Both the position numbers and the translations under genes were made by a program. Positions 1 to 42,560 of a DNA stretch of 42,560 nt are shown piece by piece. How positions within the stretch are numbered: position 1 is the stretch's first letter; every line of letters starts with the position of its first letter. Source of the stretch: a virus. The notes beneath the pieces were generated by a model. That model made no database searches. It was not told the origin of the DNA and was given only the letters and a program-made list of their open reading frames with translations. Location of the stretch: positions 1 through 42,560 of IMG/VR virus record IMGVR_UViG_3300034146_000019; one strand, given 5' to 3'.

Positions 1-21
1 CACCCCCGCTCGTTCCTCGCT

Positions 22-79
22 GCCCCCTCTCCCGATAACAGGAGAGGGCTGCGCCCTCGCCGTTATCGAGAGAGGGGGC
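22..79. repeat. Host intergenic inverted repeat (long hairpin)
   Basis: An 18-base arm at 22-39 (GCCCCCTCTCCCGATAAC) is matched at 62-79 by its reverse complement with one mismatch. The 22-base loop is itself C/G-rich and can pair in part. It lies upstream of yggS with no gene in it and looks like a dispersed intergenic hairpin of the host rather than a gene-specific terminator. Confidence 0.6.
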
Positions 80-109
80 TGGGAACAGCGTGCATCGCGC
101 CAATGCCTT

Positions 110-276
110 GTAGGGGCGCGATTTATCGCGCCCGTGCCCGCCCCGGCTCCGCACCTGCCGACCACCCCGCAATCCGGTAGGGGCAGACCTGTGTGTCTGC
201 CCACCCTCGCCGGGCCGTGATGCCCGCTCCCCGCACCCCAACCTCGTAGGGGCCGCCCCACGTGGCTGCCCGTGCC
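110..276 (+). repeat. Composite intergenic repeat: three GTAGGGGC hairpin units
   Basis: Three short palindromic units, each starting GTAGGGGC, follow one another at 110-133 (GGGCGCGAT arm), 177-210 (GGGCAGAC arm) and 246-276 (GGGCCGCC-type arm). The same three units recur at 2549-2717 in reverse order and on the other strand, with nearly the same spacing; the second and third units match base for base. I see no coding sequence between position 1 and the yggS start at 375. Confidence 0.8.
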
Positions 277-374
277 ATCCCGCGCACCGCACCCGCGCAA
301 TCGGCACGGATGGACGCGTGCCCCCATTCCCGTCTTCTTGCCCCCACCGCCACGCCGCTTTACAATCCCACCCC

Positions 375-1067
375 ATGGATTCGGCACAGCTGGCGGCGCG
401 CGTGGCGGAGGTGAGGGAGAGGATCGGGCGGGCGCGGGAGCGCGCCGGGCGCTCTGATCCGGTCACGCTGGTGGCGGTCACCAAGACGCATCCCGCCGAT
501 GCCGTGCGGGCGGTGAAGGCGGCAGGGGTGGCGGACGTCGGCGAGAACCGCGTGCAGGAGCTGGAGGACAAGGTCGCCGAGGTCGGGCGCGAGACGGTCG
601 GATGGCACCTGATCGGGCACCTCCAGCGCAACAAGGCGGGGAAGGCGCTCCCCCTCTTCGACCTGATCCACTCGCTCGACTCGCTCCGCCTGGCCGAAGC
701 ACTCTCCGCCGAGGCCGTGAAGCGCGGGGTGGACGTGCGGGCGCTGGTGCAGGTGAACGCGTCGGGGGAGGGGACCAAGGGCGGCTTCGAGCCGGACGCG
801 CTGGTGGAGGGCGTCGGACGGGTGGTGGAGCTGCCGGGGATGCGGGTGGAGGGGCTGATGACGATGGCTCCCTTTACCGATGACGAGCAGGTGGTGCGCG
901 CGGCGTTCCGGCGCACACGCGAGCTGCTGGATGATGTGGCGCGGCAGGTGCCGGGTGTGACGGGGCGGCAGCTGTCGATGGGGATGAGCAACGACTTCGA
1001 GATTGCGGTGGAGGAGGGGAGCACCCTCGTTCGCGTGGGCTCGGTTCTCTTTGGGGAGCGGGGATGA
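375..1067 (+). CDS. yggS: YggS-family pyridoxal phosphate homeostasis protein
   Basis: A 230-residue protein of the YggS/PROSC (PLPBP) family, a cytoplasmic fold-type III PLP carrier involved in vitamin B6 and amino-acid homeostasis rather than a known metabolic enzyme. The PLP lysine is K37 in the AVTKTHP motif; GENRVQE, a WHLIGHLQRNK segment and the C-terminal MGMSNDFEIAVEEGSTLVRVGS block are all family hallmarks. Its length is normal for the family. The ATG at 375 is preferred because an earlier in-frame start would add a non-conserved N-terminus. It overlaps divIVA by 4 bases, so the two are probably translated together; yggS/ylmE next to divIVA is a known arrangement. Confidence 0.95.
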   Translation: MDSAQLAARVAEVRERIGRARERAGRSDPVTLVAVTKTHPADAVRAVKAAGVADVGENRVQELEDKVAEVGRETVGWHLIGHLQRNKAGKALPLFDLIHSLDSLRLAEALSAEAVKRGVDVRALVQVNASGEGTKGGFEPDALVEGVGRVVELPGMRVEGLMTMAPFTDDEQVVRAAFRRTRELLDDVARQVPGVTGRQLSMGMSNDFEIAVEEGSTLVRVGSVLFGERG

Positions 1068-1612
1068 TCGATCTTACACCGCTCGACGTTCGCAAGAAGA
1101 AGGGCGACTTCCGCCGCGTGATGCGCGGGTACGACGCGGAATCCGTCGACAACTTCCTGGAAGTGGTCGCCAGCCGCATGGAAGAGTTGGTGCGGCAGAA
1201 CAGCGCGCTCGCCGGCAAGGTGGACGCGATGTCCGGCTCCATGGCGGAGTACCGCGACCGCGAGCGGGCGATGAACGAGGCGCTCGTTTCCGCCCAGCAG
1301 CTGCGCGAGGACATGCGCGACCAGGCGCGCCGCGAGGCCGACCTCCTGCTGCGCGAGGCGCGCTCGCAGGGGGAGCGCATCGTGTCCGACGCCAAGCGCC
1401 AGGTGTCGCTTGCGCTGGAGGCGCTGCGGCGGATCCAGGGGCAGCGCGTGCGCTTCCTGCGCATATTCCGCGCGATGGTGGAGCGGCAGCTCGGCGAGAT
1501 CGAGCAGGAGGAGGGCCTCACCGCCACCCTCACCCGCCTGGAGGCGGAGGGGCAGGGCGGGGCCGAGCGCACCGACGCCGGCGAGGGCGAGGGCGGCGAT
1601 GGGGAGAGCTGA
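1064..1612 (+). CDS. divIVA: DivIVA-domain cell-division/polarity protein
   Basis: A 182-residue DivIVA-like coiled-coil protein. The N-terminus (IDLTPLDVRKKKGDFRRVMRGYD...VDNFLE) is the DivIVA membrane-binding head, and most of the rest to about residue 150 is heptad-rich coiled coil, with an acidic Gly/Glu-rich tail. DivIVA proteins recognise curved membrane at poles and septa and recruit partners. It overlaps yggS at ATGA and is followed directly by the PNP gene at 1613, so the three form one operon. The exact role in this organism is not shown by the sequence. Confidence 0.9.
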   Translation: MIDLTPLDVRKKKGDFRRVMRGYDAESVDNFLEVVASRMEELVRQNSALAGKVDAMSGSMAEYRDRERAMNEALVSAQQLREDMRDQARREADLLLREARSQGERIVSDAKRQVSLALEALRRIQGQRVRFLRIFRAMVERQLGEIEQEEGLTATLTRLEAEGQGGAERTDAGEGEGGDGES

Positions 1613-2434
1613 GTGGCGGAGCTGAGGGAGCGGATCGCGGAGGCGGTGGCGGCAATCCAGGCGCGCAGCACCCTGAGGCCGGACGCGGGGATCATCCTGG
1701 GGACGGGGCTTGGCGGGCTGGCGGACCGAATCCAGGTGGAGATGGAGATCCCCTACGCGGAGATCCCGCACTTCCCGCTCTCCACCGTGGAGTCGCACAC
1801 GGGACGCCTCCTGCTGGGGACGCTGGGCGGGCGGCCCGTGGTGGCGATGCAAGGGCGCTTCCACCGCTACGAGGGCTACACCCTCCAGCAGGTGACCTTT
1901 CCCGTGCGCGTGATGCGGGCGCTCGGCGCCGGGACGCTGATCGTCTCCAACGCGTGCGGGGGGATGAACCCCTTCTGGAGCCCCGGCGACCTGGTCCTGA
2001 TCGCGGACCACATCAACCTGCTGGGCGACAACCCGCTGATCGGCCCCAACGACGACTCGCTGGGCCCGCGCTTTCCGGACATGTCGCAGGTGTACGACCG
2101 CGGGCTCCAGGCGCTGGCGCGCGAGGTGGCGATGGAGCGGCGCATTCCGCTGCGGAGCGGGGTGTACGTGGCCGTCCCCGGGCCCAACCTGGAGACGCGC
2201 GCCGAGTACCGCATGCTGCGCGCGATGGGCGCCGACGTGGTGGGGATGTCCACCGTCCCCGAGGTGATCGTGGCGATCCACGGGGGGATGCGGGTGATGG
2301 GCGTCTCCATCATCACCGACGCCTGCCTGCCGGATGCGCTGGAGGTGGCGAACATCGAGCGGATCATCGCCACGGCGCGCGGGGCGGAGCCGGGGCTGAC
2401 GGCGCTGGTGGAGGGCGTGGTGGCGCGGATGTGA
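1613..2434 (+). CDS. punA: Purine-nucleoside phosphorylase (class I, trimeric type)
   Basis: A 273-residue PNP of the trimeric PNP/MTAP family, catalysing phosphorolysis of purine (deoxy)nucleosides to base and (deoxy)ribose 1-phosphate for salvage. Diagnostic segments are [13 protein letters not shown] near residue 25 (phosphate-binding loop), [32 protein letters not shown] and GMSTVPEV. The GTG start follows directly after the divIVA stop, and no better start is visible. It is the last gene of the yggS-divIVA-PNP operon, with a strong terminator 36 bases downstream. The symbol is by family analogy. Confidence 0.92.
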
Positions 2435-2469
2435 GGGGTGGGGCCCCCTCCCCCGCTCGTGAACTCGCG

Positions 2470-2506
2470 GCCCCTCCCCCAATACTGCCTGGGGGAGGGG
2501 CGTTTT
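2470..2506 (+). terminator. Rho-independent terminator after PNP operon
   Basis: A perfect 11-bp stem (GCCCCTCCCCC at 2470-2480 with GGGGGAGGGGC at 2491-2501), a 10-base loop and a following GTTTT run. It ends the yggS-divIVA-PNP operon. Confidence 0.85.
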
Positions 2507-2548
2507 GCGTGTGTTGGTGCGCGGAAGGCAAGGGTCGGTGCGCGGCGA

Positions 2549-2717
2549 GGCACGGGCAGCCACGTGGGGCGGCCCCTACGGGTGTTGATGCGAAAGGGGC
2601 GAGATCGCGGTTCGGGCGAGGGTGGGCAGACACACAGGTCTGCCCCTACGGGTTTTGACGTAGACAGGCGGGCGGTGGAGCGCGGGCGGGCGCGGGCGCG
2701 ATGAATCGCGCCCCTAC
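2549..2717 (-). repeat. Composite intergenic repeat, inverted copy
   Basis: The reverse complement of the cluster at 110-276. The units lie at 2549-2579, 2616-2649 and 2694-2717. The first two are exact copies of the left units over 31 and 34 bases; the third differs by a base or so. The two clusters therefore form a long-range inverted repeat around the yggS-divIVA-PNP operon. The rest of 2507-2755 has no gene I can support. Confidence 0.8.
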
Positions 2718-2755
2718 CGGGATCTGCGCGACCCACACGGCAGTTCTCCCCCTCA

Positions 2756-2760
2756 CCCGC
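2756..2760. repeat. Target-site duplication, left copy (CCCGC)
   Basis: CCCGC lies directly outside the TGTAG left terminus and is repeated directly outside the right terminus at 39414-39418. A 5-bp duplication is the known length for Mu-family transposition. Confidence 0.85.
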
Positions 2761-2895
2761 TGTAGGGAGACACTTGGAATAGACCAGGGAGAAAATCGGG
2801 ATATACGGAGACACTGTGGGATTTAGTGGGACGCCTGCGCTTGTTTACCTCCCCGGGACGCCTCCGCCATTGGTATTGGACACTTGATTTGGACA
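2761..2895 (+). other. Prophage left end with transposase-binding sites (attL)
   Basis: The terminus TGTAG is followed at 2771-2785 by CACTTGGAATAGACC (L1) and at 2881-2895 by CACTTGATTTGGACA (an L2-like site). The second site matches the right-end sites R1 and R2 at all but one or two bases. A weaker candidate starts at 2812 (CACTGTGGG...). The spacing of about 110 bp between the two good left sites resembles the L1-L2 spacing in Mu. Assignment as MuA sites is inferred from position and repetition; 2761-2921 has no gene. Confidence 0.75.
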
Positions 2896-2921
2896 ATGCC
2901 TCCCACGGCACCCCGGCTGAT

Positions 2922-3410
2922 TCACGAGGCGTTTACGGTCCGCGCTGGATCTCTCTCGGGTTTACTATCGCGAGCCGCGCCGATCCGTGCCTGCAAACGC
3001 TTCGCTTGTGCGGCCGCCGCGACCCTTTCGGCGGCACCCAGCCTCTTGTTGCAGTAGTACTCCAGGTTCCCCGTGTCTCCGGTGTTCACTGACGGCGATC
3101 CGGACTCGACAATGACGATGCGCCAGGCGCACGAGAGGATGGGGTTTACCGGCACCCCCCCCGCATCCCCCGAGAGCTGGTAGGCCAGGTTCCGTTGTGC
3201 CTGGTAATCCCCCGCCATCGCGGCCGCCTCCAGCGACTCGTAATCGTCGGAGTCGGACTTAGCACGCACACCAGCAGCAGTGTCCGCTCCGCCAGTGGCA
3301 CTCACAGTGCTCTGTGGCAGTCGATCAGCCCCGGCGCCGCCGCTGCACGCTGAAACGATGACGGCGGTGATCACAAAGATCAGGCAGGCGGTAGTAGGCA
3401 AGGTCCGCAT
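2922..3410 (-). CDS. Sel1-like predicted lipoprotein (prophage cargo)
   Basis: A 162-residue protein on the minus strand starting MRTLPTTACLIFVIT, with a hydrophobic signal and a lipobox VSAC near residue 20, so it is probably exported and lipidated. The mature part has a Sel1/TPR-like stretch (EAAAMAGDYQAQRNLAYQL, SCAWRIVI, YYCNKRL). An upstream in-frame start would put 26 residues before the signal peptide, so the start at 3410 is preferred. It lies just inside the left phage end, where Mu has no such gene, so it looks like cargo. Function unknown. A secreted regulator or envelope modifier (for example superinfection exclusion) is possible but not shown. Confidence 0.65.
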   Translation of the reverse strand: MRTLPTTACLIFVITAVIVSACSGGAGADRLPQSTVSATGGADTAAGVRAKSDSDDYESLEAAAMAGDYQAQRNLAYQLSGDAGGVPVNPILSCAWRIVIVESGSPSVNTGDTGNLEYYCNKRLGAAERVAAAAQAKRLQARIGAARDSKPERDPARTVNAS

Positions 3411-3581
3411 TTGTTTTGAGGTCAGGGGCGAAAGGACTCGGCGGGAGTGTGCGCGTTTGTTGGAGTATCGCGCGTGGTTACTCAGCAAAAAGTACCATCA
3501 TATTGTGAGTCGTCCACCCCCGGCGTAACGTTGTTGTTCTCTCCATCACGCCCCCACCACGCGACCGAGCAAACTGCCCCA

Positions 3582-3818
3582 ATGAAGAGCAACCGAACCA
3601 GCCTAACCGTAGTCGCTGTCTCGTTCGTAGCGCTGCTCGCTGCAGCAGCCTGTAACTCGCCGACTCCCACGACGCCGCTTCGCTCCCCCGTAAGTGGCCC
3701 CACCGCGCCGAGCAAGGGGATCACTACCGACACCACACTCACCACCACGAACTCGCCCCCGCCGCTTGAACCCCCCGACACTACCAACCGGGGCGGGCAT
3801 GGGTCAGGCGTTGGCTGA
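3582..3818 (+). CDS. Small Pro/Thr-rich predicted lipoprotein (prophage cargo)
   Basis: A 78-residue protein starting MKSNRTSLTVVAVSF with a hydrophobic core and a cysteine after AAAA, which fits an exported lipoprotein. The mature part of about 55 residues is almost all Pro, Thr, Ser and Gly with no recognisable fold. It diverges from the lipoprotein gene at 2922-3410 with 171 bases between the two starts, and converges on the TPR gene, with a hairpin between. Its position beside a TPR/repressor operon invites comparison with secreted peptide signals, but nothing in the sequence proves that. Confidence 0.5.
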   Translation: MKSNRTSLTVVAVSFVALLAAAACNSPTPTTPLRSPVSGPTAPSKGITTDTTLTTTNSPPPLEPPDTTNRGGHGSGVG

Positions 3819-3819
3819 A

Positions 3820-3849
3820 GGGGGGAGGGCGAGCGTCTTCGCACCCCCC
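3820..3849. terminator. Hairpin between convergent genes
   Basis: GGGGGG (3820-3825) pairs with CCCCCC (3844-3849), and inside that GCGA (3829-3832) pairs with TCGC (3839-3842). It sits 1 base after the + strand lipoprotein stop and 21 bases beyond the 3' end of the leftward TPR gene, so it could end both transcripts. There is no clear T-tract. Confidence 0.45.
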
Positions 3850-3870
3850 ACCGCGCGAGCCTAACGGGCT

Positions 3871-5211
3871 TTACAGCGCGAGACACGGTACCAGGGCCTC
3901 CACGATCTCCGCCTTGAGGAGCCCAGACACCACCCCCTCGCCCTCCCACCTCAGCGGGGGTACGTCGCAAGACGTGCCCCCGCATTTCAGTGCGCCTAGG
4001 AGCTGGTCCGCCTCGATCGCGATCCTGCCCTCTTTGCGCTCTATCGCAAGCTGCAGCGCTTTGGTTGCCGCGAGCACCGCCCTCGAAAAGTCTCCCATAA
4101 AGTGAGCAGCGTGGGCAAGGTGAAGCAGGGATTCAGCTACATCCTCTCGGGTCACAGCGAGCGCGGCAATCGCCCAGGTCGCGTCCCACGCCTGGTGGTA
4201 CAGTACAGCGTCTCCGGAGCCAGCCGCGGCGCGGCATGTTTGCGCATGCCAGATCATCTGGTTGCGCGGCTCGGTCATGTACGGTTCCACTGCGTGTTGA
4301 ACTTCGAGCGCCAAGCGGTAACGCCCTTCCAGGAGGAACAGCTGCCCCACGTCAGCCGCAAGGTGCGGGAGAGTGGGGTGTCCCCGGTCATACCCCCGCA
4401 GCGCCAAAGAGGCCTGCTTACGTGCCTCAGAGAAGTTTTGAATCTCCAGCTCCAGCAAAAACCACTCATGGTGAGCGCTACCCGCGAGACCGCCCGCTTC
4501 AGCGGTAGTTGTCACCTGTACCGCGTCTGCGTAGTGCTGGCGAGCCTTCGGGAGATTCCCCTGTTGCCGAGCTACGTTGCCGAGGCCGATATGCGAGGCG
4601 GCAACGATCCCCCACTCGCCCGCCGCCTCTCCCACGTTGATAGCCCGCCTGAACTCACGCTTGGCCTCTGCATACCTTGACCCCGCGCGTGCAGCTCGGC
4701 CGCGCTGGTATGCAGCATTAGCCGTCCTCACCCCGCGCGTGACAGACTGAACGATCGGCTCCAGGCGCTTCGTGAGGCGATTTCGATACCAGCTTTCCCC
4801 CAGTCCGACCCTGAGATCGGCGACCCCGAGAGCCACGACACGCTCGACGTCAGGACAGAGCGCGGGGGGCACGATCGTACCTGCGAATGCGAAGCACTCA
4901 GCCAAGAGCTTCGCATGTTCGACATCGCCAGCAAGGAAGCGGCCCACCTCCTCAAGTGTGACAAAGCGCTTGCACGTGAGGTTCAGACTGCTCTGCAGAA
5001 ACAGAGCACGCCAGTGCTTCGGCGCTGGGATGAGCAGTGACCCAACCTCCATGTCCCACTCAGCAACGAACAGGCGCACGTGATCCAGCAGCGCTCGAAT
5101 GTCCTCGTCACGAAGCGCGAAACACGCGAAGCGCGGGACCACTTGGCGCGCTCGCTCAATGAGCTCCTGTGTCGCGTCGACTAACGCTTGATGCTGCTGG
5201 TCGTTCTTCAT
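3871..5211 (-). CDS. TPR-repeat protein in operon with phage repressor
   Basis: A 446-residue cytoplasmic protein with a helical N-terminal region (about 1-160) and tandem TPR-like helix pairs from about 160 to 400 (for example ANAAYQRGRAARAGSRYAEAKREFRRAI and HIGLGNVARQQGNLPKARQHYADAV). No catalytic motif is visible. The ATG at 5211 has an AGGAAG ribosome site and lies 56 bases inside the repressor gene, so the two are co-transcribed and probably co-translated. TPR proteins of this layout act as protein- or peptide-binding switches (RRNPP regulators are one example). Here it may bind the repressor. That role is inference from operon position only. Confidence 0.75.
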   Translation of the reverse strand: MKNDQQHQALVDATQELIERARQVVPRFACFALRDEDIRALLDHVRLFVAEWDMEVGSLLIPAPKHWRALFLQSSLNLTCKRFVTLEEVGRFLAGDVEHAKLLAECFAFAGTIVPPALCPDVERVVALGVADLRVGLGESWYRNRLTKRLEPIVQSVTRGVRTANAAYQRGRAARAGSRYAEAKREFRRAINVGEAAGEWGIVAASHIGLGNVARQQGNLPKARQHYADAVQVTTTAEAGGLAGSAHHEWFLLELEIQNFSEARKQASLALRGYDRGHPTLPHLAADVGQLFLLEGRYRLALEVQHAVEPYMTEPRNQMIWHAQTCRAAAGSGDAVLYHQAWDATWAIAALAVTREDVAESLLHLAHAAHFMGDFSRAVLAATKALQLAIERKEGRIAIEADQLLGALKCGGTSCDVPPLRWEGEGVVSGLLKAEIVEALVPCLAL

Positions 5212-5770
5212 GTGTCGCTTCCTGGAAATTTTCTTCTAGTATTCGACTGATCAACCCGAGGCGCTCCAGCTTCTCCGGGGGCCAGCTGCGAAGCTTTCCG
5301 TACAGCTGAGCTGCCGTCATCACCAGCTGCACGGTCACTGGCCCCGTTCCGTACAGCAACCTCACCTCAGCGGCAAAGCTGAGCGCCCGCATGAACTCCT
5401 CCACCTCATCTTCCTCATCCCCACCGTCTTGACTTGGCGGTGCCTCTCCTCCTCCGTCGACGGCACGTTGCGCTTCCAGAGTGGGCGCACGGGCTCTCAC
5501 GGTCGACTCAGCCGGCGGCGGCGGGTCTGAGCCGCCGAGGAGCAACCACCTCGCATCTGCCCCAAGGGAAGCCAGCAGCTCGTAAACCTCAGCGCGGGGC
5601 TTCGCAGCACCAGTCTCGTAGTTGAAGATCGTCTTAGCCGTCACCCCGAGCAGGTCTGCCAGCTGCTCCCGCGTCTGGCCGACATCCTCACGGGCGCGGC
5701 GGAGGCGCTTCCCCCGCACGGCTTCGGGAGCGTCACTGTTTTCGGGGTCCAACCGTGACCGACTGGTCAC
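5156..5770 (-). CDS. XRE-family repressor (c-repressor analogue)
   Basis: A 204-residue protein with an XRE-type helix-turn-helix at about residues 19-75 (RLRRAREDVGQTREQLADLL, KTIFNYETGAAKPRAEV), a Pro/Glu-rich linker, and a helical C-terminal part (about 120-185). It is divergent from ner, exactly where Mu carries its repressor, so it is the likely keeper of lysogeny. I see no LexA-type S24 peptidase Ser/Lys pair, so RecA-driven self-cleavage is not expected. The GTG start at 5770 has a strong GGAAGG ribosome site. A perfect dyad (5751-5774) covers the start codon, suggesting autoregulation. Confidence 0.8.
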   Translation of the reverse strand: MTSRSRLDPENSDAPEAVRGKRLRRAREDVGQTREQLADLLGVTAKTIFNYETGAAKPRAEVYELLASLGADARWLLLGGSDPPPPAESTVRARAPTLEAQRAVDGGGEAPPSQDGGDEEDEVEEFMRALSFAAEVRLLYGTGPVTVQLVMTAAQLYGKLRSWPPEKLERLGLISRILEENFQEATHEERPAASSVSRRDTGAH

Positions 5771-5774
5771 GGTT
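5751..5774. promoter_or_regulatory. Perfect 10-bp dyad over the repressor start (operator candidate)
   Basis: AACCGTGACC (5751-5760), four bases, then its exact reverse complement GGTCACGGTT (5765-5774). It overlaps the repressor GTG start and ribosome site, so binding here would block repressor expression. Candidate autoregulatory or Ner operator. Confidence 0.6.
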
Positions 5775-5832
5775 TCCTTCCGGCGTCAATCTTCGCCATA
5801 AGTGTAATGCCGGTAAGATTCTTCTGGTAGTC

Positions 5833-5853
5833 GGTTGCACCGGCGGTGCAACC
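5833..5853. promoter_or_regulatory. Perfect 9-bp dyad in repressor-ner region (operator candidate)
   Basis: GGTTGCACC (5833-5841), a GGC spacer, then GGTGCAACC (5845-5853), an exact reverse complement. It lies 25 bases upstream of the -35 of the early promoter. In Mu this interval holds repressor operators that also act as the transposition enhancer. Confidence 0.65.
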
Positions 5854-5877
5854 TAGAACTTTTGCGCACCCCGAAGC

Positions 5878-5922
5878 TTGACAGGGGGAAAGAAACTTCC
5901 TATCGTCTTGTTCATGAACAAG
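5878..5922 (+). promoter_or_regulatory. Early promoter with overlapping 16-bp palindrome
   Basis: TTGACA (5878-5883), a 17-base spacer and TATCGT (5901-5906) form a near-consensus sigma-70-type promoter driving ner-A-B. CTTGTTCATGAACAAG (5907-5922), a perfect 16-bp palindrome, lies at the expected start of transcription and is a strong operator candidate. It contains an ATG at 5914 in the ner frame, but that would leave almost no leader. Confidence 0.75.
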
Positions 5923-5979
5923 CGCGGTGGCGAAACAAACTTCCACTGGAAGGCGCGAGGCCCGGTGTCCACTGAGACG

Positions 5980-6264
5980 ATGGATCGTGACGACTGGCAC
6001 CCCGCCGACGTGATCGCGGCGCTCCGGAAAACTCCTGAGCAGTGGACTCTGCGTGGGCTCTCGCTCGCCAATAACTACAGCGCGAACGCGGCGAATATCG
6101 CGCTACGGAAGCCCTGGCCTGCAGTCGAGGAGTTCATCGCTCACGCACTCGGAATGCACCCGCAGGACCTCTGGCCCTCGCGGTACGACGAGGCGGGGCA
6201 GCCTTTGCGACGTGAAACCCAGCGCGACATCAGCGGAAAATTCGCTGCGGCTGTGCGAGTCTGA
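5980..6264 (+). CDS. ner: Ner-like early regulator (Nlp/Ner family)
   Basis: A 94-residue DNA-binding protein. WHPADVIAALRKTP..WTLRGLSLANNYS..NIALRKPWPAVEEFIAHALGMHPQDLWPSRY is the classic Ner/Nlp signature, including the RKPWP segment and the closing WPSRYD. In Mu, Ner turns down both the repressor and early promoters after induction. The ATG at 5980 gives the normal family length and leaves a short leader after the promoter at 5878-5906; an ATG at 5914 lies almost at the predicted transcript start. First gene of the rightward early operon, 6 bases before the transposase. Confidence 0.9.
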   Translation: MDRDDWHPADVIAALRKTPEQWTLRGLSLANNYSANAANIALRKPWPAVEEFIAHALGMHPQDLWPSRYDEAGQPLRRETQRDISGKFAAAVRV

Positions 6265-6270
6265 CGGCCG

Positions 6271-8352
6271 ATGCAAGCGCTCCTCCGCCCCGCGCTCGAT
6301 GTCCGCGCCCCGCAATTGTACATGCACAATCCCGAAAGGGGCAAGCCCGCCGTCGAGATGCCGGGGGAAGATGTTCGCGGTGAACAGTCGCAGGAGGAGT
6401 TCTTCGGGGTCGCCCATCTAGCGGGTGCGCCTGGGTTGCCGGCGACGAAGAGCGGGGTGATCCGGCGGGCCGAGCGCGACGGATGGAGGTGGCGCACCAG
6501 GCGTGGGCAAGGGGGTGGTCGCGAGTACCATATCTCCAGCCTGCCAGCGGAAACGCGCGCCCACCTGATCCTCAAGGCGCGGCGCGCCTCCTCCTCCGAG
6601 ACACCCGCGGCCGCGGCCTCTCCTGCACGTGGGGCTCGTGCGGCCAGCTCGGAACTTTGGGCTCAATGGGAGGCGAAGCCCCCTGCGTTCAAAGAGGAGG
6701 CGGAACGTCGGCTCAACGTCCTGGTCACCGTGGACGAGCTGGTGCGGGGTGGCGCTACGAAATCCGAGGCATACGCGGTGGTGGCGATGCAGGCGGGCGA
6801 GAGCGTCTCGACCGTCCGCCGGTGGATCCGGTCAGTGGCCGGCGCCCACCAGGGGGACTGGCTCCCGCTCCTGGCGCCACGCTGGACCGGCCGGACCGCC
6901 TTCGCCGAGTACGACGAGCGGGTCTACCAGTGGTTCCGCGACCTGTACCTGAGCCAGTCGCAGCCCCCGGCCACCAGGTGCTATGAGCGCGTCCAAGAGA
7001 TCGCGCGGAAGGAGGGGCTCACGGTGCCGAGCGTGAAGACGCTGATGCGCGAGCTGGAGCGCCGGGAGGACCCGGTGGTGATCGCGCTGGAGCGGTTCGG
7101 CGAGCGTCACGCCGCGGAGATGTACCCGTACCTGCAGCGCGATCGCAGCGGCTTCCGCGCGATGGAGGCGCTCAACGTCGACGGGCACAAGCTGGACCTC
7201 GATGTGGTCTGGCCTGACGGGGAGCGGGTGCGTGCGGTGCTGATCGCGTTCCAGGACCTCTACAGCGGGATGATCGTGGGGTGGCGGCTGGCGAAGGCAG
7301 AGACGGCATTCGGGATGGGACTGGCCTTCCTGGAGGTGTGCGACCGCTACGGCGTCTGCGAGCACCTGTGGGTGGACAACACGCTCGCGATGGCCAGCAA
7401 GAAGATGACGGCCGGCGCCACGGGCCGTAAGCGATTCCGGGATCGCGAGGGCGACCCGGTCGGCGTGATGCCGAAGCTCGGCGTGAAGGTGCACTTCACG
7501 ATGGTGGCGCACGGCCAATCAAAGCCGATCGAGCGGGCCTTCGGCGATCTCGCCACCAACCGAATCGCGAAGCACCCCGCCTTCGAAGGCGCGTACCTCG
7601 GCCGCAACACCGTCAGCAAGCCTGAGAACTACGGCACGAAGACGGTGCCGGTGGCCGAGGTGGAGCGGATCACCGAGCAGGAAGTCCTCCGGCACAACCA
7701 GCAGCTGCGGCGCCGCACGGAAGTCTGCGCCGGCGAGCGGAGCTTCCAAGCCGCGTTCGAGGCGAGCTATGGGCAGCACGCCGCCGCGATCCGGCGCCTC
7801 ACCCCGGCGCAGCGCCGGCTCCTGTTCCTGATGTCCGACCGGGTCACCGTGGACCGCCGCGACGCGTGCGTGAAGCTCTTCGGAAACCGCTACTGGAGTG
7901 AGGACCTGCTGCGGTTCCGCGGCAGTGAGGTGGTGGTCCGGTACCACCCGGTGGAGCGGACGCTACACGACGCGGTCTACGTGTACGGCCTCGGAGGCGA
8001 CTTCATCGCCGAGGTGCCCTGCTACCACGCGGCGGGCTTCGCCGACGCCGAGGCGGCGCAGCGCCACAACCGCGCGCGCAGCCAGCACACGAGGCAGAAG
8101 AAGAAGCTCGCGCAGGCGAGCCGCCACCTGGAGGCGGCGCAGGTTGCCGCGCTGGTGCCGCAACTGGCGCCGCCACCGATGCCGCAGCTGGCCGGCGACG
8201 TGGTGCGCGTGGACTTCGCGCAGCCCAGCACCCTCGACAGGATCGCCACCATCCTGCCGGCGGATCCCAGCCCGGAAGAGGCGCAGGCTCGCGTCAACGC
8301 CGGTCTCGCGAGAGTCTCGGACGAACTCGGCCGCGCGTTACGCGCCGGCTGA
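6271..8352 (+). CDS. A: MuA-type transposase (DDE integrase)
   Basis: A 693-residue transposase that cuts and joins the phage ends. An N-terminal Mu winged-helix domain (about residues 45-100: FFGVAHLAGAPGLPATKSGVIRRAERDGW) is followed by further DNA-binding helices, then an RNase H-like core. The catalytic triad is readable as D304 (LNVDGHKLD), D369 (WVDNTLA) and E421 (SKPIERAFGDL), with spacings near those of MuA (269, 336, 392). The C-terminal beta-barrel and MuB-contact region follow to the end. The domain set is complete. It should bind the CACTTGATTTG-type sites at both prophage ends. Confidence 0.96.
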   Translation: MQALLRPALDVRAPQLYMHNPERGKPAVEMPGEDVRGEQSQEEFFGVAHLAGAPGLPATKSGVIRRAERDGWRWRTRRGQGGGREYHISSLPAETRAHLILKARRASSSETPAAAASPARGARAASSELWAQWEAKPPAFKEEAERRLNVLVTVDELVRGGATKSEAYAVVAMQAGESVSTVRRWIRSVAGAHQGDWLPLLAPRWTGRTAFAEYDERVYQWFRDLYLSQSQPPATRCYERVQEIARKEGLTVPSVKTLMRELERREDPVVIALERFGERHAAEMYPYLQRDRSGFRAMEALNVDGHKLDLDVVWPDGERVRAVLIAFQDLYSGMIVGWRLAKAETAFGMGLAFLEVCDRYGVCEHLWVDNTLAMASKKMTAGATGRKRFRDREGDPVGVMPKLGVKVHFTMVAHGQSKPIERAFGDLATNRIAKHPAFEGAYLGRNTVSKPENYGTKTVPVAEVERITEQEVLRHNQQLRRRTEVCAGERSFQAAFEASYGQHAAAIRRLTPAQRRLLFLMSDRVTVDRRDACVKLFGNRYWSEDLLRFRGSEVVVRYHPVERTLHDAVYVYGLGGDFIAEVPCYHAAGFADAEAAQRHNRARSQHTRQKKKLAQASRHLEAAQVAALVPQLAPPPMPQLAGDVVRVDFAQPSTLDRIATILPADPSPEEAQARVNAGLARVSDELGRALRAG

Positions 8353-8441
8353 AAAAGGAGGACGGCCGGAGCGTGAGGGAGCTCCGGCCGCCACGGCGCC
8401 GCTGCAACGGCACCGACACCCCCCACACCAGGCAGGTGAGC

Positions 8442-9458
8442 ATGAATGGTAGCATGGCAGAAGTCGCGGTGACAACCCTGATCGAGGCGCCCCACGCCAA
8501 CGGGAGCACCAATCGCGTCGCTGGCCTGGTGGACGACGCGGCCGGAGTCTCCGTGCCGGAACGCGTGAAGGAAGAGATGAAGCACGGCAGAATCACTCAG
8601 GCGGCGGTCGCAGGGGAGGTCGGGGTCTCCACCTCCACGCTGTCCATGTACCTGAACGACAAGTACCACGGAGACGTCCAGGAGATCGAGGCGAAGGTTC
8701 TCCGCTGGCTCGCCGCCCGGGGCGAGCGCGTCCAGGTGCGGGCCGTCGTGCCGGAGCCGCCGCGGTTCTTCGCGAGCACCACCGCCACCGAGATCACCAA
8801 CGCTCTCCGCTACGCCCAGGGACTCGAAGACATGATCGCCGTCGCCGGCGTCCCGGGGATCGGGAAGTCCACCACCTGCGACGAGTACCGGCGCGGGCAG
8901 CCGAACGTGTGGGTCGCAGAGGCCGCGGCTCACACCACCGGTCTCGTCCCCATCCTCAAGCTGATCTGCGACGCTGTGGGGGTGCCCCCGCTCCGCGGCG
9001 CGGTCGGAGCCAGTGGGCTTGCCCGCGAGATCGCGGCGCGCGTCGCGAAGAAGCGCGGGCTGCTGATCATCGACGAGGCCCACCACATCGACCTCAAGGC
9101 ACTCGACGCGATCCGGGCGCTCCACGACTCGACCGGCGTCGCAATCGCGCTCGTTGGCGGCCCGCCGCTGCTCGCCAAGCTGGAGAGCATGCCGCAGCTG
9201 TGGAGCCGGATCGGCATCCGCCTGGTGCGGACGCGGGTGCAGCCCGGCGACGTGGACGCGCAGCTCGATGCGTGGGGGATCGCCCGCGCCGACGAGCGGA
9301 AGTACCTCACGAGCCTTGCGCAGGGACCGGGCGCTCTGCGCCGCGTGAACAAGACGCTTCGCCTCGCGGGGATGCTGGCCCGCGACTCCGCAGGGGTGAC
9401 CCTCCGGCACATCCAGGACGCCGCGTCGTCCCTCTCGGCGCACGCATCCGACGCATAA
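8442..9458 (+). CDS. B: MuB-type AAA+ target-DNA activator
   Basis: A 338-residue ATPase that captures target DNA, stimulates MuA and gives target immunity. An N-terminal HTH (about 45-95: GRITQAAVAGEVGVSTSTLSMYLN) precedes an AAA+ module with Walker A GVPGIGKST (136-144) and Walker B LLIIDEAHH (207-215). The C-terminal helical part follows. The start at 8442 has an AGGTGAGC ribosome site; ATG 8454 is an alternative. It lies 89 bases after the transposase gene, as in Mu. Confidence 0.95.
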   Translation: MNGSMAEVAVTTLIEAPHANGSTNRVAGLVDDAAGVSVPERVKEEMKHGRITQAAVAGEVGVSTSTLSMYLNDKYHGDVQEIEAKVLRWLAARGERVQVRAVVPEPPRFFASTTATEITNALRYAQGLEDMIAVAGVPGIGKSTTCDEYRRGQPNVWVAEAAAHTTGLVPILKLICDAVGVPPLRGAVGASGLAREIAARVAKKRGLLIIDEAHHIDLKALDAIRALHDSTGVAIALVGGPPLLAKLESMPQLWSRIGIRLVRTRVQPGDVDAQLDAWGIARADERKYLTSLAQGPGALRRVNKTLRLAGMLARDSAGVTLRHIQDAASSLSAHASDA

Positions 9459-9472
9459 GGGGAGGTGGGGGA

Positions 9473-9829
9473 ATGGCAGTTATCGAGGTGAGCGTGCGCG
9501 AGGGCACGCCCGCGGCGAAGAAGATGGCTGATGCGCTGGGAGCGATGGGCGCGGATGTGACCGTGCGCGACGGGGTTCTCAGGGCGACTGCGCGCACCGC
9601 CCCGTGCGTCGTCTGCGCGGCGATGATCGACGCGACGCGACTGCAGCACCGGGACGCACTCGGCGGGGAGGCGTGCCCCACGTGCACCCAGCAATGCGAC
9701 CAGGTCGTCTCCACGTTCAAGCAGGCCGCGCTTCGCGCCAGCCACGAGCTGAAGGGGCAGTTGCCGGGGATCATCCGAGATCTGCGCGCCGGAAGGGACA
9801 TGCCCACCTTTTACCGGGGCTTCGAGTGA
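9473..9829 (+). CDS. Unknown early protein with two CxxC pairs
   Basis: A 118-residue protein of no family I recognise. After an N-terminal alpha/beta stretch it has CVVC (near residue 44) and CPTC (near residue 66), spaced as in a small zinc-binding site, and then a basic helical C-terminus (LRASHELKGQLPGIIRDLRAG). The start has a GGAGGTGGGGGA ribosome site. It overlaps the next gene at TGATG. In Mu this slot holds small early genes (kil, gam and others), but I see no similarity to Gam. Confidence 0.7.
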   Translation: MAVIEVSVREGTPAAKKMADALGAMGADVTVRDGVLRATARTAPCVVCAAMIDATRLQHRDALGGEACPTCTQQCDQVVSTFKQAALRASHELKGQLPGIIRDLRAGRDMPTFYRGFE

Positions 9830-10071
9830 TGCGGGCCGCGGCGGACACGGCCCCGCAGGGCGCGTTTGTGCCGAGCCGGGGGTGCACGGGCTGCCCGAAT
9901 CGCGACGTGTGCAGCAGCCCCCGCCAGCGCGTACATGACCCTCTCCACGAGGCGGGGCGCCACTACCTGTGCGAGTTCTTCCGCCCCGTGGATCGGCGGC
10001 GGCGATCGCTCAGCGACCTGGCCTGGCCGTGGCGGCTGACCATCGGGCGCCGCCTGCGGGGGGAGTCGTGA
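9829..10071 (+). CDS. Unknown small protein with Cys cluster
   Basis: An 80-residue protein with CTGCPNRDVC near residues 18-27 and a later YLCEFF, giving a C-x2-C-x4-C...C pattern that could bind zinc or an iron-sulfur cluster. The rest is basic, with a run of arginines (PVDRRRRSLSDLAW). It overlaps both neighbours by a few bases, so it is translated as part of the early operon. No known family recognised. Confidence 0.6.
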   Translation: MRAAADTAPQGAFVPSRGCTGCPNRDVCSSPRQRVHDPLHEAGRHYLCEFFRPVDRRRRSLSDLAWPWRLTIGRRLRGES

Positions 10072-10331
10072 TCGCGCTGATCCTGGCGCTGGCGCCGCGC
10101 GTCACGCCGGGCGCCGAGCTGGGCGTGCTGTACCCGGCGGGAGAGGGGCCGGGGTTCCGGGACGTCGTCCTAACGTCCATCGCGCAGCTGGCGAATCCGC
10201 GCTCCGCCGGGCGAGCCGTGGGAATGCTCGCGACAGACACCGGCGAGCTCACTGTGCAGTACATCACCACGCGCGGTGACTCAGGGAACCTGCTCGCCTC
10301 GATCGCCTCCCAGGACGTGGTGCTGAGCTGA
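10068..10331 (+). CDS. Unknown small early protein
   Basis: An 87-residue protein with a GTG start overlapping the previous stop (GTGA). The N-terminus is hydrophobic (MIALILALAPRV), which may be a short membrane or signal segment. The middle (YPAGEGPGFRDVVLTSIAQ, GMLATDTGELTVQYITT) has no motif I recognise. It is supported by operon packing and by the next GTG directly after its stop. Confidence 0.5.
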   Translation: MIALILALAPRVTPGAELGVLYPAGEGPGFRDVVLTSIAQLANPRSAGRAVGMLATDTGELTVQYITTRGDSGNLLASIASQDVVLS

Positions 10332-10610
10332 GTGTCCGGCCGCATCCCGGAGCCGTTCCGCGCCGCGTTCAAGCGGCTGGCGAAGGAACACGGAGATCTC
10401 GCGCTTGTCGACGCGGCCGCGCAGCTCCTGGTGGGCTACGCGACGAAAGGCGCCCGGGCCACCCTGGCGAACCGAAAGGGGGACAAGGAAGAGCAGTGCC
10501 CGCGCTGCCGCGAGCGGGACGCGCACATCAAGCACATTGAGGAGACAACGCGCCGCATCACCCGTGCAAATCCGCAGGGCGGCGCATCCACCAGCAGCGA
10601 CGAGGACTGA
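10332..10610 (+). CDS. Unknown small early protein with CPRC motif
   Basis: A 92-residue, mostly helical protein starting with GTG immediately after the previous stop. The N-terminal part (PEPFRAAFKRLAKEHGDLALVDAAAQLLVGYA) looks like a helical bundle, and CPRCRERDAHIKHIEE places a single CxxC pair before a likely coiled coil. No known family recognised. Confidence 0.55.
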   Translation: MSGRIPEPFRAAFKRLAKEHGDLALVDAAAQLLVGYATKGARATLANRKGDKEEQCPRCRERDAHIKHIEETTRRITRANPQGGASTSSDED

Positions 10611-10612
10611 CG

Positions 10613-11233
10613 ATGATACCCAGCGCGTTCCCCTGCCCCGTGTACGATTGCGGGAAGGAAATGGTCTTCCACACGACCGACCACATCAGTGGCGAGGAGA
10701 TCGAAGATGAGCCGGTTGAGGACTACAGGTGCACCAACGGGCACCGGCTCTGGATATCACCGACAACGGCGAGGACGACTGACATGGAGCCGTTCCCCTA
10801 CACCTTCTGCCCAGCGGACGATTGCGGGTGCGAGCCCCAGCTTCTCGGCGCCGACGTCCTCCTGATCAACGGCGAGCAGGCCGGGAAGCCGGTCCTGCAC
10901 CACCGATGCGCGGACGAGCACGAGTTCTGGATCCACGAGCAGGCCGATCAGCGCTGGGCCCTGGTCCGCGCCACCACCAGCCCCGAGCAGCTCGCACGCC
11001 TCGGAGGGGAGGAGGAACTGCCCGGCGATCGCGCGCCGGCGCAGGGGCTCAAGTGCCCCGTCGAATGCTGCCCGGAGTTCACCTACCTCGAAGGCGTAAC
11101 CGAGATCGAGGGGGATGAAGGCGAGCTGCACGACATCCTCCCGGCGCTGAAGTACAAGTGTGCCCGAGGGCACTTGGTCTACATCCACACTCCGGAGCTC
11201 GGCACCCCGCCCCAGGAGGAGATGACGTCATGA
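10613..11233 (+). CDS. Protein of three tandem zinc-ribbon-like repeats
   Basis: A 206-residue protein in which one module occurs three times, at about residues 7-50, 66-107 and 148-191. Each opens with Cys-Pro-x3-Cys (CPVYDC, CPADDC, CPVECC) and closes with Cys-x3-His plus an aromatic/hydrophobic tail (YRCTNGHRLWI, HRCADEHEFWI, YKCARGHLVYI). The spacing suggests three metal-binding ribbons. I do not recognise the family. Zinc-ribbon arrays usually bind nucleic acid or protein partners. It overlaps the next gene at ATGA. Confidence 0.7.
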   Translation: MIPSAFPCPVYDCGKEMVFHTTDHISGEEIEDEPVEDYRCTNGHRLWISPTTARTTDMEPFPYTFCPADDCGCEPQLLGADVLLINGEQAGKPVLHHRCADEHEFWIHEQADQRWALVRATTSPEQLARLGGEEELPGDRAPAQGLKCPVECCPEFTYLEGVTEIEGDEGELHDILPALKYKCARGHLVYIHTPELGTPPQEEMTS

Positions 11234-11391
11234 AGCAGCCGCACATCATCCTCGCAGTCGCATTCGTCCTCGTAGCCGCGGCGGGTTGCGACGGCCACCA
11301 GGTGGCGGTGGCGATCCCCGCAGTCGATAAGGCGGTCGTGCGCGAGCCGGAGCGCTGTCCACGATTCAAGTACTGCCCGAGCGCGTACTAA
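11230..11391 (+). CDS. Small predicted lipoprotein
   Basis: A 53-residue protein starting MKQPHIILAVAFVLVAAAGC: a short positive N-terminus, a hydrophobic stretch and a cysteine at residue 20, which fits a lipoprotein signal. The remaining 33 residues contain two more cysteines (RCPRFKYC). Its start overlaps the preceding stop. Role unknown; phage lipoproteins of this size can act in exclusion or as outer spanin subunits, but it is far from the lysis genes. Confidence 0.5.
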   Translation: MKQPHIILAVAFVLVAAAGCDGHQVAVAIPAVDKAVVREPERCPRFKYCPSAY

Positions 11392-11411
11392 ACCCATCCG
11401 CCTGACGAGCA

Positions 11412-11428
11412 GCCCGGTGGCACCGGGC
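11412..11428 (+). other. Short GC hairpin after lipoprotein gene
   Basis: GCCCGGT (11412-11418), loop GGC, then ACCGGGC (11422-11428). There is no T-tract. It may weakly terminate the upstream operon or protect its 3' end. The rest of the gap to 11522 shows no gene. Confidence 0.35.
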
Positions 11429-11522
11429 CGAAACGGGGGACCTCCGCAGGATGGTGCTGCGGGAATCCTCCCGTCGCGGAAAGCCGGAATCGTTTATCAC
11501 AACCTGAATGGGGAAGGGATTT

Positions 11523-11759
11523 ATGGAGATCGAGCAGTCACTAATGGAAATCGCGAGGGAGTTGGAGGAGCTGGTGGACGGCGATTCCATGCAGGGGACC
11601 TTCTTCCTGGCCAAAACGTTCCTCCACGCCGATACCGCAGATCTGGCCGCGGGCGCCCGGATCGGCTGGATCGAGTACGACAACGGCTATGTGCTCGACG
11701 TGGTGCTGAGGCAGGTGCCCTCCCTTGGCGAGCAGGACGACAAGGCTTCTGGGCAGTAG
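11523..11759 (+). CDS. Unknown small acidic protein
   Basis: A 78-residue acidic protein beginning MEIEQSLMEIARELEELV, probably an N-terminal helix followed by a small beta region (IGWIEYDNGYVLDVVLRQV). The ATG at 11523 is chosen over the one at 11508 because GGAAGGG lies at the right distance. The IGWIEY...VL segment resembles LGYIQY...FLITLL in the next gene, so the two may be distant paralogues. Function unknown. Confidence 0.55.
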   Translation: MEIEQSLMEIARELEELVDGDSMQGTFFLAKTFLHADTADLAAGARIGWIEYDNGYVLDVVLRQVPSLGEQDDKASGQ

Positions 11760-11762
11760 CCG

Positions 11763-12131
11763 ATGATGATCTTCATAAGCAGGGTAATCATGCGCCTGAA
11801 AGAGTTGGAAACGGCGGTGGAGTCGCTGACCGACGGAGAGTTCATCCCGGTCGTCGACGAGGCTCCGACTGAAATCGGCGTCGATCTCGGCTACATCCAG
11901 TACCCCGACGCGCAGCGATTCTTGATCACGCTCCTCGATTCGGCCGAGATGCGCGCGAGACCGGTACGCTGCCGCTGCCGATGGGGCACCGCCGTCGCGG
12001 GCACCGACTGGCGCGTCCATGCACGGTGGCCCGCGCAGGTAGACGGTACCTGCCCGGTTCACGCGCGCCGGGCGGCCGAGCGCGAGGCGTTCGGATGGCC
12101 GCGCGCCGCCCTCCGCAAGTACTTCCGATAA
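11763..12131 (+). CDS. Unknown protein with C-terminal Cys/His region
   Basis: A 122-residue protein. The first half (MRLKELETAVESLTDGEF, LGYIQYPDAQRFLITLL) resembles the preceding gene product. The second half is Arg/Trp-rich with RCRCRW and CPVH, which could be a small metal-binding module fused on. The ATG at 11790 has the better ribosome site (AGGG, 6 bases upstream), so the true protein may lack the first nine residues. Function unknown. Confidence 0.5.
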   Translation: MMIFISRVIMRLKELETAVESLTDGEFIPVVDEAPTEIGVDLGYIQYPDAQRFLITLLDSAEMRARPVRCRCRWGTAVAGTDWRVHARWPAQVDGTCPVHARRAAEREAFGWPRAALRKYFR

Positions 12132-12147
12132 CGCAACCGGCGCCGCC

Positions 12148-12555
12148 ATGGACACGCAACTCGGCTTCACGCTGGACGCGCCGCTGCCGGCGCCGCTCTC
12201 TCTCGCTGAGCTCAGCGACGAGGAGCGGGCGGTTGCGCGCGCGCTCCGGCCCGGCCGGGAGAACGCGCGGAAGATCTCGGACATCGCCGCGGCTGCCGGG
12301 CTGGGCAGCCGCAAGGCGCAGGCGATTGTGCAGCGCCTCCTGCTCGATCACGGCTGGCCGATCGGCACCTCAATGCACGAGCCGTTCGGCAACTATCTGA
12401 TCGACAGCCCGACCGAGCTGCAGGCGACCACGGAGCTGCTCCGCGCCCGCGGCATCAGCAACCTGGTGCGCGCCGCGAGGCTCGCGCGCATCCCGATCGG
12501 CCGCTTCCTGGCGGCCGTGCAGCAGGACGTCCTTCGTGAAGAGGTGCCTTCATGA
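12148..12555 (+). CDS. Winged-helix-type early protein
   Basis: A 135-residue protein with a probable winged helix at about residues 25-80: LRPGRENARKISDIAAAAGL followed by RKAQAIVQRLLLDHGWPIG, which reads as helix-turn-helix plus wing. A second helical part contains LLRARGISNLVRAARLARI. Such proteins occur just before gp16 in several Mu-like phages. DNA binding is likely; the target is unknown. It overlaps the gp16 gene by 4 bases. Confidence 0.65.
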   Translation: MDTQLGFTLDAPLPAPLSLAELSDEERAVARALRPGRENARKISDIAAAAGLGSRKAQAIVQRLLLDHGWPIGTSMHEPFGNYLIDSPTELQATTELLRARGISNLVRAARLARIPIGRFLAAVQQDVLREEVPS

Positions 12556-13043
12556 CGCAGCCCCACAATCAGAAGACCCCGTCGGCGCCGGCGCCGCGCG
12601 ACCGCCGCACCGCCGAGCTGGGGGCCATCCATGCCTGCAAGCGCGCGCTCAGGTGGGACGACGAGACCTACCGTAGCGCGCTGCACGAGCTCACGGAGAA
12701 GACCAGCGCGGCCGATCTGGACGCCGAGGAGCGCGCCCTCGTCCTGAATAAGATGCGCGAGCTCGGCGCCCCACGCACCGGCCGCTCCGCCACCTGGTCC
12801 GCCGGGCGCTCCTCTACGGATTCCCCGCAGGTGCGGAAGGCGCGCGAGCTCTGGATCGCGCTCGGCGCCACCGGCGCGCTACGCGACCCTTCGGATGGCG
12901 CGCTCCACTCCTTCTGCCTCCGCCAGGTGGGGCGATCGCGCCTGGAGTGGTGCGGACCCGAGCAGCTGGTGAAGGTGATCGAGGGCCTCAAGGCGTGGCT
13001 CGCGCGCGTCGAGGCGAACGCCGGCGCGGGCGGGGAGGGATGA
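12552..13043 (+). CDS. gp16: Mu gp16-like protein (DUF1018)
   Basis: A 163-residue member of the Mu gp16/DUF1018 family, recognised from TAELGAIHACKRALRWDDETYRSALHELTEK..SAADLDAEERALVLNKMRELGA and the C-terminal FCLRQVGRSRLEWCGPEQLVKVIEGLK. The family lies directly upstream of mor in Mu-like phages, as here, and is of unknown function, possibly regulatory. Length is normal. Confidence 0.88.
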   Translation: MTQPHNQKTPSAPAPRDRRTAELGAIHACKRALRWDDETYRSALHELTEKTSAADLDAEERALVLNKMRELGAPRTGRSATWSAGRSSTDSPQVRKARELWIALGATGALRDPSDGALHSFCLRQVGRSRLEWCGPEQLVKVIEGLKAWLARVEANAGAGGEG

Positions 13044-13046
13044 AAC

Positions 13047-13604
13047 ATGGCGAAGAAAATGGCCGCTCAGCAGCAGCAGGGTGCCGGCACGACCAAGTTC
13101 GTGCACGCGCAGATCAGCGACGTCATCGGGGAGGAGCTGGCGGTGAAGATCTCGGAGGCGTTCGGGGGCCGCGAGCTCTACATCGCCCACAAGCCACCAG
13201 CCAGGTCGACACTGGTCACGGTGGTCGGGCAGCTCGCGGCTGTGAAGCTTGCGAGGGCGTTCGGTGGAGTGAGCTTCAAGATCCCGTTGGGGCCGGGTCG
13301 ACGTGCCCGCATCGTCCGGCTGCTGAGCGCCGGCAAGAGTAAAAGAGAGGTGGCGCGCGAGCTGGCGTGCACCCAGCGCACCGTGGCACGGGTGCAGGCT
13401 GAGCACGAGATCGAGTTCGGACCGATCGTCCCCTCGGCGCCGTCCGTGGAAGCGCTGCGCGTGAAGAATCGCTGTCCGAGTTGTGGGGCCGAGCCGCCGT
13501 GCGTGCGTCCCGTGCGGCCGAAGTCGCCGCGGGGGGCGCTCGCCCAGGAGGCGGCCGGGCAGGTCAACCTCTTTCTCGCGGGATCACGGGAGCGGAATGG
13601 GTAA
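13047..13604 (+). CDS. mor: Mor/C-family transcription activator
   Basis: A 185-residue activator of Mu middle/late genes. Two AFGG-type beta segments (IGEELAVKISEAFGGRELYIA and VVGQLAAVKLARAFGGVSFKI) form the Mor dimerisation domain, and an HTH follows at about residues 95-120 (IVRLLSAGKSKREVARELAC). Mor proteins are about 130 residues; here an added C-terminal tail carries CPSCGAEPPC, a possible metal site. No second C-like gene of this family is present, so this one may serve both middle and late promoters (inference). Confidence 0.85.
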   Translation: MAKKMAAQQQQGAGTTKFVHAQISDVIGEELAVKISEAFGGRELYIAHKPPARSTLVTVVGQLAAVKLARAFGGVSFKIPLGPGRRARIVRLLSAGKSKREVARELACTQRTVARVQAEHEIEFGPIVPSAPSVEALRVKNRCPSCGAEPPCVRPVRPKSPRGALAQEAAGQVNLFLAGSRERNG

Positions 13605-14409
13605 GGGAACTGGCATTCAGTGGACTGATGCGACGTGGAACCCCACGGTCGGGTGCACCAAGGTCTCCGCGGGCTGCGCACGCTGTTATGCGAAGACGCT
13701 CCACGACATGCGGCACAAGGCGCATCTGCAGGGTAAGAGGATGGCGCCGCAGTACTCAGTCCCCTTTGGACAGGTACAGACGATCCCGGCGCGGCTCGGC
13801 GCGCCCGCCAGGTGGAAGCGCCCGCTCAAGATCTTCGTCGATTCGGTAAGCGACCTGTTCCACGAGCAGGTTCCCTTCAGCTTCATCGCCGAGGTGTTCG
13901 ACGCGATGGCCATGGCGGACTGGCACACCTACCAGGTGCTCACGAAGCGCATCGATCGGGCGCTGCAGTTCTTCCTCTGGTACCAGTCCCGGTCGGTTGT
14001 GGAGGGAGGAGTCCGCGTCGGTGATCGCGCGCCGATCACGTTCGAGGCGGCGTTCAGGCACGTGCACCTCGGCGTCAGCGTCGAGAACCAGGATGCTGCC
14101 GAGCGGCGCGTCCCGCTGCTGCTTGCGGCGCCGTTCGCGGTGCGGTGGCTCTCGTGTGAGCCGCTGCTGGGCCACGTCGATCTCTCGCGCTGGATCCGGT
14201 ACCTGCAGTGGGTGGTGTCGGGGGGTGAGAGCGGCCGCGCCTTCCGCGCGCTCAACCTCGATCATGCGCGCAGCCTGCGCGACCAGTGCATCGCGGCCGG
14301 GGTCCCGTACCTGTTCAAGCAGGTGGGCGGGCACACCCCGAAGGCGGGCGGGCGGCTGCTGGACGGGGTGGAGTGGGATCAGTTCCCGGAGGTGACCAGT
14401 GTCGGGTGA
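13597..14409 (+). CDS. DUF5131 / phage Gp37-Gp68 family protein
   Basis: A 270-residue protein starting GIQWTDATWNPTVGC, the signature of the DUF5131 (phage Gp37/Gp68) family. Cysteines 20, 27 and 30 (C-x6-C-x2-C, ending in CYA) and KIFVDSVSDLFHE resemble radical-SAM-like folds, but no reaction is established to my knowledge. In other genomes the family often pairs with a three-Cys-motif partner protein (TcmP); no such partner is seen here. It overlaps mor by 8 bases and the next gene by 11. Confidence 0.88.
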   Translation: MGKGTGIQWTDATWNPTVGCTKVSAGCARCYAKTLHDMRHKAHLQGKRMAPQYSVPFGQVQTIPARLGAPARWKRPLKIFVDSVSDLFHEQVPFSFIAEVFDAMAMADWHTYQVLTKRIDRALQFFLWYQSRSVVEGGVRVGDRAPITFEAAFRHVHLGVSVENQDAAERRVPLLLAAPFAVRWLSCEPLLGHVDLSRWIRYLQWVVSGGESGRAFRALNLDHARSLRDQCIAAGVPYLFKQVGGHTPKAGGRLLDGVEWDQFPEVTSVG

Positions 14410-14677
14410 CTGTCTCGACGCGCTCGCTGCTCTTCGACGACTCGCCCGTGTCGCGGACGGTGTCGACAACGGGTACTGCCGGCTCTGCGGAGCTCATAGG
14501 CGCCGGGGCTCCGCTTGCGAAAACGACGACTGCCCTTCACATGAGGTCGAGGCGGTCTTATGCGCTTACCTCGCGCGCCGTCGATCGAGAGAGCGGAGTG
14601 ACGCCGAGCAGCTCGCGCAGCTGGAGGAGGACCGCCGCGACTTCTTCCGAAAGACCGGAGGTGTCGTCCATGGGTGA
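14399..14677 (+). CDS. Unknown small Cys-rich protein
   Basis: A 92-residue protein with a GTG start inside the end of the DUF5131 gene and a stop inside the start of the BCS1-like gene. CRLC and CENDDC give a C-x2-C-x8-C-x4-C pattern like a compact zinc finger; after it comes a helical charged tail (SDAEQLAQLEEDRRDFFRKTG). Tight overlaps on both sides support translation. No known family recognised. Confidence 0.6.
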   Translation: MSGDCLDALAALRRLARVADGVDNGYCRLCGAHRRRGSACENDDCPSHEVEAVLCAYLARRRSRERSDAEQLAQLEEDRRDFFRKTGGVVHG

Positions 14678-15902
14678 GCTGGGCTCCGCGATTCGCTCGG
14701 CGTTCGAATCGCAGCTGTTCTCGGGAGGCTTTGCCCTGATGGTGGTGGGCGCGGTGATGGCGCTCCTCCGCAGCGTTCCGTTCCGGGCGCTCGCTGTGCT
14801 GAAGCGCCGTATCGTCGTGGAGGTGGAGGTGCTCTCTAGCGACCCGCTATTCGGCTTCGTGACGGTGTGGCTGGACGCGCAACTGTGGAGCCGCGACGCG
14901 CGTTCCCTCACCGCCAGCATGCGCGCTAACTCGTCTGCCGCCGAGCGTCGGCCGAACCCGATCGTCTTCACCCCTGCACCGGGCAACCATCTGTTCTGGT
15001 ACCGCGGACGTCCCATCTGGCTGATCCGCGAGCGGACCGACAGCAAGGGCGAGCGCGGCTGGGACGCGTTCAGAGAGACCATCAAGTTCCGGATGTTGGG
15101 CAAGGACCCGTCGGCCGCGCGGGCGCTTCTACGCGAGGCTCACGACCTTGCGACCGACGATGATCGCCGTGTAAGTGTGCACACGCTGGTGTGGTCGGAA
15201 TGGCGCCGTCTCACCGAGGTGCGTCCGCGCCCGCTCTCCTCCGTGTTCCTGCCCAAGGGCGAGCTAGAACGGCTCGTGGCTGACGCGACGGAGTTTCTCG
15301 CGGCGGAATCCTGGTACAGCGAGCGCGGAATACCCTGGCGCCGGGCGTATCTTCTGGAGGGGCTCCCCGGAGCGGGGAAAACATCAGCGATCGGCGCGCT
15401 GGCCGGACACCTCGGGATGGACCTCTACATCTGCGGCCTGGCTGGGAAGGAGATGGACGACAACCGCCTCGTGTCTGGGTTGCTGAATGTGCCGGCGAGA
15501 TCGATCATCCTGCTGGAGGATGTCGATTGCGTTGCGAGCGGGCGCGATATGCAGGGAGAAAGCGGGGTCACGTTTGCGGGGCTCCTGAACGCTCTCGATG
15601 GTGTGGCTTCGCGACCAGGCGTGCTCACGTTCCTCACCACGAACCACGTCGAGAAGCTGGATCCGGCCCTGGTTAGGCCCGGCCGGGTGGATACTCGCCT
15701 GCACTTCGGTGCAGCCACACGCGAGCAGCTCGTGCGGATGTTCCTCCACTTCTACGGGAAGCCCGAGCTCCGAGATCTTGCTGAGGCCTTCGCAGTGCTG
15801 ATGGAAGGGAGGGTGATGGCCCATGCCCAGCAAGTGTTGCTCGATCACAAGGACGCGCCACACAGCGCTGTGGATTCGGTTCAGGCGGCGCGGGGCGCGT
15901 GA
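14670..15902 (+). CDS. BCS1-like membrane-anchored AAA ATPase
   Basis: A 410-residue protein with the layout of BCS1. One N-terminal membrane helix (about 18-38: GGFALMVVGAVMALLRSV) is followed by a BCS1-specific region (about 45-200) and an AAA module. Walker A is GLPGAGKT (231-238), Walker B SIILLEDVDC (278-287), and the late TTNHVEKLDPALVRPGRVD segment carries sensor and arginine-finger residues. RPLSSVFLPKGELERL just before the AAA is also typical. In mitochondria Bcs1 moves a folded protein across the inner membrane; the bacterial and phage role is unknown. It is the last gene of the early/middle block, and core Mu has no equivalent. Confidence 0.88.
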   Translation: MGELGSAIRSAFESQLFSGGFALMVVGAVMALLRSVPFRALAVLKRRIVVEVEVLSSDPLFGFVTVWLDAQLWSRDARSLTASMRANSSAAERRPNPIVFTPAPGNHLFWYRGRPIWLIRERTDSKGERGWDAFRETIKFRMLGKDPSAARALLREAHDLATDDDRRVSVHTLVWSEWRRLTEVRPRPLSSVFLPKGELERLVADATEFLAAESWYSERGIPWRRAYLLEGLPGAGKTSAIGALAGHLGMDLYICGLAGKEMDDNRLVSGLLNVPARSIILLEDVDCVASGRDMQGESGVTFAGLLNALDGVASRPGVLTFLTTNHVEKLDPALVRPGRVDTRLHFGAATREQLVRMFLHFYGKPELRDLAEAFAVLMEGRVMAHAQQVLLDHKDAPHSAVDSVQAARGA

Positions 15903-16025
15903 ACCCTTCGACCGTGTGATGTGGCACGAGGTCTCACGTCCCGCGGAAGCACAGGCCGGGGAATCTCGGAACTCGTGTCCGACAAGGAAAAGGGGTTGCT
16001 GAGAGGTGGTTCAGACAAAGAGTAG

Positions 16026-16048
16026 AGGGGAGTACCCCCTTTCTTGTT
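16026..16048 (+). terminator. Weak terminator candidate after BCS1-like gene
   Basis: AGGGG (16026-16030) pairs with CCCCT (16036-16040) and is followed by TTCTTGTT. It lies in the 180-base gap between the BCS1-like gene and the HTH gene. A GTG at 16006 could extend the HTH gene upstream across this hairpin, but the added residues are low-complexity and unlikely. Confidence 0.4.
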
Positions 16049-16083
16049 ACCGCCCCACCCATCCCCCTAGCCTCCCCCCCTCC

Positions 16084-16395
16084 ATGGCGTTACCCGAGGC
16101 GAGTTCCGAAGCCGAGCACCAGTTGCGCCTAGCGCTGACCCGCGCGATCCGGGCGCGGCGGCCCGTGATGATCGAGCACGAGACTGGACTTACGATCCAG
16201 ACGGTGCGGCGATTCCTATCCGGCGACAGCGTCCCGCAGCGTAAGACGATGTCAATCCTGTGGACGTGGGCAAGCAGATACGGCGATGGGCAGGCGAAGG
16301 ACCTCGCGGAGGAGGAGCTGCGGAAGCGTGGTGTCTCGCTCTTCCGTGGCCGGGACGATGGGCGCCCACGAGCGGGCATTTCCCCCCCCATGTAA
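16084..16395 (+). CDS. Small HTH-type DNA-binding protein
   Basis: A 103-residue protein with an HTH-like region at about residues 20-65: LALTRAIRARRPVMIEHETGLTIQTVRRFLSGDSVPQRKTM, where GLTIQTVRRFLSG reads as a recognition helix. The basic C-terminus ends GRDDGRPRAGISPPM. It is a single gene between two hairpin-bearing gaps, between the early/middle and lysis blocks, so it could be a late switch like Mu C by position, though it is not of the Mor/C family. The start is uncertain (GTG 16006 also possible). Confidence 0.55.
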   Translation: MALPEASSEAEHQLRLALTRAIRARRPVMIEHETGLTIQTVRRFLSGDSVPQRKTMSILWTWASRYGDGQAKDLAEEELRKRGVSLFRGRDDGRPRAGISPPM

Positions 16396-16467
16396 ATTTT
16401 GGGTTACGCCCCGTAGAGGGCCTCGTTAAGCTTGGCGTCACTCACCTGGCGCCTGTCACACACGGGA

Positions 16468-16492
16468 GGGCGCCCGCATCTGCGGAGCGCCC
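16468..16492 (+). terminator. Strong hairpin upstream of lysis genes
   Basis: GGGCGC-CCGC (16468-16477), loop ATCT, then GCGG-A-GCGCCC (16482-16492): ten pairs with one bulged A. There is no T-tract. It sits 60 bases before the holin gene, in the 156-base gap after the HTH gene, and may end the upstream transcript or be part of a late control region. No confident promoter is seen in this gap. Confidence 0.45.
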
Positions 16493-16551
16493 CCCCGTCG
16501 CATTTCCCCAGGTGCGCATTCGACAACCCGCCCTTCCGGGGATTTCCCAAG

Positions 16552-16776
16552 ATGCGCCCCACGGTCCTCTTCGCACTCGCACTCTACCTCCTCATCCTGG
16601 TCCTGCTCTCGGCAGTGGCCATGGACCCCGTCTTCCCCACCACCGCTCGGGCCGCGGCCGCCGCGTTGATCCTCGTCGCCATCGCGCGACTCGTCATGTT
16701 GTTCCGCCCGCGCGCCGGGCCATGTCCGCCGGGCGACCGTCGCGTGGACAGGGAACCCTACGTGGGGTGCGAGTAG
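16552..16776 (+). CDS. Predicted holin (two membrane helices)
   Basis: A 74-residue protein with two hydrophobic helices, about residues 4-22 (TVLFALALYLLILVLLSAV) and 31-48 (ARAAAAALILVAIARLVML), and a charged C-terminus. The size and topology fit a two-helix holin. It overlaps the endolysin gene at the stop (TAGTG), which supports a lysis role. No family-specific motif is visible, so the call rests on topology and neighbourhood. Confidence 0.7.
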   Translation: MRPTVLFALALYLLILVLLSAVAMDPVFPTTARAAAAALILVAIARLVMLFRPRAGPCPPGDRRVDREPYVGCE

Positions 16777-17348
16777 TGGCGGCCGTGGTCTGGACGCCCG
16801 AGCGCGTCCGCGTTCCCGGCGACGGGATGTTCAACCCCGATCTGCGCGAGCCACGGATCGGCGTGATGGTGCATTACGACGGCAGCTCCAGCGACCACGG
16901 CGGACTAGCCTGGTTCGCGGATCCCAAGTGCGAGGTCTCGTACCAGGTGGGCGCATTGGACGACGGGCGCTGGGCGCAGATCGCCCCGGACTCCGCGCGC
17001 GCCTGGCACGCCGGCGCCTGCCGCACCTCCGATCCCAAACGGCTTTCGTACCGGGATGCCAACTCCGCCTTCTACGCGATCGCTGCGCTGACCGACGAGA
17101 CGCACCAGGTCACGGTGGCGCAGATGCTCACCATCGCGTGGAAGATCCGCACGTGGTTCAGGGCCGAGGGTTGGAAGCCGGAGGAGACCTGGCGCATCGT
17201 CGGGCACGACACCGAAGCGGTGTTCGAGAGGGGTCACGCTCGGGCCGGACAGCGCGGCCGGAAGATCGATCCCACCGGGCCGAACCCCAAGAACCCGATC
17301 CTGGCGATCGAGGACATCCGCTACCTGGTCCCCCGGCTCACGCTGTGA
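16776..17348 (+). CDS. N-acetylmuramoyl-L-alanine amidase (endolysin)
   Basis: A 190-residue Amidase_2/PGRP-type zinc amidase that would cut the lactyl-Ala bond of peptidoglycan for host lysis. Candidate zinc ligands are H33 (VMVHYDGSS), H144 (IVGHDTEA) and D165 (GRKIDPTGPNP, with K163 matching the AmpD catalytic lysine). YQVGALDDGRWAQIAPDSARAWHAG is the characteristic core. No signal peptide is visible, so release through the adjacent holin is expected. The GTG at 16776 overlaps the holin stop. Confidence 0.9.
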   Translation: MAAVVWTPERVRVPGDGMFNPDLREPRIGVMVHYDGSSSDHGGLAWFADPKCEVSYQVGALDDGRWAQIAPDSARAWHAGACRTSDPKRLSYRDANSAFYAIAALTDETHQVTVAQMLTIAWKIRTWFRAEGWKPEETWRIVGHDTEAVFERGHARAGQRGRKIDPTGPNPKNPILAIEDIRYLVPRLTL

Positions 17349-17776
17349 CCCTGCTCGCCACGCTGCAGGCCTGGCTCCCCCTCCTGGTGTTGCTCAGCTT
17401 GGTCATATCGGCGCTGAGCTGGTGGGCGATGTGGCGCCTGTCGCGCGGCGAGATCGCGGCCCTTGAGACCCGATGCACTGAGAGTGAAGCGCGGATCGCA
17501 CGCCTGGAGTATCGGGACTCGATGCGGCCGACGGCGGAGGACACGCACCTCCTCGGGCTCCGCATGGCGGAGTTCACCCAGAAGATGGAGGGGTTCACCG
17601 CGAGGATCGATCTGGACCGGCGCCAGGTGGTCGCGGAGATCCAGGGTGCGCGCGAGCTGTTCAATGTTCAAATCGTGGCAACCGAGGGTCTAGTTGTCCG
17701 CACGGAAAAGACTGTAGAAGAGACCGGGAGAAACCTCCGCATGCTGCTGGAACACATGCTAACCAAGGGAGTTTGA
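17345..17776 (+). CDS. DUF2730-like membrane/coiled-coil protein (Mu gp25 position)
   Basis: A 143-residue protein with one N-terminal membrane helix (about 8-30: WLPLLVLLSLVISALSWWAMW) and a long charged coiled coil after it (EIAALETRCTESEARIARLEYRD, DRRQVVAEIQGARELF). This layout and the place directly before gp26 match the DUF2730 family of Mu-like phages. An inner-membrane spanin has a similar topology and no other spanin is evident, so that role is an open alternative. GTG start overlapping the amidase stop. Confidence 0.7.
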   Translation: MTLLATLQAWLPLLVLLSLVISALSWWAMWRLSRGEIAALETRCTESEARIARLEYRDSMRPTAEDTHLLGLRMAEFTQKMEGFTARIDLDRRQVVAEIQGARELFNVQIVATEGLVVRTEKTVEETGRNLRMLLEHMLTKGV

Positions 17777-18096
17777 TGGCACACCCTCCAGCGACGATGG
17801 CCGAGCGGCTCTCCCAGCTGCGCCGCGCCGGCATCCTCCGGACGCTCGCGACCATGCCCGGGTACCGGGCCAACGAACGCATTCTGCACGACGTCGTGGC
17901 GGATGACGAGGCGCTACCCTGCACCCGAGATCAGATCCGGACCGAGATGCACTGGCTGGGCGATCAGGGCTACATCACGCTCACGAGCGTCGCAGGAGTG
18001 GTGCTGGTAGGTGAGATCACGCAGACCGGGCTTGACTATGCCGAGAACCGAGGGCCGACGCCCCCCGGGCTGGCACGGCCAGACGCGATGCGCTGA
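17776..18096 (+). CDS. Mu gp26-like winged-helix protein
   Basis: A 106-residue protein with a winged-helix look: RLSQLRRAGILRTLATMPGYRANERILHDVVADDE, then TRDQIRTEMHWLGDQGYITL and a VVLVGEITQTGLDYAENR wing/tail. It resembles the small proteins encoded between gp25 and gp27 in Mu-like phages. The function is not established. It starts at the ATG overlapping the previous stop and is followed 3 bases later by the small terminase gene. Confidence 0.7.
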   Translation: MAHPPATMAERLSQLRRAGILRTLATMPGYRANERILHDVVADDEALPCTRDQIRTEMHWLGDQGYITLTSVAGVVLVGEITQTGLDYAENRGPTPPGLARPDAMR

Positions 18097-18099
18097 GCG

Positions 18100-18657
18100 A
18101 TGGGACGCAAGGGCACCATCGAGCAGCTGCCGCCGGCCATCAGGCAGGAGTGCGATCGGCTGATTCGTGACGGCGGGGTCACGATCGATGCCATCGTGGC
18201 GGCCCTGCGCGAGCTCGGCGCGACGGTGCCCCGCGCAACCGTGGGGAATTACAAGAAGCGCATGGACGAGCGGCTGAGCCGCTACAAGGCCGCCCAGGAG
18301 GTGGCGGGCGTGTGGGTGCGCGGGATTGGCGAGCAGCCAGACAGCCAGATGGGGCAGCTGCTCGCCGAGCTGCTCAAGACGCTGGCGTTCCAGACCCTGT
18401 CAGAGGCGGGTGTGGAGGGCGGCGAGCCAGCATCGCCGATGGACTTGATGCTGCTGGGCAAGTCACTGGACCATATCGCCGGCGCGGAGAAGAAGATCCT
18501 CGACGTGCGCCGCGCGCTCCACGCGGAGTGGAAGGCGGCGGCGCAGGCCCGTGCCGAGGTGGCCGCGGCCGAGGTGAAGGAGGTAGCCAGGCAGGCCGGG
18601 CTCACCGACGCCGCTGCCGCCAAGATCCGCGAGCTCGTGCTTGGTGTGGTCGGGTGA
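18100..18657 (+). CDS. Terminase small subunit (Mu gp27, DUF3486)
   Basis: A 185-residue DUF3486 protein. The opening MGRKGTIEQLPPAIRQECDRLI and the HTH-like ALRELGATVPRATVGNYKKRM are typical, with a long helical C-terminal half (EKKILDVRRALHAEWKAAAQ). In Mu, gp27 is the DNA-recognition partner of the large terminase. It lies upstream of the large subunit, with two extra genes (DUF1353 and an unknown) between them. Confidence 0.88.
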   Translation: MGRKGTIEQLPPAIRQECDRLIRDGGVTIDAIVAALRELGATVPRATVGNYKKRMDERLSRYKAAQEVAGVWVRGIGEQPDSQMGQLLAELLKTLAFQTLSEAGVEGGEPASPMDLMLLGKSLDHIAGAEKKILDVRRALHAEWKAAAQARAEVAAAEVKEVARQAGLTDAAAAKIRELVLGVVG

Positions 18658-19085
18658 GCAACGATCTCCCGGCGCCGCTCGCGCCCGCGCTGATGATCGA
18701 GGGACTGGCAGGGCGGCGCCCGGCCGTCAGCTACGACTGCGATGGGAGTCCCCGCTACCGGTGGCGTCTGGACCGCACGTACCTGTACCACGGCAGGCTC
18801 TGTACGATCGTCATCCCCGAGGGCTTCCGCTTCGACCTGGCTTCTGTCCCGCGCGCGGTGTGGTGGCTGATCGCACCCTTCGAACTATCGATCGCCGCGC
18901 CGCTCGTGCACGACTTCCTCTATCGCTACGGTGGCATGCTGGCCAGCGGCCAGGTACTGATCCGCAGTGAGGCCGACACGCTCTTCGCCGAGCTGATGGA
19001 GCGCGAGCGCGTCCCCGCCTGGCGCCGAGTCCTCGCATACCGCGCCGTCCGCATGTTCGGGCGCAGCTCCTGGAAGGGCGTTTGA
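18654..19085 (+). CDS. DUF1353 family protein
   Basis: A 143-residue DUF1353 protein, recognised by the IPEGFRFDLASVPRAVWWLIAPF segment and the following APLVHDFLYRYGG, where H and D residues are conserved in the family. DUF1353 genes are common in tailed phages and of unknown function; the conserved His/Asp hint at a hydrolase-like site but no reaction is proven. GTG start overlapping the gp27 stop; inserted between the two terminase genes. Confidence 0.82.
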   Translation: MSNDLPAPLAPALMIEGLAGRRPAVSYDCDGSPRYRWRLDRTYLYHGRLCTIVIPEGFRFDLASVPRAVWWLIAPFELSIAAPLVHDFLYRYGGMLASGQVLIRSEADTLFAELMERERVPAWRRVLAYRAVRMFGRSSWKGV

Positions 19086-19489
19086 CGGAGCCGCCCATGG
19101 AAGCGACGATGCTCGCATGGCTTTGCGGCGTCGGCGTTGACGAGGTGCACCGCTCGGTGCGGGTGCTGGGGCTGCGGTTTTCGGCCACGTACCTCATGTC
19201 CCTGCGGAACATGGCCAGGATCGCGTACCACCTCGGAACGGTCGTCGAGCAGCGTCGGGCCACGGGCACCCCGCCGGCCGGGCGATTCCTGGCGAAAGTG
19301 CGATATCGCGATGAGGGAAGGGACTATGTGATGCTGTGTGGCCTCTCGCCAGGCAACACCGTGGTGCAGTGGTGGGAGGATGGGGCCTACCGGACAGGGT
19401 GGGGGATCGAGCTGGCCGGGGAAGTCCTGCGCCTTGATGCAGCGCGCGTCACCTCCTGGCTGATCCCAGTCAGCGCGGTGCACGCGTGA
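19082..19489 (+). CDS. Unknown phage protein between terminase subunits
   Basis: A 135-residue protein of no known family. The N-terminal half is helical and basic (VDEVHRSVRVLGLRFSATYL, SLRNMARIAYHLG), and the C-terminal half appears beta-rich (FLAKVRYRDEGRDYVMLCGL, VVQWWEDGAYRTGWG). The TTG at 19082 overlaps the previous stop; ATG 19097 is the likelier start by codon preference. It overlaps the terminase start by 4 bases. Confidence 0.6.
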   Translation: MTEPPMEATMLAWLCGVGVDEVHRSVRVLGLRFSATYLMSLRNMARIAYHLGTVVEQRRATGTPPAGRFLAKVRYRDEGRDYVMLCGLSPGNTVVQWWEDGAYRTGWGIELAGEVLRLDAARVTSWLIPVSAVHA

Positions 19490-21003
19490 GCGAACTCGCC
19501 TCGGTGCTGCTGCCGTACCAGCAGCGGTGGGTGGCTGACCCGTCCCCCGTGAAGGTTTGCGAGAAGAGCCGCCGGATTGGGCTCACCTGGGCGGAGGCCG
19601 CTGACGACACCCTGGCCGCCGCCTCCGCCTCGGGTGAAGACACCCTGTATATCGGGTACGATAAGGCGCTCGCGATTGAGTTTGTCGAGACGTGCGCCAT
19701 GTGGGCGAGGGCGTTCCAGCTCGCCGCGGGGGAGATCGAGGACGCCGGTGACGTCCTGGAGGATGCGGACCGTGAGAAGGGGATCACCGCCTACCGCGTC
19801 CGCTTCGCGAGCGGGCACAAGATCGTAGCGCTGTCCTCTCGCCCCCAGACGCTGCGCGGAAAGCAGGGGCGCGTGGTCATAGACGAGGGCGCCTTCCACG
19901 AGGATCTGGACGCCGTCCTCAAAGCGGCCCTCGCGCTGATCATCTGGGGGGGGAAGGTGCGTATCATCTCCACGCACGACGGCGAAGACAACGAGTTCAA
20001 CCAGCTCGTCACCGACGTCCGTGCCGGCCGGGTTCCGTACACGCTTCATCGGATCACGTTCGAGGAGGCGATGGCGGAGGGGCTGTACCGCCGCATCTGC
20101 CAGAAGCAGAAGATACAGTGGTCAGGTGAGGGCGAGGCGGCGTTCCGCGAGATGATCTACGGGATGTACCGACACAACGCCGACGAGGAGCTGGGGGTGA
20201 TCCCGCGCTCCGGTGGGGGCGTCTACATCCCGGGGTCGCTTGTCGAGGCGCGGATGCGGGACGGGATCCCGATGGTGCGCTGGGAGCAGACGAACGAGTT
20301 TGCCGAGCTGCCCAAGGCAGTACGCGAGACGGAGACGCTTGCCTGGGGCATGGAGCACCTCGAGCCGCTGCTGCGGCTGCTCAACCCGAATCTCCGTTCG
20401 TATTTCGGGGAGGACTTCGGGCGCACGGGGGACCTCACGGTGCTATGGCCAGGCCAGATGATGCAGAACCTGGTTCGCTACACGCCCTTCATCGTGGAGC
20501 TGCGGAACATCCCCTTCGAGCAGCAAGCGCAGATCGTCTTCTTCATCTGCGACCGGCTGCCGCGTTTCTACGCCGCAAAGTTCGATGCCCGCGGCAACGG
20601 GCAGTACCTGTCTGAGGTGGCGATGCAGCGCTACGGCTCCGGCCGCGTCGAGCAGGTGATGCTGAGCCCGAAATGGTACCGTGAGAACTTCCCCCGGTAC
20701 AAGGCCGCGCTGGAAGACGCAATGGTCATCCTCCCCAAGGATGACGACGTGCTCGCTGATCACCGCCTGGTGAAGGTGGTGAACGGCGTCCCCGGAATCC
20801 CGGACAAGGCGCGCACCAAGGGCACGGACGGCAAACAGCGGCACGGCGACACCGCGATCGCCGGCGTGCTGTCGTATGCGGCGAGCTGCGCTGACACACC
20901 CACCTACGACTACGAGCCCGCCCCGCTCGGCAACCGCCACGACGACCGGCGGGGGGGTGACGACGACGGCGGGTCAATCGGCTTCGCTCCCGGCGGGTTC
21001 TGA
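19486..21003 (+). CDS. Terminase large subunit (Mu gp28-type)
   Basis: A 505-residue packaging motor. The ATPase part shows an unusual Walker A region KSRRIGLTW (27-35), typical of Mu gp28, and Walker B VVIDEGAF (130-137). The C-terminal nuclease part includes YFGEDFGRTGDLTVL with acidic residues for metal binding, and GNGQYLSEVAMQRYG. It cuts the integrated DNA after headful filling, as in Mu. GTG start; the portal gene follows 9 bases after the stop. Confidence 0.93.
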   Translation: MSELASVLLPYQQRWVADPSPVKVCEKSRRIGLTWAEAADDTLAAASASGEDTLYIGYDKALAIEFVETCAMWARAFQLAAGEIEDAGDVLEDADREKGITAYRVRFASGHKIVALSSRPQTLRGKQGRVVIDEGAFHEDLDAVLKAALALIIWGGKVRIISTHDGEDNEFNQLVTDVRAGRVPYTLHRITFEEAMAEGLYRRICQKQKIQWSGEGEAAFREMIYGMYRHNADEELGVIPRSGGGVYIPGSLVEARMRDGIPMVRWEQTNEFAELPKAVRETETLAWGMEHLEPLLRLLNPNLRSYFGEDFGRTGDLTVLWPGQMMQNLVRYTPFIVELRNIPFEQQAQIVFFICDRLPRFYAAKFDARGNGQYLSEVAMQRYGSGRVEQVMLSPKWYRENFPRYKAALEDAMVILPKDDDVLADHRLVKVVNGVPGIPDKARTKGTDGKQRHGDTAIAGVLSYAASCADTPTYDYEPAPLGNRHDDRRGGDDDGGSIGFAPGGF

Positions 21004-21012
21004 GGATTACGC

Positions 21013-22605
21013 ATGGCTCTCCTGGACCAGTACGGCAACCCGGTCGACCGGGCGCGGCTCATCCGAGAGGAGGCCACGCCCTCCCTGACCGGCGTGCGCT
21101 CGATCCTCTCGGATCACCCGTCGCGCGGCCTCACCCCCCAGCGGCTCGCCGCCATCCTGGTGGAGGCGGAGGAGGGGGACGCGACGCGGTACCTGGAGCT
21201 CGCCGAGGACATGGAGGAAAAGGATCTCAATTACCTCGCGCAGCTCGGCACCCGGAAGCGTGCGGTGGCGCAGCTGCCGGTCACCGTTGAGGCACCGTCG
21301 GATTCCACCGGCGACGTGAAGATCACCGACGCGGTGCGTGCCATGTTTCGTCGGCTGCGGTTGAGCGAAGTACTGCTCTCGATGCTCGACGGGATCGGCA
21401 AGGGGTACGCGGCACAGGAGATCACCTGGCGGCAGACGGCACGCGAGTGGTACCCGGGCAAGATCGAGTGGAAGCCGCCGCAGTGGTTCGCGTTCGACCG
21501 GGTGGACGGGCGCACGCTTCGCCTTCGTGAGGGCGTCGAGCTGCTCCCGCTCGCCCCCTACAAGTACATCGTGCACACGCCATCGGCGAAGGCCGGGCTG
21601 CCGATCCGCGGCGGGCTCGCGCGAGCCGCGGCATGGGCGTACCTGTTCAAGAACTTCTCGCTCAAGGATTGGGTCGCCTTCGCCGACGTGTACGGCCAGC
21701 CGTACCGCGTGGGCAAGTACCACCCGAGCGCCACCGCGGACGACCGTGCTAAGCTGCTTCGCGCCGTCTCCTCGATCGGGAGCGACGCGGCCGCGATCAT
21801 CCCGGAGGGGATGGTGATCGAGTTCGTGAACGCCCTGCAGTCGGCCAGCGGGGACCTGTACGAGGGGCTCTGCAATTACCTGGACGCCCAGGTGACCAAG
21901 GTGATCCTCGGCCAGACGCTGACCTCGGACGTGGGCAGTGGGGGCGGGAGCCGCGCGTTGGGGGAGGTGCACAACGACGTGCGCGCCGACATCCAGCAGT
22001 CGGACGCCGAGCAGGCGCAGGACACCCTCAACGACCAGCTGATCCGCCCCTACGTCGATCTCAACTTTGGCGAGCAGGCTGAATACCCCCGCGCGCACAT
22101 CGGGCTGCCCGACGAGCTGGGCACGATGGACAAGCTGAAGGCGCTGCAGATCGTGGTGCCGATGGGCTTGCGGGTGGAAATGAGCTCGATCCGTGATCTG
22201 CTCGGGTTCGCGGATCCGCCCAAGGATGCGGAAGTACTGCTCCCCCCTCCGCCCGCGGCGTCGTCCACCCATCCGGTGGCGCACGCGCGCGGCGCGGCCG
22301 CGACCGGGATCCGGAGCGCGCACGCCGCCGCTGGCGCGGGCGCCGCGGACTCGATCGGCCAGGCCGTCCGCGATCAGCTCGATGGCGACCGGTGGCGGGC
22401 GGTGATGGAGCCGCTGGTGCAGCCGATTGGCGAACTCCTTGAGGAGGTGGGTTCGCTGGAGGAGTTCCGGGACCGGCTAGCCGAGGCGGTGGTGGCCATG
22501 GACGACGCGCAGCTGCAGCAGCTGGTGGAGCGCGGTGCGTTCGCCGCGCACCTGGCGGCCGGGCTCGGCGTCGACCTGGCCGGTAAAGAAATCGACGGGG
22601 TATAA
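21013..22605 (+). CDS. Portal protein (Mu gp29-type, DUF935)
   Basis: A 530-residue DUF935 portal, the dodecameric gate at the capsid vertex. Family landmarks are DLNYLAQLGTRKRAV, the KGYAAQEITWRQTA segment, PYKYIVHTPSAKAG, GGLARAAAWAYLFKNFSLKDWVAF and VTKVILGQTLTSDVGSGGG. The length is normal. It follows the terminase closely and is directly upstream of gpF, as in Mu. Confidence 0.93.
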   Translation: MALLDQYGNPVDRARLIREEATPSLTGVRSILSDHPSRGLTPQRLAAILVEAEEGDATRYLELAEDMEEKDLNYLAQLGTRKRAVAQLPVTVEAPSDSTGDVKITDAVRAMFRRLRLSEVLLSMLDGIGKGYAAQEITWRQTAREWYPGKIEWKPPQWFAFDRVDGRTLRLREGVELLPLAPYKYIVHTPSAKAGLPIRGGLARAAAWAYLFKNFSLKDWVAFADVYGQPYRVGKYHPSATADDRAKLLRAVSSIGSDAAAIIPEGMVIEFVNALQSASGDLYEGLCNYLDAQVTKVILGQTLTSDVGSGGGSRALGEVHNDVRADIQQSDAEQAQDTLNDQLIRPYVDLNFGEQAEYPRAHIGLPDELGTMDKLKALQIVVPMGLRVEMSSIRDLLGFADPPKDAEVLLPPPPAASSTHPVAHARGAAATGIRSAHAAAGAGAADSIGQAVRDQLDGDRWRAVMEPLVQPIGELLEEVGSLEEFRDRLAEAVVAMDDAQLQQLVERGAFAAHLAAGLGVDLAGKEIDGV

Positions 22606-22609
22606 AAAG

Positions 22610-23923
22610 TTGGCGACCGCTCTTCCGGTCGGGCTCCCGCCCGAGGAAGCGATCGAGGCGTTCCGCCGGAAGGGTCTGCAGCCGTCCTTTAGCTGGCAGG
22701 ACGTCTACGCGGAGGAGCACGCCCGCGCCTTCACCGTCGCCAAGGTGGCCAAGCTCGACATCCTGGAAGACATCCACGGCGCCGTCGACGCGGCGATCGC
22801 GGAGGGGGAGACGTTCGCGGACTTCAAGCGACGGCTCATCCCCACCCTCCAGGAGAAGGGTTGGTGGGGGCGCGGCCGCATGGTGGACCCGCGGGATGGC
22901 GAAGAGAAGGACGTGCAGCTCGGGAGCGTGCGGCGGCTGCGGACGATCTACGACACCAACCTGCGCACCGCACACGCGGCCGGCCGCTGGGAGCAGGTTC
23001 AGCGAACGGCTGCGCAACGCCCCTTCCTGCGTTACGTCCACCTCGACAACGGCAACCCCCGCGAGCAGCACAAGGCGTGGCACGGAAGGGTGCTCCCGGC
23101 CGAGGACCCCTGGTGGCGGACCGCGTTCCCTCCGAACGGATGGGGGTGCCACTGCTCGGTGCAGCAGCTCAGCGCCCGCGACCTGGCGCGCTACGGCTAC
23201 AACGTTTCGCCCTCTCCGCCGAAGCATCCGATCACCACCGCGTACACGAACCCCCGCACTGGCGAGATCCGGCACCTCCCGCCCGGGATCTCCCCTGGGT
23301 TCGACTACAACCCGGGGATCGCTGCGCGGGAGACGGCCGCGCGCGTCCTGGGCGAGCGCCTCGCGGCGGCGCCGGCGAAGCTGGGTGCGGCAACGTGGGC
23401 GGAGGCCTCCCACCAGGTGCTCCCCGACCTGCAGGCCGGGTTCGGGCGGTGGGTTGATGACGTCGCCGCCCGGCGGGAACCCCAGGGCGACGTCCACCCG
23501 CTCGGGGCGATCTCCCCCCAGGCGATCGCGCGGCTTCACGGATCGGACCAGGCGCCGGCGGCCGCGGGCATCGTGCTCCGCGCGCCGGATCTGAGGAAGA
23601 TGGTCAGCACCGGCAACGAGCGGCTGAAGGGATTATCCCAGCGGCAGCGCGTGGAGCTCGTGCGCCAGCTGCCCTCCCTCCTGGCAAACCCCCTGGCCGC
23701 GTGGTACGACGCGGAGGCGAAGCAGCTCCTGTACATCCTGGCGCGCGGTTCCAAGGAGTTCGCCGACGAGCAGCTTTTGGTGACGGTCGCACGGGCACCC
23801 AAGGCGCGGAGGAAGGGCACGCCCGCCGTGAACGCCGTCGTGGAGGTGGATCTGCTGAGCAAGAAGAACGGCGACCTGGGGCGGTTCGTAGGACTCACCA
23901 GCCTGCCGACGGGGGCTCGTTGA
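22610..23923 (+). CDS. F: Mu gpF-like head morphogenesis protein with extra C-terminal domain
   Basis: A 437-residue minor head protein. The Mu F domain (to about 240) contains LGSVRRLRTIYDTNLRTAHAAGRW, RYVHLDNGNPREQHKAWHG and FPPNGWGCHCSVQQL. After about residue 325 there is a separate region (MVSTGNERLKGLSQRQR, LLANPLAAWYDAEAKQLLYILA, TPAVNAVVEVDLLSKKN) resembling the phage Barnase/EndoU/ColicinE5-like nuclease domains found on some F and portal proteins; this part of the call is tentative. No ATG lies near the portal stop; TTG 22610 is the best start. Confidence 0.85.
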   Translation: MATALPVGLPPEEAIEAFRRKGLQPSFSWQDVYAEEHARAFTVAKVAKLDILEDIHGAVDAAIAEGETFADFKRRLIPTLQEKGWWGRGRMVDPRDGEEKDVQLGSVRRLRTIYDTNLRTAHAAGRWEQVQRTAAQRPFLRYVHLDNGNPREQHKAWHGRVLPAEDPWWRTAFPPNGWGCHCSVQQLSARDLARYGYNVSPSPPKHPITTAYTNPRTGEIRHLPPGISPGFDYNPGIAARETAARVLGERLAAAPAKLGAATWAEASHQVLPDLQAGFGRWVDDVAARREPQGDVHPLGAISPQAIARLHGSDQAPAAAGIVLRAPDLRKMVSTGNERLKGLSQRQRVELVRQLPSLLANPLAAWYDAEAKQLLYILARGSKEFADEQLLVTVARAPKARRKGTPAVNAVVEVDLLSKKNGDLGRFVGLTSLPTGAR

Positions 23924-23997
23924 ACGCTCGTGCGCTGGTGCCCCGCTACGCGCCGATCGCGCGCACGGGGACGCCCCGATACCCCGGCTCCGAGCGT

Positions 23998-24017
23998 AAA
24001 CCGTTTATGAACGGTTT
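23998..24017. promoter_or_regulatory. Perfect dyad upstream of protease/scaffold operon
   Basis: AAACCGTT (23998-24005), loop TATG, then AACGGTTT (24010-24017), an exact inverted repeat, with one further T/A pair outside. It lies in the only long gap (274 bases) of the packaging/head block. Mu has its C-dependent late promoter P-I just upstream of the I gene, so this is a candidate activator site. The arms share AACCGT/ACGGTT with the 5751 dyad but with different spacing. No good -35/-10 is at the right distance; a TATCGT at 24143-24148 is a possible -10. Confidence 0.45.
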
Positions 24018-24063
24018 AACGGCGGAGCGTGGGTGCCCGGGGAAGGGTCGCGGGTTGACGGGC

Positions 24064-24089
24064 CATGCGCGCGCGCGCACGCGCGCGCG
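24064..24089. other. 26-bp alternating pyrimidine-purine tract
   Basis: From 24064 to 24089 every step alternates pyrimidine and purine (CATGCGCG... ...CACGCGCG), almost all CG. Such tracts can form left-handed Z-DNA under negative supercoiling. It sits between the 24000 dyad and the protease gene. The rest of 23924-24197 shows no gene. Confidence 0.6.
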
Positions 24090-24197
24090 ACTCCTCTTTC
24101 CCCCTGACACCTGTCGTAGTGCAACTCGGGCGCGGGGTGGGCTATCGTCCGTCCTGGCTGCTTCTCGCCCCACCCCGTCCCTTGCCAGCCGTCCGGA

Positions 24198-25265
24198 ATG
24201 ACCGACGCATACGCTCGCCTCAGCGCCCACACGTCGGCCGGCTCTCTCGGCACTGCTGCGCACTCGACCGTGCTGGATCTCACGGACGACGGGCTCCCGG
24301 ATTGGGTGCACCTCCTTCCAATCGGAACGTTTTCCGGCATCGACGGGCGGGGGCCGTACCACATGCCCGACGCCGAGGCGGTCGTGCGGATCACGAAGGA
24401 GCGTGCGCGCGGCCGAGATCTCCCCATCGATGTCGGCCACGCGCTTGAGCTGCCTGGGCACGCGGGCGACGCGGCGCCGGCGAGTGGGTGGATCTCGGAG
24501 GTGGAGGCCCGGGACGACGGCATCTGGGGAAAGGTGATGTGGACGGCGAGCGGCGACGCGAAGATCCGCGGGCGCGAGTTCCGGATGCTCTCACCCGTCT
24601 TCCTCCACGCGCCGGACGGGTACGTGATCGCAATCCTGCGGGCGGGGCTCACGAATCGCCCGAACCTGGACCTCGTGTCCATCAACGCTCAACACGGCGG
24701 CGCAGCAGCCGGCCAGGAGGACACAGTGGCGGTACCGAAGTCAATCCCCACCGCGCTCGGTCTAGCCGAGACCGCGGCCGAGGCGGAGATCGTCGCCAGG
24801 TGCAGCAGCGCGGTGCAGGCGCAGGCGGGACTGGCAAGGGTCGCCACGCATCTGCAGCTGCCGGCGACCGCCACCGCGGACGAGGTGATCACCGCCGTCA
24901 ACTCGGCCACCGCCGCAGCCGCGGACCCGGCGAAGTTCGTCCCGATCGAGCAGTACCAGCAGCTGAGCACGGCGCTGCATTCGGCGCAGACGCGCGAGGG
25001 CACCCGTCTGGTGGACCGGCTGATCACGGACGGAAAGCTGATCCCGGCCAAGCGCGAGTGGGCGCTCTCCTACCACACACGCGATCCGCAGGGCTTCGCC
25101 ACCTTCGCGGACGGGCTGCCGAAGATCATCCAGGAGGACGCGGGTGGCGGCGGCGGTGGCGGCGGTGGGACAGGCGGTGCGGCCAAGCTAACGGCGGCGG
25201 AGCTGGCGGTTTGCTCCGCACTGCAGCAGTCGCCCGAGGAGTTCATCAAGAACCGGGAGAGCTGA
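24198..25265 (+). CDS. I: Mu gpI-type head maturation protease with C-terminal scaffold
   Basis: A 355-residue Mu I-like protease-scaffold. The protease half (about 1-170) shows VHLLPIGTFSGIDGRGPYHM, DLPIDVGHALELPGHAGDAAPASGWI and FRMLSPVFLHAPDG. The second half (from about 177) is the scaffold, ending in a Gly run and AELAVCSALQQSPEEFIK. As in Mu, the scaffold is probably also made alone from an internal start at 24726. It drives capsid assembly and is then removed by proteolysis. Confidence 0.92.
   Translation: MTDAYARLSAHTSAGSLGTAAHSTVLDLTDDGLPDWVHLLPIGTFSGIDGRGPYHMPDAEAVVRITKERARGRDLPIDVGHALELPGHAGDAAPASGWISEVEARDDGIWGKVMWTASGDAKIRGREFRMLSPVFLHAPDGYVIAILRAGLTNRPNLDLVSINAQHGGAAAGQEDTVAVPKSIPTALGLAETAAEAEIVARCSSAVQAQAGLARVATHLQLPATATADEVITAVNSATAAAADPAKFVPIEQYQQLSTALHSAQTREGTRLVDRLITDGKLIPAKREWALSYHTRDPQGFATFADGLPKIIQEDAGGGGGGGGGTGGAAKLTAAELAVCSALQQSPEEFIKNRES
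24726..25265 (+). CDS. Z: Nested scaffold protein (Mu gpZ-like) from internal start
   Basis: Inside the protease gene and in the same frame, AGGAGG (24715-24720) lies 5 bases before a GTG at 24726. This would make a 179-residue protein equal to the scaffold half (starting MAVPKSIPTALGLAE). Mu makes its Z scaffold from a nested start in the same way. The strong ribosome site in the middle of a coding region is the main evidence. Confidence 0.7.
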   Translation: MAVPKSIPTALGLAETAAEAEIVARCSSAVQAQAGLARVATHLQLPATATADEVITAVNSATAAAADPAKFVPIEQYQQLSTALHSAQTREGTRLVDRLITDGKLIPAKREWALSYHTRDPQGFATFADGLPKIIQEDAGGGGGGGGGTGGAAKLTAAELAVCSALQQSPEEFIKNRES

Positions 25266-25663
25266 TGGCCGCCCTGACAAAGGACCGCGACACCCCGAGC
25301 CGTGGGACGGGGATCATCGGCTACCGCGTGGCGGCGAGCGTGCGCATCTTCGCCGGCTCACTCGTCGCGATCGCCGCCGGGTACGCTCAGCCTGCGACCG
25401 CAACGCCCGGGCTCCTGGTGGCGGGGCGCGCGAACCACCATGTGGACAATCGTGGGGGCGCCGCGGGCGACCTGGTGGTGGAAGTGGAGCGGGGGATGTT
25501 CCGCTTCGCGCAGGACGGCACCATCACCCAGGCTGACGTCGGGAGTGTGTGCTACGCGGTGGACGACCAGACCGTCGCCGACAACGACGCGGGCGGTACG
25601 CGCAGTGCCGCGGGCGTGATCCGCGGGATCGAGACCGCGGGCGTGTGGGTCGAGATCAGCTGA
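25265..25663 (+). CDS. Predicted capsid decoration/cement protein
   Basis: A 132-residue small-domain protein, mostly short beta strands (YRVAASVRIFAGSLVAI, AGDLVVEVERGMFRFAQDG, GSVCYAVDDQTVA, GVWVEIS). It lies between the scaffold and the major capsid gene, where Mu-like phages carry a decoration-type protein, and the fold-like pattern resembles DUF2190-type capsid cement proteins. The name is inferred from position and strand pattern. ATGA overlap with the protease stop. Confidence 0.65.
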   Translation: MAALTKDRDTPSRGTGIIGYRVAASVRIFAGSLVAIAAGYAQPATATPGLLVAGRANHHVDNRGGAAGDLVVEVERGMFRFAQDGTITQADVGSVCYAVDDQTVADNDAGGTRSAAGVIRGIETAGVWVEIS

Positions 25664-25692
25664 CCTAATCCCCCCCCCGCCACCACTTCCAC

Positions 25693-25711
25693 GGCCGCGA
25701 GCTCCGCGGCC
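25693..25711 (+). other. Hairpin in leader of major capsid gene
   Basis: GGCCGCG (25693-25699), loop AGCTC, then CGCGGCC (25705-25711), 18 bases before the capsid ATG. It may stabilise or partly process the mRNA to raise capsid output. No T-tract. Confidence 0.4.
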
Positions 25712-25729
25712 CCCAACGAAAACTGAGGC

Positions 25730-26620
25730 ATGCTCGTAAACCAGGACAGTCTGAGGGCCCTGTTCACGGGGTTCAAGGGGGACTTCAACAAGCAGTTCGC
25801 CGCCACGGAAAGCATGTGGGAGCGGATCGCGATGCTGTCCCCCAGCACGAAGTCGGAGGAGCGCTACGACTGGCTCGGCTCGATCCCTGGCTTCCGGGAG
25901 TGGGTGGGCGAGCGGGTCGTGAACAACCTGGGGAGCCACGGGTTCACGCTCCGCAACATCCCGTTCGAGCTGACGATCGGGGTGAAGCGCGAGAACATCG
26001 AGGACGACAACATTGGCGTCTACAAGCCCGCTATCGAGATGATGGGTATGCAGGCGAAGCAGCACCCCGACACGCTCGTGTTCTCACTCGTCCGCGAGGG
26101 GTTCCGCCGCAAGTGCTTCGACGGCCAGTTCTTCTTCGATACGGATCACCCGGTGCTCGCGGCCGACCGGACGGAAGTGTCCGCTTCGAACTGGCAGGGT
26201 GGAGACGGCCCGCTTTGGATTCTGCTGGACACGACGAAGCCGATCAAGCCGTTCATCTTCCAGCGCCGGAAGGACTACACCTTCGTTCCGATGGACTCAC
26301 CTACCGACGAGCAGGTCTTCACCCGCGGGGAGTTCCGCTACGGTGTGGACGCGCGCGGCGCAGCCGGGTTCGGGCTCTGGCAGCTCGCCTACGGCAGCCG
26401 GCAGCCGCTGACCAGGGAGACATACGAGGCGGCATACGCGGCGATGCAGAGCCTCAAGAAGGACGGTGGCGATCCGCTGGGTGTGCGTCCCGACCTACTC
26501 CTGGTCCCCGCGGCGTACCGGTCTTCTGCGCTGGAGATCACCAAGGCCGAGAAGCTGGATGGCTCCACTAACATCAACCGCGACTCGGCCGAGGCACTGG
26601 TGTGCCCGTGGCTGGACTGA
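25730..26620 (+). CDS. T: Major capsid protein (Mu gpT-type)
   Basis: A 296-residue major head subunit with HK97-like fold expected for the family. Landmarks are LFTGFKGDFNKQF near the start, DWLGSIPGFREWVGERVVNNL, PFELTIGVKRENIEDDNIGVY, FFDTDHPVL, and the C-terminal PDLLLVPAAYRSSALEI. The length matches Mu T (305). It is followed 11 bases later by a gp35-like gene. The start at 25730 is the only plausible one. Confidence 0.94.
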   Translation: MLVNQDSLRALFTGFKGDFNKQFAATESMWERIAMLSPSTKSEERYDWLGSIPGFREWVGERVVNNLGSHGFTLRNIPFELTIGVKRENIEDDNIGVYKPAIEMMGMQAKQHPDTLVFSLVREGFRRKCFDGQFFFDTDHPVLAADRTEVSASNWQGGDGPLWILLDTTKPIKPFIFQRRKDYTFVPMDSPTDEQVFTRGEFRYGVDARGAAGFGLWQLAYGSRQPLTRETYEAAYAAMQSLKKDGGDPLGVRPDLLLVPAAYRSSALEITKAEKLDGSTNINRDSAEALVCPWLD

Positions 26621-26631
26621 AGGGGGCGCGC

Positions 26632-26841
26632 ATGGCAGAGACGAAGCACAGGGTACGCACCCGCTCCCGATCCGACGCGGGCTTCCGGCGCGCCGGCCTG
26701 CGCCACACGCCGGAGCCCCAGGAGTTCGAGGTCACGGCCGAGCAGCTGGAGTCGCTGCTGGGCGAGAAGCAGGAGCTGGTAGTGGAAGTGCTGGACGGCG
26801 AGTCGGACGCCGCCGGGGCGAAGAAGGGCGCAGGGAAGTAA
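26632..26841 (+). CDS. Mu gp35 / HI1506-like small protein
   Basis: A 69-residue protein. The pattern GFRRAGLRHTPEPQEFEVTAEQLESLLGEKQELVVEVL matches the small Mu gp35/HI1506-type proteins that follow the capsid gene in Mu-like phages. The rest is basic N-terminally and Lys/Gly-rich at the end. Function unknown. It is the last gene of the head block; the tRNA-like gene begins 27 bases later. Confidence 0.7.
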   Translation: MAETKHRVRTRSRSDAGFRRAGLRHTPEPQEFEVTAEQLESLLGEKQELVVEVLDGESDAAGAKKGAGK

Positions 26842-26867
26842 CGCGGGTTGGAAGGGAGGAAGGGGGC

Positions 26868-26968
26868 GCTGCGGTAGCGTAATTGGCAACGCACGGCAGG
26901 CGGCGGCTGGGCTGCGACCCACCGCCGTTCGCCAGCCGAGAGTCCGGGTTCGAATCCCGGCCGCAGCT
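26868..26968 (+). tRNA. tRNA-like gene with greatly extended anticodon arm
   Basis: A tRNA cloverleaf is clear. Acceptor GCTGCGG (26868-26874) pairs with CCGCAGC (26961-26967); T8 and A9; D stem GCGT/ACGC with an AATTGGCA loop; A26; a 5-base variable loop AGAGT; T stem CCGGG/CCCGG with the canonical TTCGAAT loop. But the anticodon arm (26894-26938) is 45 bases, not 17. CGGC/GCCG, an A-A mismatch, GGCG/CGCC, GCGG/CCGC and TGGG/CCCA stack into a rod of about 16 pairs with loop CTGCGA. No normal 7-base anticodon loop can be drawn. CCA is not encoded and T's follow. It may be a non-coding tRNA mimic, an intron-bearing tRNA or a decayed tRNA. Confidence 0.7.
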
Positions 26969-27024
26969 TTTTTCATCGGGCGTTCCATCAAACGCCGCAC
27001 ACACCCCCTCTCAGGCGAGACGGC

Positions 27025-27447
27025 ATGTACGCGAGCGCGGCGGACCTCCTGGAGCGGTTCCCAGAGAACGACCTGATCCAGCTGACCGATCCCAACGGCG
27101 CGGTCCTGAACGTCGGGAAGCTGGAAGCCGCGCTCGCGGACGCCTCGGCCGAGATCGACGGGTACCTGCAGGCCAGGTACCCGCTCCCGCTTCCGCGGGT
27201 GCCGGCGCACCTGAAGACGCTGGCATGTACGATCGCCGTGTACCGGCTGCAGATCGATCGCCGGACCGAGACGATCGCGGACATTCGGAAGCAGTACGAG
27301 GATGCAGTCCGCCTGCTGGAGCGGGTGAACGCCGGGACGCACCAGCTGGGGATCACCGTCGATCAGCAGCCCGTGCAGCAGAGCAGTGGGATCGAGGTCC
27401 TGGAGGGGACCCGCGTCTTCTCGCGCGGCAGCATGGGCGGGTACTGA
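27025..27447 (+). CDS. Mu gp36-like protein (DUF1320)
   Basis: A 140-residue DUF1320 head-tail connector-type protein. MYASAADLLERFPENDLIQLTD, ALADASAEIDGYLQARYPLPL and LACTIAVYRLQ are typical of the family. It follows the capsid block and overlaps gpG at TGATG. Its likely place is the neck between portal and tail (family knowledge). Confidence 0.9.
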   Translation: MYASAADLLERFPENDLIQLTDPNGAVLNVGKLEAALADASAEIDGYLQARYPLPLPRVPAHLKTLACTIAVYRLQIDRRTETIADIRKQYEDAVRLLERVNAGTHQLGITVDQQPVQQSSGIEVLEGTRVFSRGSMGGY

Positions 27448-27926
27448 TGGCGGGCGTGAAGCTCTCCGCGACGGCTGACGATCGGCAAGCTCGGCTGCTG
27501 CTGCATCGCCTGGTGCTGAAGGCCGTGAACCCGCAGCCAGCGTTGGACGAGATCGGCGCGATGCTTGTGAGCTCGGCCCAGCAGCGGATCCAGGAGGAGG
27601 AGGACCCGGAGGGAAACCCCTGGCCCGAGCTCGCGGAGAGCACGCAGAACAGACGCATCAGCAAGCGCAGGCTCCGAGGCGACGAGCACATGCTGCGCGT
27701 GAAGGGGCACCTCTTCAACTCGATCACCCACCGCGCCTCGCGGCGCGACGTGCAGTGGGGCTCCAACCGGAAGTATGCGGCGCTCCAGCAGATGGGCGGC
27801 ACGCGCGACATGGAAAACGCCGGCGCACGCGCGAACCCGGGCCGTGCGTTCCTCGGGATCTCCGCGGCCGACGAGCGGGAGATGCGCCAGATACTCCACG
27901 ATTACCTGAATCGGGCCGCAGCGTGA
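27447..27926 (+). CDS. G: Phage virion morphogenesis protein (Mu gpG-like)
   Basis: A 159-residue member of the virion morphogenesis (tail completion) family. The basic QNRRISKRRLRGDEHMLRVKGHLFNSI stretch, QWGSNRKYAALQQMGG and ANPGRAFLGISAADEREM are hallmarks. In Mu-like and P2-like phages it helps finish the tail or the head-tail joint. It overlaps both neighbours, so it is co-translated. Confidence 0.9.
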   Translation: MAGVKLSATADDRQARLLLHRLVLKAVNPQPALDEIGAMLVSSAQQRIQEEEDPEGNPWPELAESTQNRRISKRRLRGDEHMLRVKGHLFNSITHRASRRDVQWGSNRKYAALQQMGGTRDMENAGARANPGRAFLGISAADEREMRQILHDYLNRAAA

Positions 27927-28465
27927 GCGAGACACTCGACGAGGTTTTGGGCGCGGCCGAAGGCATCCTAGGGGAGAACACCAGCACCGCGCTGGTGAAA
28001 GGCGTATGCGACCGGCTCAGGGCTCTGGTAGCGCCGGGGCTGCACGTCGAGGAGTTCCCTGACGAGGTGGAAGAGTACCAGCTGAGGCACCAGGTGGGTG
28101 CATACCTGGTCCGTTACGCTGGCGCAACCTACACCAAGCCGGAGAGCACGGATGTGATCGTTCAGCGCCGGCGCATCCTGGTCGACGTGATCGTCGTCAC
28201 GCGGAAGCTGAACGGGCCGAGCGGCACGATGGCCTGGCTGGAGGTGGCGCGCCTGGCGCTGGCCGGGTACGAGCTGCCCGGCTTCGAGAGGCTGGTGCCG
28301 CAGGCGGAGAGGTTCGAAGGGCGGAACGCAAACCAGTGGGCATACGCCATCACCTTCGGTGCACCCACCATGGCTGTGGAGCTGGGCGAAGAAGAAGTAG
28401 GGCCGGCGATCGAGAGGATCATCCTGGCCCACGAACGCGAGAATCTGGAGGTATCGAGTGGCTGA
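27923..28465 (+). CDS. Mu gp37-like protein (DUF1834)
   Basis: A 180-residue protein at the Mu gp37 position. VKGVCDRLRALVAPGLHVEEFPDEVEEY, ILVDVIVVTRKL and WAYAITFGAPTMAVE are consistent with the Gp37/DUF1834 family, thought to cap or complete the tail. GTG start overlapping gpG; the stop lies 8 bases inside the next gene. Confidence 0.82.
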   Translation: MSETLDEVLGAAEGILGENTSTALVKGVCDRLRALVAPGLHVEEFPDEVEEYQLRHQVGAYLVRYAGATYTKPESTDVIVQRRRILVDVIVVTRKLNGPSGTMAWLEVARLALAGYELPGFERLVPQAERFEGRNANQWAYAITFGAPTMAVELGEEEVGPAIERIILAHERENLEVSSG

Positions 28466-28748
28466 CCCGAATCGGCAGAACGACGTGCTCTACACCTACC
28501 ATGGACCCCTGAGCGGCGTGACGCTGATCGAGGGCGAAGGCGCCGGGCGCACCGAGCGCGAAGTGATGCTCAGCCCGGACTCAGATCCCGTGCCGCTCCC
28601 GCCGGGCCACCCGCACGTGCAGACCCTCGTGGCTCTGCAGCTGCTGCGTGAGGCAGCGCCAACGCCCGCGCCGCCGGCGGAGCTGAAGCCGCCCACCTCC
28701 CGCCGCTCCTCTACCGCGTCCACCACCAGCAGCCCGGAGGCGAGCTGA
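28458..28748 (+). CDS. Small tail-region protein (Mu gp38/DUF2635 position)
   Basis: A 96-residue protein. TYHGPLSGVTLIEGEG, REVMLSPDSDPVPLPPGHPHVQTLVALQLL resembles the small DUF2635-type proteins that sit just before the sheath gene; the last 30 residues are low-complexity Pro/Ser/Thr. Function unknown. GTG start; overlaps the sheath gene by one base (TGATG). Confidence 0.65.
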   Translation: MADPNRQNDVLYTYHGPLSGVTLIEGEGAGRTEREVMLSPDSDPVPLPPGHPHVQTLVALQLLREAAPTPAPPAELKPPTSRRSSTASTTSSPEAS

Positions 28749-30196
28749 TGCCAACGTTCCTGCACGGCGTAGAGACCGTCGAGTCCGCGGTTGGGCCGCG
28801 CCCGGTCCGGTCCGTCCGCACCGCGGTGGTGGGCCTGGTGGGCACCGCCCCGATCTGGCAGGCAGACGCCGCCGACCGCCGGGTCAACGAGCCCGTGCTG
28901 ATCACGGGCGACGTCGACGCCGAGAAGTACTTCGGCTCCGCGGACGTGGCCGGCTACACCATCCCAGCGGCGCTGAAGGCGATCTTCGACCAGGGCGCCG
29001 GCGCGGTGATCGTCGTCAACGTCTTTGACCCGGCGGTACACCACGTCGCCGTGCCGCTCAACGAACACGCTTCATCGGACGATGTCTACCGGCTGGTGCA
29101 CCGAGGCGTCTCGAACGTGGTGGTGACTGACGACGGCGGCGCTAACTACGTAGGCGGTGGAGTGGACTACACGGTGGACGCCGCCGCAGGGACCGTCACG
29201 CGTGCGCCTGGAGGGGCCATCCCCGCAGGAACCGCTCTCCTTATCAGCTACTCGCGGCCACACCCTGCTGGTGTGACCCCCGTGCAGGTGATCGGGGGCG
29301 TCAACGGCGCGGGCAAGCGCACGGGGATGCAGGCGCTTCGGGACGCGGCCGCGGTGATCGGCTTCGGACCGAAGCTCCTGCTCGCGCCGGCGTTCGATTC
29401 GCAGGCCACCGTGGTGGCGGAGCTGCTCACCATCGCCGAGCAGCTCCGCGCGATCGCGCTGTGGGATGCCCCGGTGGGCACGACCGTGGCGAACGCGATC
29501 GCCGGGCGCGGTCCCTCGGGCGCCATCAACTTCGCGAGCAGCTCGGGGCGCGGGGTCGCCTGTTACCCGCACGTGCGGGTGCTCGATGCGGCGTCCGGAG
29601 ACGTGGTGCTCGCCCCCTACGCCCCACGCGTCGCCGGCGCGATCGCCGCGCGTGACGAGAGAGACGGCTACCAGGTGAGCCCCTCCAACATGGAGATCCG
29701 CGGGATCGTCGGGATGGAGCGCCCGCTGACGGCGGACTTCCGCGACGCCAGTTCCGACGTGAACCGCCTCAACGAGGTGGGGATCGTCACGATCTACCAC
29801 GGGTTCGGCAGCGGGCTGCGGGTCTGGGGGAATCGCACCACGGCGTGGCCGGCCGACACGCACCCGCTGAACTTCATCCCCGTGCGCCGGACCGCGGACA
29901 TGCTGTATGACGCGGTGGAGCTGATCGCGATGCAGTACCTGGGGCAGCCCTACACGGCGGCCACGGTGGACGTAGTCCGCGAGTCGGTCAACGCATTCCT
30001 CCGCAGCCTCATGGCGGAGGGCAGACTGATCGCCGGCGAGTGCACCTTCGACCCGGCTAGGAACACCGCGGACAAGATAGCCGCGGGCCACCTCACATTT
30101 GACATCAGCTTCATGCCGCCCACCGTCGCCGAGCGCTTCACGCTCTCCGCGTTCGTCGACACCAGCCTGCTCAGCGCGCTGGCGCCTGCAGCCTAA
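28748..30196 (+). CDS. L: Contractile tail sheath protein (Mu gpL-type)
   Basis: A 482-residue sheath subunit. PTFLHGVETVESAVGPRPVRSVRTAVVGLVGTAP is the typical sheath N-terminus; GAVIVVNVFDP, INFASSSGRGVACYPHVRV, SPSNMEIRGIVGMERPL and RRTADMLYDAVE mark the core. It shows that the virion is a myovirus-type particle. The length is normal for Mu and P2 relatives. The tube gene follows 24 bases after the stop. Confidence 0.94.
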   Translation: MPTFLHGVETVESAVGPRPVRSVRTAVVGLVGTAPIWQADAADRRVNEPVLITGDVDAEKYFGSADVAGYTIPAALKAIFDQGAGAVIVVNVFDPAVHHVAVPLNEHASSDDVYRLVHRGVSNVVVTDDGGANYVGGGVDYTVDAAAGTVTRAPGGAIPAGTALLISYSRPHPAGVTPVQVIGGVNGAGKRTGMQALRDAAAVIGFGPKLLLAPAFDSQATVVAELLTIAEQLRAIALWDAPVGTTVANAIAGRGPSGAINFASSSGRGVACYPHVRVLDAASGDVVLAPYAPRVAGAIAARDERDGYQVSPSNMEIRGIVGMERPLTADFRDASSDVNRLNEVGIVTIYHGFGSGLRVWGNRTTAWPADTHPLNFIPVRRTADMLYDAVELIAMQYLGQPYTAATVDVVRESVNAFLRSLMAEGRLIAGECTFDPARNTADKIAAGHLTFDISFMPPTVAERFTLSAFVDTSLLSALAPAA

Positions 30197-30220
30197 ACCC
30201 GCGCGCCAGGAGAACCCGCA

Positions 30221-30742
30221 ATGAAGGCAGCTCCCAACATCGTCAGCAACGCCGTCGTCTACCTCAACGGCCGGAACCTCCTCGGCCGGGCGGACGAGGT
30301 GACTCCGCCGGCGATCAAGGACGTGCTCCAGGAGCACAAGCCGCTCGGGCTGATGTCGGCCGTGAAGCTGGCCACCGGCACCATCGAGGCCATGGAGGCG
30401 AAGTACAAGTGGGGCTCCGTTTACCGCGACGTCCTGGAGACCATCGCTGATCCCGAGGAATCGGTGCAGCTGATGGTGCGCGCGGAGGTGAAGACCTTCA
30501 CCGGGCGCGGGTTGAGCAAGACCGAGACGCTGGTGATGTCCATTCACGGGCCGATCACCGACACGGGGATGGGTTCGCTCAAGCAGGGCGAGCAGGTGAA
30601 GCCCGAGAGCACGCAGCAGGTGTGGTACTACAAGCTGGAGATCGGTGGGAACTTGATTTACGAGGTGGACGTCTTCGCAAACGTGCGCAAGAAGGGCAGC
30701 CGGGACGTCCTGGAGTCGTTCCGCAACCTGATCGGGGGCTGA
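30221..30742 (+). CDS. Major tail tube protein (P2 FII-type)
   Basis: A 173-residue tail tube subunit. NIVSNAVVYLNGRNLLGRADEVTPP, MEAMEAKYKW-like segment and MSIHGPITDTGMGSLKQGE fit the P2 FII family, and the length matches FII (172) rather than Mu M (118). An AGGAGAA ribosome site precedes the ATG. The next gene is the tape measure, with no chaperone pair between. Confidence 0.88.
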   Translation: MKAAPNIVSNAVVYLNGRNLLGRADEVTPPAIKDVLQEHKPLGLMSAVKLATGTIEAMEAKYKWGSVYRDVLETIADPEESVQLMVRAEVKTFTGRGLSKTETLVMSIHGPITDTGMGSLKQGEQVKPESTQQVWYYKLEIGGNLIYEVDVFANVRKKGSRDVLESFRNLIGG

Positions 30743-30747
30743 CAATC

Positions 30748-33129
30748 TTGGACCAGAAACCTCCCATCTCCGGCGCCGAAGCGCTCTCCATTCTCGGCCT
30801 GTCGGGAGTTCCCCACACCGGGGCGGATGTTGTTGGCTCGGGAGACCGTCGCATCGCGCCGCGCGTCAGCTCCGCAGCGCTGGGGCTGCAGGACGTCCCC
30901 GGGAACGCGATCTCCGCGCAGCACGAGCTGCGGCAGATAGGCAACGTCGCGGAACAGACGGACGTACAGCTGCAGCAGCTCGACAGGAGATTGCTGGGAC
31001 TCGCTCCGCGCGTGAACCAGACGCAGGCGGAGCTGATCGCCGGCATGGGGGTGTTCACCTCCAAGGGAATGGCGATGCCCGCGGTCGAGGCTATCCTTCC
31101 GACCGTGGCCAAGGCGGCCACCGCCGCGACGGCAGACATCAAGGAGCTCTCGACCACCACGTTCGCGATGCAGGACAACCTCAAGGTCGCATCGGGTGAG
31201 GTACGGTCGGCGATCGGCGTCGCCATGCAGGCGGGGCAGCTGGGTGCGTTCGAGCTCCGGGACATGGCGCAGTACTTCCCTGCGCTGACGGCCCAGGCGC
31301 AGGCGCTCAAGATGCAGGGGCTCCCCGCTGTCTCGCAGCTCGGTGCAGGCCTCCAGGTGGCGCTGAAGGGAGCCGGCGATCCCTCGCAGGCGTTCAACAA
31401 CTTCAACAACTTCCTGAGCAAGCTGACCTCCCCCGAGACGGTCAAGAATTTCAAGGACATGGGGGTGGACCTGGAAAAGGAGTGGCGCCGCATCGCCGCG
31501 TCGGGCAAGGACCCGATCGAGGAGATGATGGCGCTGATCCAGAGGATGACGAAGGGGAACGAGTTCAAGATGGGCGAGCTCTTCGGGGACCAACAGGTTC
31601 TCGCGTTCCTGAAGCCGATGATGGCCAACCTGGAGGAGTACCGGCGGATTCGCGACACGTCGCTCAGAGAGGGTCGCACGGGGGCGCTGATCGACCGCAA
31701 CTACAACGCCATCATGGGCACCGCCAAGGAGCAGTCGAAGCAGCTGCGGATCAACATGGAGGCGGTCGCGCGGGCGGAGCTGGAGCGCCCACTACAACGG
31801 TACTCCGCAGTCCTGGCGCAGATTAACGGGGACCCTCAGCTCCAGCGCTCACTCTTTCGGGTGGCCACGGGCCTTCTCGCGGTGGGCGCGGGGAGCGTGG
31901 TGATGGGGACCGCCTTCAAAGTGTTCGCTCCGGTTCTCAGCGCCGTGGGCCTGCTGCGCAAGGGGTTCCCCCTGCTGCGCTTGGGGTTTCAGGGCGCGGC
32001 GCTCGCCGGCGGCCCAGCAGCCAAGGCCGTAATGTGGATCGGCCGCGCAGCGGGCCTGGCGACCACCCAATTGGGACTTGCGTGGCTCTCCCTCGGCGGC
32101 TGGATTGGCCGTGCAGCGCGCGTCCTGGGCAGCCCGCGTTCGATCAGTGGGCTGTTCCGCGCGGTGGCGCTCGGGATCCGGTCGGTTTCCCTGACCATGC
32201 TCGCCAACCCGGTGGGGCTCGTGGTGGCCGGGATCGTCCTGGGGGCGATTCTGCTCTACAAGTACTGGCGCCCGATCAGCGGGTTTTTCCGGGGGTTGTG
32301 GCGGGGGTTCAGCGAGGCCGCGGCACCTGCAATGCCGGTACTTCGTAAAGTGGTGGGCGCGTTGTCCTGGCTGTTCCCTCCAATCCGCGGCGCGATGACA
32401 GCCGTGCGCCTCCTGGGCGCGGTGTGGCCGTATGTCACGGCCGGCGCGCGAGCGGTGTGGGGTTGGTTCACGCGGCTGCTCGAGCCGGTGGACGACGTAA
32501 AGAAGGCGGGCGAGACGCTGGGCGAGCGCTGGGGGAGGGCGATCGGCGGCTTCGTGACACTGGTCGCAGGCTTGCCTGGCCGGATGCGCGCCGCGGGTGC
32601 GAACATCCTCAGTTCGATCTGGGAGGGGATGAAGAGTATGGCGGACCGGCCCGTCGAGCTGATCCGCCGCGTCGTGCAGCGTATCCGCGACCACCTGCCA
32701 TTCTCGCCCGCCAAGGAAGGCCCGCTCCGCGACATCCACCGCATCCGCCTGGTGGAGACCATCGCTGAGGGCGTGAAGCCCGCTCCGCTGGTGCGCGCGA
32801 TGCGCGCGGCGACGGCGGCGACCTTCGCGGCCGCCGCTCCCGGCGTCGCGTCTACCCTGAACACTCCGCGCCTACAAGACACGATCACCAGCGCCCGCTT
32901 CGAGGTCGCGGCAGGCCGGGCAGGCGGCGGAGGTACACAGGGTACGGGGCCGCTGGTGTCCGTGCAGTACGCTCCGGTCTACCAGCTGCCGGCCGGCGCC
33001 GCGGCCGCGCCCGAGCTGCTGCAGCAGCTGAGGGGGCTCGACGCCGTGCACCGCGTCGAGCTGCAGCGCCTGGTCGAGCGGGCCGTTCGCGACGCGCTCG
33101 CTGCGCGCGAGCTCACCACGATGCGATGA
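30748..33129 (+). CDS. Tail tape measure protein
   Basis: A 793-residue tail length ruler. The N-terminal half is helical and carries the TP901-type tape measure pattern (KVASGEVRSAIGVAMQAGQLGAFELRDMAQYFPALTAQA, NNFNNFLSKLTSPETVKNF). The middle (about 365-530) is strongly hydrophobic, as in proteins that enter the host membrane with DNA. The C-terminal part has RIRDHLPFSPAKEGPLRDIHRI, a common tape measure end motif. The usual rule of 0.15 nm per residue gives a tail near 119 nm. TTG 30748 is the best start after the tube stop. Confidence 0.9.
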   Translation: MDQKPPISGAEALSILGLSGVPHTGADVVGSGDRRIAPRVSSAALGLQDVPGNAISAQHELRQIGNVAEQTDVQLQQLDRRLLGLAPRVNQTQAELIAGMGVFTSKGMAMPAVEAILPTVAKAATAATADIKELSTTTFAMQDNLKVASGEVRSAIGVAMQAGQLGAFELRDMAQYFPALTAQAQALKMQGLPAVSQLGAGLQVALKGAGDPSQAFNNFNNFLSKLTSPETVKNFKDMGVDLEKEWRRIAASGKDPIEEMMALIQRMTKGNEFKMGELFGDQQVLAFLKPMMANLEEYRRIRDTSLREGRTGALIDRNYNAIMGTAKEQSKQLRINMEAVARAELERPLQRYSAVLAQINGDPQLQRSLFRVATGLLAVGAGSVVMGTAFKVFAPVLSAVGLLRKGFPLLRLGFQGAALAGGPAAKAVMWIGRAAGLATTQLGLAWLSLGGWIGRAARVLGSPRSISGLFRAVALGIRSVSLTMLANPVGLVVAGIVLGAILLYKYWRPISGFFRGLWRGFSEAAAPAMPVLRKVVGALSWLFPPIRGAMTAVRLLGAVWPYVTAGARAVWGWFTRLLEPVDDVKKAGETLGERWGRAIGGFVTLVAGLPGRMRAAGANILSSIWEGMKSMADRPVELIRRVVQRIRDHLPFSPAKEGPLRDIHRIRLVETIAEGVKPAPLVRAMRAATAATFAAAAPGVASTLNTPRLQDTITSARFEVAAGRAGGGGTQGTGPLVSVQYAPVYQLPAGAAAAPELLQQLRGLDAVHRVELQRLVERAVRDALAARELTTMR

Positions 33130-33695
33130 TGGAGCCGAAGCTTCCTGGTGTCCCTACGGACAGTCTCCCCTACCTTGCGCTCGGCGCGGTCACGTTCCGG
33201 CTCGTCGGTCCAGTTGTCGGCCTGCAGTCGCGCCGGGGATACGGCTTCGCGGAGCACGCGCGCGCCAGCGGCAAGCCATCGCTCCATCGGCTCGGGCAGG
33301 AGCTGGAGCACGTGACGATCGAGCTGGAGTTTCTGAGAGCGTTCTGTGACCCAGACGCAGCCTTCGCGGAGCTGCAGGCGCTCGCGGCGGCTGCCCAGGC
33401 GGTGCCGCTGGTGTGGGCGGCCAGCGGGGTGGTTCGTGGGCATTACGTGCTGAACTCGCTGGAGGAGACCACCGGCGACACGAGTCTGCAGGGGCAGGCG
33501 CTCAGGCGATCCGCCCGCCTGGAGCTGCTGGAGTGGGTCGAGCCGCCGCGAGCGCCCGACGCGCCGCAGAGGGCCGCCAGCGCGCCGGCGCGGGGCCTTC
33601 CCACCGCGGGTGCACGCACCCCTGGCGCTCGCCGTCCGCCCGCGGGGGCAAATCAGCGGGCCGTACCGGCATCCACGATCACCCGCCGCTCCTGA
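33126..33695 (+). CDS. U: Tail protein U (P2 gpU-like)
   Basis: A 189-residue gpU-type tail protein. LALGAVTFRLVGPVVGLQSRRGYGFAEHARASGKPSLHRLGQELEHVTIELEF and RGHYVLNSLEETTGD match the P2 U fold, which binds the tail end near the tape measure. The last 45 residues are a Pro/Ala/Arg-rich low-complexity extension not typical of U. The order tape measure-U-X-D is P2-like. ATGA overlap with the tape measure stop. Confidence 0.86.
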   Translation: MMEPKLPGVPTDSLPYLALGAVTFRLVGPVVGLQSRRGYGFAEHARASGKPSLHRLGQELEHVTIELEFLRAFCDPDAAFAELQALAAAAQAVPLVWAASGVVRGHYVLNSLEETTGDTSLQGQALRRSARLELLEWVEPPRAPDAPQRAASAPARGLPTAGARTPGARRPPAGANQRAVPASTITRRS

Positions 33696-33696
33696 C

Positions 33697-33957
33697 ATGC
33701 GACCTGTCTCCGCCGCACACCTGGTGCACGTGACTAAGGAAGGCGAGCGGTGGGACCAGCTCTCCTGGAAGTACTATGGGGATCCGAACCGATACGAGGA
33801 ACTGGTCACCGCCAATCCCGACGTGCCGATCATACCGATTCTGCCCGGGGGGGTTTCGTTGCGTGTGCCGTTTCTGGGTGAGGATCTGAACGTGGAGGCA
33901 TTTCCGGTCGATCTGCTGCCTCCGTGGAAGCGGCCTGCCGCTCCGGTGACCAGGTGA
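33697..33957 (+). CDS. X: Tail protein X (LysM-like)
   Basis: An 86-residue gpX protein with a LysM-like fold: HVTKEGERWDQLSWKYYGDPNRYEELVTANPDVP and LPGGVSLRVPFL. In P2-type tails it lies at the baseplate hub-tube junction. It sits between U and D and overlaps D by 4 bases. Confidence 0.88.
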   Translation: MRPVSAAHLVHVTKEGERWDQLSWKYYGDPNRYEELVTANPDVPIIPILPGGVSLRVPFLGEDLNVEAFPVDLLPPWKRPAAPVTR

Positions 33958-35000
33958 GCGGACTCGCATTCCCCACTCTCGCCGCGGCTGCGGGGGAGCC
34001 GCTCGTGCTCGCGGGACGGCCGGTCGCTGAGCCGGCGTGGCGTATCGAGATCGGCGGCCAGGACGTCACACTCGATCTGAACCCCTACGTGGTGACCGCC
34101 CGGTACACGGACAACGCGCATGCAGAGATCGACAACATCCAGCTCCAGCTGGTGAACCAAGCCGGTCTCTTCACCGGGCCGTGGTGCCCCGACGAAGGCA
34201 CACGAATCGGGCTGTGGATCGGGTATGCCGGCGCGCCTCTCCTCCCGTGCGGAGCGTTCGAGGTGGCCGAGCTGGAAGCCGAAGGGCCGCCCGACCTGAT
34301 CACCATCACCGCGCTGGCCGCGGGGCCGAGGCCGGCGCTCCGCACGAAGCGGAGCGTAGGCTACGAGGGCAAGACGCTCTCCGGCGTGGCGTCAACCGTG
34401 GCCGCCCGCCTGAGTCTTCGGGTCGTCGGCTTGGTGCGTAACGTGACGATTGAGCGGGTGACGCAGAACGAAGAGACCGACCTGCAGTTCCTCGCGCGGC
34501 TGGCAGACGAGCATGGCTACGTGACCAGCGTCCGCGATGGCCAGCTCGTGTTCCAGGAGCGCGATGCCCTCGAAGCCGCCGCGGCGACCTGGTCGGTGCG
34601 AAAAGGGCACGAGACGCGCTATCGGCTGCAGCGCCGCACTCGCGCGGTGTACCGTGCATGCGAGGTGAGCTACCACAACCCGGGGTCGAAGAAGCTGATC
34701 CGGCGCATCGTTGAGGCCGAGGGTGTGACCTCGGGCGACGTGCTCAAGATCCGGGCTCGGGTGGAGGGTGCGGCCGCGGCCGAGGCCCGAGCCCGCGCGG
34801 AGCTCCGCCTGCGGAATGGACGGCGTGTAGAGGGGGTGATCGACATCGAGGGCACCACTCGCTGCATGGCCGGCACCAACGGGACCCTCGTCGGATTCGG
34901 CGACCGGGTGGACGGCACCTACCACGTCGCGAGCTCGGCGCACCAGATCACCCGGGGCGAGGGGTATGTCACGTCTCTGGAAGTGAGGCAGGTGGCATGA
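33954..35000 (+). CDS. D: Baseplate hub protein D (P2 gpD / Mu gp44 type)
   Basis: A 348-residue hub protein. WRIEIGGQDVTLDLNPYVVTARYTD, DEGTRIGLWIGYAGA, GKTLSGVASTVAARLSLRVVG, ETDLQFLARLADEHGYVTSVRDG and VDGTYHVASSAHQI are standard gpD blocks. It forms the ring that holds the spike. GTG start overlapping X; ATGA overlap with the spike gene. Confidence 0.93.
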   Translation: MSGLAFPTLAAAAGEPLVLAGRPVAEPAWRIEIGGQDVTLDLNPYVVTARYTDNAHAEIDNIQLQLVNQAGLFTGPWCPDEGTRIGLWIGYAGAPLLPCGAFEVAELEAEGPPDLITITALAAGPRPALRTKRSVGYEGKTLSGVASTVAARLSLRVVGLVRNVTIERVTQNEETDLQFLARLADEHGYVTSVRDGQLVFQERDALEAAAATWSVRKGHETRYRLQRRTRAVYRACEVSYHNPGSKKLIRRIVEAEGVTSGDVLKIRARVEGAAAAEARARAELRLRNGRRVEGVIDIEGTTRCMAGTNGTLVGFGDRVDGTYHVASSAHQITRGEGYVTSLEVRQVA

Positions 35001-35569
35001 CCACGCTCCGCTTCGGCCGCGTGACTGAGCGAGAGGCCGCCACGGCCCGGGTGCGCGTCGTGTTCGAGGACACGGATGATCTGGAGAGCCCCTGGCTCGC
35101 GGTGGGACACGCGAAGACGCTGGGTGACCGCGTGCTGTGGATGCCCGACGAGGGCGCCCACGTCGCGTGCCTCCTGGAGGAGCATGGCGACGTCGGCTTG
35201 GTCCTGTGCCATATCTACTCGGAAGCGGATCTGCCTCCGGTGTCCAGCCTCGATCGCCTTCACCTGGCTATGGCAGACGGCGCGACGCTGGACTACGACC
35301 GCACCGTGCACCGCCTCTCCATCGCAATCCCGCCGGGTGGGGCCGCGCTCCAGGTGGAGGTGAACGGCGACGTCACGATCTCGGTGCCGGACGGCAGGAA
35401 CGTTCACGTCGGCGGGGATGCCGGGAAGCAGCTGGCCACCGTCGAGTTCGTGACGCAGGTGCACCTGAAGCATACGCACCCCACGCCGGCCGGCGTCAGC
35501 GGACCTCCGATCCCGCTCGGCATCGAGACGGTGTGGCCGCAGGTCACCACTAAGGGGAGGAGCGAGTAA
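34997..35569 (+). CDS. V: Baseplate spike protein V (Mu gp45-type)
   Basis: A 190-residue central spike. An OB-fold start (LRFGRVTEREAATARVRVVFED, GDRVLWMPDEGAHVACLLEEHGDVGLVLCHIYSE) is followed by a beta-helix part (VNGDVTISVPDGRNVHVGG). The C-terminus carries HLKHTHP, an H-x-H motif like the iron-binding tip of P2/Mu spikes. It pierces the outer membrane on contraction, which fits a diderm host. Confidence 0.9.
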   Translation: MTTLRFGRVTEREAATARVRVVFEDTDDLESPWLAVGHAKTLGDRVLWMPDEGAHVACLLEEHGDVGLVLCHIYSEADLPPVSSLDRLHLAMADGATLDYDRTVHRLSIAIPPGGAALQVEVNGDVTISVPDGRNVHVGGDAGKQLATVEFVTQVHLKHTHPTPAGVSGPPIPLGIETVWPQVTTKGRSE

Positions 35570-35773
35570 ATGCCGCTGAATGCTGCCGCACTGGCAAGCG
35601 CGATCGAGGGCGAGATTCGGGGCTACGCCGGGGAGGGGAACACCACCCTGCACGTCGCCAGCCTGGCACAGGCGATCGCCGTTGCGGTCGTTGGCCACCT
35701 GCAGGCATACGGAACGGTGGTCGGCGTCTGTCCGAGCGGCGGCGGGCCGCTTGCCGGCGGCAAGATCACCTGA
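35570..35773 (+). CDS. Unknown small baseplate-region protein
   Basis: A 67-residue protein starting directly after the spike stop (TAAATG). MPLNAAALASAIEGEIRGYAG, VASLAQAIAVAVVGHLQ is a short helical stretch, followed by a Gly-rich tail (CPSGGGPLAGGKIT). Similar short helical genes occur next to the spike in Mu-like phages, but I cannot name it. Position between V and W supports translation and a structural role. Confidence 0.55.
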   Translation: MPLNAAALASAIEGEIRGYAGEGNTTLHVASLAQAIAVAVVGHLQAYGTVVGVCPSGGGPLAGGKIT

Positions 35774-35779
35774 GAACCG

Positions 35780-36175
35780 ATGCCGGCCATGGAATCGACC
35801 CCTATCCGGATACACGAGATAACCGCCACGGACTGGCAGCCCAAGCTGGGCGAGCTGGGCGGCGTCGTGGAGGGTCCAGCCGACGTCGACCAATGCATCC
35901 GGATCATCCTCACCACGCCAAAGGGCAGCGTGCCGGGCCGACCGGAGTTCGGGTCCGACCTGTGGCGGTACCTCGGGCTACCGATCGACGCCGCTAGGCC
36001 GCAAGTCGTTCGGGAGACGGTTGACGTAGTGATGCGGTGGGAACCGCGTGTGGAGATCACCCGTGTCGTGCTCGGGCTGTCAACGGGTGCCTCTGGCTGG
36101 GAGGTGCACGTGCACCGGCGGCTGCGGGCACCCGGAGGCGAAGCGGGCATCACCCGCGTGGAGGTCGCTACGTGA
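35780..36175 (+). CDS. W: Baseplate wedge protein W (GPW/gp25 family)
   Basis: A 131-residue gp25-like protein. VVEGPADVDQCIRIILTTPKGSVPGRPEFGSDLWRYLG is the family signature (the PGxPxxG turn and EFG). It belongs to the inner baseplate and starts sheath assembly. It overlaps gpJ by 4 bases. Confidence 0.93.
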   Translation: MPAMESTPIRIHEITATDWQPKLGELGGVVEGPADVDQCIRIILTTPKGSVPGRPEFGSDLWRYLGLPIDAARPQVVRETVDVVMRWEPRVEITRVVLGLSTGASGWEVHVHRRLRAPGGEAGITRVEVAT

Positions 36176-37284
36176 GCGTGAGCACGGTCCCGGTCCCGCA
36201 GTTCGTCGCGCGAGACCCCGAGGTGATCGCGCGCGAGATGGTCGCCGCCTACGAGGCCAGCACGGGTCGGGTGCTGCACCCCGCCCAGGTGGAGAGGCTG
36301 CTGATCGACGTGATGGCGTACCGTGAGACCCTGGTGCGTATCGCCATCCAGGAAGCGTCGCTGCAGAACCTGGTGGCGTTCGCAGGCTTCCCCATGCTGG
36401 ACTACCTGGGCGAACTGGTCGGGACGACTCGGCTGCCGGCGCAGGCCGCGGTCACCACCCTCCGGTTCACGCTCTCGGCCCCGCAGCTCGTGCCCATCGT
36501 GATACCTGCGGGGACGCGGGTGCAAACCCCTGACGCGGCCGCCGTATTCTCCACCCGCGCTGAGCTGGTGATCGCCGCGGCCGCCCCATTTGGCGATGTC
36601 CCGGCGTCGGCCGAGCTCGCGGGAGTCGCGGCCAACGGACTCCTGGCCGGCGCCGTCTCCGAGCTCCTGGTGCCGCGGGCGTTCGTCGCGTCGGTGGCCA
36701 ACACCACGGCGACCGATGGTGGCGCCGACGTCGAGGACGATGATCGATACCGGGAGCGAATCCGCCAGGCGCCGGAGTCGTTCTCCACCGCAGGCTCGGC
36801 GGGCGCATACCGCTTCCATGCCCTGACCGCGAGCAGCGCGGTCACCGATGTCGCTGTGACGAACCCCCTGATGGGGGTCGTGCGCCTCTACGTGCTGGCC
36901 ACCACTGGGCTCCCGTCGGCCGCTCTCCTCGCGCAGGTCCAGCTTGCCGTCAGCGGCGACCGTGTGCGGCCGCTCAGCGACACCGTGGAGGTCGTGGCCC
37001 CGATCGAGGTGCCGTACCAGATCACCGCCACGGTTCGGCCCCTCATGGGCGTAGACGTCCCGGCCCTTCTCGCCTCGGTGCGCCGGGCGGCGGAGGCCTA
37101 CGCCGCTGAGCGCCGGTCAAGCCTTGGACGTGACATCGTGCCGAGCCAGATCGTCGCCGCGCTCTCCGTGCCCGGCACGTATTCGGTCGTCCTCGCGTCG
37201 CCTGCGGAGCGCGTCCTGGGGCCGGAGGAGTGGGCCAATTGCACGCTCATCACCATCAACCAGGGCGCTTCAGCTTATGGTTGA
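36172..37284 (+). CDS. J: Baseplate protein J
   Basis: A 370-residue baseplate J protein. RDPEVIAREMVAAYEASTGRVLHPAQVERLLIDVMAYRETLVR, LVAFAGFPMLDYLGELVG, IPAGTRVQT and SFSTAGSAGAYRFHAL are hallmarks. With gpI it forms the baseplate wedge arms. GTG start; its stop overlaps gpI by 8 bases. Confidence 0.93.
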   Translation: MSVSTVPVPQFVARDPEVIAREMVAAYEASTGRVLHPAQVERLLIDVMAYRETLVRIAIQEASLQNLVAFAGFPMLDYLGELVGTTRLPAQAAVTTLRFTLSAPQLVPIVIPAGTRVQTPDAAAVFSTRAELVIAAAAPFGDVPASAELAGVAANGLLAGAVSELLVPRAFVASVANTTATDGGADVEDDDRYRERIRQAPESFSTAGSAGAYRFHALTASSAVTDVAVTNPLMGVVRLYVLATTGLPSAALLAQVQLAVSGDRVRPLSDTVEVVAPIEVPYQITATVRPLMGVDVPALLASVRRAAEAYAAERRSSLGRDIVPSQIVAALSVPGTYSVVLASPAERVLGPEEWANCTLITINQGASAYG

Positions 37285-37870
37285 TCTGCGCCTTCTGCCG
37301 CCGGGGATCGCGGATGACCGCTCCCGCGCTTTCCTTGGGCTGATAGAGCGAGTGGGCGACGTCGACCTGAGCCCGCTACTGGTGAACCGCGTCGACAGCG
37401 TGCCGGCGGAGGCGCTCTACGCGCTGGCATGGCAGATGGGCGTCACTGGGCTGGCGGGGTGGGACCTGGCCAACACCGAAGCGGACCGGCGAGAGCTCCT
37501 CGGCCGCGCCATAGAGCTGCAGCGGCACCGCGGCACCCCGTGGGCCATCCGCGAGGCGTTCCGCGCAGTTGGGTTCCCCGAAATCTCGATCGAGGAGTTC
37601 TTCGGCCGGGCGGTCTGTGACGGTGCGCTGCTCGCCAATGGACAGGCGTATGCCTCCCCGGGAGGGGTGTGGGCGAACTTCGCGGTCGTGGTGGGAGCTG
37701 CGGCTGACGGTCGCTTGATCACCGCGGCGATTCGGGACTTGCTCCGCGGCATCGTGGACGTGTGGAAGCCCGCCCGGAGCCGGCTGATGGACCTGCGTTT
37801 CCGCCCGTACCGCTGTGACGGCACCTATCTCTGCGATGGCACCGCGACGGCCGCGGGAACCGATCGCTGA
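37277..37870 (+). CDS. Tail protein I (baseplate wedge)
   Basis: A 197-residue P2 gpI-type protein. LLPPGIADDRSRAFLGLIERVGDVDLSPLLVNRVDSVPAEALYALAWQMGV and ELLGRAIELQRHRGTPWAIREAFRAVG are typical. The C-terminus (RPYRCDGTYLCDGTATAAG) has two Cys and may be the fibre attachment part. It links the baseplate to the tail fibre encoded next. Confidence 0.9.
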   Translation: MVDLRLLPPGIADDRSRAFLGLIERVGDVDLSPLLVNRVDSVPAEALYALAWQMGVTGLAGWDLANTEADRRELLGRAIELQRHRGTPWAIREAFRAVGFPEISIEEFFGRAVCDGALLANGQAYASPGGVWANFAVVVGAAADGRLITAAIRDLLRGIVDVWKPARSRLMDLRFRPYRCDGTYLCDGTATAAGTDR

Positions 37871-37889
37871 CTAACCAGGAGCAACCCTC

Positions 37890-38618
37890 GTGGGCGTTCT
37901 GAACGAAACCTCGACGTTCGAGGCCTCGGTTTACCAGCTGGAGACCACGGATCCCGTCGCCGGCGGACCCGTCGGCGCGAACACTGGCGCAGCGCCGGGA
38001 ACCCCCGGTCGTGGGGATGGCATCCTCAACCTCGCGGCGCGCCAGCTCGCCAACCGCACCCGCTGGCTCTACAGCCTGATCCTCGGCACCGGAGCCACTG
38101 CGGGCGACATGCTGTACGCCACCGGCGCCGCGGCGCTGGCCCGCCTCGGGATCGGCGCCGCCAACCGTGTGCTCACGTCCACCGGCAGCGCGCCGGCGTG
38201 GGCGGACGCGATTACGCTGGGCGGCGCCATCCAGGGCGGGTCACTCCGCGCCGCGACCGGCGACATCCGCGGGAGGAGCACGGCGGGAGCGTCGACGTTC
38301 GCTCTCTCCGTGGCCGGGGAAAGTGCGATCGAGCTGGCATCAGCCGCGGTGTCCTCACTCGCCCCTGCCGGCTTCGTGGGGCTGATCGTCGTGGACACCA
38401 ATTCGAACAACGCGAACGGGAGCGCTGTTTTCCTCGTGAATGCCGCGCACGCGGCCGTGGTTCTGATTGCCCAGGCGGCTGTGGGGGATGCGCAGTGGTC
38501 AAATGCCAAGGATACCGCAGCCCGGCTCAACCTGTACGTGGAGGGAGGGCTGCTGAAGGTGCAGAACAACACCGGCGCGGTGCGCTATCCCCGATTTCTC
38601 GTCCTCCGCACCTCCTAA
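37890..38618 (+). CDS. Tail fibre protein
   Basis: A 242-residue fibre, short for the class. The N-terminus (FEASVYQLETTDPVAGGPVGANTG, GILNLAARQLANRTRWLYSLI) is the baseplate-binding part seen in many Mu/P2-type fibres. GAANRVLTSTGSAPAWADAI is a common fibre shaft motif, and the C-terminal 100 residues form a beta-rich tip. An AGGAGC ribosome site precedes the GTG. I see no invertible segment or alternative fibre ends. Confidence 0.82.
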   Translation: MGVLNETSTFEASVYQLETTDPVAGGPVGANTGAAPGTPGRGDGILNLAARQLANRTRWLYSLILGTGATAGDMLYATGAAALARLGIGAANRVLTSTGSAPAWADAITLGGAIQGGSLRAATGDIRGRSTAGASTFALSVAGESAIELASAAVSSLAPAGFVGLIVVDTNSNNANGSAVFLVNAAHAAVVLIAQAAVGDAQWSNAKDTAARLNLYVEGGLLKVQNNTGAVRYPRFLVLRTS

Positions 38619-38635
38619 AAGGAGCCAAGGCCACA

Positions 38636-38929
38636 ATGCTGCATGCACTACCCACCCCCGTGAGGGGGGCCACGCACATCGATGTTACTGAGGCCTCCTT
38701 CAGCTCAGCAGGCTTCGGCCATGTGCGCGGCACCATGGGCACCGCGACGGCCGCCGGCACGGCGCTTGACCCCGAGCTGCCGCAGTGGCCGGCCACTGCG
38801 GTGCTCCAGGAGGAAGACTTCGCGGACTACGTCGCGCGCGAAGGGATCCCCACCACAACCAACCCGGTGCTGGCCGCGTTGCAGGACCTGGCCGCGTTCA
38901 CCCTGGAACGCGGGCTGTGGGCGTCGTGA
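38636..38929 (+). CDS. Unknown right-end protein
   Basis: A 97-residue protein after the fibre gene, with a GGAG ribosome site upstream. It has a beta-like N-terminal part (HALPTPVRGATHIDVTEASF, HVRGTMGTATAAGT) and an acidic helical C-terminal part (LQEEDFADYVAREG, VLAALQDLAAFTLERGLW). It might be a fibre-associated or fibre-assembly protein by position; nothing in the sequence confirms that. Confidence 0.55.
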   Translation: MLHALPTPVRGATHIDVTEASFSSAGFGHVRGTMGTATAAGTALDPELPQWPATAVLQEEDFADYVAREGIPTTTNPVLAALQDLAAFTLERGLWAS

Positions 38930-39300
38930 GCGCCGAGGAGGAGGTCCACCTGATTGTATTCGAGGGTTTTGCGGATACCGAGCCAGGGTGGGAGTTCGAC
39001 ATGCCCGTTTACATGATCTACCCTGTGAGGGTGGAGGGGTGCGGCGGCAACATCGGCTATGCCGAAGACTTGGTGGAGGATTACCTGTTTGAACTGTCGT
39101 GCGGCAATACACCCGCGAGTGAGGATGGCGAGTGGGCCGGGTCCATGCGGCAGTTCCGCCGCGCCCGCGCAGGGAAAGGTAAGCCGGGCCGCCTCGTCTA
39201 CTGGCGTCAGGAGGTCCGGATCACCGGCGGCGGTATACCTGACGAGGACTACACCAACGTAACGGTCGGACCACTAGTCACCCTACCTCCAACCTCCTGA
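38926..39300 (+). CDS. Unknown last gene of prophage
   Basis: A 124-residue protein with GTG overlapping the previous stop. It is acidic and probably mixed alpha/beta (VHLIVFEGFADTEPGWEFDMPVYMIYPVRV, YAEDLVEDYLFELSCG, RLVYWRQEVRITGGGIPDEDY). No known family recognised. It lies where Mu carries com/mom, so it may be a host-range or defence-related accessory gene (inference from position only). Confidence 0.5.
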   Translation: MSAEEEVHLIVFEGFADTEPGWEFDMPVYMIYPVRVEGCGGNIGYAEDLVEDYLFELSCGNTPASEDGEWAGSMRQFRRARAGKGKPGRLVYWRQEVRITGGGIPDEDYTNVTVGPLVTLPPTS

Positions 39301-39326
39301 CGTGTGCGGAGGGTGGGGAGATGGGA

Positions 39327-39370
39327 AACACCCCTGACTCCCCCCTGACGCCTGACGGGGGGGAGGTGTT
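39327..39370 (+). terminator. Terminator-like hairpin at prophage right end
   Basis: CTCCCCCC (39338-39345) pairs with GGGGGGAG (39358-39365), and outside it AACACC (39327-39332) can pair with GGTGTT (39365-39370). It follows the last prophage gene and probably stops late transcription before the host. It runs into the R2 transposase site. There is no clear T-tract. Confidence 0.5.
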
Positions 39371-39413
39371 CAAATCATGTGGCCGCGCTGTTCAAATCAA
39401 GTGGCGCGCTACA
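39367..39413 (-). other. Prophage right end with two transposase-binding sites (attR)
   Basis: On the minus strand, CACTTGATTTGAACA (39389-39403, R1) and CACATGATTTGAACA (39367-39381, R2) lie exactly 22 bp apart, two helical turns, like R1 and R2 of Mu. R1 begins 10 bases inside the terminus, the same offset as L1 at the left end. The terminus itself reads TGTAG on the minus strand and ends at 39413. Confidence 0.85.
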
Positions 39414-39418
39414 CCCGC
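39414..39418. repeat. Target-site duplication, right copy (CCCGC)
   Basis: CCCGC directly outside the right terminus, identical to 2756-2760. Confidence 0.85.
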
Positions 39419-39424
39419 CCTGCG

Positions 39425-39440
39425 CCCCCGCAGGCGGGGG
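39425..39440. repeat. Host GC hairpin next to insertion site
   Basis: CCCCCGC (39425-39431), AG, then GCGGGGG (39434-39440), a perfect 7-bp stem. It lies 11 bases from the insertion point. The remaining host gap to 39542 is GC-rich with runs of G and C and shows no gene; any promoter for the following amidohydrolase must lie here, since the phage separated it from upstream DNA. Confidence 0.55.
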
Positions 39441-39542
39441 AGGGGGTCGGGGGGAGGGGGCCCCTCTTCGCCGTTGCCCCATCCCGCCCCTGCCCCCATC
39501 TTGCCCGCGCCCGCCCTGTACCGCCTCCCTTCGCTTCGCCCA

Positions 39543-41099
39543 ATGCAGCCTGACCTGATCGTCGTCGCGGACCGCATCCACGTGCTGGGGACCCATGCGC
39601 CGGTGAGGGCGCTGCTGGTGCGCGAGGGGCGCGTGGTCGCGCTCGGGAGCGAGGAGGAGGTGCGGGCGGCAGCGAAGGCCGGGTACAAAACGAAGCGGCT
39701 GGATGGGGCCACCGTGACGCCGGGGCTCACCGATGCGCACGTGCACCTGACGCTGTGGGCGATGGCGCGGCGGCGTGTGGACCTGAACGCCGCGCGCACG
39801 CCGGAGGAGGGCGTCGCAGCCGTGGCCGCGGCAGGGGGCGAGGGGTGGATCAGGGGGCTGGGGTGGGACGTGCACCGGTGGGGACGCTTTCCATCGCGCA
39901 ACGATCTGGATTCGGCCGTTCCGGGGCGGCCGTGCTACCTGGAGAGCCACGACATCCACGCGGCGTGGCTGAGCTCCGAGGGGCTGCGGCGGTGCGGGAT
40001 CACGCGCGACACGCCCGATCCCGAGGGCGGCACCATCGTGCGCGACGCGGCGGGGGAGCCGACCGGCATCCTGCTGGAGACGGCGAAGCTGCTCGCCGAG
40101 GCGCACCTCCCTGTCCCGACCGCGGCGGAGGTGCGGGAGGCGCTGCTGGATGCGCAGAGCGCCGTGCACGCGCTGGGGCTGACCGGCGTGCACTCGGTGG
40201 AGGCCACGGGGATCGAGGACTTCACGTCGATGCAGGCGGATGGCGTGCTGCGCCTGCGCGTGCTGCAGGCGATTCCGCTGGCGCGGCTGGACGCGGCGAT
40301 CGAGCTGGGGGTGCGGAGCGGCTTCGGGGGGGAGTGGCTGAAGCTGGGCGGGGTGAAGATGTTCCTCGACGGCGCGCTGGGGTCGCGCACGGCGTGGCTG
40401 CGCGAGCCGTACGAGGGGAGCACCGACGAGCGCGGGATCCAGACGCTCGCCTCGGACGAGTTCCGCGCGCACGTGCGCCGCGCGGCCGATGCGGGGATCG
40501 CCTCCACGGTGCACGCCATCGGCGACGCGGCGGTGGAGCTGGCAATCGACGTGATGGGGAGTGTGGCGCCGCCCCGGGCCATGCGGCACCGCATCGAGCA
40601 CCTGCAGCTCTGCCCGCCCGAGCTGTGGGATCGCGCGGCGCGCTCCGGGATCGTGGCCTCCGTGCAGCCAGTGCACCTGATGACCGACATCCCTGCCGCC
40701 GAGCGGCACTGGGGGCATGAGCGCTCGCGCGGCGCCTACCCCTTCGCCGCGGTCAAGCGCGCTGGGATGGTGCTCGCCTTCGGGTCCGATGTGCCAGTGG
40801 AGACGGTCGATCCGCGCCCCGGCCTCTTTGCCGCCGTCGCGCGCCGCGGGTGGGATGGCGGGCCGGAGGGCGGATGGTTCCCCGAGCACTGCATCTCCGC
40901 CGACGATGCGCTGCGGGCGTACACAGAGGGGCCCGCCTTCGCCGCGAACGAATCAGACCGGCAGGGGCGCCTGCTCCCGGGCTATCACGCGGACCTCGTC
41001 GCCTGGGACCGCGATCCGCTGGAGGTGCCGGCGGACGAGCTGCGGACGATGGAGTGCGTGCTGACGATGGTGGGCGGGGAGGTGGTGCACCGCGTATGA
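39543..41099 (+). CDS. Amidohydrolase family protein (Amidohydro_3, YtcJ-like)
   Basis: A 518-residue metal-dependent hydrolase. H66 and H68 in VTPGLTDAHVHLTLW are the first metal ligands; KMFLDGALGSRTAWL, STVHAIGDAAVELAID, MRHRIEHLQLCPPE and AFGSDVPVETVDPR are the family blocks, and PGYHADLVAWDRDPL closes the protein. The family hydrolyses amide bonds in small molecules; the substrate cannot be read from sequence. The ATG at 39543 fits the family start; the longer frame upstream runs into phage DNA and is not real. Confidence 0.92.
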   Translation: MQPDLIVVADRIHVLGTHAPVRALLVREGRVVALGSEEEVRAAAKAGYKTKRLDGATVTPGLTDAHVHLTLWAMARRRVDLNAARTPEEGVAAVAAAGGEGWIRGLGWDVHRWGRFPSRNDLDSAVPGRPCYLESHDIHAAWLSSEGLRRCGITRDTPDPEGGTIVRDAAGEPTGILLETAKLLAEAHLPVPTAAEVREALLDAQSAVHALGLTGVHSVEATGIEDFTSMQADGVLRLRVLQAIPLARLDAAIELGVRSGFGGEWLKLGGVKMFLDGALGSRTAWLREPYEGSTDERGIQTLASDEFRAHVRRAADAGIASTVHAIGDAAVELAIDVMGSVAPPRAMRHRIEHLQLCPPELWDRAARSGIVASVQPVHLMTDIPAAERHWGHERSRGAYPFAAVKRAGMVLAFGSDVPVETVDPRPGLFAAVARRGWDGGPEGGWFPEHCISADDALRAYTEGPAFAANESDRQGRLLPGYHADLVAWDRDPLEVPADELRTMECVLTMVGGEVVHRV

Positions 41100-41458
41100 G
41101 CGACGAGACGACGACGCTCTGGCGTCCCGTGGGCGAGGCGGAGCTGGCGCTGATCCGGGAGAGCGGGTGGACGGCATTCCCGCCGCGGCTCGCGCACCAG
41201 CCCATCTTCTACCCTGTCACGAACGAGGCGTACGCCGCGCAGATCGCCCGCGACTGGAACACGCGCGACGCCGCTTCGGGGTACGTGGGATACGTGACGC
41301 GCTTCGAAGTGCGGACCGGTTTCCTCAGCCGGTACACTCCTCGCGTCGTGGGCGCGAGGGGGCACGAGGAGTACTGGATACCGGCCGAGGATCTGGAGGA
41401 ATTCAACAGGAATCTTTTGGGGCCAATCACAGTCGCGGCGGAATTCAGACCGGAGTAG
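41096..41458 (+). CDS. ADP-ribosylation/crystallin J1-like small protein
   Basis: A 120-residue protein of the small family usually labelled ADP-ribosylation/crystallin J1, recognised from LWRPVGEAELALIRESGWTAFPPRLAHQPIFYPVTNEAYAAQIARDWN, GYVTRFEV and EEYWIPAEDLEEFNRNLLGPI. It is far shorter than true ADP-ribosylglycohydrolases and no catalytic site is evident. It sits between the amidohydrolase (ATGA overlap) and a Sir2 deacylase (5-base gap). The function is unknown. Confidence 0.75.
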   Translation: MSDETTTLWRPVGEAELALIRESGWTAFPPRLAHQPIFYPVTNEAYAAQIARDWNTRDAASGYVGYVTRFEVRTGFLSRYTPRVVGARGHEEYWIPAEDLEEFNRNLLGPITVAAEFRPE

Positions 41459-41463
41459 CCTTC

Positions 41464-42243
41464 ATGCCGAACAAGATCCTGGTATCGCCCGACGTTATGG
41501 CCGCCGCGGCGGACGCGCTGGCGCGGGCGCGGCGCGTCGTCGTGTCCACGGGGGCGGGGATGTCGAAGGAGAGCGGCATCCCCACCTTTCGCGATGCGAT
41601 GGAGGGTCTGTGGGCCGAGTTCGACCCGCAGGAGCTCGCCACCGAGCAGGGGTTCCGCGCGAACCCGCGGCGCGTGTGGAGCTGGTACGCGTGGCGCCGC
41701 CGCCGCGTGGCCGAGGCCGCGCCGCACCAGGGATACCTCGCGGTGACGGAGCTCCAGCGCCTGCTGCCGAGCGTCACAATCGTAACGCAGAACGTGGACG
41801 GCCTCCACGCCGTCGCCGGCTGCGACGACGTGGTGGAGCTTCACGGCAACATCCGCCGGCTCCGCTGCCTGGACGCCGGCCACCCCGTCGCCGGCGACAT
41901 CCCGGGCGATGAGGACGGGGAGTGCGATCCGCCGCCCTGCCCGGCGTGCGGGTCGCCGCTGCGGCCCGACGTGGTCTGGTTCGGGGAGATGCTGCCGAAG
42001 CAGGCGGTGGAGCGCGCGTGGGACGATGCTCGCCGCTGCGACGCCCTCCTCCTGGTGGGGACCTCCGGGACGGTGTGGCCCGCGGCCGATCTGCCCCACA
42101 TCGCGCGGTCCAACGGCGCGTTCGTCATCGAGGTGAATCCCGAGCCGAGCGAGCTGACCGGCATCGCCAACGTGTTCCTGCAGGGGACGGCGGGCGGCAT
42201 CCTGCCGCGCCTGGTGCAGGAGGTGCGGGCGCGGAAGGGGTGA
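41464..42243 (+). CDS. cobB: Sir2-family NAD-dependent protein deacylase
   Basis: A 259-residue class III sirtuin. It has the NAD-binding GAGMSKESGIPTFRD (30-44), TQNVDGLH (108-115), catalytic H127 in ELHGN, and RPDVVWFGE. Y75-x2-R78 (YAWR) is the pair that favours succinyl/malonyl-lysine in CobB/SIRT5 types, so desuccinylation is possible. The first zinc pair is unusual: C135 is followed by LDAGH rather than a second Cys at 138, with H140, C154, C159 and C162 as candidate ligands. The length is normal. Confidence 0.92.
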   Translation: MPNKILVSPDVMAAAADALARARRVVVSTGAGMSKESGIPTFRDAMEGLWAEFDPQELATEQGFRANPRRVWSWYAWRRRRVAEAAPHQGYLAVTELQRLLPSVTIVTQNVDGLHAVAGCDDVVELHGNIRRLRCLDAGHPVAGDIPGDEDGECDPPPCPACGSPLRPDVVWFGEMLPKQAVERAWDDARRCDALLLVGTSGTVWPAADLPHIARSNGAFVIEVNPEPSELTGIANVFLQGTAGGILPRLVQEVRARKG

Positions 42244-42330
42244 GCTGCGCCCAGGTTCGTACGCGGTTTGCGTGAGGGGCGGGTAAGGACTGGACGACAG
42301 ACCCATCCAAACGCAAACGGAGCCGCCGGG

Positions 42331-42528
42331 ATGACCCAACTCTCGCTCGACACGGATGGCGCCGCCGTACTGGCGGACGCACTTCGCTCGTACCTTTCCG
42401 ACCTGCACGACGAGATCGCCGGGACCGACAACTTCGACTTCCGCGAAGCCCTCAAGCGCAGGGAGCAGATGCTCAACGGCATCCTTCACCAGCTCCAGGC
42501 AGGGCAGGAGCTTCCGCCGCAGATGTGA
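42331..42528 (+). CDS. Unknown small helical protein
   Basis: A 65-residue acidic protein (MTQLSLDTDGAAVLADALRS, YLSDLHDEIAGTDNFDFREALKRREQMLNGILHQL) that looks all-helical. No known domain recognised. It is a single gene after the Sir2 gene, with an 87-base gap before it and a hairpin after it. Confidence 0.65.
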   Translation: MTQLSLDTDGAAVLADALRSYLSDLHDEIAGTDNFDFREALKRREQMLNGILHQLQAGQELPPQM

Positions 42529-42537
42529 CGACCGGGG

Positions 42538-42560
42538 CCGCGCGCCTTTCGAGCGCGCGG
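42538..42560 (+). terminator. Hairpin at window end (probable terminator)
   Basis: CCGCGCGC (42538-42545), a 7-base loop, then GCGCGCGG (42553-42560), a perfect 8-bp stem 10 bases after the last stop. The window ends before any T-tract could be seen. Confidence 0.55.

Follow-up and report, generated by a model that had tools for sequence, protein, structure and literature searches.

Between the capsid and connector genes of a Mu-like prophage lies a tRNA-like RNA with a complete tRNA body, in which a 16-bp rod stands in place of the anticodon arm (Table 1). The prophage is contained in the window, i.e. the whole stretch of 42,560 nt that was analysed, corresponding to positions 1 to 42,560 of IMG/VR record IMGVR_UViG_3300034146_000019. 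The structure is real and unusual, it was correctly described in a first-pass annotation made from the sequence alone, and no homologue was found in the searches of viral sequences reported below. Judging from its sequence and setting, it is tentatively considered, with a probability of about 45%, a phage-borne, non-decoding tRNA-like RNA that would be matured by host enzymes from the late structural transcript. If expressed, it would represent a viral RNA which keeps the tRNA body and drops decoding, and it would make it possible to ask cleanly what benefit, translation apart, a phage draws from an RNA shaped like a tRNA.

Body and rod of the tRNA-like RNA

The Rfam tRNA model (RF00005) places the RNA on the plus strand at 26868-26968, exactly to the base where it had been annotated, and scores it at 50.2 bits, above the gathering score of 29. 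The alignment runs over the full length of the model (1-71), with 37 residues placed as an insert at the anticodon arm, and it is the single RF00005 match across the 42,560-base record. ARAGORN makes no tRNA call in the window. All 16 pairs of the acceptor, D and T stems (7, 4 and 5 bp, respectively) are present, together with U8 and A9 between the acceptor and the D arm, A26 before the 45-nt arm, G18, G19 and A21 in the D loop (AATTGGCA), and a T-loop of the type TTCGANN. The normal L fold fits as well, with U8/A14, A15/U48, G18/U55, G19/C56 and U54/A58 all compatible. The acceptor, D and T arms and the 5-base variable loop are as canonical as was originally claimed, with all body pairs and the core tertiary residues intact. 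Position 73 is a T, the first of a run of six, and no CCA is encoded. The D arm is also present in ordinary phage tRNAs.

Table 1. Coordinates of the tRNA-like RNA, its parts, the neighbouring genes and the ordinary tRNAs in the same interval of two relatives (window positions unless a contig is named)
Feature	Position	Strand	Basis
Major head protein, Mu gpT type	25730..26620	+	phrog_371, E 3.8e-115
Small ORF, 69 aa, stops 26 nt before the RNA	26632..26841	+	phrog_3622, E 2.3e-5
Whole tRNA-like RNA, through position 73	26868..26968	+	RF00005, 50.2 bits, E 2.4e-9
Acceptor stem 5' strand, GCTGCGG	26868..26874	+	7/7 pairs with 26961-26967
D arm, GCGT-AATTGGCA-ACGC	26877..26892	+	4/4 pairs; G18 G19 present
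Rod, 45 nt, 16 bp, apical loop CTGCGA, replaces anticodon arm	26894..26938	+	folding
28 nt whose removal leaves the least bad arm; self-complementary hairpin	26899..26926	+	relaxed deletion test
Variable loop, AGAGT	26939..26943	+	sequence; U48 can pair with A15
T arm, CCGGG-TTCGAAT-CCCGG	26944..26960	+	5/5 pairs
Acceptor stem 3' strand, CCGCAGC	26961..26967	+	sequence; CCA not encoded
Six-T run directly 3' of the acceptor stem	26968..26973	+	not called in terminator scan
Head-tail connector gene, 3' of the RNA	27025..27447	+	phrog_195, E 4.6e-44
Ordinary tRNA-Met(CAT), encoded CCA, capsid-connector interval of Mu-like phage	L101 14177-14252		
Ordinary tRNA-Met(CAT), encoded CCA, capsid-connector interval of Mu-like phage	L119 13997-14073		

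Folding reproduces the arm as it had been drawn, with 45 bases, about 16 bp, the same four helices and a CTGCGA apical loop. The rod consists of CGGC/GCCG, an A.A mismatch, GGCG/CGCC, GCGG/CCGC and TGGG/CCCA, with a bulged 3' strand, and it occupies the site where a 17-nt anticodon arm would stand. Its pairs have probabilities of 0.84-0.99, one alternative pair excepted. None of 200 shuffles is as stable as the whole RNA (-55 kcal/mol, z -3.4). The rod alone is less striking than the whole RNA (z -2.3, p 0.027 in GC-rich sequence), and an end-to-end unbranched rod is obtained in 3% of the shuffles of the arm sequence. For such GC-rich DNA, the rod folds modestly better than chance, not extremely so. 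Neither the window nor the fetched loci contain a second copy of the rod.

GCTGCG, from the acceptor 5' strand, occurs again at the apical loop, where it could pair with the acceptor 3' strand. A structural switch of this kind is not supported, since the alternative fold, in which the acceptor 5' strand is blocked, is 11 kcal/mol worse (-44.2 vs -55.0 kcal/mol). For the T run after the acceptor stem, a role as terminator is possible; the acceptor stem before it closes a multibranch loop, and a scan for intrinsic terminators calls none at 26968-26973.

A tRNA decodes on the ribosome with its loop at the decoding site and, at the same time, its acceptor end in the peptidyl-transferase centre. 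Instead of the 5-bp anticodon stem, 7-nt loop, U33 and purine 37 of a decoding tRNA, a 16-bp rod with a 6-nt loop is found. As the rod exceeds a 5-bp anticodon stem by about 11 bp, the RNA cannot read codons in its present form, which bears out the earlier remark that it has no usable anticodon. It is not a class II tRNA either, as the extra bases precede the 5-nt variable loop and a normal arm placed at 27-43 would have only 2/5 pairs. According to parts of a review of non-canonical natural tRNAs (PMC7609411), the anticodon stem is consistently 5 bp, the deviations given there being 6-bp stems. In the open-access literature, preprints and most subscription journals aside, no description was found of a phage tRNA in which a rod replaces the anticodon arm.

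A strict deletion test, in which any one contiguous piece is removed and the product must have five paired bases, U33, purine 37 and pyrimidine 32, finds no excision from the RNA that yields a canonical anticodon arm. In a relaxed form of the test, the best product is CGGCA-GTTCGCC-AGCCG, in which the removal of 28 nt leaves a near-normal 4-bp stem and U33 together with an A.A mismatch, G32 and C37. A healthy bacterial tRNA would show none of the latter three. The 28 bases by which the RNA had been said to exceed a normal class I tRNA form a self-complementary hairpin of their own, the exact cut being ambiguous by a base or two; no second copy of this hairpin exists within the window.

The capsid-connector interval of the prophage and its relatives

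The record represents a Mu-like prophage, with a MuA-type transposase (6271-8352), a MuB-type ATPase, GemA and a gp27-like protein, followed in the late genes by terminase, portal, protease, gpT-type capsid, connector, tail sheath and tape measure. A BCS1-type AAA ATPase (BCS1_N + AAA; phrog_7485) is encoded within the prophage at 14286-15902. At the left edge (318-2434) a PLP-enzyme domain protein (Ala_racemase_N), DivIVA and a purine nucleoside phosphorylase (PNP) are found, and at the right edge (39321-42243) an amidohydrolase and a Sir2 protein. Both groups are probably host genes, so the record would be an integrated copy of the phage, and they suggest a GC-rich bacterium as host.

The RNA fills a 183-nt gap between the small ORF and the connector gene. 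It had been reported to sit alone between the capsid and connector genes, which is accurate insofar as the record has no other tRNA match, but the small ORF (26632-26841) intervenes. This ORF is conserved: similar small genes occur in relatives, and its motif recurs in two of them (L113 and L094). Between the T run and the connector start, a hairpin GGCGTT-CCATCA-AACGCC can be read by eye at about 26978-26997. A tRNA body without a usable anticodon, alone of its kind in a phage structural operon, supports a non-decoding role for the RNA as it stands, as the first-pass annotation had suggested.

About 240 viral contigs were collected in portal, connector and capsid searches, and the comparison set comprises 172 loci holding both capsid and connector. 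As a query, the single capsid sequence returned no viral contig, and better results came from a capsid alignment and from the portal and connector. No homologue of the RNA or of the rod was found among the 172 loci with both flanking genes, so the selection on the flanking arms invoked in the first-pass annotation is presumed only. Two of them (L101 and L119) have a tRNA between capsid and connector, in both cases an ordinary tRNA-Met(CAT), and RF00005 run over the records of 50 relatives agrees with this result. A tRNA body is therefore tolerated or used at this point of the operon, although its presence in only 2/172 relatives indicates that a tRNA is not a fixed part of it. In L113, the closest relative with the full region (capsid 56% identical), the small gene runs to the connector and leaves no gap. 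The contigs nearest by portal, L083 and L084 (about 60% identity), break off before the RNA site. A 'tRNA-Asp' called by ARAGORN in L094 was rejected as false, as it falls within the connector gene. A D-arm pattern search of IMG/VR returned nine ordinary phage tRNAs and no rod homologue, and BLASTN of the RNA against isolated phages gave short matches only or nothing.

The ordinary tRNAs in the same interval of L101 and L119 give weight to the main rival explanation, in which an ordinary phage tRNA at this site was killed recently by a self-complementary insertion or expansion of about 28 nt in its anticodon loop, leaving the body undecayed. The hairpin nature of the excess, the near-normal stem with U33 left after its removal and the lack of a conserved homologue among the relatives searched would all fit such a history. 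However, with every body pair and the core tertiary positions intact, such damage could only be very recent. Furthermore, the hairpin occurs just once in the window, and the leftover loop, with its C37 and A.A pair, is unlike that of a recently healthy tRNA. A damaged cargo tRNA is thus considered unlikely, if the most serious of the competing explanations.

Overlong tRNA-like RNAs in other phages

IMG/VR was scanned for the D-arm and T-arm consensus at abnormal spacing (at least 120 contigs). At least 91 matches have an acceptor with at least 6/7 pairs as well as paired D and T stems, representing at least 81 distinct middles. At least 14 of these matches are class II tRNAs whose anticodon arm is normal. 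A rod closed by 4 bp or more was at first counted in at least 27 middles; five of these carry the motif ACAGCAA, leaving at least 22 rods, the one in the window included. They adjoin varied genes, in phages of varied gene context. When 27 rod records were checked with RF00005, the rod was the sole tRNA match in the window, L254, L260, L266, L298, L314 and L326, and several others were tRNA-rich. BLASTN of six long-middle RNAs (L254, L261, L266, L287, L309 and L312) against isolated phages gave short matches or nothing. Rare RNAs of the same plan, i.e. a tRNA body with a rod, occur in unrelated phages.

A GC-rich variant of the scan pattern matched six contigs only, so rods like that of the window are rare. 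The same pattern gave one real case in 284 Myxococcota genomes, two further matches being neighbouring tRNA sequence. Phage-specificity of the rods was dropped on account of this case, and enrichment in phages is not claimed, as the rate per tRNA gene may be similar. ARAGORN makes no call for the RNA of the window nor for several other rods; because it passes them over, such RNAs are likely under-counted.

Several further features were noted in phage contigs. L261 is a second transposable-phage-like record with a rod, its tRNA-like RNA (5725-5829) lying directly upstream of a phage transposase gene (3527-5710, phrog_310). A recurrent middle in L234, L293, L310, L273 and L296 is built around a hairpin GGY-NAAGG-RCC, which shows compensatory changes; a TCATGG-like stretch that overlaps the hairpin start is conserved, and the hairpin is followed by an A-rich stretch. 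Long-arm bacterial tRNAs are normally those for Leu, Ser or Tyr; the class II tRNAs of L213, L214, L216, L226, L243, L253, L258 and L286 have the anticodon UAU in a loop CTTATAC. ARAGORN identifies tmRNA genes in two tRNA-rich phage contigs (L252 5689-6059 and L279 11414-11864), a third contig has a permuted tmRNA (RF04321, L256 4623-4908), and a Pistol ribozyme with 37.6 bits, above the gathering score, is found in phage contig L199 (6503-6562, minus strand).

What is probably a family of small introns in phage tRNAs came to light in the same IMG/VR scan. In at least 23 of the at least 81 distinct long middles, a hairpin and, about 2 nt downstream of it, ACAGCAA or a close variant are found (members include L210, L222, L237, L252, L256, L265, L267, L270, L276, L285, L287 and L294). 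The chance rate of the motif is 4%, and a stem of at least 5 pairs is present in 23/23 compared to 31% of shuffles. The inserts, of 39-48 nt, interrupt the anticodon stem in its 5' strand; their hairpin measures 5-8 bp, varies in sequence and usually ends in a tetraloop that begins with G. Removal of the insert yields a canonical arm in 13 of these 23, with anticodons such as GGT, GTT, TTT, GAT, TGT and TCC. Based on these features, the hairpin-ACAGCAA inserts are probably a mini-intron family of phage tRNAs, possibly akin to the introns reported in tRNAs of Lak megaphages (PMC6784885).

Both the Lak introns and this family, whose arms are perfect once 39-48 nt are taken out of the anticodon stem, bear on the small intron that the first-pass annotation had allowed as another reading. 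In that case, 28 nt would be removed from a precursor to give a working tRNA with the anticodon UCG (Arg) or similar. Excision from the RNA of the window leads only to the degenerate loop described above (A.A, G32 and C37), and no deletion gives five paired bases with U33 and purine 37. The negative outcome of the strict test is itself weak, since this test recognises 13 of these 23 members of the probable intron family and misses 10; the intron reading is therefore only weakened. In addition, the RNA has no ACAGCAA motif and so lacks the mark of the hairpin-ACAGCAA family, and its fold has no archaeal-type bulge-helix-bulge. An intron-bearing tRNA appears, on these grounds, quite improbable.

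The RNA could also be viewed as a decoy, and lone rods do occur in several phages. In such a role, the tRNA body and CCA tail would occupy host enzymes or defences acting on the body or tail, while the rod would provide immunity to anticodon nucleases. Immune systems directed at tRNAs, and counter-measures by which phage tRNAs respond, have been documented (PMC10264068, PMC11555353), and Cas12a3, a tail-directed nuclease that cuts tRNA tails (PMC12851939), would be the kind of enzyme that a body-only decoy could occupy. The published counter-defence by phage tRNAs rests on tRNAs which still decode (PMC10264068, PMC11555353), the idea being that loop changes make them resistant to anticodon nucleases (PMC10264068). 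However, anticodon nucleases require a loop, and the RNA of the window has no anticodon loop to offer them, so the earlier suggestion of a decoy specifically for these enzymes is not supported. Moreover, nothing in the sequence singles out a decoy role, which makes it the least probable of the explanations considered.

Proposed role and comparison with known systems

The preferred reading remains that of a non-decoding tRNA-like RNA matured by host enzymes. The RNA would be made as part of the late structural transcript. RNase P would cut at 26868 by recognising the acceptor-T body, and RNase Z or exonucleases, with CCA addition, would act on the U-rich 3' side, such that the host tRNA maturation enzymes would excise the RNA from the mRNA and protect it. 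The body might then be a processing point separating the capsid message from the connector message, and/or a scaffold presenting the rod. Operon processing or scaffolding seems the likeliest use, and since neither needs an anticodon, the arm would be free to become a rod. This reading is supported by the intact body (16/16 pairs and core tertiary residues) next to an arm that is an end-to-end rod, by the closed gap in the closest complete relative (L113), by the ordinary tRNA-Met in the same interval of L101 and L119 and by the recurrence, beside varied genes of other phages, of perfect tRNA bodies that carry a tight rod. As rods elsewhere are not known to lie in structural operons, operon processing cannot explain all of them. 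A wider proposal, that phages use tRNA bodies as scaffolds for diverse host-matured, non-decoding RNAs in which the anticodon arm is swapped for a payload hairpin, the RNA of the window included, is conceivable from these sequences but doubtful.

Compared to known systems, the RNA has the acceptor, D and T arms, variable loop and tertiary positions of ordinary phage tRNAs (RF00005), among which those with the D arm GGTAGCGTAATTGGNAACGC are His, Gln, Lys, Thr and Ser tRNAs. It differs from them in having a 45-nt rod instead of the anticodon stem-loop and in not encoding CCA. The tRNA genes of Lak megaphages are likewise phage tRNA genes lengthened by inserted sequence, but these tRNAs are predicted to decode after intron removal (PMC6784885), whereas no excision restores a canonical arm in the RNA of the window.

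The match to the mascRNA-menRNA model (RF01684) is weak, with 22.7 bits against a gathering score of 42.5, and the overlap is that of two tRNA-like RNAs. mascRNA and menRNA are tRNA-like processing modules that RNase P and RNase Z cut and that take no part in decoding. The likeness lies in a tRNA-like module that does not decode; the context of mascRNA is a eukaryotic long RNA, and the processing of the RNA in the window is a prediction. The tRNA-like transcripts of Gammaherpesvirus 68 are likewise viral, tRNA-like and not for decoding, but they are set apart by the microRNA hairpins that follow their tRNA part and by their synthesis by RNA polymerase III. In engineered tRNA scaffolds, a payload replaces the anticodon arm. 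These share the molecular plan of the RNA described here, a tRNA body with a foreign hairpin for the anticodon arm, the difference being that the RNA of the prophage is natural and its payload putative.
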